Part shown: positions 1 to 64,000 of the stretch, piece after piece | How positions within the stretch are numbered: the first letter of the stretch is position 1 | How the letters are laid out: every line of letters starts with the position of its first letter | Assembly: GCF_002305895.1 (NCBI RefSeq) | Contig: NZ_CP022203.1 | Location: 2,086,501 to 2,150,500 of the forward strand | DNA from: Corallococcus macrosporus DSM 14697 | Lineage (GTDB): Bacteria; Myxococcota; Myxococcia; Myxococcales; Myxococcaceae | Direction of reading: 5' to 3' | DNA: 64,000 nt | Notes under the pieces: generated by a model | What the model was told of the DNA's origin: nothing | What the model saw: the letters and a program-made list of their open reading frames with translations, nothing else | Databases searched by the model: none | Position numbers and translations under genes: made by a program

Positions 1-1
1 C

Positions 2-208
2 TGCGATCCGCTCAACGTCCGGAGCGCCGCGGTGCCTCGCAAGCTGGGCTTCACCCATGAGGGCACCTTGCGCCAGCGCCTGCGGTCGCCGGACGGAGGG
101 TGGCGGGACACCATGCTCTGGACCCTGCTGGCGGAGGACCATGCGGCCCGCCCCGCCGCCGCCAGCAACCTGGAGGCGTTCGACGTGCTGGGGCAGAGGC
201 TGCTGTAG
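2..208 (+). CDS. GNAT N-acetyltransferase, C-terminal fragment
   Basis: Only the last 68 codons are in the window; the gene starts before base 1. The visible part reads as the end of a RimJ/RimL-type GNAT acetyltransferase. It has an N-x-R-S-A-x-V-x-x-K-L-G-F stretch, the acetyl-CoA-binding and final strand region of the family, then E-G-T-L-R and a W-R-D-T-x-x-W-x-L-L segment. Such enzymes transfer acetyl from acetyl-CoA to amino groups of proteins or small molecules. The substrate cannot be judged from this fragment. Confidence 0.8.
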   Translation, partial: CDPLNVRSAAVPRKLGFTHEGTLRQRLRSPDGGWRDTMLWTLLAEDHAARPAAASNLEAFDVLGQRLL

Positions 209-422
209 GCCCGCGGCTCAGCGCGCGGAGCGCGAAGCGCGGGTGGTGACTGTGAACACCAGTCAGGAGCGCAGTCACCAGGGCCTCGGTCTCCCGGGCC
301 GCCATCGCCCGCGCTGGAACCAAGCGATTTCAACAGGTTGTGCGGTGTGGGGAGGGAGGTGGGACATGGCACGGGGCCTGCTCTAGGCCACGGCATCCAC
401 CCCAAGCCGAGGACCCCTCGCC

Positions 423-1424
423 ATGGCGCTCTCTCCCGTCTCCCGTTCGTGCGTCTCCAGCCCTTCCTTCCAGCGCGCCTCCGAAGTCGAGCGCCCTGCG
501 ATGCCGCGGCAGTCCACGACGGGCGCCGGGGCGCAGCAGCAGCCCCTGCGGCAGTTGTTCCAGAGCGACGGCTTCGACGGCCCGTCGGGCGCCGCGAAGG
601 GCCAGGGCGCGGAGGCGCTGGTGCAGAACCTCTCCCGTCTGGCCCAGATGCTGACGGAGGCCTCCCGCCTCCTGGGCGCTGAAGGCGCGCAGGCCCCGCA
701 GGGGGCCCTTTCCCCGGCATCCGGACTGAAGAGCGCGGGGGCCACGCCCGCGAGCCGCGGCGGCGACCACTTCGCTCCAGCGCCGGCCGCTCCGGCGGTG
801 CCCACCGCACCCTCGGCGCCCTCGGCGCCGTCCGGCACGCAGGCGAAGGCCGTCGCGGGTCCCACGGGCGCCCCGGGCGTGTCGAAGGACGGCAACACCA
901 TCACCTTCACCAACGACGGCACCTCGCCCATGACCATCAAGTTCACGCCCAACGCGGGGGAGAAGGAGCTGGACGCCATCACCGTGCCGCCGGGCAAGAC
1001 GCAGACGGTCCAGTTCCCGGAGAACTGGTCCGGCAACTTCCGGAGCGCGTCGGGTGACGGCAGCGCGGCCACGCTGGGCGAGGTCAAGTTCGACGGCGGC
1101 TTCGGCAAGACGTACTACGACGTGAGCTACATCGAGGGCCACAACGCCTCCATGACGATGCAGCCCGAGGAGGGCGGCCGGGTGTCGGGCACGCACGATG
1201 ACCTGCTGTCGGCCGCTCCGGACGCCATCAAGGCGCGCAACGCGGACGGCTCCGTGTACGGCATCAAGAAGAGCACCACGTCCAACGTGCAGGACGGCAG
1301 CGTCGTGGACTTCTACCGGAAGCACGTGGGCGCCGATGAGGGCTACGTCATTCCCACCGACGACGCGAGCACGCTGGGGACCAGCGACACGAACCTCGTC
1401 GTGCGGATGAAGAACCTCGCGTGA
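423..1424 (+). CDS. Thaumatin-like 'SRSC' protein 1, possibly exported
   Basis: This 333-residue protein has a low-complexity N-terminal half rich in Ala, Pro, Ser and Gln and a C-terminal beta-rich domain from about residue 150. The C-terminal part contains Y-Y-D-V-S-Y-I-E-G-x-N-x-x-M. This resembles the thaumatin-like signature D-V-S-x-V-D-G-x-N-x-P-M, but the many cysteines of plant thaumatins are absent. The N-terminus reads MALSPVSRSCVSS. It has no hydrophobic signal core but closely matches the start of the protein at 40403, which also opens with LSRSC. A GAGGA-like ribosome site precedes the ATG. The function is unknown; secretion or a role in development is only inferred. Confidence 0.7.
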   Translation: MALSPVSRSCVSSPSFQRASEVERPAMPRQSTTGAGAQQQPLRQLFQSDGFDGPSGAAKGQGAEALVQNLSRLAQMLTEASRLLGAEGAQAPQGALSPASGLKSAGATPASRGGDHFAPAPAAPAVPTAPSAPSAPSGTQAKAVAGPTGAPGVSKDGNTITFTNDGTSPMTIKFTPNAGEKELDAITVPPGKTQTVQFPENWSGNFRSASGDGSAATLGEVKFDGGFGKTYYDVSYIEGHNASMTMQPEEGGRVSGTHDDLLSAAPDAIKARNADGSVYGIKKSTTSNVQDGSVVDFYRKHVGADEGYVIPTDDASTLGTSDTNLVVRMKNLA

Positions 1425-1440
1425 GCCGCGCCAGGAGGCC

Positions 1441-1595
1441 CGGTGGCGGCTCGCGCCGGGGTCGCCGCTCGCGAAGGCGTGCATCAGCAGCCCGAGGCCC
1501 GCCGTGGCCTTGCCCCCCATTCGCAGGGGGATGCCCAGGCAGCCGGCGAACAGGCAGGTGGGCAGCATGAGGGCCGTCCCCTCGGCGCGGAGGCC
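1441..1595 (-). pseudogene. Possible remnant of a small membrane protein
   Basis: The 342-base gap between the SRSC protein and the methyltransferase has no intact gene. On the minus strand an open stretch preceded by a stop reads like protein rather than codon-bias noise: L-M-L-P-T-C-L-F-A-G-C-L-G-I-P-L-R-M-G-G, then A-T-A-G-L-G-L-L-M-H-A-F. This resembles one or two membrane helices. It runs without a natural end into the antisense of the upstream gene, so it is at best a truncated remnant. I do not recognise the family. Confidence 0.22.
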
Positions 1596-1766
1596 TCACA
1601 GGTTCACCCCCTGATGAAAGGAGCCGCCACGGGGACATACCTGGATGGCAGTGCCGCGCCCGCGGGCTCCGACTGACAGGCAGCGGGCCATGCGCCCGGC
1701 CCTACTTGGAAAGAGCCCGCGCGCTGCGCACCCTCGTCATGGATTCCACCGCATGACGGAGGCGCC

Positions 1767-2504
1767 ATGAGCCCGCCCGGGTTGACGGCCGAGCAACTTC
1801 AACAGCAGGTGCATTCGCTGGGGGAGTGGTTCCACAACCTGGACCTGCATGGCGTGCAGACGGCGCCGCGGCATCCGCTGGGCGACTTCCCCGCGGTGTT
1901 CTGGAGGACCTTCCAGCGGGCCTTCCCCACGGACCTGCGGGGCAGGTCCGTCCTCGACATCGGCTGCAACGGTGGCTTCTACAGCATCGAGATGAAGCGG
2001 CGGGGCGCCGCGCGCGTGGTGGGCATCGACAGCGACGCGCGCTACCTGGCGCAGGCCCGGCTCGCCACCCAGGTCCTGGGCGTGGACGTGGAGCTGCATC
2101 AGCTCGACGTGTACGACGCGGGCGCGCTGGGGGAGAGGTTCGACGTCGTCCTCTTCATGGGCGTCCTCTACCACCTGCGCCACCCCCTGCTCGCGTTGGA
2201 CCTGCTCCACGAACACGTGGTGAAGGACCTGCTCATCTTCCAGACGATGGAGCGGGGCGGCACGCAGGCGGGGCCGGCCGCGGAGGACTACGCCATCACC
2301 GAGCGCTCCGCCTTCGAGCGGCCGGACTTCCCGAAGCTGCACTTCATCGAGCACCGCTACGCCGGTGACCCCACCAACTGGTGGGTGCCCAACGCCGCGT
2401 GCACGGAGGCCATGCTCCGCTCCGCGGGCTTCTCCGTGCTGGACCGGCCCGCGCGGGAAATCTACCTGTGCCAGCGAAGCACGCGCCCGGAGGTGCTCCA
2501 GTGA
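1767..2504 (+). CDS. SAM-dependent methyltransferase of the saccharide locus
   Basis: This 245-residue class I methyltransferase carries V-L-D-I-G-C-N-G-G-F-Y-S at about residues 62-73, the glycine-rich SAM-binding motif I. It is followed by an acidic residue after strand beta2 (V-G-I-D-S-D) and a post-motif L-Y-H-L-R-H-P-L-L-A-L-D segment. I recall similar proteins annotated as TIGR04290, usually beside glycosidase, dehydrogenase and glycosyltransferase genes as here, but cannot verify this. Its stop overlaps the start of the glycosidase (GTGA), so the two are translationally coupled. Probable role: methylation of a sugar or aglycone in the locus. The acceptor is unknown. Confidence 0.8.
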   Translation: MSPPGLTAEQLQQQVHSLGEWFHNLDLHGVQTAPRHPLGDFPAVFWRTFQRAFPTDLRGRSVLDIGCNGGFYSIEMKRRGAARVVGIDSDARYLAQARLATQVLGVDVELHQLDVYDAGALGERFDVVLFMGVLYHLRHPLLALDLLHEHVVKDLLIFQTMERGGTQAGPAAEDYAITERSAFERPDFPKLHFIEHRYAGDPTNWWVPNAACTEAMLRSAGFSVLDRPAREIYLCQRSTRPEVLQ

Positions 2505-3388
2505 TTGAAGCGGTGAAGCTGTGGAACGAGCCCAACAACCTGTCGCACTGGGACTTCGGGCTGGACGCGGACTGGAGCATCTTCTCCCGGATGGTGCGGC
2601 TGGCGGGCGCGGCGGTGCGCTCGGAGAACGCGCGCCTGCCGCGCGTGCTGGGCGGCATGGCGCCCATTGATGTCTCCTTCCTCCGCCGCATGGAGGCGCA
2701 GGGGGCCCTGGACGAGGTGGACGTCGTCGCGGTGCACGGCTTCCCGCTGGACTGGAACCACTGGCAGTTGGATGAGTGGCCCCAGCGGCTGGAGGAGATT
2801 CGCGCCGTGTCACGCCACCGCGTCTGGGTGACGGAGGTGGGCGTGTCCACCTTCGGCGCGGAGGAGGTGCAGGAGTTCGGCCTGCGCCGCACCGCCGAGC
2901 TCCTGCTGGGCCGGGTGGAGCGCGTGCACTGGTACAGCCTCTATGACCTGCCCAAGGCGTGGCCCGCGACCACACGTCACCGGGAAGCGGAGGGCTCGTC
3001 GTACTACCGCCACTTCTACATGGGGCTCTTGCGCGAGGACGGCTCGCCGAAGCGCGCCATGCGTCACTTCGCGGACTACACACCCCAGCTCGGCATCTGC
3101 CAGTGGTTCCACTTCGAGGACCACCGCCTGGATGACGCGGTGGCGTGGCTCCGGAAGATGGGGGTGCGCAAGCTGCGCACGGGCCTGAGCTGGGCGGACA
3201 GCCACCGGCCCGGCGCGGAGGCGTGGTTCGACCAGCAGATGCGCGCGCTGGACGGCTTCGACGTGACGCTGACGTACTGCTTCACCCCGGGCTCGTGCGG
3301 CCTCACGGACCACCACACCAGCCCGCCGCGGCAGGTGGAGGAGTTCGCGGACTTCTGCGCGCGGATGACGCGCCGGTACGCGCGGTGA
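2501..3388 (+). CDS. Glycoside hydrolase-like TIM barrel, apparently circularly permuted
   Basis: The GTG start overlaps the methyltransferase stop; an in-frame extension upstream lies entirely within that gene. The 295 residues look like a clan-A glycosidase (beta-xylosidase/GH39-like). The acid/base motif L-W-N-E-P-N is at residues 7-12 (Glu10) and the nucleophile motif V-T-E-V-G at 110-114 (Glu112). Unusually, Glu10 stands at the very N-terminus, where strand beta4 of a barrel is expected. The C-terminal third supplies segments that look like strands beta1 to beta3: F-H-F-E-D-H-R near 203, L-R-T-G-L-S-W-A-D near 225, and V-T-L-T-Y-C-F-T-P near 255. It probably acts on or recognises the glycoside built by the neighbouring enzymes. 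Confidence 0.75.
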   Translation: MIEAVKLWNEPNNLSHWDFGLDADWSIFSRMVRLAGAAVRSENARLPRVLGGMAPIDVSFLRRMEAQGALDEVDVVAVHGFPLDWNHWQLDEWPQRLEEIRAVSRHRVWVTEVGVSTFGAEEVQEFGLRRTAELLLGRVERVHWYSLYDLPKAWPATTRHREAEGSSYYRHFYMGLLREDGSPKRAMRHFADYTPQLGICQWFHFEDHRLDDAVAWLRKMGVRKLRTGLSWADSHRPGAEAWFDQQMRALDGFDVTLTYCFTPGSCGLTDHHTSPPRQVEEFADFCARMTRRYAR

Positions 3389-3435
3389 CGCACGTCAGGC
3401 ATTGACGGGCGGCGGCGACCTCCGCCTCGCGCCGC

Positions 3436-3978
3436 TCAGTCCTGGCGGAGGTGGCGGTAGGCAATGGCGGCCAGCGCGTCGAAGCCGGGCACGTCCCAGG
3501 GCACCTCGCGTGAGGCGCGCAGCGCCTGGGTGTACGCGATGAAGGCGGAGAGCTGCTCGGGGCTGGGGGACACGCGGCCGCGGCGGTCCTTGGCGAGCGA
3601 CAGCGCCTCCAGGGGCGAAAGCCCTCCCTCGACCAGGACGCAGAGCGCCAGCAGGGCGCTGCGCCCGATGCCGTGCTCGCAGTGGATGAGCACCTTCTCT
3701 CGCCGGGCCAGGCGGGCACGGACCCAGGCCACGCCGTCGTGAATCAGGGGCAGCCGGATGGCGCACATGTCCTGCGTGGGCAGGTGGAGGAGGGTGATGC
3801 CGTGCTGGCGAAGCACCTGCTCGTCGTCGCAATCCTCGACGCGCACGTCCACCACGGAGCGGATGCCAAGCTGTCCCGCGAGGTAGGCCGCGGCCTCCAT
3901 GGGATAGCGGCCGCCCACCGCGAGCGACGGCGTCATGGCGTCCAGGTCGAGCTCCCACGTCTGTGTCATTCCCAGCAC
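3436..3978 (-). CDS. Dual-specificity/tyrosine protein phosphatase
   Basis: This 180-residue protein has the cysteine phosphatase signature H-C-E-H-G-I-G-R-S (C-x5-R; Cys100 and Arg106). A plausible general-acid Asp70 lies in L-P-T-Q-D, and an N-terminal A-V-G-G-R segment is typical of dual-specificity phosphatases. It is cytoplasmic, with no signal or membrane segment. It lies on the opposite strand inside an otherwise plus-strand saccharide locus, transcribed divergently from the dehydrogenase gene. Tyrosine phosphatases often regulate polysaccharide export, but no tyrosine autokinase is visible here, so a link is only suggested by position. ATG codons at 3978 and 3969 are both possible starts. 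Confidence 0.85.
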   Translation of the reverse strand: MLGMTQTWELDLDAMTPSLAVGGRYPMEAAAYLAGQLGIRSVVDVRVEDCDDEQVLRQHGITLLHLPTQDMCAIRLPLIHDGVAWVRARLARREKVLIHCEHGIGRSALLALCVLVEGGLSPLEALSLAKDRRGRVSPSPEQLSAFIAYTQALRASREVPWDVPGFDALAAIAYRHLRQD

Positions 3979-4290
3979 GGCTGCCTCCCCCGAGTCGCTG
4001 CGGCTTCGACCAGGAAGATAGGGAGGGCCACGCCAGGGGCGGCTTTCGTTCCTGGGGTCGTTCGGGCAGGGGGCTCGCGGTCATCCGCAAGGCCCGGCGT
4101 CTTCCTCGGCGGCGTCGCGCGCGGCCGGGCAGGCAGCGCTCCGGCGTGGGCGGCCGTCGGGCCTCCGACACACGACAGCCAGATGGACGTCCGCGGGTCC
4201 ACGGCCGCCCCGCCCGAGCCCCAAGGGCGGGTTGCCCGGGCCGCGTCGGCGGCGCAGAACGCCAGGAGACGCTGGGCTGGGAGGCCATGC
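3979..4290. other. Divergent intergenic region, no gene seen
   Basis: This region of about 310 bases separates the divergent phosphatase and dehydrogenase genes and should hold both promoters. I see no convincing -35/-10 pair or operator. The plus-strand frame of the dehydrogenase is open well upstream, but that extension has no family-like sequence and runs antisense into the phosphatase gene. Confidence 0.4.
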
Positions 4291-5259
4291 ATGTCGGACG
4301 GGATGATGAGGGCGGCGGTCGTCACGGGGCCCGGTGGGACGCGGGTGGACCGCGTCGCCCGGCCCGAGCCCGGTCCTGGGGCCGTGCGCGTTCGGATGGA
4401 AGGCTGCGGCGTGTGTGGCTCCAACCTGCCGACCTGGGAGGGCCGCGACTGGTTTCGCTATCCCCTGAAGCCCGGGACGCCCGGCCACGAAGGCTGGGGC
4501 GTGGTGGACGCCGTGGGGAGCGGGGTGGCGGAGCTGCGCGTCGGAGACCGGGTGGCCACGCTCTCGTCGGCGGCCTTCGCGGAGTATGACGTGGTGGACG
4601 CGGCCTCGGCCGTGGTGTTGCCCTCCGCGCTCGCGGGCAAGCCCTTTCCGGGAGAGCCCCTGGGCTGTGGCGTGAACATCTTCCGCCGCGCCGACCTCCA
4701 GGCGGGGCAGACGGTGGCCATCATCGGCATCGGCTTCCTGGGCGCGGTGGTGACGCGGCTCGCGGCGAACGCGGGCGCGCGCGTGCTGGCCATCTCCCGG
4801 CGTCCCTTCGCGCTGGAGCTGGCCCGGGCCCATGGCGCCACCGAGTGCATCCCCCTGGATGACCACGGCCGCGTCATCGAGCGCGTGAAGGCCCTCACCG
4901 GGGGCGCCCTCTGCGACCGCGTCATCGAGGCCGTGGGCGCGCAGTGGCCGCTCGACCTCGCGGGTGAGCTCACGCGCGAGCGGGGCCGGCTCGTCATCGC
5001 GGGCTACCACCAGGACGGGCCCCGGCAGGTGGACATGCAGCTCTGGAACTGGCGGGGCCTGGACGTCATCAACGCCCACGAGCGGGACCCGCGCGTGTAC
5101 GTGGAGGGCATCCGGCTCGCGGTGGAGGCCGTGGCCTCCGGCGCGCTGGACCCCTATCCCCTCTTCACCCACCACTTCCGGCTGGAGGAGCTGGGCCGCG
5201 CCTTCGAGGCCCTGCGCTCCCGGCCGGACGGTTTCCTCAAGGCCCTGGTCACCCCATGA
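4291..5259 (+). CDS. Zinc-type alcohol dehydrogenase (MDR family)
   Basis: This 322-residue medium-chain dehydrogenase has G-C-G-V-C-G-S-N with zinc-ligand Cys42, G-H-E-G-W-G with His66 and Glu67, and a Rossmann motif G-I-G-F-L-G at 146-151. The four-cysteine structural-zinc loop is missing, so this is the short form. The ATG at 4291 is preceded by GGAGG about six bases upstream. The stop overlaps the start of the oxidoreductase gene (ATGA). Pairing with a Gfo/Idh/MocA enzyme is typical of sugar-modification or inositol-type pathways. It probably oxidises or reduces a sugar or polyol intermediate. Confidence 0.85.
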   Translation: MSDGMMRAAVVTGPGGTRVDRVARPEPGPGAVRVRMEGCGVCGSNLPTWEGRDWFRYPLKPGTPGHEGWGVVDAVGSGVAELRVGDRVATLSSAAFAEYDVVDAASAVVLPSALAGKPFPGEPLGCGVNIFRRADLQAGQTVAIIGIGFLGAVVTRLAANAGARVLAISRRPFALELARAHGATECIPLDDHGRVIERVKALTGGALCDRVIEAVGAQWPLDLAGELTRERGRLVIAGYHQDGPRQVDMQLWNWRGLDVINAHERDPRVYVEGIRLAVEAVASGALDPYPLFTHHFRLEELGRAFEALRSRPDGFLKALVTP

Positions 5260-6254
5260 GCGCGCCCGCGATGCGCCGTCCCCGGCTGGGCTTCCTGGGC
5301 GTGGGCTGGATTGGCCGCCACCGGATGGAGGCCCTGGTGCGCGAGGCGCCGGTGGAGGTGGTGGGCGTGGCGGACCCCTCCGAGGACGCCGCGGAAGCGG
5401 CGCGGGCGCTCGCGCCGGGCTGCGCGCGGGTGGACTCCCTGGACGCGCTGCTCGCGCTGGGCCTGGACGGGGTGGTCATCGCCACGCCCAGCGCCGTCCA
5501 CGCCGAGCAGTCCATCCAGGCGTTGGAGCGCGGGGTGGCGGTGTTCTGCCAGAAGCCGCTGGGACGCACGGCCCGCGAAGTCGAACGCGTGGTGGACGCG
5601 GCGCGGAAGGCGGACGTGCTGCTGGGCGTGGACTTCAGCTACCGCTACGCGCAGGGCCTGCGCGCGCTGCGGGCGCATCACCAGTCCGGCGCGTTGGGGC
5701 AGGTGCACGCGGTGAACCTCGTCTTCCACAACGCCCATGGCCCGGACAAACCGTGGTTCTACGACCCGGCGCTCGCCGGGGGCGGCTGCGTCATGGACCT
5801 GGGCATCCACCTGGTGGACCTGGCGCTGTGGGTGCTCGACTTTCCCGCCGTGCGCCGGGTGAGCAGCCAGCGCTTCGCGCAGGGACGGCCGCTGCGTGGC
5901 CGCGAGGAGGCCGTGGAGGACTACGCCGCCGCCCTGCTGGAGCTCGAAGGCGGCGCCGCCGTCCAGCTCGCCTGCTCCTGGAAGCTGTCGGCCGGCTGTG
6001 ACGCCGTGATTGAGGCGTCGTTCTACGGAACGGGCGGGGGCGTGTCGTTCCGCAACGTGAATGGCTCCTTCTACGACTTCACGACGGACGCCTTCCGGGG
6101 CACCGAGCGCGTGCGGCTGGCCGGGCCTCCGGACGGGTGGGGCGGACGGGCCGCCGTGGACTGGGCCCACCGCCTGGCGCGAGGCGAGCGCTTCACGCCG
6201 GACAACACGCGGTTGATTCAAGTCGCCGACACGCTCGACAGGCTCTACGCCTGA
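5256..6254 (+). CDS. Gfo/Idh/MocA family NAD(P)-dependent oxidoreductase
   Basis: The N-terminal Rossmann motif L-G-V-G-W-I-G-R-H is near residues 14-22. It is followed by A-T-P-S-A-V-H and C-Q-K-P-L-G, the family's E-K-P motif with Gln in place of Glu but the lysine kept. The C-terminal half carries G-G-G-C-V-M-D-L-G-I-H, the substrate-binding and catalytic histidine region. At 332 residues it has the usual length. It overlaps the preceding dehydrogenase by four bases. Likely an oxidoreductase acting on a sugar ring hydroxyl for the glycan of this locus; the exact reaction cannot be told. Confidence 0.87.
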   Translation: MSAPAMRRPRLGFLGVGWIGRHRMEALVREAPVEVVGVADPSEDAAEAARALAPGCARVDSLDALLALGLDGVVIATPSAVHAEQSIQALERGVAVFCQKPLGRTAREVERVVDAARKADVLLGVDFSYRYAQGLRALRAHHQSGALGQVHAVNLVFHNAHGPDKPWFYDPALAGGGCVMDLGIHLVDLALWVLDFPAVRRVSSQRFAQGRPLRGREEAVEDYAAALLELEGGAAVQLACSWKLSAGCDAVIEASFYGTGGGVSFRNVNGSFYDFTTDAFRGTERVRLAGPPDGWGGRAAVDWAHRLARGERFTPDNTRLIQVADTLDRLYA

Positions 6255-6348
6255 GAGCGTTCGTGTGCCCGGCCCCGGGACACGGAGGCATCGGGCCCGG
6301 AGCGGCCGCCGGAAGGCGCGGGATTGGAACACCGTTTCTCGCCTGACC

Positions 6349-8148
6349 ATGCAGACCCCTCCCGTCTCACGCGGCTCGATGTGGCGAGCGCTGGGCTACT
6401 TGCGGCCCTACCGTCGCACCATCGTCTTCATCCTGCTCCTTGTCCTGACCTCCGCGAGCCTGAGTGCCCTGGAGCCCCTGGTCCTCAAGGGCATCTTCGA
6501 CCAGCTCGGCAGCGAGGACGCCACGAAGCCGGTGCTGCTGGGCGTGGGCCTGCTGGTGCTCATGGGCCTGCTGCGCGAGGCGCTGGGCGCGGCGTCCAAC
6601 TGGCTCACCTGGCGCACCCGCATCCAGGTGCACTTCGCCCTCAACGAGGCGACAGTGTCCCGCCTGCACCGGCTGCCGCTGAGCTTCCACCGGCAGGAGG
6701 GCGTGGGCGCGCTGATGACGCGGATGGACCGCGGGCTCCAGGGCTTCGTGGGCGCCATCACCGAGCTCACCTTCAATGTCATCCCCGCGGCGGTGTACCT
6801 GTGCATCGCGGTGGCCGTCATGCTCCGGCTCGACTGGCGGCTGGCGCTGCTGGCCCTGGCCTTCGCGCCGCTGCCGGTGCTCATCGCCCGGCGGGCCGCG
6901 CCCGTGCAGGCCCGCCGCGAGGAGACGCTCCTGGAGCGGTGGACGCAAATCTACGCCCGCTTCAACGAGGTGCTCTCCGGCATCCTCACCGTGAAGAGCT
7001 TCGCCATGGAGGACCGGGAGAAGCAGCGCTTCCTGCACGGCGTGCGGGACGCCAACGCCGTCGTCACGCGCGGCGTGGCGTTCGACTCGGCGGTGACGGC
7101 GGGGCAGAACACCACCGTGCTCGTCGCGCGCGTGGCGTCCATCTGCATGGGCGGCCTGCTGGTGATGAAGGGGCAGCTCACCGTCGGCACGCTGGTGGCC
7201 TTCCTGGGCTACATCGGCGGGCTCTTCGGTCCGGTGCAGGGCCTCAGCGGGGTGTACAAGACGCTGCGGACGGCCTCGGTGGCCATCCGCCAGGTCTTCT
7301 CCATCCTGGACGCGCAGGACTCGCTGGGTGACGCGCCGGACGCGCACGAGGTCACCCACATGCGCGGCGACGTGACGTTCGAGGACGTGCACTTCGCCTA
7401 TCCCTCCGGCGCGGGGCGGCCGCTCATCAATGGCATCTCCTTGAATGTCCGGCGCGGTGAGACGGTGGCCCTGGTGGGGCCCAGCGGCGCGGGCAAGACG
7501 ACGCTGATGAGCCTGCTGTGCCGCTTCTATGACCCGGACCAGGGCGTGGTGCGCGTGGACGGGCGCGACATCCGCACGCTCAAGCAGCTCTCGCTGCGGC
7601 GCAACATCGGCGTGGTGCTCCAGGACGCGCTGCTCTTCAACGAGAGCGTGAAGGGGAACATCGCCTACGGCCGGCCCCACGCCACGGACGCGGAGATTGA
7701 AGCCGCCGCGCGCGCGGCGCACGCGCACGAGTTCATCCAGGCACTGCCGCAGGGCTACGACACGCTGGTGGGCGAGCGCGGCAGCCGGCTGTCCGCCGGC
7801 GAGCGGCAGCGCATCGCCATCGCCCGCTCGCTGCTGACGGACCCGCCCATCCTCATCCTCGACGAGCCCACCAGCGCGCTCGACGCGGAGAGCGAGGCGC
7901 TGGTGCAGGACGCGCTGGGCGAGCTGATGAAGGGGCGCACCACCTTCGCCATCGCGCACCGGCTCTCCACGGTGGTGAGCGCGGACCGCATCCTGGTGCT
8001 GAAGGACGGCCGCCTCATCGAGGAGGGGACGCACGCGGAGCTGCTGCGCCGCGACGGCTACTACGCGTCGCTCGTGCGCAAGCAGACGCGCGGCCTGCTC
8101 CCGGAGCTGCCGGCGCCGCCGCTGCCGGCCACGCCCGTGGCCGCGTAG
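6349..8148 (+). CDS. ABC exporter, fused permease and ATPase (lipid/oligosaccharide type)
   Basis: This 599-residue half-transporter has an N-terminal six-helix domain (about 20-310) and a C-terminal ATPase. Walker A G-P-S-G-A-G-K-T is at 377-384, signature L-S-A-G-E at 481-485, Walker B I-L-I-L-D-E at 501-506, and the switch histidine is in I-A-H-R-L-S. The organisation is that of MsbA/PglK-type exporters working as homodimers. No Wzx or Wzy gene is seen in the locus, so this protein is the best candidate for flipping or exporting the lipid-linked glycoside. The ATG chosen begins just before the first conserved segment; an upstream in-frame extension has no family-like sequence. Confidence 0.9.
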   Translation: MQTPPVSRGSMWRALGYLRPYRRTIVFILLLVLTSASLSALEPLVLKGIFDQLGSEDATKPVLLGVGLLVLMGLLREALGAASNWLTWRTRIQVHFALNEATVSRLHRLPLSFHRQEGVGALMTRMDRGLQGFVGAITELTFNVIPAAVYLCIAVAVMLRLDWRLALLALAFAPLPVLIARRAAPVQARREETLLERWTQIYARFNEVLSGILTVKSFAMEDREKQRFLHGVRDANAVVTRGVAFDSAVTAGQNTTVLVARVASICMGGLLVMKGQLTVGTLVAFLGYIGGLFGPVQGLSGVYKTLRTASVAIRQVFSILDAQDSLGDAPDAHEVTHMRGDVTFEDVHFAYPSGAGRPLINGISLNVRRGETVALVGPSGAGKTTLMSLLCRFYDPDQGVVRVDGRDIRTLKQLSLRRNIGVVLQDALLFNESVKGNIAYGRPHATDAEIEAAARAAHAHEFIQALPQGYDTLVGERGSRLSAGERQRIAIARSLLTDPPILILDEPTSALDAESEALVQDALGELMKGRTTFAIAHRLSTVVSADRILVLKDGRLIEEGTHAELLRRDGYYASLVRKQTRGLLPELPAPPLPATPVAA

Positions 8149-8352
8149 GGCCTGTCACCTCGGCGGCTCATGGGCGGCCGTGAGGGGGCCGCTCCCCTGG
8201 GGGCTCGCTCGAAAGTGGCTGGGGCGCGTGCAGGCGCCTGAGTGGGATGAACGTCGGTCGGAGATGGCTAGCACCAACAGGTGCGGTGGCTACCTTCAAC
8301 CTGCGTGGAGGTGGTGACGCCCATCCACTGCCTGCGTGAGCCGGGGGGCCAC

Positions 8353-9474
8353 ATGAAGCAGCGACAGATTCTCATCACGGGCGGCGCGGGCTTCATCGGC
8401 TCGCATCTGGCGGATGCGCTCCTGGCCCGGGGGCACCGCGTCCGGGCCCTGGATGCCCTGGTGCCCCAGGTCCACGGCGAGGCACGCCAGCGCCCGGAGT
8501 ACCTGTCACCCGACGTCGAGCTCGTGGTGGGGGACGTGTGTGACGGGGACAAGGTGCGCCAGGCCCTCGACGGCGTCGACGCCGTCTTCCACTTCGCGGC
8601 GGCGGTGGGCGTGGGCCAGAGCATGTACGAGGTGGCCCACTACACGGCGGTGAACAACCTGGGCACCTCCGTGTTGATGGAGGCGCTCATCGAGCACCCC
8701 GTCGAGCGGCTCGTGGTGGCCTCCAGCATGAGCGTCTACGGAGAGGGGCTGTCGCGCGCGCCGGACGGCCGCCGTGTCCCCGGCGGGCAGCGGCCGCTGG
8801 AGCAGCTCTCGGCGGGCAAGTGGGAGCTGGAGGGACCCGCGGGCGAGCCCCTCACGCCCGTGGCGACACCGGAGTCCAAGCCGCCCGAGCTCTCCTCCGT
8901 CTACGCGCTGTCCAAGTTCGACCAGGAGCGGCTGTGCCTCATCCTGGGCCGCGCCTACGACATCCCCACCGTGGCGCTGCGCTTCTTCAACGTCTACGGC
9001 CCCCGGCAGGCGCTCTCCAATCCCTACACCGGCGTGCTCGCCATCTTCGGCGCGCGGCTGCTCAACGGGAGCCCGCCGCTCGTCTTCGAGGATGGGCTGC
9101 AGCAGCGGGACTTCGTCAACGTGCGGGACGTGGCGCGCGCCTGCGCGCTGGCGCTCGACGCGGAGGACGCGGTGTCGCGGGTCATCAACGTGGGCAGCGG
9201 CCGCGCCATCACCGTGAGGGAGGTGGCCCGGGCGCTGGCGGAGGTGATGGGGCGGCCCGGCCTCCGCCCCGCGGTGACAGGCCGGTATCGCATGGGCGAC
9301 ATCCGCCACTGCTTCGCGGACATCTCCCTGGCGAGGGACCTGCTGGGTTACGCACCCGAGGTCACCTTCCACGACGGGCTCACCGAGCTGTCGTCGTGGC
9401 TGGAACACCAGGTGGCGACGGACCGCGTGGCCCAGGCGCGCGCGGAACTCGAGGCACGAGGGTTGACCGTATGA
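8353..9474 (+). CDS. NAD-dependent nucleotide-sugar epimerase/dehydratase (extended SDR)
   Basis: The 373-residue protein opens with the NAD-binding motif T-G-G-A-G-F-I-G-S-H. It has H-F-A-A-A-V-G, S-S-M-S-V-Y-G-E and the active-site Y-A-L-S-K (Tyr-x3-Lys), followed by R-F-F-N-V-Y-G-P-R. This is the pattern of UDP- or dTDP-sugar 4-epimerases and 4,6-dehydratases. A 40-residue insertion precedes the catalytic Tyr. It overlaps the next epimerase gene by four bases (ATGA). The roughly 200 bases upstream, after the ABC exporter, hold no gene and may contain an internal promoter. Confidence 0.87.
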   Translation: MKQRQILITGGAGFIGSHLADALLARGHRVRALDALVPQVHGEARQRPEYLSPDVELVVGDVCDGDKVRQALDGVDAVFHFAAAVGVGQSMYEVAHYTAVNNLGTSVLMEALIEHPVERLVVASSMSVYGEGLSRAPDGRRVPGGQRPLEQLSAGKWELEGPAGEPLTPVATPESKPPELSSVYALSKFDQERLCLILGRAYDIPTVALRFFNVYGPRQALSNPYTGVLAIFGARLLNGSPPLVFEDGLQQRDFVNVRDVARACALALDAEDAVSRVINVGSGRAITVREVARALAEVMGRPGLRPAVTGRYRMGDIRHCFADISLARDLLGYAPEVTFHDGLTELSSWLEHQVATDRVAQARAELEARGLTV

Positions 9475-10568
9475 GCGCGGCGGAGCCTTGGACGGGGGAG
9501 GGCGGCAGGACGGTCATCTTCGGTGGGGCGGGCTTCATCGGCTCCAACCTCGCGGACCATTACCTGTCCGCCGGACGCACCGTGCGCATCGTCGACAACC
9601 TGACGCGGCCGGGCGTGGTGCACAACCTCCGCTGGCTCCAGGCCCGGCACGGCGCCCGGTTGGAGGTGATGACGGCGGACGTGCGGGACGCCCAGGCGGT
9701 GAAGCAGGCCGTGGCCGGCGCCACCCAGGTCTTCCACTTCGCGGCCCAGGTGGCGGTGACGACGAGCCTGGAGGTCCCCGTCACCGACTTCGAGGTCAAC
9801 GCCGGCGGCACCTTGAACGTGCTGGAGGCGCTGCGCGCCATGGAGCGGCCCGCCCCGCTCGTCTTCACGTCCACCAACAAGGTCTACGGGGGCATGCCGG
9901 GCGTGGAGCTGGTCCAGGGCCAGCGCCGCTATGAGCCCCGGGACACGCGCCTGCGCAGCCAGGGCGTGGACGAGGCCTGCCCGCTGGACTTCGAGAGCCC
10001 CTATGGCTGCTCCAAGGGCGCGGCGGACCAGTACGTGCTGGACTACGCGCGGGCCTACGGGCTGAGGACGGTGGTGTTCCGGATGAGCTGCATCTACGGG
10101 CCCCGGCAGTTCGGCACCGAGGACCAGGGCTGGGTGGCGCACTTCCTCCTGCGCACGCTCGAAGGCCAGCCCCTGACGCTCTACGGGGATGGCAAGCAGG
10201 TGCGGGACATCCTCGACGTGCGGGACCTGGTGGACGCGCTGAGCCTGGCGCAGCAGCACATGGGGCGGCTCAAGGGCCAGGCCTTCAACATGGGCGGCGG
10301 CCCCACGCGGGCGGTGAGCCTGCTGGAGCTGCTGGGCCTCATCTCGCAGCGCACGGGCCTGCGCCCCGCCATCCATTTCGAGGACTGGCGCACGGGAGAC
10401 CAGCGCTACTACGTCTCCGACACCCGGAAGTTCCAGGCGGCGACGGGGTGGGCTCCGCGGGTAGGGGTTCGCGAGGGCGTGGACCGGCTCCACGATTGGT
10501 TGCGGACGCTGGTGCGGGAGCGGTCGGCCACGGGGCTGGGGGCGGAACGTGAAGTCCACGCGGGCTAG
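9471..10568 (+). CDS. NAD-dependent epimerase, CDP-paratose 2-epimerase-like
   Basis: A second extended SDR of 365 residues. It has F-G-G-A-G-F-I-G-S-N, S-T-N-K-V-Y-G and S-P-Y-G-C-S-K-G-A-A-D-Q-Y (catalytic Tyr-x3-Lys). The S-T-N-K-V-Y-G and Y-G-C-S-K-G-A-A-D-Q-Y pair is typical of the CDP-paratose/tyvelose 2-epimerase group. It is translationally coupled to the previous epimerase, suggesting that the two act in one nucleotide-sugar route. Substrate identity is inferred from family resemblance only. Confidence 0.87.
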   Translation: MSAAEPWTGEGGRTVIFGGAGFIGSNLADHYLSAGRTVRIVDNLTRPGVVHNLRWLQARHGARLEVMTADVRDAQAVKQAVAGATQVFHFAAQVAVTTSLEVPVTDFEVNAGGTLNVLEALRAMERPAPLVFTSTNKVYGGMPGVELVQGQRRYEPRDTRLRSQGVDEACPLDFESPYGCSKGAADQYVLDYARAYGLRTVVFRMSCIYGPRQFGTEDQGWVAHFLLRTLEGQPLTLYGDGKQVRDILDVRDLVDALSLAQQHMGRLKGQAFNMGGGPTRAVSLLELLGLISQRTGLRPAIHFEDWRTGDQRYYVSDTRKFQAATGWAPRVGVREGVDRLHDWLRTLVRERSATGLGAEREVHAG

Positions 10569-11691
10569 GGGCCGGCCCATCCGCCGTGTGCTGATGACCA
10601 CCGACACGGTGGGGGGCGTCTGGACCTATGTGCTGGAGCTCTGCCGGGCGCTCGCCGAGGCGGAGGTCCAGGTGGAGCTGGCGACCCTGGGCGCGCCCGT
10701 GACGCCGATGCAGGCCGAGGCGGCGCGGAGGGTCCCCGGGCTTCGCCTGCATGAGAGCACCTACCGGCTGGAGTGGATGGACTCACCCTGGGCGGACGTG
10801 CGCGCCTCCGGCGAATGGCTGCTGGCGCTGGAGGACCGGCTGGACCCCGACGTCATCCACCTCAACGGCTACGCCCATGGCGCGCTGCCCTGGCGCGCGC
10901 CCTCGGTGGTGGTGGCCCACTCGTGTGTCCTGTCCTGGTGGGAGTCCGTCCTCCGCGAGCCGGCGCCCGCGCGTTATGCGCGCTACCAGCGGGAGGCCCG
11001 GCGCGGCCTGCGCGCGGTGGACCGGGTGGTGGCCCCCAGCGCGGCCATGCTCGCCGCCATCGAGCGACACTACGGCCCGCTGCCAACGGCCTGTGTCATC
11101 CCGAACGCGCGCCGGGCGGAGGACTTCGCGGCGGCGCCCAAGGAGCCGTTCGTCCTGGCCGCGGGCCGCTTGTGGGACGAGGCCAAGAACCTGGCCGCGT
11201 TGGAGGCGGTGGCGCCCCGGCTGGCGTACCCCGTGCGCGTCGCCGGGGAGACGCGGCACCCCGGTGGCGGCAAGGCGGCCCAGGCCCGGAACACCGAACC
11301 CCTGGGCCAGCTCTCCCCCGAAGCGCTCGCGGCCTGGATGGGGCGCGCCGCCATCTACGCCCTGCCGGTGCGCTACGAGCCCTTCGGCCTGTCGGCGCTG
11401 GAGGCCGCGCTGGCCGGATGCGCGTTGGTGCTGGGAGACCTCCCCAGCCTGCGCGAGGTGTGGGCGGACACGGCCGTGTTCGTGCACCCGGAGGACCTGG
11501 AGGGACTGACGGCCGCGCTGCGGCGGCTCCTGGAGGACGCGGCCCACCGGAAGCACATGGCCGCCAGGGCCCGTGCCCGCGCGCTCACCTTGAACCCCCG
11601 CCGCATGGCGGAGGACTACCTGCGGCTGTACGCGACGCTCTGGGCGCGGCGGGTCCGGCCGCTCGCCGGCGTCGCGCTCGGCGCGCCTTGA
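10549..11691 (+). CDS. GT4-like glycosyltransferase
   Basis: This 380-residue GT-B fold transferase opens with D-T-V-G-G-V-W-T-Y, the usual donor/acceptor glycine loop of GT4 enzymes. The C-terminal domain has R-Y-E-P-F-G-L-S-A-L-E-A-A-L-A-G, the E-x7-E nucleotide-sugar motif. The GTG start overlaps the preceding gene by 20 bases; the in-frame ATG at 10591 is an alternative and would begin right at the conserved strand. It likely adds one sugar to the product of the locus. Confidence 0.87.
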   Translation: MKSTRARGRPIRRVLMTTDTVGGVWTYVLELCRALAEAEVQVELATLGAPVTPMQAEAARRVPGLRLHESTYRLEWMDSPWADVRASGEWLLALEDRLDPDVIHLNGYAHGALPWRAPSVVVAHSCVLSWWESVLREPAPARYARYQREARRGLRAVDRVVAPSAAMLAAIERHYGPLPTACVIPNARRAEDFAAAPKEPFVLAAGRLWDEAKNLAALEAVAPRLAYPVRVAGETRHPGGGKAAQARNTEPLGQLSPEALAAWMGRAAIYALPVRYEPFGLSALEAALAGCALVLGDLPSLREVWADTAVFVHPEDLEGLTAALRRLLEDAAHRKHMAARARARALTLNPRRMAEDYLRLYATLWARRVRPLAGVALGAP

Positions 11692-11711
11692 CGACGGGAG
11701 GGCCACCGCGA

Positions 11712-12851
11712 ATGCGCATCGTCTTCTTCTGTCACTCGCTCCTGTCGGACTGGAACCACGGCAACGCGCACTTCCTGCGAGGCGTGGTGGCGGAGCTGTG
11801 CGCGCGAGGCCATGACGTCCGCGTCTTCGAGCCCGCGGATGCCTGGAGCCTCCGCAACCTCCTGGCGGAGCCCGAGGGCCCGGCGGTGCTGTCGGAGGTG
11901 GCGAGCGTCTACCCGCACGCGCGCCCGGAGCGGTACGACCTGGAGACGTTGGACCTGGACCGGGCCCTGGAGGGGGCGCGGCTCGTCATCGTCCACGAAT
12001 GGAGCGCGCCGGCGCTGGTGCGACGCCTGGGCGAGCGGCGAAAGGGGAGCGACGCCTTCCGCCTGCTCTTCCACGACACGCACCACCGCGGCGTGAGCGC
12101 CCGGGAGGAGCTGGCCCGTTACGAGCTGGCCCACTACGACGGCGTGCTCGCCTTCGGGGAAGTCCTCCGGCGGCTCTACCTGGAGCAGGGCTGGGCCCGG
12201 CGGGCGTGGACGTGGCACGAAGCGGCGGACACCCGGGTGTTCGGCCCTCGGGGCGACGTGGTGCCCGAGGACGACCTCGTCTGGATTGGCAACTGGGGCG
12301 ACGAGGAGCGCACCGCGGAGCTGCGGGAGTTCCTGCTCGGCCCGGTGCGGGCGCTGGGCGTGAAGGCGCGGGTGCACGGCGTGCGCTATCCGGACGCCGC
12401 GCGAGCGGCGCTGGCGCGCGCGGGCATCACCTACGCCGGGTGGCTGCCCAACCACCGCGTGCCCGAGGCCTTCGCGCGGGCGCGGGTGACGCTGCATGTG
12501 CCCCGGCGGCCCTATGCCACGTCCCTGCCGGGCATCCCCACCATCCGCCCTTTCGAGGCGCTCGCCTGTGGCATTCCGCTGGTGAGCGCTCCGTGGCGGG
12601 ACGTGGAGGGCCTCTTCACGCCGGGGCGCGACTATCTCGTCGCGGACACCGGCGCGCGGATGCGCGACCACCTGCGGGCGCTGCTGGCGGACGCGGACCT
12701 GCGCCGCGCGCTCGCCGAGCAGGGCCGCCGCACGGTGCTGGCCCGCCACACGTGTGCGCACCGGGTGGATGAGCTGCTGCGCATCCACGCGTCACTGGAG
12801 CCCCCGGCCACGCGGGCGGGGGCGTCGTCACGGGGGAGGGTCACCGCATGA
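11712..12851 (+). CDS. CgeB-like glycosyltransferase 1 of 3
   Basis: A GT-B type protein of 379 residues resembling the CgeB/spore-maturation glycosyltransferase group. It starts M-R-I-V-F-F-C-H-S-L-L-S-D-W-N-H-G and ends with T-I-R-P-F-E-A-L-A-C-G-I-P-L-V-S-A and a glycosyltransferase-type helical tail. It is the first of three consecutive genes of similar size and layout with four-base overlaps (ATGA). An upstream in-frame extension lies inside the previous gene and is rejected. The three presumably add successive residues or act on related acceptors. Confidence 0.85.
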   Translation: MRIVFFCHSLLSDWNHGNAHFLRGVVAELCARGHDVRVFEPADAWSLRNLLAEPEGPAVLSEVASVYPHARPERYDLETLDLDRALEGARLVIVHEWSAPALVRRLGERRKGSDAFRLLFHDTHHRGVSAREELARYELAHYDGVLAFGEVLRRLYLEQGWARRAWTWHEAADTRVFGPRGDVVPEDDLVWIGNWGDEERTAELREFLLGPVRALGVKARVHGVRYPDAARAALARAGITYAGWLPNHRVPEAFARARVTLHVPRRPYATSLPGIPTIRPFEALACGIPLVSAPWRDVEGLFTPGRDYLVADTGARMRDHLRALLADADLRRALAEQGRRTVLARHTCAHRVDELLRIHASLEPPATRAGASSRGRVTA

Positions 12852-13963
12852 GCAGGGGACTTCGCATCGCATTCTTTGGCTCCAGCCTCGTCTCCGCCTA
12901 CTGGAACGGCGCGGCCACCTACTACCGAGGCCTCATCCGCGCCCTGCATGCGCGGGGGCACCAGGTGACCTTCTACGAGCCGGACGCCTTCGAGCGGCAG
13001 CAACACCGGGACATGGCGGACCCGGACTGGGCGCGGGTGGTCGTCTACACCGAGCAGGGGACGGAGGCCGTGGAGCGGTGCCTGGAGGAGGCGGGGCGCG
13101 CCGACGTGGTGGTGAAGGCCAGCGGCGTGGGCGTGTTCGATGCCCTGCTGGAGGCCCGCGTGCTCGACCTGAAGCGTCCCGGCGTCCAGGTGGTGTTCTG
13201 GGACGTGGACGCGCCCGCCACGCTGGAGCGGCTGGAGCGCCAGCCGGACGACCCGCTCCGCGCGCTCGTGCCCCGGTATGACCACGTCTTCACCTATGGC
13301 GGCGGCGCGCCGGTGGTGACCGCCTACCGGGCGCTGGGGGCGCGGCGGTGCGTGCCCATCTACAACGCGCTGGACCCCACCACGCACCACCCGGCGCCCG
13401 CGGACGCCCGCTTCCAGGGGGACCTGGCCTTCCTGGGCAACCGGCTGCCGGACCGGGAGGCCCGGGTGGAGGACTTCTTCCTCCGGGCCGCGGCGCTGTT
13501 GCCCGCCTCGCGCTTCCTGTTGGGGGGCAGTGGCTGGGCGGCGCGGCCCCTCCCCGCCAACGTGACGAACCTGGGCCACGTCTACACGCACGAGCACAAC
13601 GCGCTGAACTGCTCGGCCAGGGCGGTGCTCAACATCCACCGCGACAGCATGGCGCGCTTCGGCTTCTCGCCCGCCACGCGCGTCTTCGAGGCCGCGGGCG
13701 CGGGCGCCTGCCTCATCACCGATGCCTTCGAGGGCGTGGAGCTGTTCCTGGAGCCAGGGCGGGAGGTGCTGGTGGCGCGCTCCGGGGAGGAGGTGGCCGA
13801 GCACGTCCGCCGGCTCACGGCGCCCGAGGCCCGGGGCATCGGCCAGGCGGCGCTCCGGCGGGTGCTGGCCGGGCACACGTACCTGCACCGCGTCTCTCAA
13901 GTGGAAGCGGCGCTGGGCCTTCGCGCCGCGCCCGCCACCGCGGCGCGGGAGTGTGTCGCATGA
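12848..13963 (+). CDS. CgeB-like glycosyltransferase 2 of 3
   Basis: This 371-residue protein is coupled by ATGA overlap to the genes on both sides. Its start I-A-F-F-G-S-S-L-V-S-A-Y-W-N-G parallels that of the first copy. The C-terminus has T-R-V-F-E-A-A-G-A-G-A-C-L-I-T-D-A and E-P-G-R-E-V-L-V, typical of CgeB-like enzymes. In mid-protein it has F-W-D-V-D-A-P-A-T-L, shared in form with copy 3 (Y-D-I-D-T-P-V-T-L), so copies 2 and 3 look closer to each other than to copy 1. Confidence 0.86.
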   Translation: MSRGLRIAFFGSSLVSAYWNGAATYYRGLIRALHARGHQVTFYEPDAFERQQHRDMADPDWARVVVYTEQGTEAVERCLEEAGRADVVVKASGVGVFDALLEARVLDLKRPGVQVVFWDVDAPATLERLERQPDDPLRALVPRYDHVFTYGGGAPVVTAYRALGARRCVPIYNALDPTTHHPAPADARFQGDLAFLGNRLPDREARVEDFFLRAAALLPASRFLLGGSGWAARPLPANVTNLGHVYTHEHNALNCSARAVLNIHRDSMARFGFSPATRVFEAAGAGACLITDAFEGVELFLEPGREVLVARSGEEVAEHVRRLTAPEARGIGQAALRRVLAGHTYLHRVSQVEAALGLRAAPATAARECVA

Positions 13964-15027
13964 AGGTCGTCATCCTCGGGCTGTCCATCACCTCCAGTTG
14001 GGGCAACGGCCACGCGACGACCTATCGCGGGCTGGTGCGCGAGCTGGCGCGGCGTGGGCACGACGTGCTGTTCCTGGAGCGGGACGTGCCCTGGTACGCC
14101 GCCAACCGGGACTTGCCGCGGCCGCCCTACGGACGCACCGAGCTGTACGCCAGCCTGGAGGACCTGGCCGGGCGCTTCGCCGAGGACGTGCGCCGGGCGG
14201 ACCTGGCCATGGTGGGCTCCTACGTCCCGCGGGGCGCGGCGGTGGGGGAGTGGGTGCAGCGGACCGCGCGGGGCGTCACCGCCTTCTATGACATCGACAC
14301 CCCGGTGACGCTGGCGCTGCTGGAGCGCGGGGCGTGCGACTACCTCCGGCCGGAGCTCGTGCCGGGGTACCGGCTCTACCTGTCCTTCACCGGGGGGCCC
14401 ACCCTGGCGCGCATCGAGCGGGCGCTGGGCGCCCCCGCCGCGCGGCCGCTCTACTGTAGCTGTGACCCGGAGCTGTACGCCCCGGCCGCGTGCGAGCCGC
14501 GCTGGGCGCTGGGCTACCTGGGGACCTACAGCGAGGACCGGCAGCCGGTGCTGGAGCGGTTGATGTTGGAGGCCGCGCGGGCGTGGCCCGAAGGCCGCTT
14601 CGCCGTCGCGGGCCCTCAGTACCCCGGACACCTCCAATGGCCGCGGAACGTCACGCGCGTGGAGCACCTGGCGCCGCCCGAGCACCCCGCCTTCTACAAC
14701 GCCCAGCGCTTCACGCTGAACGTCACCCGCGCGGACATGGTGCGGGCGGGCTACTCGCCCAGCGTGCGCCTCTTCGAGGCCGCGGCCTGCGGGGTCCCCA
14801 TCATCAGTGACGCCTGGCCGGGCCTGGAGACCTTCTTCGAGCCGGGGCGGGAGCTCTTCGTCTCACGCTCGGGCGAGGAGACCTTGCGCTACCTCCAGGA
14901 GGTCTCAGCGCCGGAGCGGCGGGCCATGGGCGCACGGGCACGCCAGCGCGTGCTGTCCGAGCACACCGCGGAGCACCGGGCGCGGACGTTGGAGGCGTAC
15001 GTCCTGGACGCGGCGCGAGGGGGCTAG
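13960..15027 (+). CDS. CgeB-like glycosyltransferase 3 of 3
   Basis: The third tandem copy has 355 residues and opens V-I-L-G-L-S-I-T-S-S-W-G-N-G-H. It contains Y-D-I-D-T-P-V-T-L in the middle and S-V-R-L-F-E-A-A-A-C-G-V-P-I-I-S-D near the end, aligned with R-V-F-E-A-A-G-A-G in copy 2. The start codon sits in the stop of copy 2. UDP-glucose dehydrogenase follows 23 bases later, suggesting that one of these transferases may use UDP-glucuronate or a sugar derived from it. Confidence 0.86.
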   Translation: MKVVILGLSITSSWGNGHATTYRGLVRELARRGHDVLFLERDVPWYAANRDLPRPPYGRTELYASLEDLAGRFAEDVRRADLAMVGSYVPRGAAVGEWVQRTARGVTAFYDIDTPVTLALLERGACDYLRPELVPGYRLYLSFTGGPTLARIERALGAPAARPLYCSCDPELYAPAACEPRWALGYLGTYSEDRQPVLERLMLEAARAWPEGRFAVAGPQYPGHLQWPRNVTRVEHLAPPEHPAFYNAQRFTLNVTRADMVRAGYSPSVRLFEAAACGVPIISDAWPGLETFFEPGRELFVSRSGEETLRYLQEVSAPERRAMGARARQRVLSEHTAEHRARTLEAYVLDAARGG

Positions 15028-15050
15028 CGAGGACACGGAGAGACATCACC

Positions 15051-16349
15051 ATGCGGATTGCCATCATCGGGACGGGGTACGTGGGGCTCGTGGCGGGGAC
15101 CTGCTTCGCGGAGTCGGGGCACGACGTCACCTGCGTGGACCTGGACGCGCGCAAGGTGGAGGCGCTGCGGCGCGGGGAGCTTCCCCTCTACGAGCCGGGC
15201 CTGGAGGAGCTGGTGCGGCGCAACGTCGCCGCGCGCCGCCTGCGCTTCACCGGGCACCTGCCGGAGGCGGTGTCTCCCGCCCAGGTGGTGTTCATCGCGG
15301 TGGGCACGCCGCAGTCGGAGCGGGGGAGCGCGGACCTTCAATACGTGCTCGCCGCCGCGGAGCAGATTGGCCGGGCCCTGCGCCACTACACCGTCATCGT
15401 GAACAAGAGCACCGTGCCCGTCGGGACGTCGGACCAGGTGCGGGCCGTGGTGGCGCGGAACACCGACGTGGTGTTCGACGTCGTGTCCAACCCGGAGTTC
15501 CTCAAGGAGGGCGCCGCGCTGGACGACTTCCTCAAGCCGGACCGGGTCGTCATCGGCGCGACGTCCGAGCGCGCCCGCAAGCTGATGGCCGACCTGTACG
15601 CCCCCTTCGTGCGGACGGAGAACCCCATCCTCTTCATGGACCCGCACTCGGCGGAGCTCACCAAGTACGCCGCCAACGCCATGCTGGCCACGCGCATCTC
15701 GTTCATGAACGACATGGCCCTGCTGTGCGAGCGCGTGGGCGCCAACGTGGACCTGGTGCGCAAGGGCATGGGCGCGGACCGCCGCATCGGCTACGCGTTC
15801 CTCTACCCGGGCATCGGCTACGGAGGGAGCTGCTTCCCCAAGGACGTGCGGGCGCTGATGTCCACCGCGCGCGACGCGGGGCTGGAGCTGGACCTGCTGA
15901 GGGCCGTGGAGTCCACGAACACGCGCCAGAAGCGCTGCCTGCTCGGCAAGGCCTTGAAGCACTACGGCAGCCTCGCCGACCACACCTTCGCGGTGTGGGG
16001 CCTGGCCTTCAAGCCGAAGACGGACGACATGCGCGAGGCCCCGTCCGTGGAGCTCATCGAGGGGCTGCTGGGCAAGGGCGCGCGCGTGCAGTGCCACGAC
16101 CCGGTGGCCGGCGCCGTGGCCCGGCAGTACTTCGGGGACCGGGTGGCGTACGCGCCCACCTGCTACGAAGCCGCCGAGGGCGCGGATGGCGTCTTCCTCG
16201 TCACCGAGTGGAACGAGTTCCGCCGCCCCGACCTCAAGCGCCTCCGGGCGTTGATGCGCAGGCCCATCATCTTCGATGGCCGCAACGTGCTCGACCCGCG
16301 GCTCGCCCGGAGCGAGGGCTTCACCTACATCGGCGTCGGACGGGACTGA
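15051..16349 (+). CDS. ugd: UDP-glucose 6-dehydrogenase
   Basis: Oxidises UDP-glucose to UDP-glucuronate with two NAD+. The 432-residue protein starts with the Rossmann motif I-I-G-T-G-Y-V-G-L-V-A-G. It carries E-F-L-K-E-G, the lysine helix E-L-T-K-Y-A-A-N-A-M, and the catalytic cysteine in G-Y-G-G-S-C-F-P-K-D. The C-terminal UDP-binding domain has W-G-L-A-F-K-P-K-T-D-D-M-R. Length and order are standard. It supplies the acidic sugar precursor for the glycosyltransferases just upstream. Confidence 0.96.
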   Translation: MRIAIIGTGYVGLVAGTCFAESGHDVTCVDLDARKVEALRRGELPLYEPGLEELVRRNVAARRLRFTGHLPEAVSPAQVVFIAVGTPQSERGSADLQYVLAAAEQIGRALRHYTVIVNKSTVPVGTSDQVRAVVARNTDVVFDVVSNPEFLKEGAALDDFLKPDRVVIGATSERARKLMADLYAPFVRTENPILFMDPHSAELTKYAANAMLATRISFMNDMALLCERVGANVDLVRKGMGADRRIGYAFLYPGIGYGGSCFPKDVRALMSTARDAGLELDLLRAVESTNTRQKRCLLGKALKHYGSLADHTFAVWGLAFKPKTDDMREAPSVELIEGLLGKGARVQCHDPVAGAVARQYFGDRVAYAPTCYEAAEGADGVFLVTEWNEFRRPDLKRLRALMRRPIIFDGRNVLDPRLARSEGFTYIGVGRD

Positions 16350-16405
16350 CGCGCGGAGTGGGATGGTTCAGCGGCGGCCAGGGTGCTATCCCGCGCCTTG
16401 CACCG

Positions 16406-18478
16406 ATGCGCGCCGACTCCCAGACGGTCCCTGCTCCTCCCGACGCCTTCCAGAAGCGACTGGACGGGCTGCTCATCGCGGCGCTCGTCGTCTGGGGGTT
16501 GACCCAGCTCGCGCCGCACCTGGCCCACCCGGCCATCTACATCTGGGACGAGTCGATGCATCAGGCCGCCACGCGCGGCACGCACGACACCTTCTTCACG
16601 CCGCACCTCTACAAGGACCCGCTCTATCCCACCGACCCGCGCCATTGGTGGGCCGCGCACGTGTGGATGCACAAGCCCACGGGGCCCTTCTGGTTCGGGG
16701 CGCTGATGATGCACGTGGTGGGCGTGACGCCGCTGGCGTTGCGGCTGGCCTCGCTGCTGGGCCACCTGGCCGCGGCGGTGTCCATCTACCTCATCGCGCG
16801 CAGGCCCGCCGGGCGGCCGTGGGCCGTGCTGGGCGCGGCGGGCTTCCTGGCCATGCCCTTCGGCTGGCAGCTCGTCCAGGGGCGCTTCTTCGGCGACGTG
16901 ACGGATTGCACCCTGACGGGCTGCAACGCCGTGGCCGTGGCGCTCCTGTTCCATGCCACGCGTCAGGGCTCCTGGCGGTGGGGCGTGGCGGCGGGGGCGG
17001 CGGTGGGGCTGGGCTTCCTCTGCAAGACGGGGCTCGCGCTGACGCCCCTGGGCATCGCCGGGACGCTGTGGGCGCTGGGCCGGCTGCGCTTCTGCCCGGG
17101 GCCGAGCTTCGGCACGGTGGTGGCCATGGTGGGCGCGGCCGTGCTCCTGGCGGCGCCGTGGAGCCTCTACTCCGCGTGGCGCTGGCCCGAGCTGCACGAG
17201 CTGGAGGCGCGGGTGACGCGCGCGCACCTCTTCCACGACCCGACGGTGGACGTGGGGCCCTGGCACCGGCCGGTGGACGCCCTCTTCAACGAGGTCAACA
17301 CCCAGAGCCTCGCGCCGCTGCCGCCGGTGGTGCCCGTGCTCGCCTTCGGGTGGCTGCTGGTGCGCGCCTTGCGCCGGCGGGAGCTGGAGGTGGTGGGGCT
17401 GGCGTTGTGGGTGGGCGCCACCTGGTTCGTGTTGACGCTGGGGGTGGTGAAGGTGCCCGCCATCGCGTGGGGGGCGGTGCCCGCCGTCCTGGCCGCGCTG
17501 GCCATCTCGGGCGCGGACGCCAGACGCCATCCCGCGCTGGCGGCGGCCTTGCTGGCCGGACTCTTCACGCCGTGGTTCATCCAGCACCTGCCCGCGCTGG
17601 GCCGGGTGCGGGCCGCGCTGCCCCCGGTGCTGGCGCAGACCCGGGAGCGCCCCGGGCTGGCGGAAGGGCTGGTGGTGGTGGCCGTCGCGGCGCTGCTCGT
17701 CGGGCTGGTGTGCCGGCTCCTGCCGCGGAAGCTGTCCTGGGCGCCCCTGGGCGTGGGGCTGCTGGCCTCGGCCGTGCTCGCGTGGCACCTGGCCGTCACC
17801 CTGCCGGTGGCGAGGGCGCGCTATCTGTCCGACCACCTCGACGACTTGTACGTCACGTATTCGCGTGAAGTCGGCCGCGCGCTCGACCAGCAGACGCCCG
17901 CGCGCAGTGTGCTGTTCCTCGCCCAGGACTTCGACGTGCCGCACGCCATGGAGTACCTGAGCCTCATGTTCTGGAGCAACCGCATGGCGTACCGGCGGCC
18001 GCCAGACGTGCCAACCGCCCGGAGGCACCGCTACCACCCCTACCTCGTGTCGCCGCTCGCGGAGCGCTACGCCCCCGTTCCCGGCGTTCCTCCGGACGCC
18101 GCGCTGCGCGCCTATGACCTGCTGGCACCCCGGCCCGCTCCCGCCGCCCTGCCGGACGGCGTGACGCCGCTGTCCTTCCGCGAGAAGAACATGGAGGTGC
18201 TGGGCGTCGCGGTGGGCCACGCCGGCGGAGGTCGTGACCGGTATGCCTTCTTCGTCCGGGCCCATGGCGCGCCCCACTCGCTGCGCGTCGTCTTCCAGGG
18301 GCGGGGGGGCCGTCTGGAGCGCAGCCTGGACCCCGGGGCCGCGCGGCGGAGGGACGCGGCGCTGCGCAACGCGAGCTGGTTCATCGTGCCCGTGCTGGGG
18401 CCTCCCGGCGCCGACGTGACGCACCTGGAGCTGGGCAGCGACGGCCAGCAGGTGACGCTCTCCCTCCCTGGCGCCTGA
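16406..18478 (+). CDS. ArnT/PMT-like membrane glycosyltransferase (GT39/GT83 type)
   Basis: This 690-residue polytopic protein has Y-I-W-D-E-S-M-H near residue 50, the periplasmic Asp-Glu loop used by polyprenyl-phosphate-dependent transferases such as ArnT. H-M/W-H-K-P-T-G-P-F-W-F follows in the next loop, then about ten hydrophobic helices and a soluble C-terminal domain. These enzymes transfer a sugar from a polyprenyl-phosphate carrier to lipid A, protein or another lipid on the outer face of the inner membrane. It lies last in the locus and probably performs the final transfer. The acceptor is not evident. Confidence 0.85.
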   Translation: MRADSQTVPAPPDAFQKRLDGLLIAALVVWGLTQLAPHLAHPAIYIWDESMHQAATRGTHDTFFTPHLYKDPLYPTDPRHWWAAHVWMHKPTGPFWFGALMMHVVGVTPLALRLASLLGHLAAAVSIYLIARRPAGRPWAVLGAAGFLAMPFGWQLVQGRFFGDVTDCTLTGCNAVAVALLFHATRQGSWRWGVAAGAAVGLGFLCKTGLALTPLGIAGTLWALGRLRFCPGPSFGTVVAMVGAAVLLAAPWSLYSAWRWPELHELEARVTRAHLFHDPTVDVGPWHRPVDALFNEVNTQSLAPLPPVVPVLAFGWLLVRALRRRELEVVGLALWVGATWFVLTLGVVKVPAIAWGAVPAVLAALAISGADARRHPALAAALLAGLFTPWFIQHLPALGRVRAALPPVLAQTRERPGLAEGLVVVAVAALLVGLVCRLLPRKLSWAPLGVGLLASAVLAWHLAVTLPVARARYLSDHLDDLYVTYSREVGRALDQQTPARSVLFLAQDFDVPHAMEYLSLMFWSNRMAYRRPPDVPTARRHRYHPYLVSPLAERYAPVPGVPPDAALRAYDLLAPRPAPAALPDGVTPLSFREKNMEVLGVAVGHAGGGRDRYAFFVRAHGAPHSLRVVFQGRGGRLERSLDPGAARRRDAALRNASWFIVPVLGPPGADVTHLELGSDGQQVTLSLPGA

Positions 18479-18830
18479 GGCGCTGGCTTCACACCGCACC
18501 CAGGGGCCAACGCCTATCGGGTGCAGGGAACTTCACTGCCGCGGCATCTCCCGGGACATGGGAAGCGTTCGCCCAGGTCAGCGGGGAGGGCGCGCGGTCT
18601 CGGTGGGGCATTTACCCTCCTTCCGGCGCCGCGCCATTGCTTCGGGTCTTCCGGCGCGGTCCCCACTGTGGGCTGGGATTTTCCATCCAACGGGAGGAAG
18701 GGCGTAACACCTACCTCCATTGGGGAATCCGTGTGTCAGGGGCCTGTCGTACCGCGGCTTCCCAGAGGTGGCACAAACGGTGAAATCCGCCGCGTCCGAG
18801 CCCCGATGGCTCCTGAACGAGGTCGAAACG
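18479..18830. other. Intergenic region, no gene seen
   Basis: About 350 bases between the end of the saccharide locus and an exported protein. The frame of the downstream gene is open to 18720 but begins to look like a signal peptide only at 18831. A TGGCAC-N5-GTGA sequence near 18768 resembles half of a sigma-54 site but lacks the -12 TTGC. No terminator with a clear stem and T-run is visible. Confidence 0.4.
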
Positions 18831-19766
18831 ATGCGGATGAAGCTGAAGCAGCAGTGGATGGGCGCGGCATGTGCGGTGGTGGTGGGCGGGAGCGGCGTCG
18901 CGAATGCCCATGACCTGATTTGCGAAAAAAGGGTGAATGGCGAGTCGGTGGTGGTGGCGGACGAGTACCCCTTCACCGCGAACTACAGCTTCGAGGTGAT
19001 CAACGTCCATCCGACGTTGCCGTCCATCCTGCTGACGGCGACCGATGACGTCTTGTCGAGCGAGGGCTTCACCTTCTCGCCGCCGCCGCCGGTGGCCATC
19101 CCCGTCAATGGCTCGCTGACGGATGACTTCGCGCTGCAGATTGGCAGCTACGAAGAGTGTGTGGCCATCGCCGCGGAGGACGGCCTGGCGGACACGCACA
19201 TCGACAACACGTTCCGGGTGACGTTCGACCTGGGCTCCGCCATGTGCTCGGCGCGCCTGACGTGCGAGCGCGAGGAGCCGCCTCCGGTGGAGTGCACCAG
19301 CGCCACCCGGACGCTGGGCTTCTTCAGCACCCGCATCCTGACCGTCACGCAGTGCCTGGCGCTGGGCCCCATCGACCTGGGCGCCATTGGGACCATCTCC
19401 ACGCTGCCCGCCGCGGAGGGCATCCTCTGGGGCAGCCCGGCCATGTACCCGCAGGGCGGCATGCGCAGCCAGTTGGACCGGCTCCGCTTCCTGCTCGCGC
19501 GCCAGACGCTGGTGGGCATCTGCAACCAGCGCCTGTTCGGCTCCACGCCCACGCCGCCGTCGCTGCTCACGGACGCGGTCGCCGCGCTGGACACCACGGA
19601 CTGCACCCTCATCTCGTCGCTCATCGACCCGGTGGACAACTTCAACAACCAGTGCGACTCGTTCCCGCTGCCCGAGGGCTTCATCCCCGGCCCCGCCACG
19701 CCCCAGACGGCGCAGGCCATCGCCGTCGACCCGACCTCCAACTCCGGCCAGAGCTGCTCGCCCTGA
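18831..19766 (+). CDS. Secreted hypothetical protein with R-T-L-G-F-F domain
   Basis: This 311-residue protein has an N-terminal signal peptide: basic M-R-M-K-L-K, a hydrophobic Ala/Val/Gly core and a likely cleavage after A-N-A near residue 26. The N-terminal half is a small cysteine-containing beta-rich region. The second half begins C-T-S-A-T-R-T-L-G-F-F-S-T-R, like the R-T-x-G-F-W/F-x-T-H repeat starts of many secreted bacterial proteins of unknown role, and has paired cysteines. The ATG at 18831 was chosen because it begins the signal peptide. A lipoprotein gene follows 53 bases downstream, probably in the same unit. Confidence 0.7.
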   Translation: MRMKLKQQWMGAACAVVVGGSGVANAHDLICEKRVNGESVVVADEYPFTANYSFEVINVHPTLPSILLTATDDVLSSEGFTFSPPPPVAIPVNGSLTDDFALQIGSYEECVAIAAEDGLADTHIDNTFRVTFDLGSAMCSARLTCEREEPPPVECTSATRTLGFFSTRILTVTQCLALGPIDLGAIGTISTLPAAEGILWGSPAMYPQGGMRSQLDRLRFLLARQTLVGICNQRLFGSTPTPPSLLTDAVAALDTTDCTLISSLIDPVDNFNNQCDSFPLPEGFIPGPATPQTAQAIAVDPTSNSGQSCSP

Positions 19767-19819
19767 ACCGCCCCTGACCCATTTCCAGATACCCGTTTGA
19801 TTTCAAGGAAAGACACGCC

Positions 19820-20368
19820 ATGAAGAAGATCATGTTGTCGACGTGCGTCTGCGCGGCCCTCGCCCTGACGGCCTGCGGTGGAGACAGTGACCGGCTCGAC
19901 TCGGTCCAGGACGAGCAGCCGCCCGCGCCGTCGGGTCCGGTGCAGACGGAGGACGGGCAGCGCTTCGAGCTGCGGCTCCGCGGCTCGTCGATGGAGGGCT
20001 ACGACAAGCTGGAGCTCCCCATCGGCGCCGTGCGCGTCACCGTGGACGGCAAGCCGCTCAAGGTGGAGCTGGCGAAGGACCGTGTGGATGTGGCCGCTGC
20101 TGACCACGCGCCCCTGGTGGCCTACTTCTACGTGCCGGAAGGCGTGGAGCGCGTCCGTGTGTCGCTCCAACTGGACGGGCTCGGCGGCTACTCCAAGGCG
20201 GGTGCCCCCGGCTACATCGACGCCGCGGTGGCCCCGATGACCTTCGAGGCGCCCGTGCACGAGCTGGCCCTGCGCGGCCGCGCGGTGGTGCAGCTCGACG
20301 TGGCCCGCTCCCTCGTGGACCTGGGGAGCCACCACCTGCTGCTCCCCAACGGCGTGGTCAACTACTAG
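19820..20368 (+). CDS. Lipoprotein, hypothetical (DUF4382-like size)
   Basis: The 182-residue protein has a type II signal peptide with lipobox L-T-A-C (Cys about residue 19). A disordered acidic stretch follows, then a beta-rich domain with F-E-L-R-L-R-G-S-S, P-I-G-A-V-R-V-T-V-D-G and F-Y-V-P-E-G-V-E-R-V-R-V. The pattern of short strands suggests an immunoglobulin-like or DUF4382-type fold, but I cannot assign a family. It ends 49 bases before the Rrf2 operator and may form a unit with the upstream secreted protein. Confidence 0.7.
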   Translation: MKKIMLSTCVCAALALTACGGDSDRLDSVQDEQPPAPSGPVQTEDGQRFELRLRGSSMEGYDKLELPIGAVRVTVDGKPLKVELAKDRVDVAAADHAPLVAYFYVPEGVERVRVSLQLDGLGGYSKAGAPGYIDAAVAPMTFEAPVHELALRGRAVVQLDVARSLVDLGSHHLLLPNGVVNY

Positions 20369-20417
20369 TCCTGACACCCACCCGGCCACCCCACTCGCCC
20401 ATCCGCGCTTGACTGAC

Positions 20418-20454
20418 CGCGTCTCATGCCACATATGAAGTGGCATGAGACGCG
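20418..20454. promoter_or_regulatory. 15-bp perfect inverted repeat spanning the Rrf2 start codon
   Basis: The arms cgcgtctcatgccac (20418-20432) and gtggcatgagacgcg (20440-20454) are exact reverse complements separated by seven bases. The right arm contains the proposed ATG of the Rrf2 gene (20445-20447). Such a palindrome at a regulator's own start is the expected form of an autoregulatory operator. In RNA it would also form a strong hairpin that could hide the start codon. Confidence 0.75.
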
Positions 20455-20900
20455 ACAGTCGGCTCTCCGTCGCCTTGCATGTCCTCCTCCACATGGAGGA
20501 CATGGGGCCGGTGGTGACGTCGGAGGCGATGGGGCGGCTGATGAAGGCCAATCCCGTGGTGGTCCGGCGCACCATGGCCGGCCTCCGGGAGGCGGGCATC
20601 CTGACCTCGGTGAAGGGGCATGGTGGAGGTTGGTCACTGGCACGCCCGCTGGATGAGGTGACGCTGGGGGACGTGTATGAAGCGCTGGGGACACCCGCGC
20701 TCTTCAGCATCGGCCCCCGGGATGAGAGCCCGGGCTGTCTCGTGGAGCAGGCCGTCAATACGGCGCTGGAAGCGGCGCTGGATGAGGCGGCCGCGCTGCT
20801 CCTGCGGAAACTTCGCAACACGACCGTGGCGGAGCTTGGCCGCGGTGTTCGTCGCCGTCACGCCCGTGCGGCGAAGCAGCGCGCGAGGCCTCGTGCCTGA
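20445..20900 (+). CDS. Rrf2 family transcriptional regulator
   Basis: The 151-residue protein has the Rrf2 winged helix: R-L-S-V-A-L-H-V-L-L-H-M, recognition helix N-P-V-V-V-R-R-T-M-A-G-L-R-E-A-G, then S-V-K-G-H-G-G-G-W-S-L-A-R, the conserved wing. The sensing region has a single cysteine (G-C-L-V-E-Q), not the three of Fe-S types such as IscR or NsrR. It therefore looks like the YwnA-type group. The epoxide-hydrolase-like gene begins 38 bases downstream and is the likely target. Confidence 0.88.
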   Translation: MRRDSRLSVALHVLLHMEDMGPVVTSEAMGRLMKANPVVVRRTMAGLREAGILTSVKGHGGGWSLARPLDEVTLGDVYEALGTPALFSIGPRDESPGCLVEQAVNTALEAALDEAAALLLRKLRNTTVAELGRGVRRRHARAAKQRARPRA

Positions 20901-20938
20901 CGCTGTCGCGCACCCCCACCCTCACCCCGGAGCGTCCC

Positions 20939-21895
20939 ATGGCAGGCATCACGCATCGAACCGTCAAGGCGAATGGCATCAACCTGCACGTCGCGGAGGC
21001 GGGCACGGGGCCGCTCGTGCTGCTCGTGCATGGCTGGCCGGAGTCCTGGTACTCGTGGCGCCACCAGCTTCCGGCGCTGGCGGCGGCCGGCTTCCACGCC
21101 GTGGCCCCGGACGTCCGGGGCTATGGCGGCAGCGACAAGCCGGAGGCCATCGAGGCGTACAGCATGAAGAACCTGGTGGCGGACGCGGTCGGTCTGCTCG
21201 ACGCGCTGGGGGAGCGGACCGCCATCGTCGTGGGGCATGACTGGGGCTCCGCGGTGGCCTGGACCTGCGCCGCCCTGCATCCGGACCGCTTCCGCGCGGT
21301 GGTGGGCATGAGTGTCCCCCACCTGGGCCGCGCGCCCATGCCGCCGATGCAGCTCTTCCAGCGCATGTTCGGCGAGAAGTGGTTCTACATCCTCTACTTC
21401 CAGGAGCCCGGCGTGGCGGAGGCGGAGCTCGAGGCGGACGTTGCGAAGTCGGTCCGGACGATCCTCGCGGGCACTCCGGGCTTCGATGTGACGAATCCCA
21501 CGGTGCTGGCGAAGAAGAAGGGGGATGGCTTCCTCGAGGGGCTCGACGTGCCGGAGACGTTGCCCGGCTGGCTCACCGAGGCGGACGTCGCGTACTTCGC
21601 CAAGGAGCTGGCTGGCAGTGGCTTCCGGGGCGGGCTCAATCGCTACCGGAACATGGACCGGGACTGGCACGAGCTGCCCGAGCTGGCGACGGCCACCATC
21701 CAGCAGCCGGCGCTCTACCTCGTCGGAGAGAAGGACCCGGTGCGTGCCTTCTCGCCCGTCGACCCCATGAAGGCCCTGGTGCCCAACCTCGCCGACATCC
21801 AGGTCATTCCAGGCGCGGGGCATTGGGTCCAGCAGGAGCGCGCCGAGGAGGTCAACGCCGCGCTGGTGGCCTTCCTGAGGACGCTGCCCGCCTGA
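20939..21895 (+). CDS. Epoxide hydrolase-like alpha/beta hydrolase
   Basis: The 318 residues show the soluble epoxide hydrolase pattern. The oxyanion motif is H-G-W-P-E-S-W-Y-S-W; the nucleophile is Asp in V-V-G-H-D-W-G-S; the catalytic histidine is in G-A-G-H-W-V-Q-Q-E; cap tyrosines that could polarise the epoxide lie in Y-F-Q-E-P-G and R-Y-R-N-M. It would open epoxides to diols using water. It follows the Rrf2 regulator closely and is probably controlled by it. Confidence 0.88.
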   Translation: MAGITHRTVKANGINLHVAEAGTGPLVLLVHGWPESWYSWRHQLPALAAAGFHAVAPDVRGYGGSDKPEAIEAYSMKNLVADAVGLLDALGERTAIVVGHDWGSAVAWTCAALHPDRFRAVVGMSVPHLGRAPMPPMQLFQRMFGEKWFYILYFQEPGVAEAELEADVAKSVRTILAGTPGFDVTNPTVLAKKKGDGFLEGLDVPETLPGWLTEADVAYFAKELAGSGFRGGLNRYRNMDRDWHELPELATATIQQPALYLVGEKDPVRAFSPVDPMKALVPNLADIQVIPGAGHWVQQERAEEVNAALVAFLRTLPA

Positions 21896-22020
21896 GCCGC
21901 GCGTCCCTCGCGGGTGTGCTGCCCCGAATGGCGCTCAACTGTGCCGCAATCCCTTTCATCCCGTGGCGGTGCGCAGGGGATGAAGTATAGGTGAGCGCCG
22001 ACTCAACGGAGGTCGCGCTC

Positions 22021-22455
22021 ATGGTGATTCCAGGGAAGTGCCACTGCGGGAACCTGTCCTTCACGCTCGTCTGGGAGCCGAGTCCAGACGAGATTCCCGC
22101 GCGGGCCTGTGGCTGCTCGTTCTGCACCCGGCACGGAGGCGTCTGGACCTCTCACCCTGGCGGGACGCTCCGCCTCACGGTCCAGGAGCCGTCACAGGTC
22201 TCCCGGTATGTCTTTGGCACGCGGACCGCGGAGTTCCACACGTGTTGCCGGTGTGGCGTCGTTCCCGTGGTGACGAGCCTCATCGATGGCCGGCTCTACG
22301 CGGTCGTCAACGTCAACGCGTTCGAGGGCATCGACCCGGCGCGGATTCGCCGCGCCACTGGCAGCTTCGACAACGAGGATACGGAGACGCGGCTCGCGCG
22401 CCGCAAGCGCAACTGGATTTCCAACGTGGAGCTTCTGCAGGCGCCGCGTCCCTGA
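22021..22455 (+). CDS. GFA/CENP-V family zinc protein
   Basis: A small (144-residue) protein of the glutathione-dependent formaldehyde-activating fold. It has the zinc cysteines C-H-C-G near the start, C-G-C-S-F-C-T-R-H-G, and T-C-C-R-C-G-V. The ATG at 22021 has a CGGAGG ribosome site eight bases upstream and is preferred over the in-frame GTG at 21991. Family members bind zinc and often handle thiol adducts. No formaldehyde pathway genes lie nearby, so the true role is unclear. Confidence 0.82.
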   Translation: MVIPGKCHCGNLSFTLVWEPSPDEIPARACGCSFCTRHGGVWTSHPGGTLRLTVQEPSQVSRYVFGTRTAEFHTCCRCGVVPVVTSLIDGRLYAVVNVNAFEGIDPARIRRATGSFDNEDTETRLARRKRNWISNVELLQAPRP

Positions 22456-22555
22456 GCGCAGCGGGCCCGGCGGCCGGGGTAGGGTGCCGCCCATGCGCGG
22501 GGTGACGGAGGGCGGTGCCCTTCGCTCTCCTGGCGGTGGGGGCCCGCCCGCGTCG

Positions 22556-23080
22556 TCAGCCGTTCCCCAGGGCTTGGCGTGCCCGTTGATAGACGTCGAG
22601 GTCCCTGTCGCTGAACAGGACGACAGTCACCCGCTGGAGGGTGGGCATGCGCTCGAGCGCGGACAGAATCTCACGCAAGGCGACCCGTGAGGCTCGCTCG
22701 ATGGGGTAGCCGTAGGCGCCGGTGGAGATGGACGGGAACGCGATGGTGCCCAGGCCGTGCTGTTCCATCAGCGAGAAGGCCCGCCAATAGCAGCGCGCGA
22801 GCAGCGTCTCTTCGCCACTTCCTCCGCCTTGCCAGACGGGCCCCACGGCATGGATGACATGTCTGGCGGGCAGCCCATGGCCGCCGGTGATGCGGGCTTC
22901 GCCTGGCGGGCAGCGGCCCAGGGTCCGGCACTCGGCCAGGAGTCCAGGTCCCGCCGCGCGGTGGATGGCGCCGTCCACGCCTCCGCCGCCACAGAGCGCT
23001 GAGTTGGCCGCATTCACAATCGCATCCGCTTGGACCTGGGTGATGTCTCCCCGCATCAGGACCAGTCGCTCGTCGCTCAT
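22556..23080 (-). CDS. Macrodomain protein (O-acetyl-ADP-ribose deacetylase type)
   Basis: 174 residues form a single macrodomain: L-M-R-G-D-I-T, D-A-I-V-N-A-A-N-S-A-L, G-G-G-G-V-D-G-A-I-H, and S-I-S-T-G-A-Y-G-Y-P. These are the ADP-ribose-binding loops of the YmdB/MacroD group, which hydrolyses O-acetyl-ADP-ribose and can remove ADP-ribose from proteins. The ATG at 23080 opens directly before the conserved first strand; the longer in-frame version adds only low-complexity residues. No sirtuin or ADP-ribosyltransferase is adjacent. Confidence 0.9.
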   Translation of the reverse strand: MSDERLVLMRGDITQVQADAIVNAANSALCGGGGVDGAIHRAAGPGLLAECRTLGRCPPGEARITGGHGLPARHVIHAVGPVWQGGGSGEETLLARCYWRAFSLMEQHGLGTIAFPSISTGAYGYPIERASRVALREILSALERMPTLQRVTVVLFSDRDLDVYQRARQALGNG

Positions 23081-23120
23081 TGTTCGCGCTCCCCGCCTTT
23101 GAAGCCTCTGTCCTCCGCCC

Positions 23121-23398
23121 ATGGCCGACCCCCCTCAAAGACACGCTCCTGGGGCAGCTCGACATCGCGTGGGCGCTGACCCACTATCACCTGGACGGCT
23201 TGACGACGGAAGACCGCCTGCGGCCCGCGCCCGGGCCCGCGCACGAAGGCTACGACCTGGGCCCGGCGAGTGTGGCCTGGCTTACGTGGCATCTCGGGTT
23301 CGCTGGAGCTGATGAAGAACGCGGCGGAGATTGGCTACGCGCGCTTCGTCCTGGCCGTCACGCCGCCGCCCACGGCTGCAGGCCCCGCCGGCACCTGA
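23121..23398 (+). pseudogene. Decayed DinB-like gene
   Basis: Remains of a DinB_2/YfiT-like four-helix protein. L-L-G-Q-L-D-I-A-W-A-L-T-H-Y-H-L-D-G-L and G-Y-D-L-G-P-A-S-V-A-W-L-T-W-H-L-G lie in one frame. The usual C-terminal helix L-E-L-M-K-N-A-A-E-I-G-Y-A-R-F lies in another frame from 23303 and ends at 23398. The segment that normally joins these parts is missing, so there is an internal deletion with a frameshift. The probable ATG at 23121 is out of frame by one base at a run of six C (23129-23134). At least two frame breaks make a working product unlikely. Confidence 0.72.
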
Positions 23399-23413
23399 CG
23401 CGCGGACTCGGGC

Positions 23414-24139
23414 CTACGGCGACCGTTCGTCCACGACTTCGACGTTGCGGAAGTCCTCGCAGGGCTGCTTGAGGCCCAGCACGTACTTCATCGACTTCCA
23501 CTCCATCTTCACCTTCGCCCAGAGCTTGCGCGGCAGGCTCGGGGCCACGGGCTCGGGGGCCGCGATGGCGAACACGTTCAAGTCGATGTAGTGCGTCGCC
23601 GTGCGCCCCATGCCCTCGAAGTCGTGCTCCAGGCCCAGGGTGTGCTGGCGGAGCTCGGGCTCCAGCCGTTGATGCACGGTGTCGGTCATCAGGACGTACT
23701 CCGTGACGGGGACGTCGTTCTTCAGCATCCGGTGCACCAGGATGACGTCCACGCCCGCCAGCTCGGTGAGGTGCTTCACGCGCTGGAAGGCGACTTCGCC
23801 GGCGTGGGCCACGAACTTGAGCGTCAGGGCGCTGACCTGCATGCAGCCATCGCACTTGCACATCCGGTCCACGACGAACTGCTCCCTGCGCGCGAGGAAG
23901 GCGCGGCGGATGTCCGCCACCTGCCGGGCGAAGGTGGGGAAGTCGTCGCCCACGGCGTAGAAGAACGCCGCGTCCCCTTCCAGCTTCGCGAGCTTGAGCG
24001 GCCCCGAGGCATCAATGACGGCCTCGAGCAACTGCGCCACCGTCTCCTGCGCGTGCGCGAGGCTGAAGCGGTGGTGGCTCATGAAGCGGGTGTACCCGCC
24101 GATATCCGCGATGAGCAGCAGTGCCTTCTCTATCGCCAT
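23414..24139 (-). CDS. DUF2652 protein, nucleotide-cyclase-like fold
   Basis: The 241-residue protein begins L-L-L-I-A-D-I-G-G-Y-T-R-F-M, the first strand and metal-binding Asp of a class III cyclase-like domain, followed by K-L-E-G-D-A-A-F-F-Y-A, the second acidic site. The C-terminal part is unrelated to classical cyclases and fits DUF2652. A short cysteine pair C-K-C-D-G-C-M sits near residue 95. Whether it makes a cyclic nucleotide is unknown; the substrate-recognition residues of true cyclases are not evident. Confidence 0.8.
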   Translation of the reverse strand: MAIEKALLLIADIGGYTRFMSHHRFSLAHAQETVAQLLEAVIDASGPLKLAKLEGDAAFFYAVGDDFPTFARQVADIRRAFLARREQFVVDRMCKCDGCMQVSALTLKFVAHAGEVAFQRVKHLTELAGVDVILVHRMLKNDVPVTEYVLMTDTVHQRLEPELRQHTLGLEHDFEGMGRTATHYIDLNVFAIAAPEPVAPSLPRKLWAKVKMEWKSMKYVLGLKQPCEDFRNVEVVDERSP

Positions 24140-24186
24140 GCGGCGGCCACCCTAACACGACCTCAGGAGGCTGGCGCGACCCGTCG

Positions 24187-24294
24187 TCAGCCGCGCACCG
24201 GCGGGACGGGGCCCTTCACCGCCGGCTTCGCGCCTTCACGGAAGGGGCCACGAAGCCACACGCACAATGCGTCAGGCTCCGGTGCATGAATCAC
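24187..24294 (-). CDS. Possible 35-residue small protein upstream of the DUF2652 gene
   Basis: On the minus strand, 47 bases before the DUF2652 start, a GTG-initiated frame encodes 35 residues including C-V-W-L-R-G-P-F-R-E-G and ending P-V-P-P-V-R-G before a TGA. The composition looks more protein-like than the surrounding frames, but the best ribosome-site match (GGGAG) is about 12 bases from the start. It may be a small protein, a leader peptide or chance. The rest of this 405-base gap (24140-24544) holds nothing I can support. Confidence 0.22.
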   Translation of the reverse strand: MIHAPEPDALCVWLRGPFREGAKPAVKGPVPPVRG

Positions 24295-24544
24295 CGGTGG
24301 GCCGCCGCTCCCACCTTCCTACCCGTCTCCGCCGCGGACTCCCTGCTGAAGCCGGTGCATCCGGAGCGGCTCGCGCGGACGCTGACATTGGGGTGGGGCC
24401 TCCCGGTAGACTCCAGGGAGGGGTGGGTGTCGTGTTCCTGTCCATCCCATCCAGCAGGTCGTGTTTCTGGTGGGGACGTGTTGCAAGGGATTGATGCTCG
24501 ATTCTATTCCACGCTCCCGCAACACAACCCAAGGGAGCTGGCCG

Positions 24545-26116
24545 ATGAGTGTCATCAAAACGCCCGAGGTATCCACGAGGGAAGGCAAGGTGCAGGGCCT
24601 GGTGGAAGGGGCCATTTCTGTCTTCAGGGGTATCCCCTATGCAAAGCCTCCCACGGGCGCGCTCCGCTGGCGGGCGCCCGAGCGGGTCAATCCCTGGCCG
24701 GGGGTGCGCGAGGCGTACGAATTCGGCTACTCCGCGCTGCAGTCGCGTCAGGCTTGCATTGAAGGCGGCGGCGGAGACCCCGGCGAGATGCGCGAGGACT
24801 GCCTCTACCTCAACGTATGGACGCCCAGGGTGGACGCGGGCGCGAAGCTGCCGGTGGTGTTCTGGATTCACGGCGGGGCCTTCGTCATCGGCTCGGGCCG
24901 CGTGCCGCCCTATGACGGGTTTCACCTGGCGGCGCGCGACGTGGTGCTCGTGACCTTCAACTACCGGCTGGGGCACCTGGGCTTCTTCGTGCACCCGGCG
25001 CTGGAGAAGGAGCACCCGGGCGGGCCCGCGAACTTCGGCCTGCTGGACCAGATGCTGGCGTTGGAGTGGGTGCGCGACAACATCGCGCAGTTCGGCGGCG
25101 ACCCCTCCAACGTCACCGTGATGGGGCAGTCGGCGGGCGCCAAGAGCGTCCTGTCGCTCTTCACCTCACCGCTCGTCCGGGAGAAGAACCTCTTCCGCCA
25201 GGGCGTGGCCATGAGCGCGTACGTGCTCCAGGAGAAGTCCCTGTCCGACGCGAAGCTCGCCGGCATGGCGTTCGCCTGGCGCAACGGGCTCGACCGGCTC
25301 CTGGCCACCGCGGAAGAGCTGCGCGCGCTGAGCCCTGAGAAGTTCTGGATGCTCCCCACGGACACCGTGAACGCGCCCAGCCCCATCTACGGCGACTCCG
25401 TCCTCCCGGAGCCCATCCGGGAGAGCTTCGAGCGCGGCTCGCAGCTCCCACTGCCGCTCATCCTCGGGAGCACGAGTGACGACTCCAGCGTGGTGTCCTC
25501 GTTCGGAATCGACCCGGGCACCATCCTCGAACGCCTGGGGGCCTTCGCCCCGGCCATCCGCCAGCTCTACCCCGACGTGGATGACGACCGGGAGATTGGC
25601 CGGCGGATGTGCCGGGACTTCGTCTTCACCGTCCTGCCTCGCATGCTGGCCTCGCGCCACGCCGCGAGCGGCGCCGCCGCCTGGCGCTACTACTTCGACT
25701 ACAACGCCAGGCTGCTCGTGCCCCGGCAGCGCCTGGGCGTGCCCCATGGCGGCGAGGTGCCCTACTTCCTGGAGACGGCCGCGGACGTGCCGCCTTCGGG
25801 AGAGTTCTTCACGGACGAGGACCGCACGTTCCTTCATCAGCTCGTCGCCTCGCTGGTCCAGTTCGCGCGGACGGGCACACCCGGGCCCGTGGCTCAGGTG
25901 ACGTGGGAGGGACACACCGAGACTCAAGACAGGCTGCTGAGATTGGAGGTCTCACCTCGAATGGAAGCGGACTTCGAGCGCACCATCCTGCAGGCCGCTG
26001 AGAGCCTCATTCCCATCCTGGACAGCTTCGCCAGGCCGCCACCGCCGAAGCTGCCGCGCGCCGCGTCACCGTCCACGTCCGCGAGTGGCAACGCGAGGCC
26101 GGAGCTTCGGCCGTAA
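24545..26116 (+). CDS. Type B carboxylesterase
   Basis: The 523-residue alpha/beta hydrolase of the cholinesterase/type B group has F-R-G-I-P-Y-A-K-P-P-T-G near the start and E-D-C-L-Y-L-N-V. The oxyanion-hole motif is H-G-G-A-F, the nucleophile motif G-Q-S-A-G, and the catalytic His lies in V-P-H-G-G-E-V-P. No clear signal peptide is present, so it is probably cytoplasmic. The ATG at 24545 is preceded by GGGAG and starts just before the conserved region. It hydrolyses carboxylic esters; the natural substrate is unknown. Confidence 0.88.
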   Translation: MSVIKTPEVSTREGKVQGLVEGAISVFRGIPYAKPPTGALRWRAPERVNPWPGVREAYEFGYSALQSRQACIEGGGGDPGEMREDCLYLNVWTPRVDAGAKLPVVFWIHGGAFVIGSGRVPPYDGFHLAARDVVLVTFNYRLGHLGFFVHPALEKEHPGGPANFGLLDQMLALEWVRDNIAQFGGDPSNVTVMGQSAGAKSVLSLFTSPLVREKNLFRQGVAMSAYVLQEKSLSDAKLAGMAFAWRNGLDRLLATAEELRALSPEKFWMLPTDTVNAPSPIYGDSVLPEPIRESFERGSQLPLPLILGSTSDDSSVVSSFGIDPGTILERLGAFAPAIRQLYPDVDDDREIGRRMCRDFVFTVLPRMLASRHAASGAAAWRYYFDYNARLLVPRQRLGVPHGGEVPYFLETAADVPPSGEFFTDEDRTFLHQLVASLVQFARTGTPGPVAQVTWEGHTETQDRLLRLEVSPRMEADFERTILQAAESLIPILDSFARPPPPKLPRAASPSTSASGNARPELRP

Positions 26117-26411
26117 CGAGGGGTGAGGCAGACCCGGTGGTGTGTCGTTCCGCACCGCCGGGTCGCGAGGTGACGTGTTGCCCTCCGCTCGCGTCTCCAA
26201 TGACAAGTCATCGACGCTGGGCCCCATCCTGAGTGTGGCGGGAGTGTAATCAAACAGTCGCGTCGCACGGATTGTTGGAGCACCGAACACCGACGCCGTT
26301 TGTCAGGGGAGGGGCTGGCAGCGCCGAAAGGGCGCGTGTTACGGTTTTTGAGTCGTGAACCGGCAATTCAAATTTTGCCGTTTCACGTCTCCCCCCAATA
26401 CCGAGGTCTCC

Positions 26412-27548
26412 ATGATGTCAGTGAAGTTCATGCGGCGGTGGTCGACGGTTGGCGCGATGTCGTTGCTGGTCGGTTGCGGTCCTGAGCTGGTTGACGAGCA
26501 GGCGGAGGCCGTGACGCCGGCGACCATCGAGCAGGACATCGTCGGTGGCACCACCACGACCATCAACGCGAATCCGTGGCAGGTGTCCCTGCGGCGCGGC
26601 GGCCACTGGTGCGGTGGCTCCATCCTCAACAAGGATTGGATCCTGACCGCGGCGCACTGCGTGGATGGCTATACCGTCAGCAGCATCGTGGCGGGCTCCA
26701 CCTCGAGCACGAGCACCAGCTCCGGCCAGACGCGCAACGTGGCGCAGGTCATCATTCACGAGGACTACGGCTCCGCCGGCAACGACGTGGCCCTGCTTCG
26801 CCTGGCCACGTCGCTGAGCCTCAATGGCACCACCGTCGCGGCCATTCCCCGCGTCTCGGCGGCGGATGCCGCGAGCGGCGCCACCAACCCGGGCGTGGTC
26901 GCGCGCGTGACGGGCTGGGGTGCGACCTCCTCCGGTGGTTCGGGGTCCTCCACCCTGCGCACGGTGGACGTCAACGTGATTTCGAACACGGAGGCGCAGC
27001 AGAGCTACCCCAATGAGTACATTGGCCCGGACCAGATTGGCGCCAAGGCCCCGGGCAAGGACTCGTGCCAGGGCGACAGCGGTGGTCCGCTCACCGTCAT
27101 GCACAACGGCGTCCGCAAGCTCGCGGGCGTGGTGAGCTGGGGCTACGGCTGCGCTGACTCGCGCTACCCGGGCATGTACGCCCGCGTGTCGCACTTCGAG
27201 GCCTGGGTCGACGCGAAGCTCAGCGGGACGAACCCTCCGCCGACCGGCACCACGCTGCTCTCCCAGACGAACCTGTCGGGCTCGTCCAGCACGTGGCGGC
27301 ACTTCTCCATCTCCGTCCCCGCTGGCACCACGTCCCTCAAGGTGGTGCAGGCGGGCGGGTCGGGTGACGCGGACCTCTATGTGCGCCGTGGCTCGCAGCC
27401 CACCACCAGCGCCTACGACTGCCGGCCCTACTCGGCGGGCAACAACGAGAACTGCAACTTCACCAACCCCGCGTCTGGCACCTGGTACGTGTCCGTGCGC
27501 GGCTACAGCAGCTACTCCGGCGTGTCCGTGACGGCCACGATTCCGTAG
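26412..27548 (+). CDS. Secreted trypsin-like serine protease with C-terminal PPC domain
   Basis: A 378-residue precursor. The signal peptide ends in lipobox-like L-L-V-G-C, then a short propeptide leads to I-V-G-G, the trypsin activation site. The catalytic triad is visible: T-A-A-H-C, N-D-V-A-L-L-R and G-D-S-G-G-P. An Asp six residues before the Ser (D-S-C-Q-G-D-S) predicts cleavage after Lys/Arg. The last 100 residues form a bacterial pre-peptidase C-terminal domain (F-S-I-S-V-P-A-G-T, D-A-D-L-Y-V-R, W-Y-V-S-V-R-G), commonly removed or used in secretion. Such proteases suit a predatory lifestyle. Confidence 0.93.
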   Translation: MMSVKFMRRWSTVGAMSLLVGCGPELVDEQAEAVTPATIEQDIVGGTTTTINANPWQVSLRRGGHWCGGSILNKDWILTAAHCVDGYTVSSIVAGSTSSTSTSSGQTRNVAQVIIHEDYGSAGNDVALLRLATSLSLNGTTVAAIPRVSAADAASGATNPGVVARVTGWGATSSGGSGSSTLRTVDVNVISNTEAQQSYPNEYIGPDQIGAKAPGKDSCQGDSGGPLTVMHNGVRKLAGVVSWGYGCADSRYPGMYARVSHFEAWVDAKLSGTNPPPTGTTLLSQTNLSGSSSTWRHFSISVPAGTTSLKVVQAGGSGDADLYVRRGSQPTTSAYDCRPYSAGNNENCNFTNPASGTWYVSVRGYSSYSGVSVTATIP

Positions 27549-27571
27549 CCACGCGCCGGCTCGCCGTCCAG

Positions 27572-27607
27572 GAAGCCCCCTGTCGCCCGCGGGTGACAGG
27601 GGGCTTC
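27572..27607. terminator. Bidirectional terminator between convergent genes
   Basis: A 13-bp perfect stem, gaagccccctgtc paired with gacagggggcttc, with a 10-base loop. It is followed on the plus strand by a short gcgtttc tail and lies between the convergent protease and HhH lipoprotein genes, so it can serve both. Confidence 0.8.
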
Positions 27608-27623
27608 GCGTTTCAACGCGGGC

Positions 27624-28652
27624 TCACTCCACCCAGTGCTGCTCCGACAGGATGCGGTAGCCCGTCACCGTGTCGACGTAGAACTTGACCTGGATGCCGC
27701 CCCAGGGGCCCTTGCCGTAGCTGATGAAGCAGCCATTGAAGGTGCGGCCAGCGGTGCGTGCCTGGAGCTCCGCCAGGCCGTCCGCCATGAGCGTGTCCGG
27801 CAGCGGCTCGTTGCGGTCCGCGTAGCCCACCGTGCCCTCAATCTCCTGGTAGACCTCGGTGCCCGTGGCCAGGTTGGGGCGGACCGTCCAGTTCTGTCCC
27901 GCGGGGAAGAGGCTGGGGTCGATGCCGAAGCAGGACGCGCTCTGGAACTCGCCGTTGCCGTGCGCACCGTCAATCACGTCCTGGATGTCGAAGTCCTGGC
28001 TCAGGCGGGACGTCCACAGGCTCTCCTCCTGCGCGTTGATGGCCGCGATGAGCGCCGTCAGGGCGTAGCCCTGCGTGGCCGCGTTGCGGAGGTTGCGCAG
28101 GCTGACCGTGCCGACGCCGCTCACCTCGGAGATGGCCTGCGCCGACGTGAAGGGCCGCAGGTTGAGGAGGTTCGTCGCGCCATTCCACGCGTACGGCAGG
28201 ACGGCGTACAGCGCGCTGCTGTCAATGGTGTTCACCAGGTGGACCAGGGCCGCGGCGTCATCGGTGGAGAGCGCGAGCTCGTCCAGGACGCCGGCGCAGG
28301 TGCTGCCAACGTAACCCAGGGTGCGGGCGCCGTCCTCGATTCGCGCCAGGCGCGCCTGGCTGATGCCGCGGACCGCGGACACCTCCACCAACGTGGAGAA
28401 GGGCGCCGTCGCGCGCTGGCTCACGAGGCTCTGGGCGACGTCGCTGGGAAGGTAGGTGCTCAGCGTGGACAGTGGCTCGGTGTTCACGAAGGTGAGCAGG
28501 CCCTGGCACTCCGGCGCCACGTCGACATCCGTGGTGGTGAGCGGCGCCTCCTGGCGCTCCGTGGACGGGGCAGGGGACTCGGACTCGGCGCTGGTGGGAC
28601 CACAGCCGACCATCAGGCTCGCGGAGAGAAGGGCTGGAGCAAGACGACGCAT
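27624..28652 (-). CDS. Lipoprotein with two helix-hairpin-helix motifs
   Basis: The 342-residue protein has a type II signal peptide with lipobox M-V-G-C. It contains two helix-hairpin-helix-like segments: L-V-E-V-S-A-V-R-G-I-S-Q-A-R-L and A-I-S-E-V-S-G-V-G-T-V-S-L-R-N-L. This is the G-I/V-G type turn found in ComEA-like DNA-binding domains. The C-terminal third is a separate domain with two cysteines and many aromatic residues. The ATG at 28652 has an AGGAG ribosome site. An envelope-anchored DNA-binding protein, for example for DNA uptake or extracellular DNA, is an inference. Confidence 0.7.
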   Translation of the reverse strand: MRRLAPALLSASLMVGCGPTSAESESPAPSTERQEAPLTTTDVDVAPECQGLLTFVNTEPLSTLSTYLPSDVAQSLVSQRATAPFSTLVEVSAVRGISQARLARIEDGARTLGYVGSTCAGVLDELALSTDDAAALVHLVNTIDSSALYAVLPYAWNGATNLLNLRPFTSAQAISEVSGVGTVSLRNLRNAATQGYALTALIAAINAQEESLWTSRLSQDFDIQDVIDGAHGNGEFQSASCFGIDPSLFPAGQNWTVRPNLATGTEVYQEIEGTVGYADRNEPLPDTLMADGLAELQARTAGRTFNGCFISYGKGPWGGIQVKFYVDTVTGYRILSEQHWVE

Positions 28653-28837
28653 GGATGATTCCTCCTGGAGGGTACTGCGGGGGGACGAGCCTCCATACAC
28701 CAGGCCCCTGACTCGCCGTTCATCCTTGAAATGGTGAGAAGGTCGTGTTCACGAGAAAGTCATCATCACGCCTGTCCATGGCCGGGGGCGCACCCCGGGC
28801 GCCGGTGGGGCCTCCACGGTCGGTGCGGGCGCTGTGG

Positions 28838-29620
28838 CTAGCGCGCCGGGTTGTCCACGCTGGCGCGGGCCCGGTCGCATTCCTCGCAGCCCGCATCCGC
28901 CGGGCAGAGGAAGACGAGCGGGTCGGCCCGGAGGTGTTCGACCACGACGTTCACGATGTCCCGCGCCTCGGCGAGCTTCGCGTCGGCGCGCCCCACCTTG
29001 CCCTCGCGCAGCAGGCCGCGGGCGCGGAGCCAGCCGTCGGCGCGCTGGAAGCCCTGACAGCAGTGGTCCGTCTCGGCGATGTCCACCGTCCGGGCAACGC
29101 CATCCACTTCGACGACGCAGGGGTGGGTGACGGAGTACGGCACGGGGGCCAGGGCCTCCGCGAGGTGGAGGGTCGTGTTCTCGCCCTGGGTGACACCCAG
29201 CAGGAGCACCTGACCGCCCAAGTCATGTGCCCATCCCACGGGGCTTTCAGGGCCATGTGGTGGTGAGAGCGGCTGGGGGCGGCAGATGTCGCGCGCGCGA
29301 GGCCCCACGGCCGCGAAGGAGCCGCCAGGGTGGGTGCTGCGCAGGACGCCGGGCTGCCTCCAGAAGAGCTCCGCGGTGATGCCCATTCCTTCCGTGGGCG
29401 TGCGCTTCGGGTCGAACACGCCCTCGCCATCCGTCATGGTGGGCATGACCAGCGTCCCCGCGTCCCCCAGCGCCGCGCGCAACGCCTGGATGAGGCCCAG
29501 CGGTCCGCCTTCGACCGGGCGCACGGCCTTGAAGGACGTGTGCACCACGAGCACGCCGCCCTCGCGCACGCCGAGGTCCCGGAGTTGCCGCACCAGTTGC
29601 TCGCCACGGACTTCGCTCAC
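28838..29620 (-). CDS. AAC(3)-family N-acetyltransferase
   Basis: The protein (260 residues from the GTG at 29620) matches the aminoglycoside 3-N-acetyltransferase fold: L-R-D-L-G-V-R-E-G-G-V-L-V-V-H-T-S-F, T-L-V-M-P-T-M-T, and R-S-T-H-P-G-G-S-F-A-A-V-G. Members acetylate aminoglycosides or, in many environmental bacteria, unknown amines. The C-terminus is unusually cysteine-rich (C-C-Q-G-F and C-P-A-D-A-G-C-E-E-C). The start is uncertain: a TTG at 29656 is the other option. Resistance cannot be asserted from sequence alone. Confidence 0.8.
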   Translation of the reverse strand: MSEVRGEQLVRQLRDLGVREGGVLVVHTSFKAVRPVEGGPLGLIQALRAALGDAGTLVMPTMTDGEGVFDPKRTPTEGMGITAELFWRQPGVLRSTHPGGSFAAVGPRARDICRPQPLSPPHGPESPVGWAHDLGGQVLLLGVTQGENTTLHLAEALAPVPYSVTHPCVVEVDGVARTVDIAETDHCCQGFQRADGWLRARGLLREGKVGRADAKLAEARDIVNVVVEHLRADPLVFLCPADAGCEECDRARASVDNPAR

Positions 29621-29735
29621 GTCCTGGGTTATCGCGCGGCCTCGGGCCCGCCGCAATCGATGGCGACAGCGGAGCCCATCCAGTGGAGCGCGCCGGAGTC
29701 ACCCCATGGCGCTTCGTGCGCTGAGGGCGGCCGGC

Positions 29736-30638
29736 TCAGGTGCGGACGTCGCGCACCAGCCCCAGCCGGCGGAGTGCTCGGATGGCCCACCACCCCAGGT
29801 CCAGCTCGTGGGGCTCCTGGCCCATGCGCGCGGAGCCTGGGAAGGCGTGGTGGTTGTTGTGGAAGCCCTCGCCGAAGGACAGCACGCCGAGCACCCAACT
29901 GTTCGTGCCGCTCTCCGCCGCGCCAGGCAGGGTGTAGCGCCGCTCGCCCCAGACGTGGGCCGCGTAGCCCACGGCCCAGTGTCCGAGGATGCTGGCGGCG
30001 GTGCGGGCGCAGACGCAGAGGGCGACGGCCTCCGGGCCCAGCGCCGCGAGCACGACTCCCGAGAGCCCGAGGACGTGCAGGGGCCACGTCCGTTCCAGGA
30101 AGCGCAGCCACGGGTCGGTCAGCACATCGGAGGGAAGCCGCACCAGCGTCCGGCCGTCCGCGGGCTCGAAGCGCAGGTGCAGGTTCCAGCCGAAGTCGCG
30201 GACCATCGAGTGCCCATAGGCGAAGTAGCGCGGGCAGTCGGGGCGGCTCTGCCAGTAGTCGCGCACCGCGTGCAGGCGCGTCCACGACAAGGGGCCACCC
30301 AGCCCGCTCAGGACGAAGAGGTAGGCGAGCACGCCTCGGGTGAGGGGACCCGCCTCGTAGGTGCGGTGGATGACGCCGCGATGCAGTCCCACCGAGTGGC
30401 CCAGGCAGAGGGTCGCGACGGTGAGCAGGAGCGACACCGCCACGGTGGTGGGCGTCGCCGCTGGGAGGCCCACGGTGACGCCAGGAATGAGCATGGCCCA
30501 GAGCCACAGCGTGCGCGCCGGGTCGAAGCGCAGCGTCCCGACCTCGGGGGGCACCAGGTGGGCCTTGGGTGCCTCCGGCCCGTGGGCGCGCCCTTCCGTC
30601 GGAAGGGGCGCGGGGTGCTCCAGGAGCGTGGCGCTCAT
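29736..30638 (-). CDS. Membrane fatty acid desaturase
   Basis: The 300-residue integral membrane di-iron desaturase has four hydrophobic segments and histidine boxes G-H-S-V-G-L-H-R and H-N-N-H-H-A-F-P. The middle box is the variant H-A-V-R-D-Y-W rather than the standard H-x-x-H-H; I recall an acyl desaturase subgroup with a similar H-D-x-R-D-W variant. It introduces a double bond into a fatty acyl chain. Its start overlaps the stop of the TetR gene (ATGA), so regulator and enzyme are co-translated. Probably part of membrane fluidity control. Confidence 0.87.
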   Translation of the reverse strand: MSATLLEHPAPLPTEGRAHGPEAPKAHLVPPEVGTLRFDPARTLWLWAMLIPGVTVGLPAATPTTVAVSLLLTVATLCLGHSVGLHRGVIHRTYEAGPLTRGVLAYLFVLSGLGGPLSWTRLHAVRDYWQSRPDCPRYFAYGHSMVRDFGWNLHLRFEPADGRTLVRLPSDVLTDPWLRFLERTWPLHVLGLSGVVLAALGPEAVALCVCARTAASILGHWAVGYAAHVWGERRYTLPGAAESGTNSWVLGVLSFGEGFHNNHHAFPGSARMGQEPHELDLGWWAIRALRRLGLVRDVRT

Positions 30639-31384
30639 CGTGGCACCTCGTCCGTGTCGCTCGGCTCCGCCTCACCGAAGAGCCCCTGTCGGCACAGGAC
30701 GTCCGCCCTCAGGACCACGCTCCCTGCACCCGGGAGCCGGAGCGCCAGCGAAGCGGGGAGCAGCACGCGCGACAGCAGCGCCACCAGCCCCCCGGTGGCG
30801 CGCTGACCCGGGCTCTTGTCGAGCAGCCACCACATCAGCACGGCGAGGTGCGCGACGTAGAGCAGCCGCCCCAGGGCCTTGACGACAGGTGCGCTTCCCG
30901 GTGCGTCCGTCGCGCCCGCCACGGCTTCTTCAAAAGCGGCCTGGACGCGCAGCCGGGAGAACGCCGTCTGGGGCGCGAGCACGCCGTCTTCGTCCCCACC
31001 CACGAGCACGGGAGCCAGGGCCTTGAGCACCTCATGGTGCGGTCCGAGCACCTCGAGGCTGGTCCGGAGCGCGAACGAGAAGCGCTCCCGCCAGGGCCCC
31101 GACGGCAAGGCCGCGGCCCGCGCCGCGTACGCCGAGGACAGCTCGTCGTAGAGCGCCAGGAGGATGGCGCGCTTGCTGGGAAAGTACCGGTACAGCAGCC
31201 CGACACTCACCCCCGCCTCCTTCGCGATGTCCCGGAGGTGGGTGGCCTCGTAGCCGCGCGTGGAGAGGGACGCGAGCGCGATGGCGTACAGCCGTTGGCG
31301 CGTCTCCTGGCCCTGCTCCGTCCGGCCCCTGGGGCGTCCCCGCTTCCGTCCCTGGGTGGCGCCAGCCTTCTCCCTCGTGCCCAT
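30635..31384 (-). CDS. TetR family regulator of the desaturase
   Basis: 249 residues. A lysine/arginine-rich N-terminus is followed by a TetR helix-turn-helix: R-L-Y-A-I-A-L-A-S-L-S-T-R-G-Y-E-A-T-H-L (read in two parts), then A-G-V-S-V-G-L-L-Y-R-Y-F-P-S-K-R-A-I. The C-terminal ligand domain is divergent. Four-base overlap with the desaturase downstream suggests that it controls that operon. The upstream region (31385-31450) contains ttaggtgaacgagttcactta, whose half-sites tgaac and gttca form an imperfect palindrome and could be the operator. Confidence 0.87.
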   Translation of the reverse strand: MGTREKAGATQGRKRGRPRGRTEQGQETRQRLYAIALASLSTRGYEATHLRDIAKEAGVSVGLLYRYFPSKRAILLALYDELSSAYAARAAALPSGPWRERFSFALRTSLEVLGPHHEVLKALAPVLVGGDEDGVLAPQTAFSRLRVQAAFEEAVAGATDAPGSAPVVKALGRLLYVAHLAVLMWWLLDKSPGQRATGGLVALLSRVLLPASLALRLPGAGSVVLRADVLCRQGLFGEAEPSDTDEVPR

Positions 31385-31400
31385 GACCTCCCCCTTGATT

Positions 31401-31421
31401 TAGGTGAACGAGTTCACTTAA
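31401..31421. promoter_or_regulatory. Candidate TetR operator upstream of the regulator
   Basis: Reads ttaggtgaacgagttcactt. The arms aagtgaac and gttcactt-like are near-perfect inverted copies (ggtgaac-gagttcac) a few bases upstream of the TetR start on the minus strand, followed by an A/T-rich taattaaat stretch that could be a promoter element. Position and symmetry fit an autoregulatory site. Confidence 0.5.
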
Positions 31422-31659
31422 TTAAATGCCCGGGGCCTGTCGGGGCGCAAGCAAATCCGTGAGCCGCTCCGTTGCCGCCAGACAGGGCGACGGCATCAGG
31501 GGACGCTGGGCACCGGGCGCGCGCGCACCACCTTCCCGCGTCATCTGCGCATGGAGCTGCCCCCATGCAGCGCGGGAGCTTCCTCCGACTCACGGCGACG
31601 AGCAGTGGACTGCGCGTCCTGGGCCCGGGCTTCTGGCGCTCCGCGTACGGGACGCCTCG

Positions 31660-32394
31660 CTACCAGGGACACGTGCCGTGGTCGGTGACGAAGCTGCCCG
31701 TCGCCGACAACGGCAGTTGGACCGCCCGGAGCACGCGCTCCGCCCCCTCGTCCGTCGTCAGCGTGCCGGCGTGGCCGTTGAGGTCGGTGGCCACGAAGCC
31801 GGGGTTGACCACAGTGACGACGATTCCCTCCTCGCGCAGCTCGTTGGCGAAGCCGACCGTCAGGGCATTCAAGGCCGTCTTCGACGAGCTGTAGGCGAAC
31901 GCCGGCCAGCGTGACAGCCCCTGGCTGGGGTCCAGTTGGAGCGTCAGTGAGCCCAGCCCCGCGCCCACCATCACCACGTGGGCGCCGCGCGCCGCGCGCA
32001 GCAGGGGGAGGAACGCGGCCGTGACGCGCAACGGGCCGAAGACGTTGACGTCGTAGGTGGCGCGCATGGCGTCCAGCCGCACGGTGCTCGGCGCTCCGTC
32101 ACCCTCCTTCACATAGATGCCCGCGTTGTTGATGAGCACATCGAGCGAGGGTGTCTGTGACGCGATGCGGGCGGCCGCCGCCGCGACGCTGGCCTCGTCG
32201 GTGACGTCCAGCGCGATGAAGCGGACGTCGCCGGCGCCTGCCTCCTCGAGCGCCGCCACGGCCGCGCGTCCCCGGGCTTCGTCACGGCTCCCGAGCCACG
32301 TCGTATATCCGTGTGCCGCCAGTTGCCGGACAACCGCGAAGCCAATGCCCTTGTTGCCGCCTGTGACCAGTGCCGTCTTGCCGGTGGAGTCCAT
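31660..32394 (-). CDS. Short-chain dehydrogenase/reductase
   Basis: Classical SDR of 244 residues: T-G-G-N-K-G-I-G-F-A-V-V for NAD(P) binding, L-I-N-N-A-G-I-Y, and active-site Y-S-S-S-K with the upstream V-G-A-G region where Ser is expected. This S-x12-Y-x3-K layout and the N-K-G-I-G motif resemble carbonyl-reductase-like SDRs. It is divergent from the AraC gene 69 bases away, a typical regulator-target arrangement. Substrate unknown. Confidence 0.88.
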   Translation of the reverse strand: MDSTGKTALVTGGNKGIGFAVVRQLAAHGYTTWLGSRDEARGRAAVAALEEAGAGDVRFIALDVTDEASVAAAAARIASQTPSLDVLINNAGIYVKEGDGAPSTVRLDAMRATYDVNVFGPLRVTAAFLPLLRAARGAHVVMVGAGLGSLTLQLDPSQGLSRWPAFAYSSSKTALNALTVGFANELREEGIVVTVVNPGFVATDLNGHAGTLTTDEGAERVLRAVQLPLSATGSFVTDHGTCPW

Positions 32395-32463
32395 GGGCGC
32401 AATATGTGGGCCCGGACCTGGACTATCCATCATCAGGCGTCCGGACTACTTTACGCATCGTCC

Positions 32464-33228
32464 ATGAGCTGGCTGCGCGGCGACCCCATCGATGACGTCA
32501 TCCAGTTGCTGCGTCCGCGGACGGTGGTGTCGGCGGAGCTGAGGGCGGCCGGGCGTTGGGGCATCCGCTTCCAGGGCTACCCTCACGTGAAGTTCGGCAC
32601 CGTCGTGGCCGGGCACTGCGTGATTCTGCTGGAGGGCCAGCGCAGGGTGGTGCGCTGCGAGGCGGGGGACGTCTACCTGCTGGGCAACCCACCGCCCTAT
32701 GTCATGGCCAGCGACGCCACGGCGCCACGGCTGGAGGCGCATGCCCTGTTCAGCCGCGTGACGGATGGCGTGGTGACGCTGGGCGCTGCGGGCACGGCGC
32801 CCGCGACGCACATCGTCGGGGGGCACTTCGTCTTCGATGCGTCGAATGCGCACCTGCTCATGCGGGCCCTGCCTCCCATCCTGCGCGTCCCCGCGGCGTC
32901 AGCGGGCCCGCTGCGGGAGCTGGCGGGGTTGCTGGTGCGCGAGCTGGCCTCGGCGGCGGGCATGTCCCGTTCGGCCTTCGCCGCCCGCTTCAAGCAGCTC
33001 GTCGGCCGGCCACCGCTCGACTACGCCATCGGGTGGAGGATGGACCTCGCGCGGGACGCACTTCGTACGACGGAGCGCACGGTGGGCGAGCTCGCCTTCG
33101 CGTTTGGCTATGAGTCGGAGAGCGCTTTCAGCACGGCCTTCCGGCGCGTCGTGGGCATGTCGCCCAGGGCTTATCGTCAACGCGCGCGAACGAGCGCCGT
33201 CCCGCCGGGGAAGGCGCTCGCCGAGTAG
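32464..33228 (+). CDS. AraC family regulator with shortened linker
   Basis: 254 residues. An N-terminal cupin-type sensor (V-S-A-E-L-R-A-A-G-R-W-G-I-R-F, C-E-A-G-D-V-Y-L-L) is followed directly by the AraC DNA-binding domain: L-A-S-A-A-G-M-S-R-S-A-F-A-A-R-F and G-E-L-A-F-A-F-G-Y-E-S-E-S-A-F-S-T-A-F. In related cupin-AraC proteins some 60-80 residues separate these parts, and here they appear deleted in frame. It likely regulates the divergent SDR gene. Whether the shortened protein still responds to a ligand is open. Confidence 0.85.
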   Translation: MSWLRGDPIDDVIQLLRPRTVVSAELRAAGRWGIRFQGYPHVKFGTVVAGHCVILLEGQRRVVRCEAGDVYLLGNPPPYVMASDATAPRLEAHALFSRVTDGVVTLGAAGTAPATHIVGGHFVFDASNAHLLMRALPPILRVPAASAGPLRELAGLLVRELASAAGMSRSAFAARFKQLVGRPPLDYAIGWRMDLARDALRTTERTVGELAFAFGYESESAFSTAFRRVVGMSPRAYRQRARTSAVPPGKALAE

Positions 33229-33485
33229 GGCAGCCTGGGCGCCTGGGGTTCATCCCGCATTCTCGGATTGCGGGAGAATGAGCTCTTGAGAGCGAGGAGG
33301 TCACTTCCTGCTCCAGGCTGGAAGTCGGAAGACATTGGATGCTGCCTTACGAAGAATGTCTGTCTTGTCTGTTTTGACGTGGCGAAAAGGGCAGGTCTGG
33401 AACACCGGAAATTCCCATGTGGTCCAATGACTCGAAGGCCGGATGGCTCGGGCCTTCTTGTCTGGAATGAGCCTGGGAGGATTCC

Positions 33486-33800
33486 ATGAAGAATGGCCAT
33501 GCGGAGTGGTTCGCCTTGTTCGCCGGTGTGGTGCTGTTGACGGGCTGCGGACCCGCCAATGACGAAGCGATGCCCGCGGTCGACCCGGCCGAGGAGGGCG
33601 TCTCCACGCCGGGGATTCCCTCTGAGTACCTCGAAGAGGGTGGGGTGGAGAGCGCCGCCATCTGCTGCAACGTCAGGTGCAGCGGCAAGTGGTACGGCCC
33701 CTTCCGCTCCGTCAATTACGACCTGTGCGCGAAGTTCGGCCGGTATCACTGCCCGCAGCGGGGGCTCGTCTATCAGGGATACGACTGGCGCACCTGCTGA
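33486..33800 (+). CDS. Six-cysteine mini-lipoprotein A
   Basis: A 104-residue precursor. The type II signal ends at lipobox L-T-G-C. An acidic linker includes I-P-S-E-Y-L, then comes a 45-residue C-terminal domain with six cysteines: C-C, R-C-S, L-C, H-C and a terminal T-C. Gly-Pro-Phe and R-G-L-V-Y-Q-G-Y are shared with the next gene. The mature domain is probably disulfide-bonded and outside the cytoplasm. I do not recognise the family. Confidence 0.78.
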   Translation: MKNGHAEWFALFAGVVLLTGCGPANDEAMPAVDPAEEGVSTPGIPSEYLEEGGVESAAICCNVRCSGKWYGPFRSVNYDLCAKFGRYHCPQRGLVYQGYDWRTC

Positions 33801-33837
33801 CCGGTTTGGATGAACAGACAAAGCGAGGAATGACGTC

Positions 33838-34158
33838 ATGGAGAATCAGATGAAGAGCACGTTGTCGCTGATGGTGGGGGCGCTGTTGTTCATGGGCTGC
33901 GGCGGCCCGTTGCCCGAGGAGGCGCAGGAGCCGCAAGACGCCATCGCCATTCCGGAGCAGTACCTGAGTCCGGAGGACTCCAGCGCCGAGGGCGGGGAGG
34001 TCAACGCCCTCATGGCCTGTTGCTACTTCCGGTGCTCGGACAACCTCTTGAGAGGGCCGTTCCCCAACGTCGTGGAAGGGAACTGTCGCAATTACGCGAA
34101 GTACCAGTGTGCCCGGCGCGGGCTCGGCTTCGTGGGCGCGAGCTGGAGGGATTGCTAG
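33838..34158 (+). CDS. Six-cysteine mini-lipoprotein B
   Basis: A 106-residue tandem paralogue of the previous gene. Lipobox-like F-M-G-C, linker I-P-E-Q-Y-L, and a C-terminal domain with the same cysteine order C-C-x2-R-C, then G-P-F, C, K-Y-Q-C, R-R-G-L-G-F-V-G and final D-C. The stop codon is tgCTAG, where CTAG is the copy left of an IS1182-type element. The reading frame therefore ends exactly at the insertion junction and the protein is unchanged. Confidence 0.78.
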   Translation: MENQMKSTLSLMVGALLFMGCGGPLPEEAQEPQDAIAIPEQYLSPEDSSAEGGEVNALMACCYFRCSDNLLRGPFPNVVEGNCRNYAKYQCARRGLGFVGASWRDC

Positions 34159-34182
34159 GAGCGTGTTGCTGTAAGGGGCAAG
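34159..34182 (+). repeat. IS left terminal inverted repeat
   Basis: Starts gagcgtgttgctgtaagg and ends gcaag. It pairs with the right end with the first ten bases identical and a few mismatches inward. Confidence 0.85.
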
Positions 34183-34268
34183 GGGCCGGGTGACGTGCGC
34201 CCTGCAGCATATGGGCCGCCTGCCCCTCTCCCGGCAGGGGGCGCCCGTGGAAGGAATGTTCGTTCCAC

Positions 34269-34289
34269 GTCCGCCCTTCGCGGGCGGAC
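34269..34289. terminator. Hairpin downstream of the transposase gene
   Basis: The perfect 8-bp arms gtccgccc and gggcggac enclose a ttcgc loop just past the transposase stop. A second hairpin, cgtggaa with ttccacg, lies adjacent at about 34246-34268. There is no T-run, so a terminator role is inferred from position and stem strength. Confidence 0.5.
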
Positions 34290-34299
34290 GCCCCTCCTG

Positions 34300-35664
34300 C
34301 TACGTGGCCCCCATCGCGCCGTGCAGCTTGCGGAGGTTGTGGGTGAGACAGATGAGCGCCCACTCGCCGCGCGCCTTCTCCAGCCCGCGCAGCAGCAGTT
34401 GCCGGAAGCCTCGCCCCTGCTTGATTTGGCCGAAGGGCGGCTCGGCCGCCACCTTGCGCCGGGCGTACACCTGGCGGCCCTTTTTCGTCCTCAGCCGGCG
34501 CGCCATCCACTGCTTGAGGCTCAAGTCTCGAGGCCTCCGCCCCCGCACTGGCGGGGGCTGCACCCCATGCTTGAGTCGGCCGGTGGCGATGTACGCGTCG
34601 ACGCCCATGCTCGCCGCACGCACCACGTTCTGCTCGGAGAAGTAGCCGCTGTCGGCTGTCACCGCCCCGGGCACCTCGCCGCAGTTCTCCACCACCTGCT
34701 CCAGCAGCGGCAGCAAGTGCTCGACATCCGGCGGCTGGTTGGTAAGCGCCTGCGCCACGATGATTTGGTGCGCCTCGTCCACGGCCGCCTGCGCGTTGAA
34801 GCCCTGAATGAAACCGTCCTTCGTCTTCTGGATTCGGCTCTCCGGGTCGGTGAAGTTGCGCTGGGCCTTGGGGGTGGGCTTGCCGTCCTTCTCGGTAGGC
34901 ACCCGGTGCTCGGGCAGGGGCGTCGGCCCAGACGGCGGCTCGTCGTCCGAGTCCTTCTTCTTCTGGGCCTCTTGCGCCTCATGGGCGGCCCGGGCTTCCG
35001 CCTCCAGCTCCGCCTTGGCCTCGCGGATTTTCGCCAGCCGCGTCTCGGCCCGCTGCAACTCCTTCGGCAACTCGTCGCCTCGCCTCAGCTTGCCGTAGAG
35101 TCGGTCCTCCGCCGCGTCCGCCTCCTCGGCCGCCTTCAGCAGCGCGGCCACCTTCTCGGCCAACTCCTTCTCGCGCTGCTGCATGCGCTCGTAGCTCATC
35201 GCCTTGTGCTTGCTGGCATTCGCCTTCAGCTTCGTGCCGTCCAGCGCCACGTGCCCCAGCTTCACCAGCCCCGCCTTCTGGCACAGCGCCAGCACCTGCA
35301 CGAAAAGTCCCGCCAGCACGTCCAGGTGCTGGCGACGGAACTCGCTCACGCAGGTGTGGTCCGGGTGCTGCCCCGCGGCGATGACTCGGAAGGCGACGTC
35401 CTCGTACGTCTTCTTCTCAATCCTGCGCGAGGAGGCCACTCCCACGCAGTAGGCGTACAGCAGCAGCCCCACCATCATCCGCGGGTGGTGCGGCGGATAG
35501 CCACGCAGCTCCCGCTCATACCGGGCCAGCAGCGGCCTGAGGTTCAGCTCCGCCACCGTGTCCAGGATGAAGTACGCCAGGTGCCCGGCCGGCAGCCAGT
35601 CTCGGGGCGAGGGCGGCAGCAACTCCGACTGCTCGGGTGCGTAGGGGCGGAAGACCTTGCTCAT
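34300..35664 (-). CDS. IS1182 family transposase
   Basis: 454 residues. An N-terminal domain with Y-P-P-H-H-P-R-M-M-V-G-L-L-L-Y-A-Y is typical of IS1182. The DDE residues lie in V-A-L-D-G-T-K-L-K-A, V-T-A-D-S-G-Y-F-S and A-E-P-P-F-G-Q-I-K. A long charged coiled-coil insertion (about 165-275) separates the first two. The frame is complete, without stops. The ATG has no visible ribosome site and is preceded directly by a hairpin that would limit expression. Confidence 0.93.
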   Translation of the reverse strand: MSKVFRPYAPEQSELLPPSPRDWLPAGHLAYFILDTVAELNLRPLLARYERELRGYPPHHPRMMVGLLLYAYCVGVASSRRIEKKTYEDVAFRVIAAGQHPDHTCVSEFRRQHLDVLAGLFVQVLALCQKAGLVKLGHVALDGTKLKANASKHKAMSYERMQQREKELAEKVAALLKAAEEADAAEDRLYGKLRRGDELPKELQRAETRLAKIREAKAELEAEARAAHEAQEAQKKKDSDDEPPSGPTPLPEHRVPTEKDGKPTPKAQRNFTDPESRIQKTKDGFIQGFNAQAAVDEAHQIIVAQALTNQPPDVEHLLPLLEQVVENCGEVPGAVTADSGYFSEQNVVRAASMGVDAYIATGRLKHGVQPPPVRGRRPRDLSLKQWMARRLRTKKGRQVYARRKVAAEPPFGQIKQGRGFRQLLLRGLEKARGEWALICLTHNLRKLHGAMGAT

Positions 35665-35697
35665 GCGTAGGCAAGCGCATCACGCCCTTGCCTACGC
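35665..35697 (-). promoter_or_regulatory. Inverted repeat immediately before the transposase start
   Basis: The arms gcgtaggcaag (35665-35675) and cttgcctacgc (35687-35697) pair over 11 bp and abut the ATG of the transposase. In mRNA entering from outside the element, the hairpin would cover the initiation region. This resembles the arrangement used by many insertion sequences to prevent expression from read-through. Confidence 0.65.
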
Positions 35698-35709
35698 CTC
35701 AAGTAGGTT

Positions 35710-35732
35710 CTTGCCGTTACTCCAACACGCTC
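35710..35732 (-). repeat. IS right terminal inverted repeat
   Basis: Read on the minus strand it begins gagcgtgttggagtaacgg and ends caag, matching the left end with a few internal mismatches and a one-base length difference. Confidence 0.85.
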
Positions 35733-35755
35733 CTAGCGCCACCGCTGAGCTTCCA

Positions 35756-35782
35756 CGCTCCCGCCCAGCCTGGGCGGGAGCG
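35756..35782. terminator. 13-bp inverted repeat after the IS, probable old lipoprotein terminator
   Basis: cgctcccgcccag and ctgggcgggagcg flank a single central base, a very strong hairpin. Before the IS arrived it would have stood about 20 bases after the stop of mini-lipoprotein B. It is probably that gene's transcription terminator, now separated from it by 1.6 kb. Confidence 0.6.
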
Positions 35783-35907
35783 GGCCACGCGGACGTGGTG
35801 CTCCAGGTACAAGGCGCTTTCTGACGGACGATGCCTTGGATGAAGCCCCTGCGGTCGCTAAGAAGGCCGGGCTGCAAGCGGATGCCGGACACAGGAGACC
35901 CAAGGGC

Positions 35908-36276
35908 ATGCCTCCAGACCGAATCAACCGCGGTGATGTCTTCTGGGTGGCGCCTGATGATTCGCGAGGCCCGGCTCCGAGCTATTCGCACCCCCACGTG
36001 GTGGTCCAGGACGACGTCTTCAACCATTCACGCATCACCACGGTGGTGGTGTGTGCGCTGACGTCGAACCTGCACCGGGCCAGCGAGCCAGGGAACGTGC
36101 TGCTCGAGGCGGGAGAGGCGAACCTCCCCAAGCAGAGCGTCGTCGTCGTGTCGCAGATCTCCTCGGTCGACAAGACCTGCCTGGGGGAGCGCATCGGGTC
36201 TTTGTCCGATGCCCGGGTGGAGCAGATTCTCGCCGGCTTGCGCTTCCAGCAGGTGTCGTTCTTCAGGAGACCGTGA
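35908..36276 (+). CDS. PemK/MazF-like toxin, no antitoxin visible
   Basis: The 122-residue protein has the MazF/PemK fold: R-G-D-V-F-W-V at the start, H-P-H-V-V-V-Q-D-D, T-T-V-V-V-C-A-L-T-S-N, and L-P-K-Q-S-V-V-V-V-S-Q-I. These toxins are endoribonucleases. The ATG at 35908 has GGAG upstream. Just upstream in the same frame lies L-T-D-D-A-L-D-E-A-P-A-V-A-K-K-A-G-L, resembling part of a ribbon-helix-helix antitoxin, but no complete antitoxin gene fits between the IS and the toxin. It may be an orphan or belong to a degraded pair. Confidence 0.82.
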   Translation: MPPDRINRGDVFWVAPDDSRGPAPSYSHPHVVVQDDVFNHSRITTVVVCALTSNLHRASEPGNVLLEAGEANLPKQSVVVVSQISSVDKTCLGERIGSLSDARVEQILAGLRFQQVSFFRRP

Positions 36277-36305
36277 AGGAAGGTGGGAGTCTGGCTCGGC
36301 GGCGC

Positions 36306-36956
36306 TCAACCCCCAGCGGCCACCAGGCCCGAAAGGTCCCTGACGATGCGTCCCTCCACGATGGGCACGCAGTCGCTCGGGCACTCGGTGGTGAAGCGCA
36401 GGCCCAGGTCCTTCGCCCGGTGGAGGAAGCCGTCCAGCGCTTCGAGGCAGGCGTTGGGGATGTCGTGCAGCACCATCAGCGTGTGGGCCCGCGCCGCGCA
36501 GTCCGCGAGCGCCTTCTCCGGCCAGCCCTTGGGGTCCAGCCAGTCTCCGGGGACGCTGTTCCAGAGGACGCAGGAGTAGCCATGGGCGCGCAGGTGGCCG
36601 ACGGCGCGCTGGCTCAGGAGATGAGGGCCCAGCTTGCCGCCCCCGCCGAAGGGGCGGAACCACTTCGGCGCGGGGACGAGCGGGGCGAGGAGCGCGTCGG
36701 TGGCGACAATCTCCGCCTCCACCGCGTCCGGGCGCGGGTCCTCCCCGAGCGGAACGGCGTGCGTGAAGGAGTGGTTGCCGATGACGTGTCCCTCGTCGCG
36801 AGCGCGCGCGACGAGGCGCCGGCCTTCCTCCGTGACGAGGTGCTTCCCCAGCACGAAGAACTGCGCGGTGATGGCGTGCGACGCCAGGAGGTCGAGCACC
36901 CGAGGCGTCACGTCCGGGTCCGGCCCGTTGTCGAACGACAGCGTGAGGAGGCTCAC
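36306..36956 (-). CDS. Polysaccharide deacetylase (NodB type), variant metal site
   Basis: 216 residues of the carbohydrate esterase 4 fold. Motif 1 is S-F-D-N-G-P-D, where the usual second Asp (a metal ligand) is Asn. Motif 2, G-N-H-S-F-T-H, keeps both metal histidines. R-P-F-G-G-G and later V-L-H-D-I-P are the remaining motifs. The GTG start overlaps the VOC stop (GTGA). It is the last gene of a three-gene minus-strand operon with a VOC enzyme and a FAH protein. Activity with the changed ligand may be altered. Confidence 0.82.
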   Translation of the reverse strand: MSLLTLSFDNGPDPDVTPRVLDLLASHAITAQFFVLGKHLVTEEGRRLVARARDEGHVIGNHSFTHAVPLGEDPRPDAVEAEIVATDALLAPLVPAPKWFRPFGGGGKLGPHLLSQRAVGHLRAHGYSCVLWNSVPGDWLDPKGWPEKALADCAARAHTLMVLHDIPNACLEALDGFLHRAKDLGLRFTTECPSDCVPIVEGRIVRDLSGLVAAGG

Positions 36957-37495
36957 CGGAACACGTTGTTGGAGGTGCGGTCCCCCGCCAGCCAGCGGGC
37001 CAGTTCCTTGTGGGCCCTGGCGCGGCGGGCCTGCACGAGCTCGGGCTTCACGGCGTCCGGGCTGTCGTAGGTGAACTCGACAATCATCCCGTTCGGGTCC
37101 TTCACGTAGAGCGAGCGGCAGTAGCCGTGTTCGAGCACGTACATCCCAGGCTCCGTGTAGCCTGCGGCCCGCAGGCGCTGCTCGATGCCCTGCTGGGCCT
37201 CGAGCGTGACGTCCAGCGCGATGTGGTGGAACGGCGAGTCCGGCATCTTCGGCCCGAAGAGCGCCTGGTCCTCCGGCTTCTCGAACTGGAAGAACGCGAG
37301 CGCGCTGCCGTCGGCGAGCTCGAAGAAGGTGTGACAGTAGGTGCGGACGGCGCCGAACAGCTCGTCGGATTCGCACCACGTGGCGACGAGCGGAAGGCCA
37401 ATCAGCTCCTCGTAGAACCTCCGCGTCGCCTCCAAGTCCTGCGTCACGTAGGCCGTGTGGTGAAGGCGGCCGGGCAGCTTCGCTTGCGTGGACAT
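36953..37495 (-). CDS. VOC superfamily protein (glyoxalase/dioxygenase type)
   Basis: 180 residues with two beta-alpha-beta-beta-beta modules: L-H-H-T-A-Y-V-T-Q-D-L-E-A-T-R-R-F-Y, H-H-I-A-L-D-V and I-V-E-F. The H-H-E set is the usual metal site. A GGGAGG ribosome site precedes the ATG at 37495. Next to a fumarylacetoacetate hydrolase it may be an extradiol dioxygenase or a glyoxalase-like isomerase in an aromatic or keto-acid catabolic route. Confidence 0.85.
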   Translation of the reverse strand: MSTQAKLPGRLHHTAYVTQDLEATRRFYEELIGLPLVATWCESDELFGAVRTYCHTFFELADGSALAFFQFEKPEDQALFGPKMPDSPFHHIALDVTLEAQQGIEQRLRAAGYTEPGMYVLEHGYCRSLYVKDPNGMIVEFTYDSPDAVKPELVQARRARAHKELARWLAGDRTSNNVFR

Positions 37496-37530
37496 TCGTC
37501 CTCCCTGGGGTGGGTCTCGACGGTTCGAAC

Positions 37531-38400
37531 CTACTTCGCCGCGTTGACGACGGGATTGCGCAGGACGCCGACGCGCTCGACGGAGACCTCGCACACGTCA
37601 CCAGCGCGGAGGAATCGCGGCGGCTTGCGCGCGGCGCCCACGCCGCTGGGCGTGCCCATGGCGATGACGTCTCCTGGCTGGAGCGTCATCGCCTCGGAGA
37701 GGTCCGCGATGACGGTGGCGACGTCGAAAATCATGTCCGACGTGGTCGCGTCCTGGAGGAGCTCTCCGTTGACGCGCATCTGGATGCGCAGCCCGCGGGC
37801 GCCTTCGGGCAGCTCATCGGGCGTGACGAGCTCGGGACCCAGGGGGCCCGTGCCGTCGAAGTTCTTCCCAATCGTCCACTGGTGGGTGCGCTTCTGGTAG
37901 TCGCGAATCGAGCCGTCGTTGAAGAGCGTGTACCCGGCCACCCACTCCAGCGCGCGCTCCTTCGGGATGTCGCGCCCCGTACGGCCCACGACGACGGCGA
38001 GCTCGGCCTCGTAGTCCAACTGCTCCGAACAGGTGGGCACCACCAACGGCTCCTCGTGGGCGAGCAGGCTCGACGGGAGGCGGGTGAAGACCACCGGATG
38101 GCGAGGCGTCTCGTAGGTGGCCTCGGACGCGTGCGCGACGTAGTTCAGCCCGAGGCACAGGAACTTGCCCGGCTCCGGGAGGAGCGTCCGGTAGCGGAAC
38201 GCCGAGGGTGCGAGCAGGAGCTGTTCGGGCGCCTCCGCCGCGCGGTGGGCCAGGATGGCCAGGGCCTCCGGACCGCGCTCCAGCAGGGCCCGCAGCGAGC
38301 TCCCCACCGTGGCGTCGAGCGCCGTCACGTCAACCATCCCCCGCGCCGTTTTCACGCCCAGCGCGGGCGTGTCCCTCACGAGAATCGAAGCAATCCGCAT
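37531..38400 (-). CDS. Fumarylacetoacetate hydrolase family protein
   Basis: 289 residues. The C-terminal FAH domain has G-L-N-Y-V-A-H-A, D-Y-E-A-E-L-A-V-V-V-G (metal-binding Glu residues), and G-D-V-I-A-M-G-T-P-S-G-V-G. It probably hydrolyses or decarboxylates a keto-acid ring-cleavage product. It is the first gene of the operon (FAH, VOC, deacetylase), divergent from a GntR regulator that likely controls it. Confidence 0.9.
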   Translation of the reverse strand: MRIASILVRDTPALGVKTARGMVDVTALDATVGSSLRALLERGPEALAILAHRAAEAPEQLLLAPSAFRYRTLLPEPGKFLCLGLNYVAHASEATYETPRHPVVFTRLPSSLLAHEEPLVVPTCSEQLDYEAELAVVVGRTGRDIPKERALEWVAGYTLFNDGSIRDYQKRTHQWTIGKNFDGTGPLGPELVTPDELPEGARGLRIQMRVNGELLQDATTSDMIFDVATVIADLSEAMTLQPGDVIAMGTPSGVGAARKPPRFLRAGDVCEVSVERVGVLRNPVVNAAK

Positions 38401-38469
38401 GGTGTCGCTGGTCTCCCTCGTCCGCGCCAAGGCTAGCCGCGGGGAGGGCCTCGCTCAACCGAATGTCGA

Positions 38470-38483
38470 CAAAATGCATTTTG
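38470..38483. promoter_or_regulatory. Candidate GntR operator, caaaatgcattttg
   Basis: A 14-bp perfect palindrome, A/T-rich in a GC-rich genome, in the 152-base region between the divergent FAH operon and the GntR gene. A related half-site, tcaattttga, lies 25 bases further on. Symmetry, composition and position fit a regulator-binding site. Confidence 0.65.
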
Positions 38484-38552
38484 CATCCAGGGTGACGCCT
38501 TGTGTCAATTTTGAGTGGTGTCGTATAGGTCCTTCGTCCACTCGAGGAATCA

Positions 38553-39308
38553 ATGGCTGCTCCCTCTCGCATCCGTGGTGGCCCGGTGTCCGAACCCACG
38601 CTGGCGTCGGCGGTCCTGGACCGGCTGCGCGGCGACATCCTGCATGGGCTGTTGGCGCCGGGCGAGAAGCTGCGGCTCGAGCACCTGGCGCCGCGCTATG
38701 GCGTGGGGCGGACGCCGCTGCGTGAGGCGTGCTGTCGCCTGGCGTCCGAGGGGCTCGTCACCATCGAGGACCAGCGCGGCTTCCGCGTGGCGCCCATCTC
38801 CCGGGCCGACCTGCTGGATCTGACGCGGACGCGGCAGCAGCTCGAGCCGCTCGCGCTTCGCGCGGCCATCGCGCAGGGGGACATCGCCTGGGAAGGCGAG
38901 GTGGCGGCGGCCCTCCACCGGCTGCAGCGCCGCGCGCCGGCTTCGGGGAGCGGGACGCTGGATGACACCTGGGAGCAGGAGCACGCGCGCTTCCATTCGG
39001 CCCTGCTGAGCGCGTGTGGCTCGCCCTGGCTCCTCAAGTTCCACGCGACGCTGTTCGACCAGACGGAGCGCTACCGCCGGCTCGCCCAGGCCTACGGCAA
39101 GGCCGGACGGCACGTGGAGAACGAGCACGCCGCGCTCGTGAAGGCCGCCCTGGAGCGCGACGCCGAGCGGGCCTGCGCGCTCCTGACGGAGCACATCGCC
39201 CGGACGACCGAGCTGGTCCTCGCCGCCCACCCTGGGCTGCGCGCGGAGACGCCCGCGCCAGGAGCCCCTTTGCCGACAAAAGTCCGGGGCCGCGGCGTGA
39301 AGGATTGA
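38553..39308 (+). CDS. GntR family regulator (FCD/FadR subgroup)
   Basis: 251 residues. N-terminal winged helix: G-D-I-L-H-G-L-L-A-P-G-E-K-L, Y-G-V-G-R-T-P-L-R-E-A, L-A-S-E-G-L-V-T. The C-terminal FCD domain is helical with a H-A-R-F-H pattern and later H-V-E-N-E-H-A-A-L, which give the metal-binding histidines of the family. It likely represses the divergent FAH/VOC/deacetylase operon through the palindrome at 38470. Confidence 0.9.
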   Translation: MAAPSRIRGGPVSEPTLASAVLDRLRGDILHGLLAPGEKLRLEHLAPRYGVGRTPLREACCRLASEGLVTIEDQRGFRVAPISRADLLDLTRTRQQLEPLALRAAIAQGDIAWEGEVAAALHRLQRRAPASGSGTLDDTWEQEHARFHSALLSACGSPWLLKFHATLFDQTERYRRLAQAYGKAGRHVENEHAALVKAALERDAERACALLTEHIARTTELVLAAHPGLRAETPAPGAPLPTKVRGRGVKD

Positions 39309-39343
39309 CGCCCCGCCACCGGGGGCGTACGGCTGCGGGCGAC

Positions 39344-40180
39344 ATGATTCGCACGTCCTTCGTCGAAGGTGCAGGTGGCGTCCGGTTGGCGGTGAGTGAG
39401 TCGGGGCCGGCGTCAGGCGCTCCGTCCGTCCTCTTCGTGCATGGCTTTGCCCAGAGCCGTCAGAGCTGGAGCCGGGTGCTCCAGGGTGGCCTGTCCCGGA
39501 ATCATCGGCTCGTCGCGCTCGACCTTCGTGGACATGGGGACTCGGACAAGCCCGAAGGCGAGGCCCCGTATGTCGACGGCGCGAACTTCGCCGGGGACCT
39601 GGCGGCGGTCATCCGGCAGCTCGGCCTGGAGCGGCCCGTGGTGGTCGCCTGGTCCTACGGTGGCGTCGTCGTGGGGGACTACCTCCGGCACCACGGCGAT
39701 GAGGCGCTGGGTGGGCTCTTCTTGGTGGCGGCGTCGCTCAAGACGGGGAAACCCGCACGGGCCCTGTTTGGTCCGGGGATGATGTCGAACGCGCGTGGCC
39801 TCCTCTCGGAGGACGCGGACATCTACGCGGCCGCCGCGCGCGCCTTCGTCGAGGCGTGCCCGGCGCGGAGCTTCCCTCCGGCCCTGGTCGACGCGAGCGT
39901 GCAGCTCATGCAGCGCGTCCCGGTGAACGTCCGGCGCGCGCTCCTCTCGCGAGCAGAGGACTATTCGGCGGAGCTGGAGCGCTGCCGCCGTCCGGTGGTG
40001 ACGCTTCATGGTGAGCTGGACCAGGTGGTGCTCCCGGCCATGAGCTCGGATGTGGTGCTGGCGAGCGTGCGGCAGGGCCAGAGCGCCTGGCTCGCCGGCG
40101 TGGGACACGCGCCCTTCATCGAGGCGACGGCGGACTTCGAGGCCGTGCTCGAGACGTTCGTGGTGGCCGCGCGGGGCTGA
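39344..40180 (+). CDS. Alpha/beta hydrolase
   Basis: 278 residues. Oxyanion region V-H-G-F-A-Q-S-R-Q-S-W, nucleophile Ser in W-S-Y-G-G, catalytic His in G-V-G-H-A-P-F-I-E, and Asp in G-E-L-D-Q. A D-L-R-G-H-G-D-S-D-K-P motif follows the second strand. The W-S-Y-G-G nucleophile is typical of several esterase/haloperoxidase-like proteins. The start at 39344 lies 35 bases after the GntR gene; an upstream extension has no family-like sequence. Substrate unknown. Confidence 0.87.
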   Translation: MIRTSFVEGAGGVRLAVSESGPASGAPSVLFVHGFAQSRQSWSRVLQGGLSRNHRLVALDLRGHGDSDKPEGEAPYVDGANFAGDLAAVIRQLGLERPVVVAWSYGGVVVGDYLRHHGDEALGGLFLVAASLKTGKPARALFGPGMMSNARGLLSEDADIYAAAARAFVEACPARSFPPALVDASVQLMQRVPVNVRRALLSRAEDYSAELERCRRPVVTLHGELDQVVLPAMSSDVVLASVRQGQSAWLAGVGHAPFIEATADFEAVLETFVVAARG

Positions 40181-40402
40181 GGCGCCGCGCGCCTGGTGAC
40201 CCGAGACACCAGGTGGTGCGTGCCGTCATCGGCGAGGGCCGCATCCGCTTTCTTTCAAGTCACTGATTTCCTTGAGGCAGGTGGCGTCTCGCTGTCTTTG
40301 GATGGCGGCTCAGGTGGTGGCATGTGTCCTGCTTTGCGGCAGGGCACGTCACGCGCGGCCGGCACGAACGCCCCTCCACTCGCCGGCCTCAAGGAGTCCG
40401 CC

Positions 40403-41236
40403 ATGTCCATCCCGCTCCTCAGCCGTTCGTGCAGCTCGCTGCCCCAGGTGGGCGTTCCGTATGTCCCCTCGGCTGCTTCGCCCGCGCCGGACGTGAAGGG
40501 CACGCAGGCCTCTCCGCCCCAGCGCGATGCGTGGCAGAAGCTCATGACGGATGCTTTCGAGCCGGCTGCGCGCGGGCAGGGCGTCAACCTGAGTGGTGTG
40601 TCTTCCGCGCCCCGGGCGGCCTCGGCGTCCCACGTCAGTGACGCGGGCCCTGGCTTCGGCGCTCCGTCCAGCGGGGCGGTGTACAACGCCAGCCAGCCCT
40701 GGTTGAGCGTGAACAACGTGGGCTCGCCCTACAACAGCAACATGCAGCTCATCTCCCCGGAGCAGAAGAGCCAGTTCAAGTTCACCAACACGTTCACCAA
40801 CACCACGGGGCAGCCGCAGACCATCACCCTGTGGAACAAGGTGGGCGAGAAGGGCGGCCCGAACGACGGACAGAACTTCGACAAGAGCACGCCGAAGACG
40901 TTCACCCTCCAGCCCGGCCAGTCGCAGATGGTGGCGTTCGACAACAACAGCAGCGTCGCGTGGTGCATGTCGAAGGACGGCTCGGCGAAGCCCGGCGCGA
41001 ACTCCGGCCAGACGTGGGGCGAGGCGACGTTCGGCAACGCCGCCACGGGTTGGAGCGGCTACAACACCAGTCAAATCACCCCCGCGGGCCACACGGGCAG
41101 CATGTCCATCACCAATGAGGCCACCGGCAAGACGGTGACGGAGGCCAACGCCTGGCAGACGCCCTCCGACGACCCTGCGGGCCGCGACGTGGGCGTCCCC
41201 GCCGGCCCGATGCACCTGCGCACCGTCCTGAGCTGA
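40403..41236 (+). CDS. Thaumatin-like 'SRSC' protein 2, possibly exported
   Basis: The 277-residue protein starts MSIPLLSRSCSSLPQ and so shares the LSRSC-type N-terminus with the protein at 423. No standard signal sequence is seen. After a Ser/Ala/Pro-rich linker, a beta-rich domain from about residue 100 is loaded with Asn and Thr: F-T-N-T-F-T-N-T-T-G-Q-P-Q-T-I-T-L-W-N-K, W-G-E-A-T-F. An AAGGAG ribosome site lies six bases before the ATG at 40403. Its role is unknown. The two proteins probably use a common export or localisation route. Confidence 0.7.
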   Translation: MSIPLLSRSCSSLPQVGVPYVPSAASPAPDVKGTQASPPQRDAWQKLMTDAFEPAARGQGVNLSGVSSAPRAASASHVSDAGPGFGAPSSGAVYNASQPWLSVNNVGSPYNSNMQLISPEQKSQFKFTNTFTNTTGQPQTITLWNKVGEKGGPNDGQNFDKSTPKTFTLQPGQSQMVAFDNNSSVAWCMSKDGSAKPGANSGQTWGEATFGNAATGWSGYNTSQITPAGHTGSMSITNEATGKTVTEANAWQTPSDDPAGRDVGVPAGPMHLRTVLS

Positions 41237-41340
41237 GCGCGGCCTGCACGGACCCTGGCGCGTCGGCGCCTGGCGTCGCCGGCCCCGTGCTCACGGAGCT
41301 CCAGCGGTAGTCCGCTGCTCGCGCGGTGGTCCCGTCGCTT

Positions 41341-44300
41341 CTAGCGCAGCGCCGCGAGGGCCGCGCCGACCTTCGCCACCGTCACCGACACGGGCGTCGT
41401 CACCTCCGGAGCGAAGATGGCCACTCGGAGCTCCTCGAAGGTCCACCGGAGCTCCTGCGCCGCCTCCTGCTCACGCACGGTGGCGTACCTGGTGAGGAAG
41501 GTCTCCCACAGGGGCGTGAAGGGCGCGGCCTTCCCTGCGTCCTTGCCGGGGTTCGCCACCGCACGCGCCAGCCGTGCCTGGGCCGCGCGGAGATAGCGCG
41601 GGTAGTGCAGCAGGCGCGAGAAGGGAATCCACTCGATGAGCTTCGCGGGGAAAAGCTGCCCGAGCTGCGAGCGGATGTCCCGCACGGCCGCCGCGCCGCT
41701 CGGCCCCGTGGATGCCGCCTTGAGCGCGGCGAGCGTCTTGGAGAGCTCCGCGGAGGTGACGACGACGGCGTTCGCCCAGTCCCGGGCCGCCTGCTCGATG
41801 CGCGGTGAGCCGTCTCGGAGCAGCGCCTCGAAGGCCGCCTTCGTGCGGGGCAGCGGCGCGCCCGGCGCGAGCTTGAACGCATCATCCACGCCGCGTGCGA
41901 GGACGAGCGCCCGGAAGGCGTCCGCCTGGCCCCGCGCGGGCGGCGCGCCGTTCAGGGATGGGAAGGGCGGCGGCATGCGCGCGGCGCTGACGGCCACGTG
42001 CCCGCGCGCGGCGAGCATCAGGAGCCGGCGGACCCCCGCGCGCGTGGCCGCGTCCGCGGCGGCGGAGGTCTCGAGCAGCACCAGGTCCACGGTGGCGCCC
42101 CGGTCGACGAGCGCGGGATGGCTGCGGACCTCGAGGTTGCCGATCCGCCGGGTGACCACGGCGGGCAGCTCGCCGAAGGTCCACGCGGTCAGCCCCTTGC
42201 GCTCCCAGTCCGAAGCCGGGGCCGCGCTGCGCAGCGCCGCCCGCGCATGGCCCCCGTGCTGCTTGAGCAGCGCGTCGACGTCGCGGCCCCGCGCGAGCTC
42301 CTTTCCCTTCTCGTCGAGCACCCGGAGCGTGATGCGCAGGTACGGCACCACGGCCTCCGCCCGGAAGGACTCCTCGCTCACGTCCACGCCGCACAGGCGG
42401 GACACCGCACGCACGAGCGCTGGAATCATCGGCCCGCGGAAGGGCTCCAGTTCCTTCGCGAGCAGGTCGACCAGGTCCGGCAACGGCCCAAGCTGCTTGC
42501 GCTGGGCGCGGGGGAGCTGCTCGAGCAGGGCGGTGAATTTCTCCCGCTGCCAACCGGGGATGGTCCAGTCGAGCTCACCCGGCCCCATCTGGGCGAGCAG
42601 CAGCAGCGGCACGCTCAGGGTGATGCCGTCGTCCTCGGCCGAGGGGTCGAAGGTGTACGTCACCGGCACGGACGCGCCGTGCAGCTTGAGGGCATCCGGG
42701 TAGTGGGCGGGGGACAGGCCCGGGTCGTGCGAGAGGGCATCCTCCATCGAGAGGACGAGCACGTCGGGGTCGGCCGCCTCGGCCTTGCGACGCCAGACCT
42801 CGAAGCCCGCTCCGTCCGTCACGTCCGCCGGGACGCGCTTGTCGAAGAAGGTCAGCATCGCCTCGCTGTCGAGCAGCTCGCTGCGCCGGGCCTTGTCCCG
42901 CAGGCGCGCCACGCGCTCGAACACCTGGCGGTTCTTCTCCTGGAACGCCCCCCGGGTGCGGTACTCGCCCCGCACCAGGGCGTGCTCGAGGAACATCAGC
43001 CGTGCTTCGGCGGGGTCCCTGCTGGCCAGGGGCACCGGGCGCTCCCTGAAGACGGTGAGCCCGAAGAGGGTCGCGTTCTCCTTCACGATGGCGCGCGCGG
43101 ACTTCTCCGACCAGTGCGGGTCGGAGTAGCTGCGCTTGAGCAGGTGGGGGGCCGCCGCGGCGAGCCACTCCGGGTCGAGCTTCGCCACGGTGCGCGCGAA
43201 GAGCTGGGACGTCTCCACGAGCTCGAACGCCATCACCCAGGCAGGGGGCTTCTTCGCGAGCGCCGACGAGGGGTGCACCATGAAGCGCGTCTGCTTCGAG
43301 CCCGTGTAGTGGCGCTGCTCCGGGTTCCACTGGCCGATGCGCGACAGGAGCCCGGTGAGCAGCGCCTGGTGCAGGACGTCCCCGCGCGCCGGGGCGCCCC
43401 GGCCCTTGCGCGGCAGGCGCAGCTCGCGGACGGTCTCCTCGAGCTGGCGCTGGACGTCCCGCCACTCGCGCACCCGCAGGAAGGACAGGAAGTTGTCCCG
43501 GCACACGCGCCGCAGATGGGACGTCCCCCGGCCCTCGGCCTCGCGGACGAAGGCCCACAGCTTGAGGAGCCCCGTGAAGTCCGAGTGCTCGTCACGGAAG
43601 CGCGCGTGCAACGCGTCCGCCTTCTGCGCGAGCTCCCGTGGCCGCTCGCGCGGGTCCTGCAGGTTGAGCGCCGCGGCGACGATGAGCACCTCGTCCAGGC
43701 ACCCGTACTCGACGCCGGCGAGAATCATCCGCGCGATGCGCGGGTCCACCGGGAAGCGCGCGAGCTGGTGCCCGAGCGGCGTCAGGGTGCGCTCCTTGCC
43801 CTCGATGGCCCCGAGCTCCTCGAGCACCCGCCAGCCCTCGGCGATGGCCTTCGGCTGGGGCGGGTCGAGGAAGGGGAAGTCCTCGACGTCACCGAGGCCA
43901 AGGGACTTCATCCGCAGGATGACCCCCGCGAGCCCGGTGCGCTTGATTTCCGGGTCGGTGAAGGCGGGCCGCGTGGTGAAGCTCACCTCGTCGTAGAGGC
44001 GCACGCAGATGCCCTCGCGCACGCGGCCGCAGCGCCCCTTGCGCTGGTCGGCGCTGGCCTGGGAGACGGGCTCGATGTGCAGGCGCGTGGTGCCCGAGCG
44101 TGGCTCGTAGCGCGACAGGCGCGCCACCCCCGTGTCCACGACGTACACGATGCCCGGGATGGTGACCGACGTCTCCGCGACGTTGGTGGCGAGGATGACC
44201 CGGCGCTGGGGGATGGTGGCGAAGACGCGCGACTGCTCGGCGGCCGACAGGCGCGCATACAGGGGCTGCACCACCGTGCCGCGGAGCTCGCGCGCGTTCA

Positions 44301-45069
44301 GGGCATTCTCGGCCTCGCGAATCTCCCGCTCCCCGGGGAGGAACACGAGGACGTCCCCGTCCGGGTCGAGCGAGATGACGTTCGCCACCGCATCTGCGAC
44401 GGCGTCGGCCAACTCGGCGTCCTCGGGGGGCGGCTCGTAGAGCACGTCCACGGGAAAGGTGCGGCCCTCCACCTGGATGACCGGGGCCTCTCCGAAGAAC
44501 TGGGAGAAGCGCTCGGTCTCGATGGTGGCCGAGCTCACCACCACCTTGAGGTCGGGGCGCCGGGGGAGGATGCGCTTGAGCCACCCGAGCAGGAAGTCGA
44601 TGGTGAGGCTGCGCTCGTGGGCCTCGTCGAGCACGATGGTGTCGTAGCGGCGCAGGAGTGGGTCGCTGTGAATCTGCGCGAGCAGGACGCCGTCGGTCAT
44701 GAACTTCACGGCCGTCTGCCGGGACGAGCGGTCCTCGAAGCGAATCTGGTAGCCGACGTCCGTGCCCAGCTCCGTGCCGAGCTCGCGTGCCACGCGCGCC
44801 GCCACGCTCGTCGCGGCGATACGCCGGGGCTGGGTGACGCCAATCTGGCGCGGGCGGCCGCGCCCCATGGCGAGCAGGATTTTCGGAAGCTGCGTCGTCT
44901 TCCCCGAGCCGGTGGCCCCCGCGACAATCACGACCTGATGGGCGCGAATGGCCGCGGTGATGTCCTCCACCCGGCTCGAGATGGGGAGCTCAGGGGGGAA
45001 GCGCAGGGTTGGCAAGCCGCCGGGGGTGGGGACGGGTGAGTCGCCGGACATGGCGGCATGGCCTATCAT
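41341..45069 (-). CDS. hrpA: DEAH-box ATP-dependent helicase HrpA
   Basis: 1242 residues, close to the usual 1300. Walker A A-G-A-T-G-S-G-K-T-T, D-E-A-H-E-R, S-S-A-T-I-E-T, Q-R-R-V-I-L-A-T-N-V-A-E-T-S and Q-R-K-G-R-C-G-R-V are the DEAH/RHA motifs I to VI. The helicase core is followed by the HA2/OB segment and the long C-terminal DUF3418 region seen in HrpA. It unwinds RNA. The start may instead be the ATG at 45051; neither has a strong ribosome site. Confidence 0.95.
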   Translation of the reverse strand: MIGHAAMSGDSPVPTPGGLPTLRFPPELPISSRVEDITAAIRAHQVVIVAGATGSGKTTQLPKILLAMGRGRPRQIGVTQPRRIAATSVAARVARELGTELGTDVGYQIRFEDRSSRQTAVKFMTDGVLLAQIHSDPLLRRYDTIVLDEAHERSLTIDFLLGWLKRILPRRPDLKVVVSSATIETERFSQFFGEAPVIQVEGRTFPVDVLYEPPPEDAELADAVADAVANVISLDPDGDVLVFLPGEREIREAENALNARELRGTVVQPLYARLSAAEQSRVFATIPQRRVILATNVAETSVTIPGIVYVVDTGVARLSRYEPRSGTTRLHIEPVSQASADQRKGRCGRVREGICVRLYDEVSFTTRPAFTDPEIKRTGLAGVILRMKSLGLGDVEDFPFLDPPQPKAIAEGWRVLEELGAIEGKERTLTPLGHQLARFPVDPRIARMILAGVEYGCLDEVLIVAAALNLQDPRERPRELAQKADALHARFRDEHSDFTGLLKLWAFVREAEGRGTSHLRRVCRDNFLSFLRVREWRDVQRQLEETVRELRLPRKGRGAPARGDVLHQALLTGLLSRIGQWNPEQRHYTGSKQTRFMVHPSSALAKKPPAWVMAFELVETSQLFARTVAKLDPEWLAAAAPHLLKRSYSDPHWSEKSARAIVKENATLFGLTVFRERPVPLASRDPAEARLMFLEHALVRGEYRTRGAFQEKNRQVFERVARLRDKARRSELLDSEAMLTFFDKRVPADVTDGAGFEVWRRKAEAADPDVLVLSMEDALSHDPGLSPAHYPDALKLHGASVPVTYTFDPSAEDDGITLSVPLLLLAQMGPGELDWTIPGWQREKFTALLEQLPRAQRKQLGPLPDLVDLLAKELEPFRGPMIPALVRAVSRLCGVDVSEESFRAEAVVPYLRITLRVLDEKGKELARGRDVDALLKQHGGHARAALRSAAPASDWERKGLTAWTFGELPAVVTRRIGNLEVRSHPALVDRGATVDLVLLETSAAADAATRAGVRRLLMLAARGHVAVSAARMPPPFPSLNGAPPARGQADAFRALVLARGVDDAFKLAPGAPLPRTKAAFEALLRDGSPRIEQAARDWANAVVVTSAELSKTLAALKAASTGPSGAAAVRDIRSQLGQLFPAKLIEWIPFSRLLHYPRYLRAAQARLARAVANPGKDAGKAAPFTPLWETFLTRYATVREQEAAQELRWTFEELRVAIFAPEVTTPVSVTVAKVGAALAALR

Positions 45070-45132
45070 TGAAGGGCACGTTTCGCCCCTGACGAATCGC
45101 GTGGCCGCCTGGCTCCAAGGCGGCGAGGCGGC

Positions 45133-46137
45133 TCACCGCGCGCGCGTGGCCACCGCCAGCGCGGCGGGAATCGTCGCCCGCATCAGCTCCACGAACTTGC
45201 GGAGCCGCGCCGGATGGAACCGCGCGTGTGGATAGAGCAGGTACATGGGCAGGGACGCGGCCCGCCACTGGGGCACCAGATGCACGAGGCGGCCCTGCGC
45301 GAGGTCCTCCTGGAGGAGCCACGCCGAGGCCACGCAGACGCCCAGCCCCTTCAGCGCCGCGCTGCGGATGGCGTAGAGGCTGTCCGTGCTCAGTCTCGGC
45401 TGGAAGGTGATAGGCTGGACCTCGCAGGTGTCCACGTGCGTCAGTGAGAGCTCATTGCGGTAGAAGGTGCGCAGCGACAGCCAGGGCAACCGGGCGAGCG
45501 CGTCAGGATGGATGGGGGGCGAGCTCCCACCCAGCACCGAGGGCGCGGCCACGACGATGCGGGGCACCTCGGCCACGCGGATGGCCACGACGCTGGGGTC
45601 ATGGACCTCGCCGACGTGAATCGCGCAGTCGATGCCGTCCGTGATGAAGTCCACCGCCCGGTCGTGCAGCAGCCATTCGACCGACACGCGCGCATGGCGG
45701 TTCAGGTACTCCGTCAGCGGCTCCACCAGCAACTGCTGTCCGAACGCATGGGGCACCACGACGCGCAGCGTGCCCTCCGGCTCGTTGCTCGCGCCGCGCA
45801 GGTCGGCCTCGAGCAATTCCCAACTGGCCAGCAGCTCCTTCGCGCGTTCGTAGCAGCGCGCGCCGTCTTCCGTGAGCTTCATCGCGTGGGTGGAGCGCTG
45901 AAGCAGCCGCAGCCCCAATGAGCGCTCCAGCGCCTGGAGCCTCCGGCTCACCGTTGGCTGGGTGGTGCCCAGTTGGGCCGCGGCGGAGGACAGGCTCCCC
46001 GCGTCGACGATGCGGATGAACGTCTGCATCAACTCGAGCCGGTCCGCGGTGGCTGGCGCGCTGGCGGTGCGCCGGGGCGTCCGCCCTCGGGGCGTGCGTG
46101 AGCGGGCGGGCTTGGACGGGCGGGGCAAGCGGGGCAC
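45133..46137 (-). CDS. LysR family transcriptional regulator
   Basis: 334 residues. A basic N-terminal tail of about 30 residues, then the winged helix L-S-S-A-A-A-Q-L-G-T-T-Q-P-T-V-S-R-R-L-Q-A (read as helix-turn-helix) and a typical effector-binding domain. It is divergent from an MFS exporter. The intervening 104 bases carry a palindrome of LysR type at 46151, so it probably controls that exporter. Confidence 0.9.
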   Translation of the reverse strand: MPRLPRPSKPARSRTPRGRTPRRTASAPATADRLELMQTFIRIVDAGSLSSAAAQLGTTQPTVSRRLQALERSLGLRLLQRSTHAMKLTEDGARCYERAKELLASWELLEADLRGASNEPEGTLRVVVPHAFGQQLLVEPLTEYLNRHARVSVEWLLHDRAVDFITDGIDCAIHVGEVHDPSVVAIRVAEVPRIVVAAPSVLGGSSPPIHPDALARLPWLSLRTFYRNELSLTHVDTCEVQPITFQPRLSTDSLYAIRSAALKGLGVCVASAWLLQEDLAQGRLVHLVPQWRAASLPMYLLYPHARFHPARLRKFVELMRATIPAALAVATRAR

Positions 46138-46150
46138 CTCGGGGCTGCTT

Positions 46151-46167
46151 TATACGCCCAGCGTATA
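46151..46167. promoter_or_regulatory. LysR-type box tatacgcccagcgtata
   Basis: Perfect 7-bp arms around a three-base centre. They contain the T-N11-A pattern (T at 46153, A at 46165) recognised by LysR proteins, placed between the divergent LysR and MFS genes. Confidence 0.72.
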
Positions 46168-46241
46168 TCCGCTGTGCGAGCCGCGCTACTACCAGCGCGG
46201 CGCCCTCTGGAGCACGTTCATCCCGACTCGCATCACCCAGG

Positions 46242-47489
46242 ATGAACGTCATGTCCTTCATTCGCGCCGTACATGGAAACGCGGGAGCCAGCATCAGCCA
46301 CGGGGGCAGCGCGCCGATGTCGGGAGCCCTGCGGTTGCTGCTGGCCGTGAGCGCCGGTGTCCCGGTGGCCGCGCTCTACTACAGCCAGCCCATGTTGGGC
46401 GTCATCGGGGCCTCCACGAGGGCTTCGGACGCCGTGGTGGGCTTCCTCCCCACGCTCACCCAACTGGGGTACGCGCTGGGCATCCTGCTGCTGACGCCGC
46501 TGGGAGACCGCTTCGACCGGCGCCGCATCATCCTGGTGAAGGCGGCCCTGCTGAGCGTTGCGCTGCTGCTGGGCGGCCTTGCTCCGGGCATGAGCCTGCT
46601 GCTGGTCATGAGCTTCGCCGTGGGCCTGACGGCCACCGTGGCGCAGGACATCGTTCCGGCCGCGGCGACGCTGGCGCCCGAGCGCGAGCGCGGCAAGGTG
46701 GTGGGCACGGTGATGACGGGCCTGCTGCTGGGCATCCTGCTGTCCCGGGTCGTGGCTGGCGTGGTCGCCGAGCAGTTTGGCTGGCGTGCCATGTTCCTCA
46801 TCGCCGCGGGCAGCGTGGCGCTGATTGGCGTGGCGGCATGGCGTGGACTGCCTCGCTTCCAGCCCACCAGTACGCTGTCATACGGGGCCTTGCTGGGGTC
46901 GCTCGCCGCGCTCTGGCGCCGGTATGGCCCCTTGCGCCGGGCGGCGTTGGCGCAGGGCCTGCTCTCGGTGGGCTTCAGCGCGTTCTGGTCCACGCTGGCG
47001 GTGATGCTGCACGGCGCACCCTTCCACCTGGGGAGCGCGGCGGCGGGCGCCTTCGGCCTGGCGGGCGCGGCGGGAGCGTTGGGGGCTCCGGTGGCGGGCC
47101 GTTTCGCCGACCGCTTCGGCCCGGAGGTCGTCACGCGCCTGGGCGCGGGGCTGACGGCGCTCTCGTTCGCCACGATGTTCGCGGCGCCGTGGCTGGAGCC
47201 CCATGCCCGGCTGTGGCTGATTGCCGGCAGCGCGATTGGCTTCGACCTTGGCGTCCAGATGTCGCTGGTGGCGCATCAGACCATCGTCTTCGGCATCGAC
47301 CCCGCGGCGCGCAGCCGGCTCAACGCGGTGCTGTTCGTCGGCATCTTCATCGGCATGTCCGTGGGGGCGGCGAGCGGCAGCCTCGTCCTGGCCCGGTGGG
47401 GATGGGCGGCGGTGACGGTGCTGGCGACGGGGGCGGCGCTGGCGGCACTGCTGGTCCGCCTGGCTCCAGCGGGACGCGTGGCGCGCTGA
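46242..47489 (+). CDS. MFS transporter, drug/sugar efflux type
   Basis: A 415-residue, 12-helix permease with the loop 2-3 motif G-D-R-F-D-R-R-R and A-G-R-F-A-D-R-F-G in the second half, as in arabinose-efflux and multidrug MFS proteins. An N-terminal soluble stretch precedes the first helix. ATG codons at 46251 and 46317 are alternative starts, the last beginning closest to helix 1. It is expected to export small molecules under control of the divergent LysR. Confidence 0.88.
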   Translation: MNVMSFIRAVHGNAGASISHGGSAPMSGALRLLLAVSAGVPVAALYYSQPMLGVIGASTRASDAVVGFLPTLTQLGYALGILLLTPLGDRFDRRRIILVKAALLSVALLLGGLAPGMSLLLVMSFAVGLTATVAQDIVPAAATLAPERERGKVVGTVMTGLLLGILLSRVVAGVVAEQFGWRAMFLIAAGSVALIGVAAWRGLPRFQPTSTLSYGALLGSLAALWRRYGPLRRAALAQGLLSVGFSAFWSTLAVMLHGAPFHLGSAAAGAFGLAGAAGALGAPVAGRFADRFGPEVVTRLGAGLTALSFATMFAAPWLEPHARLWLIAGSAIGFDLGVQMSLVAHQTIVFGIDPAARSRLNAVLFVGIFIGMSVGAASGSLVLARWGWAAVTVLATGAALAALLVRLAPAGRVAR

Positions 47490-47495
47490 CGTGAG

Positions 47496-47515
47496 GCGCC
47501 ACCGCGCCGTGGCGC
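47496..47515. terminator. Hairpin between convergent genes
   Basis: The arms gcgccac and gtggcgc enclose six bases between the ends of the MFS gene and the small helical protein gene. There is no T-run on the plus strand; judged from position and symmetry. Confidence 0.5.
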
Positions 47516-47537
47516 TTGGACTGCGCCCCACTGGCTT

Positions 47538-47741
47538 TCAGTAAGCGGGTGTCCCTTCCTGCGTTCGCATCGTGGCTTCCACCTGCCGCTGGAGCTTCTG
47601 CAACCGGTCGAGCTTGAGCTTCAGTGCTTCACGCAGGTCGCGCTCGTCGGTGTGGAGGACCTCGTCGCGCAACTGCTCGGCGCTTTCGGCCAGGCAGGCG
47701 TGCAGGAGGTGAAGCTGCTGCTGGGAGAGTTCCAGGACCAT
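47538..47741 (-). CDS. Small helical protein, hypothetical
   Basis: 67 residues from the ATG at 47741, with GAGAGG upstream. Nearly all helix-forming, rich in Leu, Gln, Glu and Arg with heptad-like leucines (L-E-L-S-Q-Q-Q-L-H-L-L, L-K-L-K-L-D-R-L-Q-K-L). It would form a helical hairpin or coiled coil. No family recognised. The 210-base region between this gene and the pyrophosphatase gene holds nothing I can identify. Confidence 0.6.
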   Translation of the reverse strand: MVLELSQQQLHLLHACLAESAEQLRDEVLHTDERDLREALKLKLDRLQKLQRQVEATMRTQEGTPAY

Positions 47742-47951
47742 GGGGCACCTCTCTGTCACCGGAACAAGTGTAGTGCTCGCGCACCCGCCATTCAGGGCAC
47801 GACCGTGCGGCCAGGGGTGGGGGTGGCTGGTGCCGTGCCAGCCGGGGTCCAGCGCTCCGGAGCACCGCGCGGCGCCAGGAGGCCGCGCGGTGCGAGCTGC
47901 TGGACTGGAAGCGGCGCCTCTTGCTGCCGAGGCACCGCTTCCGGGAGACGG

Positions 47952-50030
<2,079 letters not shown>

Positions 50031-50580
50031 CCAATCCTCCAGAGCAGTCCCGGGGGGCTTTTGACCTCTCCGACCGAGTCGCTCGTGTGCCGCGAAATTT
50101 GTAGGGTGCGCGTATAGTTGATTTCAGCGCAATCTGGGAGTTTCCTAGGCGCGCCCTGTCAGGTTGGGAGATTGGACGAGGATGTGGGCTGGTGGGTCAC
50201 CGCCCCAAAGCACCCCGGCCGCTCCCGTGCGGGACGGGCTCCTGGGGGACGGAGTCGTGCGGTGGAGATTGCCGCCTTCCTCCCAAGTGCCCGGACTCCC
50301 TCATGATTTCATCCGGCGCCCGGATGAGGTCCGCTCGGATACCAGGGAGTTCCCGCTATCTGTCGTAGACCTACAGGCATCGTTTGAGCTGCGCGCGTCT
50401 GGCCCGCCCGCGGTGGGCCCCCGGGGAGGTCGGGGGGCGCCTGGGGCGCCCAGGCTGATGGGCCCGGGGCATGCCTGCGCCCGCCAGTCCGCTGCTCGTC
50501 ACCGCCTTCAGTGGTCTGGTGGCGGGGCGCGGGCGCGGCTCGTGACCTGAGGCGCCCCCTGGCCGCGCGTCGCGTAGGGA
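50031..50580. other. 550-base intergenic region, no gene seen
   Basis: Between the pyrophosphatase and a small secreted protein. The only open stretches have shifting, repeat-like composition typical of chance frames in GC-rich DNA. The pyrophosphatase promoter must lie in the first 150 bases, where the sequence is locally A/T-richer (cgtatagttgatttcag near 50110), but no clear -35/-10 pair is visible. Confidence 0.4.
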
Positions 50581-50892
50581 TCAGGAACAGCCTGACTTCA
50601 TCAATCCCCCCTTGTTCGTGGGAAGCTCCTGCGGAGCCGTGAGGTTGCCCTCGTGGCAGCGAACGCATGCCTCCACCTGGTCGTAGATGGGGTTGCCATC
50701 AGGGTCCAGTGGCCAGGGGGGCAGACCCGGGCTCCAGTAATAGGTTTCATACAGCAGCAGGTCGAAGGAGTTGATGGCCCCATCGCAATTCCAGTCCTGA
50801 ACCGGAGAGGCGGTATCTCCACTCGCCCGGGCCTCCGGCATCGCGAGCAGCGACAAAAGGCCGAGGAGGGCGGCGGTCAGCTTCATTCTCAT
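50581..50892 (-). CDS. Small secreted protein with calcium-loop and CxxCH motifs
   Basis: 103 residues from the ATG at 50892, with AGGAG upstream. A signal peptide (L-T-A-A-L-L-G-L-L-S-L-L-A) ends near A-R-A. The mature part has D-W-N-C-D-G-A-I-N-S-F-D-L-L-L-Y, a dockerin-like calcium loop, followed by A-C-V-R-C-H-E-G, a haem-attachment CxxCH motif. A last cysteine is near the C-terminus. Such a pairing in so small a protein is unusual. It could be a one-haem cytochrome or a zinc-binding protein. Confidence 0.7.
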   Translation of the reverse strand: MRMKLTAALLGLLSLLAMPEARASGDTASPVQDWNCDGAINSFDLLLYETYYWSPGLPPWPLDPDGNPIYDQVEACVRCHEGNLTAPQELPTNKGGLMKSGCS

Positions 50893-51092
50893 GAGGGACT
50901 CCTGTCCTGGTTTGAGTCCAAGAGGTGGCGCCACGTCACCCGTTGGAGCACGCGGGGGGGAACAACCGGCGTGGGAGCTGTCGGGCAGCGGAACTCACGC
51001 GCCGCGCTGGCACTGCAAGGTCTTCACCAGCACGCCCTGGCCCTTCATCCGGCCGCGCGGCCGGACGAAGGGCGCAGCGAAGCAGCGGTGGG

Positions 51093-51854
51093 CTACTCCG
51101 AGTACTCGTAGCTCTCCACGAGCTGCCAGTCGCGGTTGTAGACGTAGCGCCGGGTGAACCAGCCGCTGTGGCAGCTCCCCGTGTTGGTGGCGGTGTAGCC
51201 GTAGACGAAGCCGTTGTGGACGCGGGCGTTCAGGCTGGGATAGCCGGGGTTCTCACAGGGCTGGGTGACGCGGACGGACTGGTAGGCGGCCTCGGCGTAG
51301 ACCTGCTCCTGACCCTCGAAGTCGTAGATGGAGTGGACGCGCACGGCCTCGAACGACTTGAGCTGCGTGGCCTGCTGGGCGTGGGTCTGCGTGGGGAAGG
51401 CCTGCAGGTGGGCCAGCGTCGTGGCCTCGGAGGTGAGCGTGCCGGTGAGGCGGTGCACGGCGCCATCATCGTCGGACAGCGCGGCGCGGATGGAGGCGAT
51501 GCCCGCCGGGCCCTGGTAGACGGAGGTGTCGCCCCACGTGAAGCTGAAGGCGCTGCCCGCGCTGTAGGCGTTGAGCGCGCACGCGCCGTTGGCGCCAGCC
51601 GTCTCGACGATGATGATCTTGCGGAGACGGTGCTCGGGGTTGATGAGCGCGACGCACTCGTTGCCAGCGACGCCGTCGTAGTTGCCGGCCGGCAGCACGG
51701 CCTCGACGACGTTGTAGACGCGGAACGACGGATCCGTGGCCTGTTGCTCGATGGACTGGACCTCCGCCGTGTCCGCGTCCGTCTCGGGGCCGAGACAGCC
51801 AGCAGTGAGAGAAGACGCGAGGAGGAGGGACGCGAAACGCAGGGATGTGTGCAT
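51093..51854 (-). CDS. Lipoprotein, hypothetical
   Basis: 253 residues from the ATG at 51854. Type II signal with L-T-A-G-C. The mature protein is beta-rich with four cysteines (N-E-C-V, G-A-C-A, Q-P-C-E, G-S-C-H), suggesting two disulfides. No family recognised. The 200 bases between it and the small secreted protein contain the hairpin-like ccggccgcgcggccgg near 51050. Confidence 0.65.
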   Translation of the reverse strand: MHTSLRFASLLLASSLTAGCLGPETDADTAEVQSIEQQATDPSFRVYNVVEAVLPAGNYDGVAGNECVALINPEHRLRKIIIVETAGANGACALNAYSAGSAFSFTWGDTSVYQGPAGIASIRAALSDDDGAVHRLTGTLTSEATTLAHLQAFPTQTHAQQATQLKSFEAVRVHSIYDFEGQEQVYAEAAYQSVRVTQPCENPGYPSLNARVHNGFVYGYTATNTGSCHSGWFTRRYVYNRDWQLVESYEYSE

Positions 51855-52021
51855 GGCGGCGGAAGCTAGCACACTTGATTTGCTTGTTTTTGACGTTTAT
51901 GTCGATTTGCGGCACATGCGTTGATACGTATTTGTTGCTTCACATCCGGCGTGCCTGCGACACCCACATCGACAGGCCACATGCCGCATGGCCCCCTCGC
52001 GGTTCGAGGGGGCAGAGGCTT

Positions 52022-52987
52022 TCAGCCCGCGAGCGGCGTCTGCCGCGCCTGGGCCTCGCGCAGCCAGGCCACCGTGTCGCTCAGCGTCTGCCGGTGGCTG
52101 CGGGGCCGGTAGTCGAGCTCCTCGTGGCTCCAGAGCGTCTTGAAGCCCCAGTGGCACGTGGACATCTCCAGCACCACGGGGTCCGGCAGCTTCTTGAGCG
52201 GCACGTGGGAGCCGAGCTTCGCGAGCCCGTCGACGACGAGCGTCGGCACGCCGGGCCGGTTCACCCGGATGCCGGCGACCTCGCCCACGCGCTCGAAGAA
52301 GGTGCGCAGGGGCAGGGCGGTGCCGGGCAGGTGGTACGTGTCCCGCCAGTCCGCCTTCTTCGCCAGCACCGCGAGGGCGTGCGCCACGTCCCGCACATCG
52401 GTGAAGGCGATGCCTCCGGTGGGGATGAAGGGGAGGCGGCCGTTCAGCACGCGGGCCACGTTCGTCGTGGAGCGGCCCAGGGTGTCACCCGGGCCGAGCA
52501 GCACCGGAGGCCGCACCACCGTCAGCGCCACGCCGAGCTGCTTCGCCAGCTTCCGCGACTGCTCCTCGGCGCGAATCTTCGACAGGTAGTAGGGCCACCG
52601 GCCCACGAGCCCCTCCGCGTAGAGGGAGTGCTCGTCCGCCTCGATGGTCGGATGGGCGAAGCAGCCCACCGTGCCGGACGTCGACACCAGCACCAGCCGG
52701 GCGTCGAGCGCCTTGGCGGCGCGCACCATGGCCAGCGCGCTGTCGATGTTGAAGCGCACCATCTCCTCGGCGTGCTGCCGGCTGTGGTGGACCATGCCCG
52801 CGGCGTGAATCACCACCTTCACGCCCTGCGCCCGCGGCAGCCACGCGTCCGGGTCGAGCGGCGTGCCCGACACCTGGGCCACCGCGCCCGGCAGCGGCGC
52901 GCGCACCAGCGCCACCGCGTCGTCGCCCAGCGCCTCCAGGAGATTGCGTCCGAGGAACCCGCTGGCTCCCGTCACGAGTGTCTTCAC
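52022..52987 (-). CDS. Extended SDR, candidate ether-lipid ketone reductase
   Basis: 321 residues from the GTG at 52987, which overlaps the preceding stop (GTGA). T-G-A-S-G-F-L-G-R-N binds NAD(P); the active site is Y-Y-L-S-K with an upstream S-T-S-G-T. The layout resembles 3-beta-hydroxysteroid dehydrogenase/4-epimerase types. It is the last gene of an operon with AGPS and a reductase/acyltransferase fusion. That pathway needs a reductase for alkyl- or acyl-DHAP, so this SDR is the natural candidate, by context only. Confidence 0.82.
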   Translation of the reverse strand: MKTLVTGASGFLGRNLLEALGDDAVALVRAPLPGAVAQVSGTPLDPDAWLPRAQGVKVVIHAAGMVHHSRQHAEEMVRFNIDSALAMVRAAKALDARLVLVSTSGTVGCFAHPTIEADEHSLYAEGLVGRWPYYLSKIRAEEQSRKLAKQLGVALTVVRPPVLLGPGDTLGRSTTNVARVLNGRLPFIPTGGIAFTDVRDVAHALAVLAKKADWRDTYHLPGTALPLRTFFERVGEVAGIRVNRPGVPTLVVDGLAKLGSHVPLKKLPDPVVLEMSTCHWGFKTLWSHEELDYRPRSHRQTLSDTVAWLREAQARQTPLAG

Positions 52988-55590
52988 GGCTGCACCCCGC
53001 GCCAGGCGCACGCTTCATGGAACTGGGAGAGCTCCGCCGCGTTCGGCCCCCACTCAAAGTTGTCACCCGAGGGCTTCACGATGTCGCGGGACACCAGGGC
53101 CTGCACCACGCCATCCAGGTGCGGCCGGTGCGTCACCGCCACGGCCTTCAGCTCGTCGGGCGCGCGGACCTTGGTCGCCTCCTGGTAGTCCCGCACGACG
53201 GGCTCGAAGAGCGCCTTCACCACCGCGTCGACGCGCGCGTCGCTCAGCTCGGCCAGCGGGGTGGCGCACCAGCGGTAGCGCGACAGGTGGTCCTCCAGCG
53301 CGGGGTTGCCCGGCTGGCGCGCCAGCACGTCCCCGGCGAACCAGTGCTGCCACTGGTTCCGGAGCGAGTGCGCCAGGGCCGGGGACAGCGGCGTCGGAAC
53401 GGGCAGGTCGCTGTCCACCACCCGGCCGCCGCGGCGCTCGATGGCGTCACGCAGCCAGGCCTCGTCCACGCCCGGAATCGGGTGCTCGGCGAGGAACGTG
53501 CGCAGGTGGAAGCTGCTCACCGTGGTGTGGCGCTGCAGCTCGGCCATGAGCGTGTGGCTCAGCGCGCGGACGTCGGTGTCCGGGTTGAGCGCCTGCGGCG
53601 CCCCGCACGCGACGTGCACCCGGCCGAGCTGCACCTGGCCCCGCGCCAGCTTCGACAGCCAGGACAGCACGCCGGTGAGCGTCATCTTCGGACGCGGCCT
53701 GCCGGACAGCTCCTCGGACAGGGACGCCTCCTCCGGCAGCCGGTCGTAGGAGATGGCGATGGGCAGCACGACGAACTTGCGCCGCGTGTTCTGCAGGGCG
53801 CGCAGCAGCCCGCGCTTGGGCGGCAGCATCAGCCGCGCGCGGCTGCGCTGACCCTCGACGAAGAACATCAGCGAGGCGTTCTTCTCGGTGAGCCGGCGCA
53901 GCTCCTCGCCCAGCTCCGGCACCTCGCGGCCCACGCCGCGCTTGATGAAGAAGGCCTGTGACTCCTTGAGAATCGGCCCCACCACCGGGATGCGGCCGAA
54001 CTCCTCCGCGGCGGCGATGTGGGGCATCGAGATGCCCAGCTCCGGGTGCTGGAAGCACAGGTAGCTGGTCAGCAGGAAGTCGAAGTAGCTGCGGTGGGTG
54101 GGGGCCAGCACCACCAGCGTGCCGGGGGGCACCTGCGCCATCGCGCGCTCGAAGGACGGCCGGTCGAACGTCACGTCGCTGGTGCAGTGGCGGAACGTCT
54201 TGCGCAGCGCATAGCCGAACACCTTGTGCGTGGCGTTGCCCACGCCGCGCTCCTGGACCCACGCCCGGTCACCGCGCGCGTCGTCGTGCTTGGGGCCGGC
54301 GAAGGACACCTGCGTCTCGTCGCGCGAGAGCAGGTGGCGGTACATGCCCTCGTTCACCACGCGCACGTAGTCGAAGGGGTCGAAGCCGGGGACCTCCAGC
54401 GGCGCGCCGCGCACGAAGTCGAAGGTGTGGTGCGTGAAGTACGAGAAGCCCTCGTTGAGGTACTGCACCTTCTCGTCGGCGCGCACCAGCCGGCGGTGCG
54501 CCTTGCTCTGGCCCAGCAGCGCGAGCGCCGCCTTCTGCAACTGCACCGGCAGCTCCCGGCGCACCAGGTCGACCGTGTCGAAGCCGTGGTCCTTGCGGCC
54601 CACGAACATGTCCGGCGCCTTCACCACGCCGGGGCGGTGCTTGAACCACTCGATGGTGGACGCCGCGGCCATGTCGATGCGCAGCGCGCGCTGCACGCCC
54701 ATGGTGGCGTGGACGATGGGGACGGCCTGGCCGGGCTTGGGCATGGGGCCGAACACCGAGCGCACGACTTCACTGGCGACCACGTCCACGGGCACCACGT
54801 CCAGGCGCACCGACGGGTCCGCGTTGAAGGCGCGCACCACGCCCAGGCCGCTGTACAGCAGGCAGCCCGCCAGCGCCGCCGGGCTGTCGAGCCAGGCGGG
54901 GAAGGGCGTGCGGTAGGCGGCCGAGACGATGCTGGGGCGCACGATGACGACGGGGACGTGGCCGCGCTGCTCGCAGATGAGGTGCTCGGCGACGCTCTTG
55001 GTGAGCGTGTACGTGTTGGGGTGGCCGGTGAGCTCCAGCCACTCGCGGCCCTCGCCCTCGGCCACCTGGAAGGCGGCGTAGAGCTCCGCCGCGGGCTTCG
55101 GCAGGTGCGCCAGCTTCTCTTCGATGGGGCCGGGCCGCCACACGTTGACGTAGGCCGTGGACACGTCGACCATGCCCACCAGCCTGGGGCAGGCGCGCGC
55201 CAGCTCCAGCACGGACAGCGCGCTGCGGATGTTGGCGGAGGTCGCCTGCGCCAGCGGCAGGTCGAACTCCACGCTGGCGGCGCAGTGCACCACGTGCGTG
55301 ACGTGCTGGCGCACGGCCTCCGAGTCCGCGGGGGCCAGGCCGCAGGCGGGCTGCTCCAGGTCGCCGCTCACCACCGCGACGCGCTCCGTCCAGCCGGCGG
55401 GCAGGCGCGAGAAGCACTCCGCCTGCGCCACCTTCGCGAAGCGCTCCGCGGCCGAATGCACGCGGCCCTGGCGGTCCTTCGACTCGCGCACCAGCACCGT
55501 GACGCGCTCGACGCCCTGGGAGAGCAGCGCCTCCAGCACCACCTTGCCGACGAAGCCGGTGACGCCCGTAAGGAAAACGTGGCGGGACAT
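52984..55590 (-). CDS. Fatty acyl-CoA reductase fused to a GNPAT-like acyltransferase
   Basis: 868 residues in two enzymes. Residues 1-380 are a FAR/male-sterility NAD-binding domain: T-G-V-T-G-F-V-G-K-V, active-site Y-T-L-T-K. Residues about 470-720 are a glycerol-phosphate-type acyltransferase: block I T-H-R-S-Y-F-D-F-L-L (catalytic His and Asp), F-F-I-K-R-G, block III F-F-V-E-G-Q-R-S-R, and L-P-I-A-I-S-Y-D-R. H-R-S-Y-x-D-F and G-x-P-R-P-K-x-T resemble GNPAT (DHAP acyltransferase) rather than PlsB. It would make both the fatty alcohol and acyl-DHAP needed by AGPS. Coupled to AGPS by TGATG. Confidence 0.87.
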   Translation of the reverse strand: MSRHVFLTGVTGFVGKVVLEALLSQGVERVTVLVRESKDRQGRVHSAAERFAKVAQAECFSRLPAGWTERVAVVSGDLEQPACGLAPADSEAVRQHVTHVVHCAASVEFDLPLAQATSANIRSALSVLELARACPRLVGMVDVSTAYVNVWRPGPIEEKLAHLPKPAAELYAAFQVAEGEGREWLELTGHPNTYTLTKSVAEHLICEQRGHVPVVIVRPSIVSAAYRTPFPAWLDSPAALAGCLLYSGLGVVRAFNADPSVRLDVVPVDVVASEVVRSVFGPMPKPGQAVPIVHATMGVQRALRIDMAAASTIEWFKHRPGVVKAPDMFVGRKDHGFDTVDLVRRELPVQLQKAALALLGQSKAHRRLVRADEKVQYLNEGFSYFTHHTFDFVRGAPLEVPGFDPFDYVRVVNEGMYRHLLSRDETQVSFAGPKHDDARGDRAWVQERGVGNATHKVFGYALRKTFRHCTSDVTFDRPSFERAMAQVPPGTLVVLAPTHRSYFDFLLTSYLCFQHPELGISMPHIAAAEEFGRIPVVGPILKESQAFFIKRGVGREVPELGEELRRLTEKNASLMFFVEGQRSRARLMLPPKRGLLRALQNTRRKFVVLPIAISYDRLPEEASLSEELSGRPRPKMTLTGVLSWLSKLARGQVQLGRVHVACGAPQALNPDTDVRALSHTLMAELQRHTTVSSFHLRTFLAEHPIPGVDEAWLRDAIERRGGRVVDSDLPVPTPLSPALAHSLRNQWQHWFAGDVLARQPGNPALEDHLSRYRWCATPLAELSDARVDAVVKALFEPVVRDYQEATKVRAPDELKAVAVTHRPHLDGVVQALVSRDIVKPSGDNFEWGPNAAELSQFHEACAWRGVQP

Positions 55591-57485
55591 CAGTGCGCCT
55601 CCTCATCCGGGGTCAGGGCCACCGGTCCATTGATGCCGCTGTTCGACGCGCCAAAGACGTTGTCGGGGTCGATGGCGGCCTTCACCTTGCGGTTCAGGGC
55701 CAGCGCGCCCTCCGAGTACACCTCCGGCAGGAACCCGCGGCGAATCTTGCCAATGCCGTGGTGGTGCGACAGCGAGCCGCCCGCGGCGAGAATCTCCTCC
55801 CGCGCCGCGTGCTCCAGCGCCGCGTACGCGGCCACCGGGTCCGCCACGCCCTTCGCGTAGAAGCCCAGGTAGAAGTAGATGACCACGCCCGTCTGGTAGA
55901 CCTGCGTGAAGCGGCCGGTGAAGAAGACCTTGCCCGGCAGGCCCATGGCGGCGTGCTCCTTCTCCACGCGGCGCTGCACGCGCTCGTAGAGGTCCATGGC
56001 CCGGCTCCACGGCACGCTCGTCTCGAAGCTCTCGGCGATGGCCCAGTGCTCGAAGGTGAGGTCGCGGATGTACGCGATGCCGAAGGTGAGCTGGTAGCCG
56101 CGCTCGCCGTTGGCGCCGCCGCCCTTCATGCCGCCGTGCTCCGCGGCGATGCGGTACACCGTCTTCTCCTGGAAGGCGACCTCCTCGCTCGAGCCTTCAA
56201 ACACGAGCGTGGCCACGGCGAGCTTGTACGGGTCGAAGCCCTTGAGCTTCGTCACCACGGCCTTCTCCACCTCGCTCTTCAGCTTCGCGGCCAGCCCGTG
56301 CTTGGCCGGCTTGAGCGCCTGTCCGAAGTGGAACTGGGTGTTGTCCATCACCCGCACGCTGGCCGGCACCGCGCCGGACTGCTGGAGCGCGTAGAGGAAG
56401 GACAGGCCCGTCTCCAGGTCCGGGAAGATGACCGAGCCGTAGCGCTGCACCTCAGGGAGCGGGAACAGCTTCACCACCGCCGTGGTGACGATGCCGAAGT
56501 TGCCCTCGCTGCCGAACATGTACTGGCGCGGGTTGACGCCCACGCTCTCCCGGGGCGCCTGGCGCGGGCGCTCCACGATGCCCTGGGCCGTGACGACCTG
56601 CATGTCCAGCACCAGGTCCTCGATGTTGCCGTAGCGGTTCTTCTTCATGCCGCTGGCGTTGGTGGCAATCCACCCGCCCAGCGTGGAGAACTCCAGGCTG
56701 TCCGGCTCGTGCCCCATGGTGAAGCCGAACTTCGCCAGCGCCTCCATCAGGTGGCGGCCCGTGGCGCCCGCCTCGATGCAGGCCATGCGGTTGACGGGGT
56801 CCACCCACAGGATGCGGTTCATCTGCCGCATGTCCACCGCGATGACGAAGCGCTCCTCCGCGAGCGGGATGCGCAGCGCCTCCGTCACGTTGGTGCCGCC
56901 GCCGAAGGGGATGACGCAGGCGCCGTGCTTCGTGGCGACCTCCACCAGCCGCACCACCTCATCGTGGCCGCGCGGGAAGACGACCAGGTCCGGCACCCGG
57001 TCCAGCTTCCGGTAGCGGATGGCCCAGATTTCACCGCCCGTGTGGCCGTGGCCCCGGCGCAGGCGCTGCTTGGGGTCGTCCGTGAGCTGCTCCTCCTTCA
57101 GGAACTCGCGCAGCGCGGCCACGAGCTTCGCGTCCTGCTTCGCCGCGGGAATCTCCGGCGGGTAGTGCGGCTCGTTGCGGTTGTCGTAGCCCAGCGGCGA
57201 GGCCAGCTTGCCAGCGAACCACGGCATCAGCTCCGGCAGCTCGACGTTGCTGATGTTGTAGCGGGTGCCCGTCAGGACGGTGTTTCCGTCGGGCTTCACC
57301 ACGAAGCGGGTATCGGCGAAGCCCCAGCCCTCCAGGGACTCCTCGTCCTTGGAAGCGGGCGCCGCGGGCGGCGTGAAGCGCGTGTCTCCAGAGGCGGGCG
57401 TGGAGGGCGAGCCACCGAAGCGCTCACTCACCTCGGTCAGCGCCACATTCCCCAGACGGCGCAGCAAACCTGATTGTTTAGACAT
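55590..57485 (-). CDS. agpS: Alkyldihydroxyacetonephosphate synthase (AGPS)
   Basis: A 631-residue FAD enzyme that exchanges the acyl chain of acyl-DHAP for a fatty alcohol, forming the ether bond. The FAD-binding motif is V-I-P-F-G-G-G-T-N-V; other marks are L-G-G-W-I-A-T-N-A-S-G-M-K-K-N-R-Y-G, the R-Q-Y-M-F-G-S-E-G-N-F-G segment and the active-site run S-L-S-H-H-H-G-I-G-K-I-R near residue 575. These match the AGPS family rather than D-lactate dehydrogenases. First gene of the operon; the ATG at 57485 is preferred to the GTG at 57491. No peroxisomal signal would be expected. Confidence 0.92.
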   Translation of the reverse strand: MSKQSGLLRRLGNVALTEVSERFGGSPSTPASGDTRFTPPAAPASKDEESLEGWGFADTRFVVKPDGNTVLTGTRYNISNVELPELMPWFAGKLASPLGYDNRNEPHYPPEIPAAKQDAKLVAALREFLKEEQLTDDPKQRLRRGHGHTGGEIWAIRYRKLDRVPDLVVFPRGHDEVVRLVEVATKHGACVIPFGGGTNVTEALRIPLAEERFVIAVDMRQMNRILWVDPVNRMACIEAGATGRHLMEALAKFGFTMGHEPDSLEFSTLGGWIATNASGMKKNRYGNIEDLVLDMQVVTAQGIVERPRQAPRESVGVNPRQYMFGSEGNFGIVTTAVVKLFPLPEVQRYGSVIFPDLETGLSFLYALQQSGAVPASVRVMDNTQFHFGQALKPAKHGLAAKLKSEVEKAVVTKLKGFDPYKLAVATLVFEGSSEEVAFQEKTVYRIAAEHGGMKGGGANGERGYQLTFGIAYIRDLTFEHWAIAESFETSVPWSRAMDLYERVQRRVEKEHAAMGLPGKVFFTGRFTQVYQTGVVIYFYLGFYAKGVADPVAAYAALEHAAREEILAAGGSLSHHHGIGKIRRGFLPEVYSEGALALNRKVKAAIDPDNVFGASNSGINGPVALTPDEEAH

Positions 57486-57534
57486 GGTCACTCGCAGTCG
57501 TACACAGGCCCCTCTGCTGCGTCAACGCGCGCGG

Positions 57535-57618
57535 GTTACGCAGGTGCGCACCGCGTTACGCATTTTCGGAACCATTGGTCTCGTAATTGGATTGCTTCCG
57601 AGACCCGGAGTCTCGTAA
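57535..57618. promoter_or_regulatory. Four TTACG half-sites between AGPS operon and TetR
   Basis: gttacgca occurs at 57535-57542 and 57555-57562, 20 bases apart. gtctcgtaa occurs at 57578-57586 and 57610-57618, 32 bases apart. The core TTACG is direct in the first pair and inverted (CGTAA) in the second. The spacings are close to whole turns of the helix, and the array fills the divergent promoter region, so it may be the TetR operator. Confidence 0.55.
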
Positions 57619-57627
57619 AGGCACGTC

Positions 57628-58152
57628 ATGCGGACGGGCCGACCAAGAGACGAGAAGGTGCGCCTCGCCATCCTCAGGGCGGCGCAGGAGCTGGTGTTGG
57701 AGAAGGGCTATTCGGCCGTGACGACCGCGGACGTGGCGAAGCGCGCGGCGGCCGGGAAGCAGACCATCTACCGCTGGTGGCCGGGAAAGGGGGCGCTGGT
57801 GCTCGACGCGTTCTCGGAGTGGGTGAGCCAGGCGCCCCGCATGAGCCGCCGCAAGCCTTCCCTGTCCTCCACGCTGGTGGAGTTCTGCCGGGGCGCCTCG
57901 GAGGCGGCGCCCGTCCTGCGGGCGCTGATGGCGGAGGCGCAGTTCGACGAGGACCTCCACCGGAGGCTCATCGCCCAGCTCGTGCGCCCGCGCGGTGACG
58001 AGCTCCGGGCCTGCCTCGCCGACCGCCGCCCGGCCGACCGCGAGCTGGTGGTCAACGTGCTCTCCGGGCTGGTGTGGCAGCGGCTCATGCTCAATGAGCC
58101 GCTGGACGCGCGCTTCGTCCGCTTCGCGCTGCGGGTGGTCCAGCGCATCTGA
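57628..58152 (+). CDS. TetR family regulator, divergent from the ether-lipid operon
   Basis: 174 residues. N-terminal helix-turn-helix: I-L-R-A-A-Q-E-L-V-L-E-K-G-Y, T-T-A-D-V-A-K-R-A, Q-T-I-Y-R-W-W-P-G-K. The Y-R-W-W-P-x-K form of the recognition helix is typical of a TetR subgroup with a TetR_C_11-like domain. It is divergent from agpS and separated by 142 bases containing repeated TTACG half-sites, so it most likely regulates ether-lipid synthesis. Confidence 0.88.
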   Translation: MRTGRPRDEKVRLAILRAAQELVLEKGYSAVTTADVAKRAAAGKQTIYRWWPGKGALVLDAFSEWVSQAPRMSRRKPSLSSTLVEFCRGASEAAPVLRALMAEAQFDEDLHRRLIAQLVRPRGDELRACLADRRPADRELVVNVLSGLVWQRLMLNEPLDARFVRFALRVVQRI

Positions 58153-58307
58153 AAGTGGCTTGCCCGGGGCGCCTGTGCTAGGGAGCGCGCAGCCACTTGA
58201 CGCTCCGATGGCGGCACGACACCTCGTCGCGGCCGTAGGGTGTCCTCGGGTGGCTCTGCAGCGCGGGCGCCTCCCGAGCATTCACCACGTTGTCTCTGGA
58301 GGCCTAC

Positions 58308-59330
<1,023 letters not shown>

Positions 59331-59374
59331 CCGTCGCGGCCGGCGGGGGCTGCGTTGATATGGCGTGCAAGCCC

Positions 59375-59500
59375 ATGTTCAACGCAGCTTCAATTGTCAC
59401 AGATTTACCGTGGATGTCAGAGGGGGGCCCGGAGTGTGCCGTGGGCCTGGTGGAGGCGGGGCTGGGGCTGAGCATCGCTCCCGCGTGCTCGCGCATGAAG
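59375..59500 (+). pseudogene. Possible LysR effector-domain remnant
   Basis: An open plus-strand frame reads C-A-V-G-L-V-E-A-G-L-G-L-S-I-A-P-A-C-S-R, closely resembling the G-L-V-A-A-G-L-G-V-x-x-V-P-A-S segment of LysR substrate-binding domains, preceded by a short D-L-P-W-M stretch. No DNA-binding domain or proper end is present. It looks like the leftover of a deleted regulator gene. Confidence 0.45.
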
Positions 59501-59551
59501 CCAGCGCCCGCTCGGGCAGGGGCGCTTCGGACTGGGTACGGCGGCCGCCGC

Positions 59552-59965
59552 TCACTTGCGCTTCGTGGACTTCTTTCCACCCGCCGTGTTGAGCGCGACG
59601 GCCGCGCGGATGAGCGCCTTGAACGCCTTCGCGTCAACCGCCTCACCCTGGTGGATGTCGATGGCGCGCCTCACGTTCCCGTCGAGGCTCGAGTTGAAGA
59701 GTCCGGCGGGGTCCTCCAGGGAGGCGCCCTTGAAGAAGGTCAGCTTCACGGCCGTCTTGTATGTCTCGCCCGTGCAGATGCCCCCGTCCTGCGACCACAC
59801 GGGTGTGCCTCTCCACTTCACCTCTTCCACGACGTCCGGGGCGGCCTCCTTGATGAGCGCGCGCATCCGCGCGAGCGTCTCGCCGCGCCAGTCACCCAGC
59901 TCGGCGATCTTCTCGCTGATGACCTTCGATGCCGACTCGCCATCCGTCACGGGTTGATTCTTCAT
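59552..59965 (-). CDS. DUF1801 domain protein
   Basis: 137 residues. The domain signature is visible: L-A-R-M-R-A-L-I-K-E-A-A-P-D-V-V-E-E-V-K-W (in parts), G-T-P-V-W-S, V-K-L-T-F-F-K-G-A, and L-F-N-S-S-L-D. DUF1801 proteins have a YdhG-like fold and unknown function. The C-terminus is Lys-rich. The ATG at 59965 has GGGAG directly before it; a longer in-frame version adds unrelated residues. Confidence 0.85.
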   Translation of the reverse strand: MKNQPVTDGESASKVISEKIAELGDWRGETLARMRALIKEAAPDVVEEVKWRGTPVWSQDGGICTGETYKTAVKLTFFKGASLEDPAGLFNSSLDGNVRRAIDIHQGEAVDAKAFKALIRAAVALNTAGGKKSTKRK

Positions 59966-60092
59966 CTCCCTGCCTTTCGCCGGGCGCACCCGGGATTTTC
60001 GGGCCTTGCTGAAGTTTCCTACACTGCGCCTCGCCGGGGCCTCCGAGGACCTGCCTGGAGCGCCCGCGCAATCCCCATACCCCTGGAGTGCC

Positions 60093-61064
60093 ATGCGTCG
60101 CATCATCGTCCTGCTTGCCGCGCTGAACCTGGTTGCCTGTGCCCACGGTGGTGGTACCCCGGAGGCCAGCGCGCCGGAGGCCGCCACGGTGGCGAAGCCG
60201 AAGCCCGTCGCCACGCCCGAGGCGAAGCAGGCCGCCTCCGAGGCAAACGGGCTGTCCATGAAGGGCGACAACGCGGGCGCGCTTCCCCTCTACCGGACCG
60301 CCTGGGAGGGCGGGGTGCGAGGCAGGAACCTGGCCTACAACGCGGCCTGCGCGGCGTCCTTGCTGGGCGAGCGGGAGGAGGCGCTGGTCTGGTTGGAGCG
60401 CGCCGTGGAGGAGGGCTTCAATGACGCGAAGCACCTCCAGAAGGACTCCGACCTGGACAACGTCCGGAGCCTGCCCGGTTACGCGGCGCTGGAGCAGCGC
60501 GTCGTCGCCGCCGAGGCGGAGCAGTACGTGGCCGCGGACCCCGCGCTGCGCGACGAGCTGCTCAAGCGCATGGAGGAGGACCAGGCGGTGCGCAATGCGC
60601 TCGCCGCCTCGAACTTCCAGGATGAGGCCGCCAGGGCGAAGTTGAGGGAGGTCGACGCGCGCAACACCACGTGGCTAAAGGGCGTCATCGCGAAGCAGGG
60701 CTGGCCGGGAAGCGCCCTGGTGGGACCGCGCGCTTCCTTCGCCGCGTGGCTGCTGGTGCAGCACGCGGACCAGGATGTGGCCTTCCAGAGCGAGGTCCTC
60801 CCGATGTTGGAGCAGGCCGTGGCGCGAGGCGAAGGCTCGGCGAAGGAGCTCGCGTACCTCACCGACCGGGTGCTGGTGAACACGGGCAAGCCGCAGCGCT
60901 ACGCCACCCAGTTGGAGGAGGTGGATGGCAAGACGGTGCCCAGGACGCTGGAGGACCCCGCGAAGGTGAACGAGCGGCGCGCCTCGGTGGGGCTCGATTC
61001 GCTGGAGGAGTACATCGCGGCCTTCGAGCGGATGAAGGCCGCGGCCACCCAGCAGAAGCCCTGA
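60093..61064 (+). CDS. Lipoprotein with TPR-like region and DUF6624-type domain
   Basis: 323 residues. Type II signal with L-V-A-C. A short TPR-like part (S-M-K-G-D-N-A-G-A-L-P-L-Y, Y-N-A-A-C-A-A-S-L-L-G, A-L-V-W-L-E-R-A-V-E-E-G-F) is followed by a helical domain with I-A-K-Q-G-W-P-G-S-A-L-V-G, A-A-W-L-L-V-Q-H-A-D-Q-D and E-L-A-Y-L-T-D-R, characteristic of DUF6624. Role unknown; probably a periplasmic or outer-membrane protein. Confidence 0.8.
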   Translation: MRRIIVLLAALNLVACAHGGGTPEASAPEAATVAKPKPVATPEAKQAASEANGLSMKGDNAGALPLYRTAWEGGVRGRNLAYNAACAASLLGEREEALVWLERAVEEGFNDAKHLQKDSDLDNVRSLPGYAALEQRVVAAEAEQYVAADPALRDELLKRMEEDQAVRNALAASNFQDEAARAKLREVDARNTTWLKGVIAKQGWPGSALVGPRASFAAWLLVQHADQDVAFQSEVLPMLEQAVARGEGSAKELAYLTDRVLVNTGKPQRYATQLEEVDGKTVPRTLEDPAKVNERRASVGLDSLEEYIAAFERMKAAATQQKP

Positions 61065-61094
61065 GCCAGGGACTCCCGGCGGCCGCCCTGCCGA

Positions 61095-61200
61095 TGCGCT
61101 CGCCGCCGGGGCCTTCTACGTCATCGAGAAGTACAGCGACCCCTCGTTCCGCTTCGCCGGCCTCACCTCGGTCCTCCACTACCTCGTCAAGAAGCGATAG
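61095..61200 (+). pseudogene. C-terminal gene fragment of unknown family
   Basis: The 159-base gap after the TPR lipoprotein contains an open stretch ending in TAG. It reads A-A-G-A-F-Y-V-I-E-K-Y-S-D-P-S-F-R-F-A-G and ends V-L-H-Y-L-V-K-K-R. It reads like the end of a real protein, but no start or N-terminal domain precedes it. I do not recognise the family. Confidence 0.3.
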
Positions 61201-61223
61201 CGGCGAGTGTCAGGGCTGTAAGG

Positions 61224-61763
61224 TCAGCGCTGGAGCGCTCCCTGGACGAAGGCGAGCTTCGGGCTCCGGAACCCCATCTTGATCCACGCACCGAGCAGCT
61301 TGACGAAGAATGAGAACGATTGCGTCCTGCTGTTCGGGACATCCTCGGGGAGCGCCGTGCCGGGTGGGAGGTCGCTCACCATGGTCCGCAGCTCGAGCCG
61401 GGGCAGCGTTCCCTCGGGCCAGAGACAGCCGTAGAGGCTGAGCCAGTGGCCGCGCTCGAACTCGAGGAAGACGGGCGTGTTGCAGCAGGTGGCGACGACC
61501 CGCCGCGTCTTCGCCTCGGGCGAGAGGCGATGTTCCTTGAGGTGGTGGGTGCCCTCCAGGAAGTGGACGCGGTCCTTGCGGTAGAGCTCGGCGCGCGTGG
61601 TGCCGTGGGGCCCCAGGATTCGAGGCGCGGAGGGCAGGGCTTGCAGCGTGGCGCCAGCCGTGCGGCAACTGGTGCAGCAGCACTCGACGCTGATGATGGG
61701 GGCTCCCGTCACGTGGAGCTGGACCTGTCCGCAGGTGCAGCGGAGCTGAGAGGGCGGGTTCAT
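61224..61763 (-). CDS. DUF6151-like zinc-type protein
   Basis: 179 residues. Cysteine clusters C-T-C-G-Q-V-Q, C-C-C-T-S-C-R and C-C-N-T-P-V are arranged like the zinc site of GFA-family proteins, but with a different core and more C-terminal sequence, consistent with DUF6151. Its start overlaps the stop of the TetR gene (ATGA), so it is probably translated with that regulator and controlled by it. Confidence 0.8.
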   Translation of the reverse strand: MNPPSQLRCTCGQVQLHVTGAPIISVECCCTSCRTAGATLQALPSAPRILGPHGTTRAELYRKDRVHFLEGTHHLKEHRLSPEAKTRRVVATCCNTPVFLEFERGHWLSLYGCLWPEGTLPRLELRTMVSDLPPGTALPEDVPNSRTQSFSFFVKLLGAWIKMGFRSPKLAFVQGALQR

Positions 61764-62401
61764 GGCAGTGCTTTCTCCTGAAGGGGACGGCCGAAGAGGA
61801 GGCGGATGTAGCGGTCGAGGTGGTCCAGGCTTTCGTGCGCCAGGGCGGGGTCGTTGCCTGCCTTGGCGAGCACGAAGGCGCCCTGAATCACCGCCTGGGT
61901 GTGGCGCGCCAGGCTCCGGGCCGTCCACCCACCGGCGATGCGCCGCTCCGTCATGGCGGCGTCGATGTCCGCCTCGAGCGTCGCGGCATGTCCCAGGATG
62001 CTCGCGCCGCAAGCGTCGCGAATGTCCGGCGAGCTCGCGTGGACCTCCTGCGCCATCGTGCCCACCAGGCAGGTGAACTCCGCCAGGTCCCCCGCCATCA
62101 TGGATTTGCGGAAGGCCACGTAGGCCAGGACGCGCTCGAGCGGGTCGCTGGGCGCGTGGTAGGGCGCGCCCGCGAAGAAGGCGCTCGTCGTCTCCGCCCA
62201 GTGCTCCGCGGCGGCCACGCCCAGCGCTTCCTTGCTCTTGAAGTGATGGAAGAACGAGCCCTTCGTCACCTCGGCGCGTTGGCAGAGTTCGTCGACCGAG
62301 GTCGCGGTGAAGCCCTTGGTGCGGATGACCTCCCGAGCGGCCTCGAGAAGCCGGGTCCTGGCATCGCCTCGTTCAGGCGCGTGTTTCGGAGGGCGTGGCA
62401 T
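61760..62401 (-). CDS. TetR family regulator
   Basis: 213 residues from the ATG at 62401. DNA-binding part: L-L-E-A-A-R-E-V-I-R-T-K-G-F-T-A-T-S-V, E-V-T-K-G-S-F-F-H-H-F-K-S-K-E. The F-F-H-H-F form of the recognition helix and the C-terminal domain fit the TetR_C_16-like group of AcuR/NemR-type sensors. It is the first gene of a two-gene operon with a DUF6151 protein and has a palindrome 12 bases upstream. Confidence 0.9.
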   Translation of the reverse strand: MPRPPKHAPERGDARTRLLEAAREVIRTKGFTATSVDELCQRAEVTKGSFFHHFKSKEALGVAAAEHWAETTSAFFAGAPYHAPSDPLERVLAYVAFRKSMMAGDLAEFTCLVGTMAQEVHASSPDIRDACGASILGHAATLEADIDAAMTERRIAGGWTARSLARHTQAVIQGAFVLAKAGNDPALAHESLDHLDRYIRLLFGRPLQEKALP

Positions 62402-62412
62402 GTGGGGTGCGC

Positions 62413-62430
62413 ATACCGTATGGTCGGTAT
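62413..62430. promoter_or_regulatory. TetR operator candidate, ataccg-N6-cggtat
   Basis: Perfect 6-bp arms around six bases, just upstream of the TetR start on the minus strand. The flanking tatata makes it A/T-rich and promoter-like. The related sequence accgtatggtcggt is typical in style of TetR-type sites. Confidence 0.65.
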
Positions 62431-62479
62431 ATACGCAAGCCCATGGCGCCGGAGGGGCCCACGGCGCGGCGGCTGTCAC

Positions 62480-63601
62480 CTAGCCGTAGGGTGTCTCTTC
62501 GTGCCGCTGGAACGGGTAGGCGAGCTGCCCCAGGTAGGTCTCCGGGGGTTGGAACTTCGTCGTCCCATACCGCGACGGCCAGTGCGCCGGCAGGTGGGCG
62601 GTGCCGAAAATCGCATCAATGAACGACAGGAAGACGGCGAAGTTCTTGTCGATGCCCTCTTCGTCCGACGTGTGGTGCCAATGATGGAACTCCGGCGTCG
62701 CGAACACCCAACGGAGATACGGCCAGCGGTGATTCACGTTGGCGTGGATGTAGACGGCGTGGAAGGACACGAAGACGAGGTAGCCGTAGATGGCGGACGG
62801 GCTGAAGCCCAGCAGGAAGACCGGCACGAATCCCGCGAACCGGTTGACGAGCACGTCCAGCAGGTGTGAGCGCGAGCTGGCCAGCCAGTCCATCTGCTGA
62901 CTGGAGTGGTGGATGGCGTGGAACTTCCACATCCACGGCACCTGGTGGAAGGCGCGGTGCACCCAGTAGCTCACCAGGTCCACCACCACGAGGATTTCGA
63001 AGAACTGCAGCCAGACGGGCTGGGCGGCCACGTGCGCCTGGAAGTCCATGCGCACCGCCCAGGCGAGGAACACCTGCACCGGAATCATCACCGCGAAGGA
63101 GATGAGCTGCACGCCGACGTGGCTGATGAAGAAGTGCTTGAGGTCGGTCTGCCAGCCCTCGCGGAAGATGCGCTGCGGGTGCAGCCCCCACAGGCGCTCC
63201 ATGGGAATGAAGACCAGCCCCAGGACGAAGAGCTCCAGCGCGAAATAGTCCAGGCCCGCGCTCATCGCGCGCGGCTGTTGCGTGAGGGGTTCCGCCTCGC
63301 TGCCGCCCAGCAGCATGGCCACCAGCGCGAGCAGCATGGCGATGCCGCCATGCGCCTTGGAGCGCAGGGTGAGGACGCTGACGGCGCCCAGGGCGAAGGT
63401 GGCGACGATGGCGGCCTGGAGGATGCCCCGGACCAGACCCAGGTGCTCCACGTAGATGGCCCGGCTGTCGTTGGACACCAGCAGGTGGGGGAACAGGAAG
63501 CAGAATTCAGCGCAGACGCACAGCACGCCCAGCAGGCCGGCGGTGACACCGGCGCGCTTGCCCAGGTTGATGCGCAGCGCGGGATTCAAAGGCAGCTCCA
63601 T
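62480..63601 (-). CDS. Sterol desaturase/fatty acid hydroxylase family membrane protein
   Basis: 373 residues with several membrane helices and a di-iron histidine set: H-R-A-F-H-Q, H-A-I-H-H-S and H-H-W-H-H. This is the ERG3/FAH hydroxylase superfamily, acting on sterol-like or acyl lipids. The N-terminal third has extra helices unlike typical family members. The ATG at 63601 has a GGAG nine bases upstream; an ATG at 63616 is also possible. Relevant because myxobacteria make sterols and modified lipids, but the substrate is not evident. Confidence 0.87.
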   Translation of the reverse strand: MELPLNPALRINLGKRAGVTAGLLGVLCVCAEFCFLFPHLLVSNDSRAIYVEHLGLVRGILQAAIVATFALGAVSVLTLRSKAHGGIAMLLALVAMLLGGSEAEPLTQQPRAMSAGLDYFALELFVLGLVFIPMERLWGLHPQRIFREGWQTDLKHFFISHVGVQLISFAVMIPVQVFLAWAVRMDFQAHVAAQPVWLQFFEILVVVDLVSYWVHRAFHQVPWMWKFHAIHHSSQQMDWLASSRSHLLDVLVNRFAGFVPVFLLGFSPSAIYGYLVFVSFHAVYIHANVNHRWPYLRWVFATPEFHHWHHTSDEEGIDKNFAVFLSFIDAIFGTAHLPAHWPSRYGTTKFQPPETYLGQLAYPFQRHEETPYG

Positions 63602-63616
63602 CAGGTGGCTCTCCAT

Positions 63617-64000
63617 CAGGCCGAGCGGCGCTCTTCGAGAGCGACAGTCTACAGCCCACGACGACGTGATGGAGCCGGCAGCCGCGCCACCGTCGTGATG
63701 CTGCCCCTTCGGCGCCACGCTCACCCGGTCGTGGCGCGTTCCTGACGCCGCGGCCCGACTCGGGGCGCACCGCCGCGAGGATTGCGCGTCATGGCGACCG
63801 CCATCGCGTTCCTCGCCGCGCCTCTGGGGCGACGGAGGCAGCGCATGCCCCGGTCCACGCTCCAGCGACGTCGGCGCCCCCGTTGCATGGCTCGCGCCCA
63901 TCGAGGTCCGAACAACTCCGCCAATGGGGCCCGGCCCCGCGGGGCTCCTCTGGCGCCTGTCATTGCCACCTGGAGGTCCTCCCCAATTGACCCCCACGGC
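63617..64000. other. End of window, no gene seen
   Basis: About 380 bases upstream of the hydroxylase. The minus-strand frame is open through here, but the sequence is arginine- and glycine-rich without family features, as expected of chance frames. No clear promoter or partial gene is recognised. Confidence 0.4.

Follow-up and report, generated by a model that had tools for sequence, protein, structure and literature searches.

Genes at the locus and the ends of the barrel gene

The window analyzed here, a 64,000-nucleotide stretch of the Corallococcus macrosporus DSM 14697 genome, includes at 2501-3388 (+) an ORF for a glycosidase-like (β/α)8 barrel of 295 aa. Its homologues, profile searches and an AlphaFold2 (AF2) model indicate a permuted strand order, β4-β8 followed by β1-β3. 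The gene begins with GTG, in a GTGA overlap of 4 bases with the stop codon of the preceding gene (1767-2504, +), a conserved neighbour that encodes a TIGR04290 family methyltransferase (394 bits against a cut-off of 300). Further along the same strand are a zinc-binding dehydrogenase (4291-5259, +), a Gfo/Idh/MocA oxidoreductase (5256-6254, +) and two SDR epimerase/dehydratases (8368-10505, +), and the neighbourhood also contains glycosyltransferases. The second SDR (9492-10505) belongs to the type found fused, in other genomes, to an N-terminal standard-order barrel.

The initial annotation, made from the letters alone, read this gene as a natural circular permutation of a glycosidase TIM barrel and took the GTGA overlap to fix the start, so that the protein would not be a truncated piece of a longer one. 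Comparison with the 80 nearest homologues, from Myxococcota, Acidobacteriota, Bacteroidota, Pseudomonadota, Verrucomicrobiota, Planctomycetota, Thermodesulfobacteriota and others, upholds this placement of the start and shows that the ends are common to the family. All 80 share the N-terminus of the barrel protein, most of them opening with M-[I/V]-[E/D]-[A/S], and several have an in-frame stop 1-4 codons 5' of the start. The C-termini lie at R-R-Y-A or close by, or are extended by tails, most of them 9-26 residues long. Among the 53 loci with a methyltransferase gene on the same strand as the barrel gene, 36 show an overlap of 1-16 bases between the barrel start and the methyltransferase stop, and in 22 of these it measures exactly 4 bases. 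No extension that might supply β1-β3 lies 5' of the N-terminus in any of the 80 members of the permuted family; such an extension had been named at the outset as an observation that would speak against a permutation. When the 60 distinct genomes behind 61 of the 80 loci were searched whole with rotated profiles (see below), the permuted gene, split at its native termini, was present in every one of them. The common start, the stops upstream, the coupled starts and the permuted order in 60/60 genomes show that the termini at the new break are native, rather than artefacts of gene calling or assembly.

In one relative from the same family (L090:5042-5332; G142:C1:1519541-1519828) the permuted barrel is reduced to residues 199-294. 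The frame of 97 aa that encodes them lies directly 3' of what appear to be the opening ~20 codons of the methyltransferase gene. It looks like a deletion remnant that joined the methyltransferase and barrel genes.

Strand order and standard-order relatives

The nearest solved relative by sequence profile is PslG of Pseudomonas aeruginosa (CAZy GH39; PDB 4zn2, 5bx9), a protein of the polysaccharide (Psl) pathway. It differs from the barrel protein in its standard strand order and in its chain of 416 residues, the permuted protein having 295 residues and no signal peptide. A family profile in natural order matched PslG in two swapped pieces that together scored 30.5 bits, profile positions 198-293 falling on PslG chain 22-128 and positions 2-163 on chain 131-300. 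A profile of 11 family members rotated by 193 residues, so as to begin at residue 194, aligned to PslG in a single stretch (profile positions 7-269, PslG chain 25-304; 45.1 bits, E 6.9e-11). A scan of rotations against 12 standard-order relatives described a smooth curve with its optimum at residues 191-194, where the mean best-domain score was 127.5 bits; the natural order, with a mean of 68.7 bits, was near the bottom. A doubled profile likewise aligned in one piece, which started near residue 191-200 of its first copy and ran on into the second. Doubling a single sequence brought no gain for PslG in a phmmer search of the PDB, and profiles were therefore needed.

The closest relatives with standard order form the N-terminal domain of fusion proteins, encoded in frames of ~680-900 codons, in which an SDR enzyme akin to dTDP-glucose 4,6-dehydratase follows. 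The rotated profile matched these fusions in several phyla as single contiguous stretches of 105-218 bits. In BLASTP comparisons with the fused Dyadobacter protein L113, residues 3-192 aligned at 38% identity (E 1e-34) and residues 196-295 at 37% (E 8e-19), in swapped order; a second Dyadobacter fusion, L105, gave the same swapped arrangement (residues 3-192, E 2e-31; C-terminal third, E 6e-18). Because the two halves match independently, swapped and far beyond chance, the order of the matches is not a product of the pseudo-symmetry of the barrel. Circular permutation is firmly supported by these alignments together with the predicted structure, and the initial reading was right in substance.

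Relatives with the standard order, both SDR-fused and others, were sought and found, in the same genus (G121, G129, G135) as well as in genomes of Bacteroidota, Verrucomicrobiota, Acidobacteriota and Proteobacteria. The Dyadobacter fusions are ~33-38% identical to the barrel protein in both halves, and together with RHE_RS22270 of Rhizobium etli p42b they occur in the same type of cluster, differing in their standard order, in their position N-terminal to the SDR and in the frequent loss of the catalytic Glu residues. Eight genomes carry both the fusion and the permuted gene on a single contig, ~4-11 kb apart. In R. etli p42b, the fusion RHE_RS22270 is part of a TIGR04290 cluster in which no free-standing barrel gene is annotated. 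In Bradyrhizobium sp. 195 the barrel gene is of the permuted kind and the SDRs are encoded separately.

In a maximum-likelihood tree built on rotated sequences, the permuted proteins form one group (branch 96/88) and the fused standard-order proteins form a clade (100/99); these two are joined at 97/95, apart from the other standard-order proteins. On this tree the permuted proteins have one origin, with the fused clade as their sister. The direction of change was likely from standard to permuted, likely rather than proven since the standard-order outgroups are distant and several branches are long. The permutation is old and has been kept across many bacterial phyla.

Putative catalytic residues and predicted fold

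The acid/base motif that the initial annotation located at the N-terminus is present as W8-N9-E10-P11-N12-N13, and the nucleophile motif that it expected among the segments β5-β8 as T111-E112-V113-G114. Glu10 (2528-2530, +), the putative acid/base, aligns with Glu165 of PslG, and Glu112 (2834-2836, +), the putative nucleophile, with Glu276. In PslG these residues are the acid/base and the nucleophile, respectively, and the latter has been trapped covalently in a crystal (PMC11912335). The offset between the PslG chain index and the published numbering, counted by hand, is 26 and fits both residues. All 28 key positions that were checked are invariant in the permuted rows; besides E10 and E112 they comprise 26 more, including Arg226, His79 and Trp144. 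Clan GH-A is recognized by an Arg at β2, Asn-Glu at β4, a Glu at β7 and an aromatic residue at β8. The corresponding residues here, R226, N9-E10, E112 and W144, are all invariant and align with those of the standard-order relatives.

Because it is permuted, the protein is poorly captured by family models and by sequential structure searches. Its partial match to PF11790 (Glyco_hydro_cc) scored 15.8 bits against a gathering cut-off of 21; for the Dyadobacter homologue L023 the score was 25.4 bits. The Pfam GH39 model did not match in either natural or rotated order, though the profile match to PslG, a GH39 member, had an E value of 6.9e-11, and no NCBIfam model was found for the protein in either order. 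Phage records yielded no homologue. In public records, homologues go under the names "hypothetical protein" and "beta-xylosidase", the latter with no experimental basis known to us.

Nine of the 13 fused standard-order relatives lack the equivalent of Glu10, of Glu112 or of both, which suggests that such barrels became binding domains. The losses occur in L087, L088, L089, L106, L114, L115, L116, L118 and L119, with E10 replaced by K, Q or H and E112 by Q, A or S.

The permuted barrel might itself be a non-catalytic glycan-binding or scaffold protein, as most of its fused relatives may be; the Glu losses among these relatives speak for such a role, and the place of the gene within a biosynthetic cluster would suit it as well. 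We regard this as rather unlikely, because permuted sequences from different phyla keep both Glu residues and the remaining clan GH-A residues without exception.

The AF2 model of the 295-aa protein, computed from an alignment of 55 rows, is a closed eight-stranded TIM barrel (mean pLDDT 87.7, pTM 0.89) with its strands in the order proposed from the letters, β4-β5-β6-β7-β8-β1-β2-β3, and helices between them. At the N-terminus is the β4 equivalent (residues 2-7; 2504-2521, +), which aligns to PslG from chain 131 onward. It is followed by β5 (48-50), β6 (75-79), β7 (107-113) and β8 (142-145), spanning 2642-2935 (+). The new α8-to-β1 junction, placed at residues 191-194 (3071-3082, +) by the optimum of the rotation scan, coincides with the termini or a domain border in standard-order relatives. 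Toward the C-terminal end, the model places β1 (197-200), β2 (224-230, with the invariant Arg226) and β3 (254-260) at 3089-3280 (+), and helix α3 (279-293; 3335-3379, +) closes the chain. This helix would lead into β4 in the standard order, and the rotated profile crosses that α3-β4 joint without interruption, both in PslG and in the SDR-fused barrels. The C-terminal third thus corresponds, as first suspected, to β1-β3 and the helix that leads toward W-N-E-P-N, with 34-37% identity by BLASTP to β1-β3 of the closest standard-order relatives.

In VIA alignments the full chain (1-295) matched intact TIM barrels of widely different types, with Z scores of 11-13. The best Foldseek and VIA-align matches were unspecific TIM barrels, with GH39 absent among the rows listed; these aligners are sequential and the chain is permuted, so they cannot pick the true family. 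The matches support a barrel fold, without amounting to positive structural proof of GH-A kinship. Two probable active-site loops, residues 11-15 (PNN-S) and 156-165 (ATTRHREAEG), both largely invariant, have pLDDT values below 50 and may become ordered only with a substrate or partner.

These loops, poorly placed in a monomer, are an indirect hint at a different arrangement, in which the motif order is real and the active barrel forms between two chains, the β1-β3 of one completing the β4-β8 of the other. We find such a strand or domain swap very unlikely, as a single chain is already predicted to close into a barrel, with confident modelling around the α8-β1 joint, and aligns along its full length to intact barrels. 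The partial, sub-threshold Pfam match would fit a standard-order glycosidase truncated to β4-β8, its C-terminal domain being unrelated, or a longer protein whose start was misplaced, but the homology of the C-terminal third to β1-β3 and the shared, coupled starts with stops just upstream leave this with hardly any probability.

We thus favour, with a probability of roughly 85%, a permuted clan GH-A-type (GH39/PslG-like) barrel of single origin that is likely a cytoplasmic retaining enzyme. Its chain would begin at β4, run to β8 and continue with β1-β3, the break falling at the α3-β4 joint and the old termini being joined by a short linker after α8. The permutation would have occurred once, ahead of the family's dispersal among many phyla. 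Its starting point was probably a standard-order barrel, similar to the one still found fused to an SDR, that underwent duplication or fusion and was trimmed. The duplication step is presumed; no tandem-duplicate intermediate of the barrel was seen. The Glu10/Glu112 pair would be reassembled from the same structural positions in the closed, predicted fold, and for this reason retaining two-step cleavage or transfer of a β-glycoside is the most likely chemistry, judging from the residues.

Gene neighbourhood and possible pathway

Neighbours were counted at 80 loci with ~4 kb of flank on each side. A TIGR04290-type methyltransferase was present at 54 of them, a PF13524 glycosyltransferase at 44, a nucleotidyltransferase at 43, a histidine phosphatase at 34 and SDR enzymes at 23-25. 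The barrel gene is thus usually coupled to the TIGR04290 methyltransferase in glycan-type clusters. Inositol-3-phosphate synthase, often accompanied by the histidine phosphatase, was found at 24/80 loci (e.g. L130:7499-9222, L132:4634-6330); since it adjoins the barrel gene, it hints that the glycan of the cluster contains or is built on inositol.

A chain that starts inside a core strand leaves no signal peptide, and this, together with the coupling to the methyltransferase in glycan-biosynthesis clusters, makes the cytoplasm the most likely site of action and a biosynthetic intermediate the most likely target. The barrel protein is most likely an active cytoplasmic retaining β-glycosidase or transglycosidase of a biosynthetic pathway, a substrate and reaction that we infer. 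A more far-reaching proposal, which we offer tentatively and consider doubtful as a whole, is that a once-only permutation in clan GH-A gave rise to a widespread active enzyme, while its SDR-fused and often dead sister serves as substrate-binding partner in an undescribed, possibly inositol-containing, glycan pathway.

The TIM barrel is among the commonest enzyme folds, and its natural permutations in glycosidases are known mainly from GH70 and GH13. GH70 glucansucrases have a permuted barrel whose chain starts at α3/β4 (PMC4919382), nearly the same place as here; the likeness is one of the topology of the break alone, and these are secreted multidomain α-transglucosylases of another clan. MalS α-amylase (GH13 subfamily 19) is another natural permutation (PMC10223318), also in another clan, with domain order permuted around the C domain. 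No GH13 or GH70 entries appeared among the matches of the Pfam and profile searches with the barrel protein. Our search of a library with few subscription papers found no report of a permutation in clan GH-A or GH39, which does not prove priority, and nothing on TIGR04290 or TIGR04295. With GH70 and MalS on record and no clan GH-A report found, the present case is an event of an already known type, in another clan, and the clusters here also contain standard-order sisters. The protein is small and single-domain, its permutation is old and spread over many phyla, and the sisters provide a natural experiment on the effect of permutation on folding and catalysis. The gene also points to an unstudied glycan cluster.

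Two further genes were observed in or near these clusters. A B12-binding radical SAM protein of TIGR04295 is a recurrent member of the cluster (L044:7275-8561, L130:3706-4998, L132:13515-14801); the genome of the window has no TIGR04295 match above the family cut-off. Directly 3' of the barrel gene, on the opposite strand (3436-3978, -), lies a dual-specificity phosphatase-like gene, and similar proteins are encoded at 9 of the 80 homologous loci.

Follow-up and report, generated by a model that had tools for sequence, protein, structure and literature searches.

Does the three-gene operon at positions 52022-57485 of the window (the whole stretch of DNA analysed, 64,000 nucleotides from Corallococcus macrosporus DSM 14697) encode an ether-lipid pathway of the animal type, and is its third gene the reductase of that pathway? 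All three genes lie on the minus strand, where reading frames and junctions, read directly, agree with the original prediction. The first (55590..57485; ATG at 57485, stop 55592-55590) encodes an alkylglycerone-phosphate (alkyl-DHAP) synthase, AGPS, of 631 residues, the orthologue of Myxococcus xanthus MXAN_1676. The second (52984..55590; ATG 55590-55588, end 52984) encodes a fusion of a FAR and an acyltransferase, orthologous to MXAN_1675 (plsB2), and the third (52022..52987; GTG 52987-52985, end 52022) an extended short-chain dehydrogenase/reductase (SDR) of 321 residues, orthologous to MXAN_1674. The stop of AGPS runs into the start of the fusion by one base (TGATG), and that of the fusion into the start of the SDR by four (GTGA). 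The SDR had originally been counted as a fourth gene; there are three genes, but the number four is correct for the enzyme domains.

A divergent gene for a TetR-family protein (57628..58152, plus strand; PF00440 48 bits, PF16859 38 bits) precedes the operon, which its product probably regulates. Between this gene and AGPS, positions 57563..57620 hold a palindrome, TTACGAGAC-tccgg-GTCTCGGAA, and a weaker second copy about 32 bp off; the half-site blocks TTACGAGAC/GTCTCG are kept in five Myxococcus-type loci. We consider the paired palindromes candidate operators, which might place the operon under lipid-responsive control. At the other end, a perfect hairpin without a T run (CCCCCTCG-aaccg-CGAGGGGG, 51992..52012, minus strand), ten bases 3' of the SDR stop, is a possible terminator.

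The order AGPS, FAR-acyltransferase fusion and NAD(P)-dependent epimerase-like SDR on one strand is that of the M. xanthus operon MXAN_1676-1674, and its repetition in 32 related loci rules out a chance arrangement. The M. xanthus locus in our set has the same genes in the same order, with AGPS 94% and SDR ~94% identical, so that the operon of the window is its orthologue in another Myxococcus species. The published operon has been described as encoding an AGPS ~42% identical to the human enzyme, a FAR1-GNPAT-like fusion and an NAD-dependent epimerase-like protein (PMC9131029), with MXAN_1675 also named plsB2 and MXAN_1674 likely co-transcribed (PMC4320627). As cited in PMC9131029, Curtis et al. 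suggested its link to ether lipids in 2006, and Lorenzen et al. (2014) and Gallego-Garcia et al. (2019) put it to the test. As genes, order and fusion are the same here and we found no difference of substance, the fused layout cannot be claimed as novel. The operon is already published; what we add is a proposed reaction for its third gene that is specific and can be tested.

In M. xanthus, disruption of MXAN_1676 reduced ether lipids only slightly, ElbD being the main route (PMC9131029). The loss is minor because ElbD carries this main route, which makes the operon a secondary route beside it; the original prediction had named unchanged ether lipids in a mutant as refuting evidence, and this outcome goes part of the way there. 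Inactivation of elbE also lowered ether lipids and was not rescued by elbD; how M. xanthus gets from fatty acid to alkyl ether lipid was described as uncharacterised (PMC9131029). The genome studied here also has an elb operon as well as a CarF/PEDS1 gene (PF10520, E=1.3e-60).

We consider it likely that the operon encodes, as one self-contained cassette, the early part of ether-lipid synthesis, which starts from DHAP, with the SDR as acyl/alkyl-DHAP reductase. The FAR domain would convert an acyl thioester to a fatty alcohol, the fused GNPAT-like domain would acylate DHAP at sn-1, and AGPS would put the fatty alcohol in place of the acyl chain, yielding alkyl-DHAP. The extended SDR would then reduce the sn-2 ketone of alkyl-DHAP (probably also of acyl-DHAP) with NADPH to give 1-alkyl-G3P, which would go on to the usual sn-2 acylation and headgroup steps, with plasmalogen formation by CarF/PEDS1, encoded elsewhere in the genome. 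In the genus, the cassette would operate beside the main ElbD/ElbE route, in which ElbE probably performs the equivalent reduction. The sequences themselves show the genes and their domains, the identity of AGPS, the co-occurrence and the kinship of the SDR; from these we infer DHAP as acyltransferase substrate, the alcohol as FAR product and the SDR reaction.

The assignment of the first gene as AGPS (EC 2.5.1.26) follows from its sequence. In phmmer, the protein matched guinea-pig AGPS (4bby) over residues 18-615 with 557 bits (E=6e-166), and its R378, R474, Y537 and H574-576 align with guinea-pig R419, R515, Y578 and H615-617, residues which are invariant across five diverse bacterial AGPS. 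The substitutions of 4bc7 (R419H) and 4bca (Y578F) are visible in the alignments of PDB entries; R515 and H615-617 we take to be functionally important as well. It is the only full-length AGPS copy in the genome and, as predicted, a clear orthologue; the compared active-site residues are intact. In the AGPS tree, guinea-pig AGPS is 41-49% identical to bacterial AGPS and 32% to Dictyostelium AGPS, which suggests separate histories of the eukaryotic enzymes. AGPS homologues have been reported from many bacterial phyla (PMC11868695).

The fusion carries the two predicted domains, an N-terminal FAR (~aa 1-440) and a C-terminal acyltransferase of the DHAP/G3P type (~aa 441-868). The former matches PF07993 with 196 bits (aa 7-273, model positions 1-256 of 258) and has the Rossmann motif and the YxxxK (YTLTK) of a fatty acyl-CoA reductase; a Pfam scan found no match to PF03015 (Sterile) in this domain, which thus differs from animal-type FAR1. 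The latter matches PF01553 with 72 bits (aa 486-614) and has the motifs H-R-S-Y-F-D and EGQRSR. Two further PF07993-matching frames, of 400 and 674 residues, lie on the plus strand of the window at ~8374-10136 (C1:2094874-2096636). Compared to the animal FAR1-GNPAT-AGPS-DHRS7B (PexRAP) pathway, AGPS is homologous over its full length with the active site kept, FAR and LPLAT domains serve the same steps and an SDR occupies the reductase slot, but FAR and acyltransferase are fused, the FAR lacks a PF03015 match and the SDR is extended, not classical. The description of the pathway as animal-type is therefore loose for the SDR, whose animal counterparts DHRS7B and DHRS7 are classical.

The original prediction named the SDR as a natural candidate for the missing reductase and a lack of co-occurrence with AGPS in other genomes as refuting evidence; in both surveys we made, the SDR does co-occur with AGPS. 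A profile search for AGPS gave 80 bacterial loci in named genomes, 40 of which contain the FAR-acyltransferase fusion. Where at least 700 bases were available past the fusion, the SDR follows it in 32 of 33 loci, the exception being L076; in one locus (L113) the SDR is encoded upstream, on the opposite strand. We rejected a chance position of the SDR in SDR-rich genomes, as the adjacency is kept in these 32 of 33 loci across phyla. Among 195 genomes of Myxococcota, AGPS (at least 48% identity) was found in 20, and the cassette SDR in 19 of these 20 and in none of the 175 without AGPS (Fisher p=2e-25, uncorrected for kinship; the genomes are not independent of one another). In the genus, 15 genomes have AGPS, fusion and SDR, and 12 have none of the three. 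The cassette is thus a widespread unit, found in Myxococcota, Pseudomonadota, Gemmatimonadota, Sericytochromatia and others, and inherited or lost whole. In about 16 untruncated AGPS loci, no SDR could be recognised next to AGPS.

Two same-genus genomes (G119 and G125) contain a second complete cassette, with AGPS 75-76%, fusion 57% and SDR 55-56% identical to those of the window. A Myxococcus-type cassette with AGPS 89% identical also occurs on BNCN01000002.1, a record titled Comamonas sp. KCTC 72670, which is probably mislabelled or contaminated.

In 16 AGPS loci without the fusion, a classical SDR stands beside AGPS, within ~1 kb and often overlapping it (PF00106 in the three of these loci that were scanned). 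None of the AGPS loci has both kinds of SDR at this position (Fisher p=5e-12), and on the AGPS tree the kind of SDR changes about three times, at least two of the changes being forced by starred branches. One AGPS-linked classical SDR has 11beta-HSD1 enzymes as its closest solved relatives; the mammalian enzymes that reduce acyl/alkyl-DHAP, DHRS7B and DHRS7, are SDRs and have been placed near HSD11B1 (PMC13200781). These loci, from Acidobacteriota, Latescibacterota, Spirochaetes and others, resemble the operon in having the reductase gene directly downstream of AGPS, and differ from it in their PF00106 SDR and the lack of the fusion. We favour, with somewhat less assurance than the cassette itself, the view that two SDR subfamilies are interchangeable as acyl/alkyl-DHAP reductase. 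In the fusion cassettes this would be an extended SDR that had no earlier assignment and has ElbE as its sister, elsewhere a classical SDR of the DHRS7B class.

Three loci of the Latescibacterota type (L107:2455-10480, L117:4289-10552, L123:4206-10572) contain a FAR-like gene, a protein of ~650-800 residues, AGPS and a classical SDR. The protein has no Pfam match but an acyltransferase-like HxxxxD motif (PTHQSLLD, PAHQSLLD and PTHRNLLD, respectively), and L107 additionally has PF03015 in its FAR-like gene and an acyl-CoA ligase; from their gene content, these loci possibly encode the whole pathway in unfused form, with an acyltransferase of divergent sequence. In two others (L088:7938-11421, L079:7950-10631) a small PF01553 acyltransferase follows AGPS, and in L088 this is followed in turn by a classical SDR (order AGPS-AT-SDR).

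The sequence of the operon SDR allows a more precise placement. Its best Pfam match is PF01370 (78 bits), with the motif GASGFLG, and its nearest NCBIfam model is HpnA, at 111 bits far under the cut-off of that model; it is not a classical SDR of the DHRS7B/PexRAP kind (PF00106, TGxxxGxG), but an extended one of ~320 residues. Across 22 aligned cassette SDRs the glycine motif, S102 and Y133-Y134-x-x-K137 are conserved, and R29 after beta-2 is nearly invariant. The nearest folds to its AF2 model (pLDDT 93) are Gox2253, cinnamoyl-CoA reductase, kavalactone reductase and dihydroflavonol reductase (DFR). The arginine after beta-2 and these folds indicate an NADPH-dependent carbonyl reductase, the cofactor preference being predicted.

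The closest SDR paralogue in the genome is ElbE (137 bits, the next 38). Cassette SDRs and ElbE-type SDRs form neighbouring sister clades with 33-35% identity, separated at 97% SH-aLRT in a quick tree whose long outgroup branches call for a careful reading, and ElbE-type SDRs adjoin ElbD in 11 of 11 loci examined. We rejected the idea that the operon SDR is ElbE itself, since the two have separate clades and separate neighbours. The elb operon of M. xanthus shares the FAR and acyltransferase chemistry and has its SDR from the sister clade, but it has no AGPS, and ElbD, the main route, is a multidomain FAR-ACS-ACP-AT protein of PKS-like build. As the ElbE route lacks AGPS, a substrate common to ElbE and the operon SDR is not self-evident.

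The main rival for the operon SDR, and a serious alternative for ElbE too, is the reduction of fatty aldehyde: if FAR released an aldehyde, the SDR would complete the alcohol supply, and another enzyme would reduce alkyl-DHAP. This would account for the pairing of ElbE with ElbD, to which i15:0 aldehyde has been linked in M. xanthus (PMC9131029), and it is consistent with the aldehyde reductases and cinnamoyl-CoA reductase among the fold neighbours and with a fusion FAR that lacks the PF03015 match present in the Latescibacterota FAR. We nevertheless consider it unlikely, as the SDR tracks AGPS and not FAR: in 13 of the 16 loci with a classical SDR, no gene adjoining AGPS on its strand gave a FAR-type match of the kind searched for, and L080 has AGPS and the SDR without the fusion, which makes 14 AGPS loci with a classical or extended SDR but no FAR match beside AGPS. 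Conversely, five of the AGPS loci without an SDR have an adjacent FAR. Moreover, the classical SDR that stands in for the extended SDR belongs to the class that reduces alkyl-DHAP in mammals. Co-occurrence, this exchange of SDR classes, the kinship to ElbE and the predicted fold and cofactor site together give good, though indirect, support to the extended SDR as acyl/alkyl-DHAP reductase (EC 1.1.1.101).

The original prediction held that the acyltransferase resembles GNPAT rather than PlsB. Whether ACYLTRANSFERASE is GNPAT or PlsB was judged against specific HMMs that were of the PlsB type, with no GNPAT model among them. If the domain were a PlsB-type G3P acyltransferase, as the name plsB2 implies, the operon would make no acyl-DHAP and AGPS would obtain its substrate from elsewhere. 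PlsB is indeed the top-scoring specific model (NF003441 112.6 bits, TIGR03703 108 bits), and among solved structures the domain family scores higher with bacterial PlsB (9vuq, 113 bits) than with human GPAT1 (8e4y, 95 bits). However, these model matches cover only the catalytic core (~180 residues), far below the PlsB equivalog cut-off of 610-618 bits over ~800 residues. Block I reads HRSYxDF in all 22 aligned acyltransferase domains, but HRSHxDY in both solved GPATs; as a lead, human GNPAT has HRSYIDF there. A text search of the literature for the GNPAT block-I motif returned no relevant paper. As the domain is also fused to FAR in a gene that follows AGPS, an enzyme in need of acyl-DHAP, we regard the PlsB reading as rather unlikely and provisionally favour a GNPAT-like domain, judging by context and by a motif compared with two solved GPATs.

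Least likely of all, in our view, is that Myxococcus reduces alkyl-DHAP with a classical SDR encoded away from the operon (either the PRK06181-type gene at C1:981068-982063 or SocA1) and that the operon SDR acts later or on, for example, homospermidine lipids: the former gene is 41% identical to one AGPS-adjacent SDR and shares an NCBIfam equivalog with some AGPS-linked SDRs, SocA1 was earlier proposed for ether-lipid synthesis (a literature search for SocA and ether lipids gave nothing) and MXAN_1675/1676 are, according to a paper citing Hoffmann et al. 2018, also involved in homospermidine lipids, but the PRK06181-type SDR is present in 24 of 27 genus genomes, with AGPS or without, while the cassette SDR tracks AGPS exactly. 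Its presence regardless of AGPS makes it a possible back-up reductase.

With the extended SDR as the preferred acyl/alkyl-DHAP reductase, the genomic pattern assigns to the third gene a specific reaction that is cheap to test, and extends it to ElbE through kinship. If true, interchangeable SDRs would supply the reductive step that aerobic bacterial ether-lipid synthesis has lacked, and ElbE would be the corresponding enzyme of the ElbD route.
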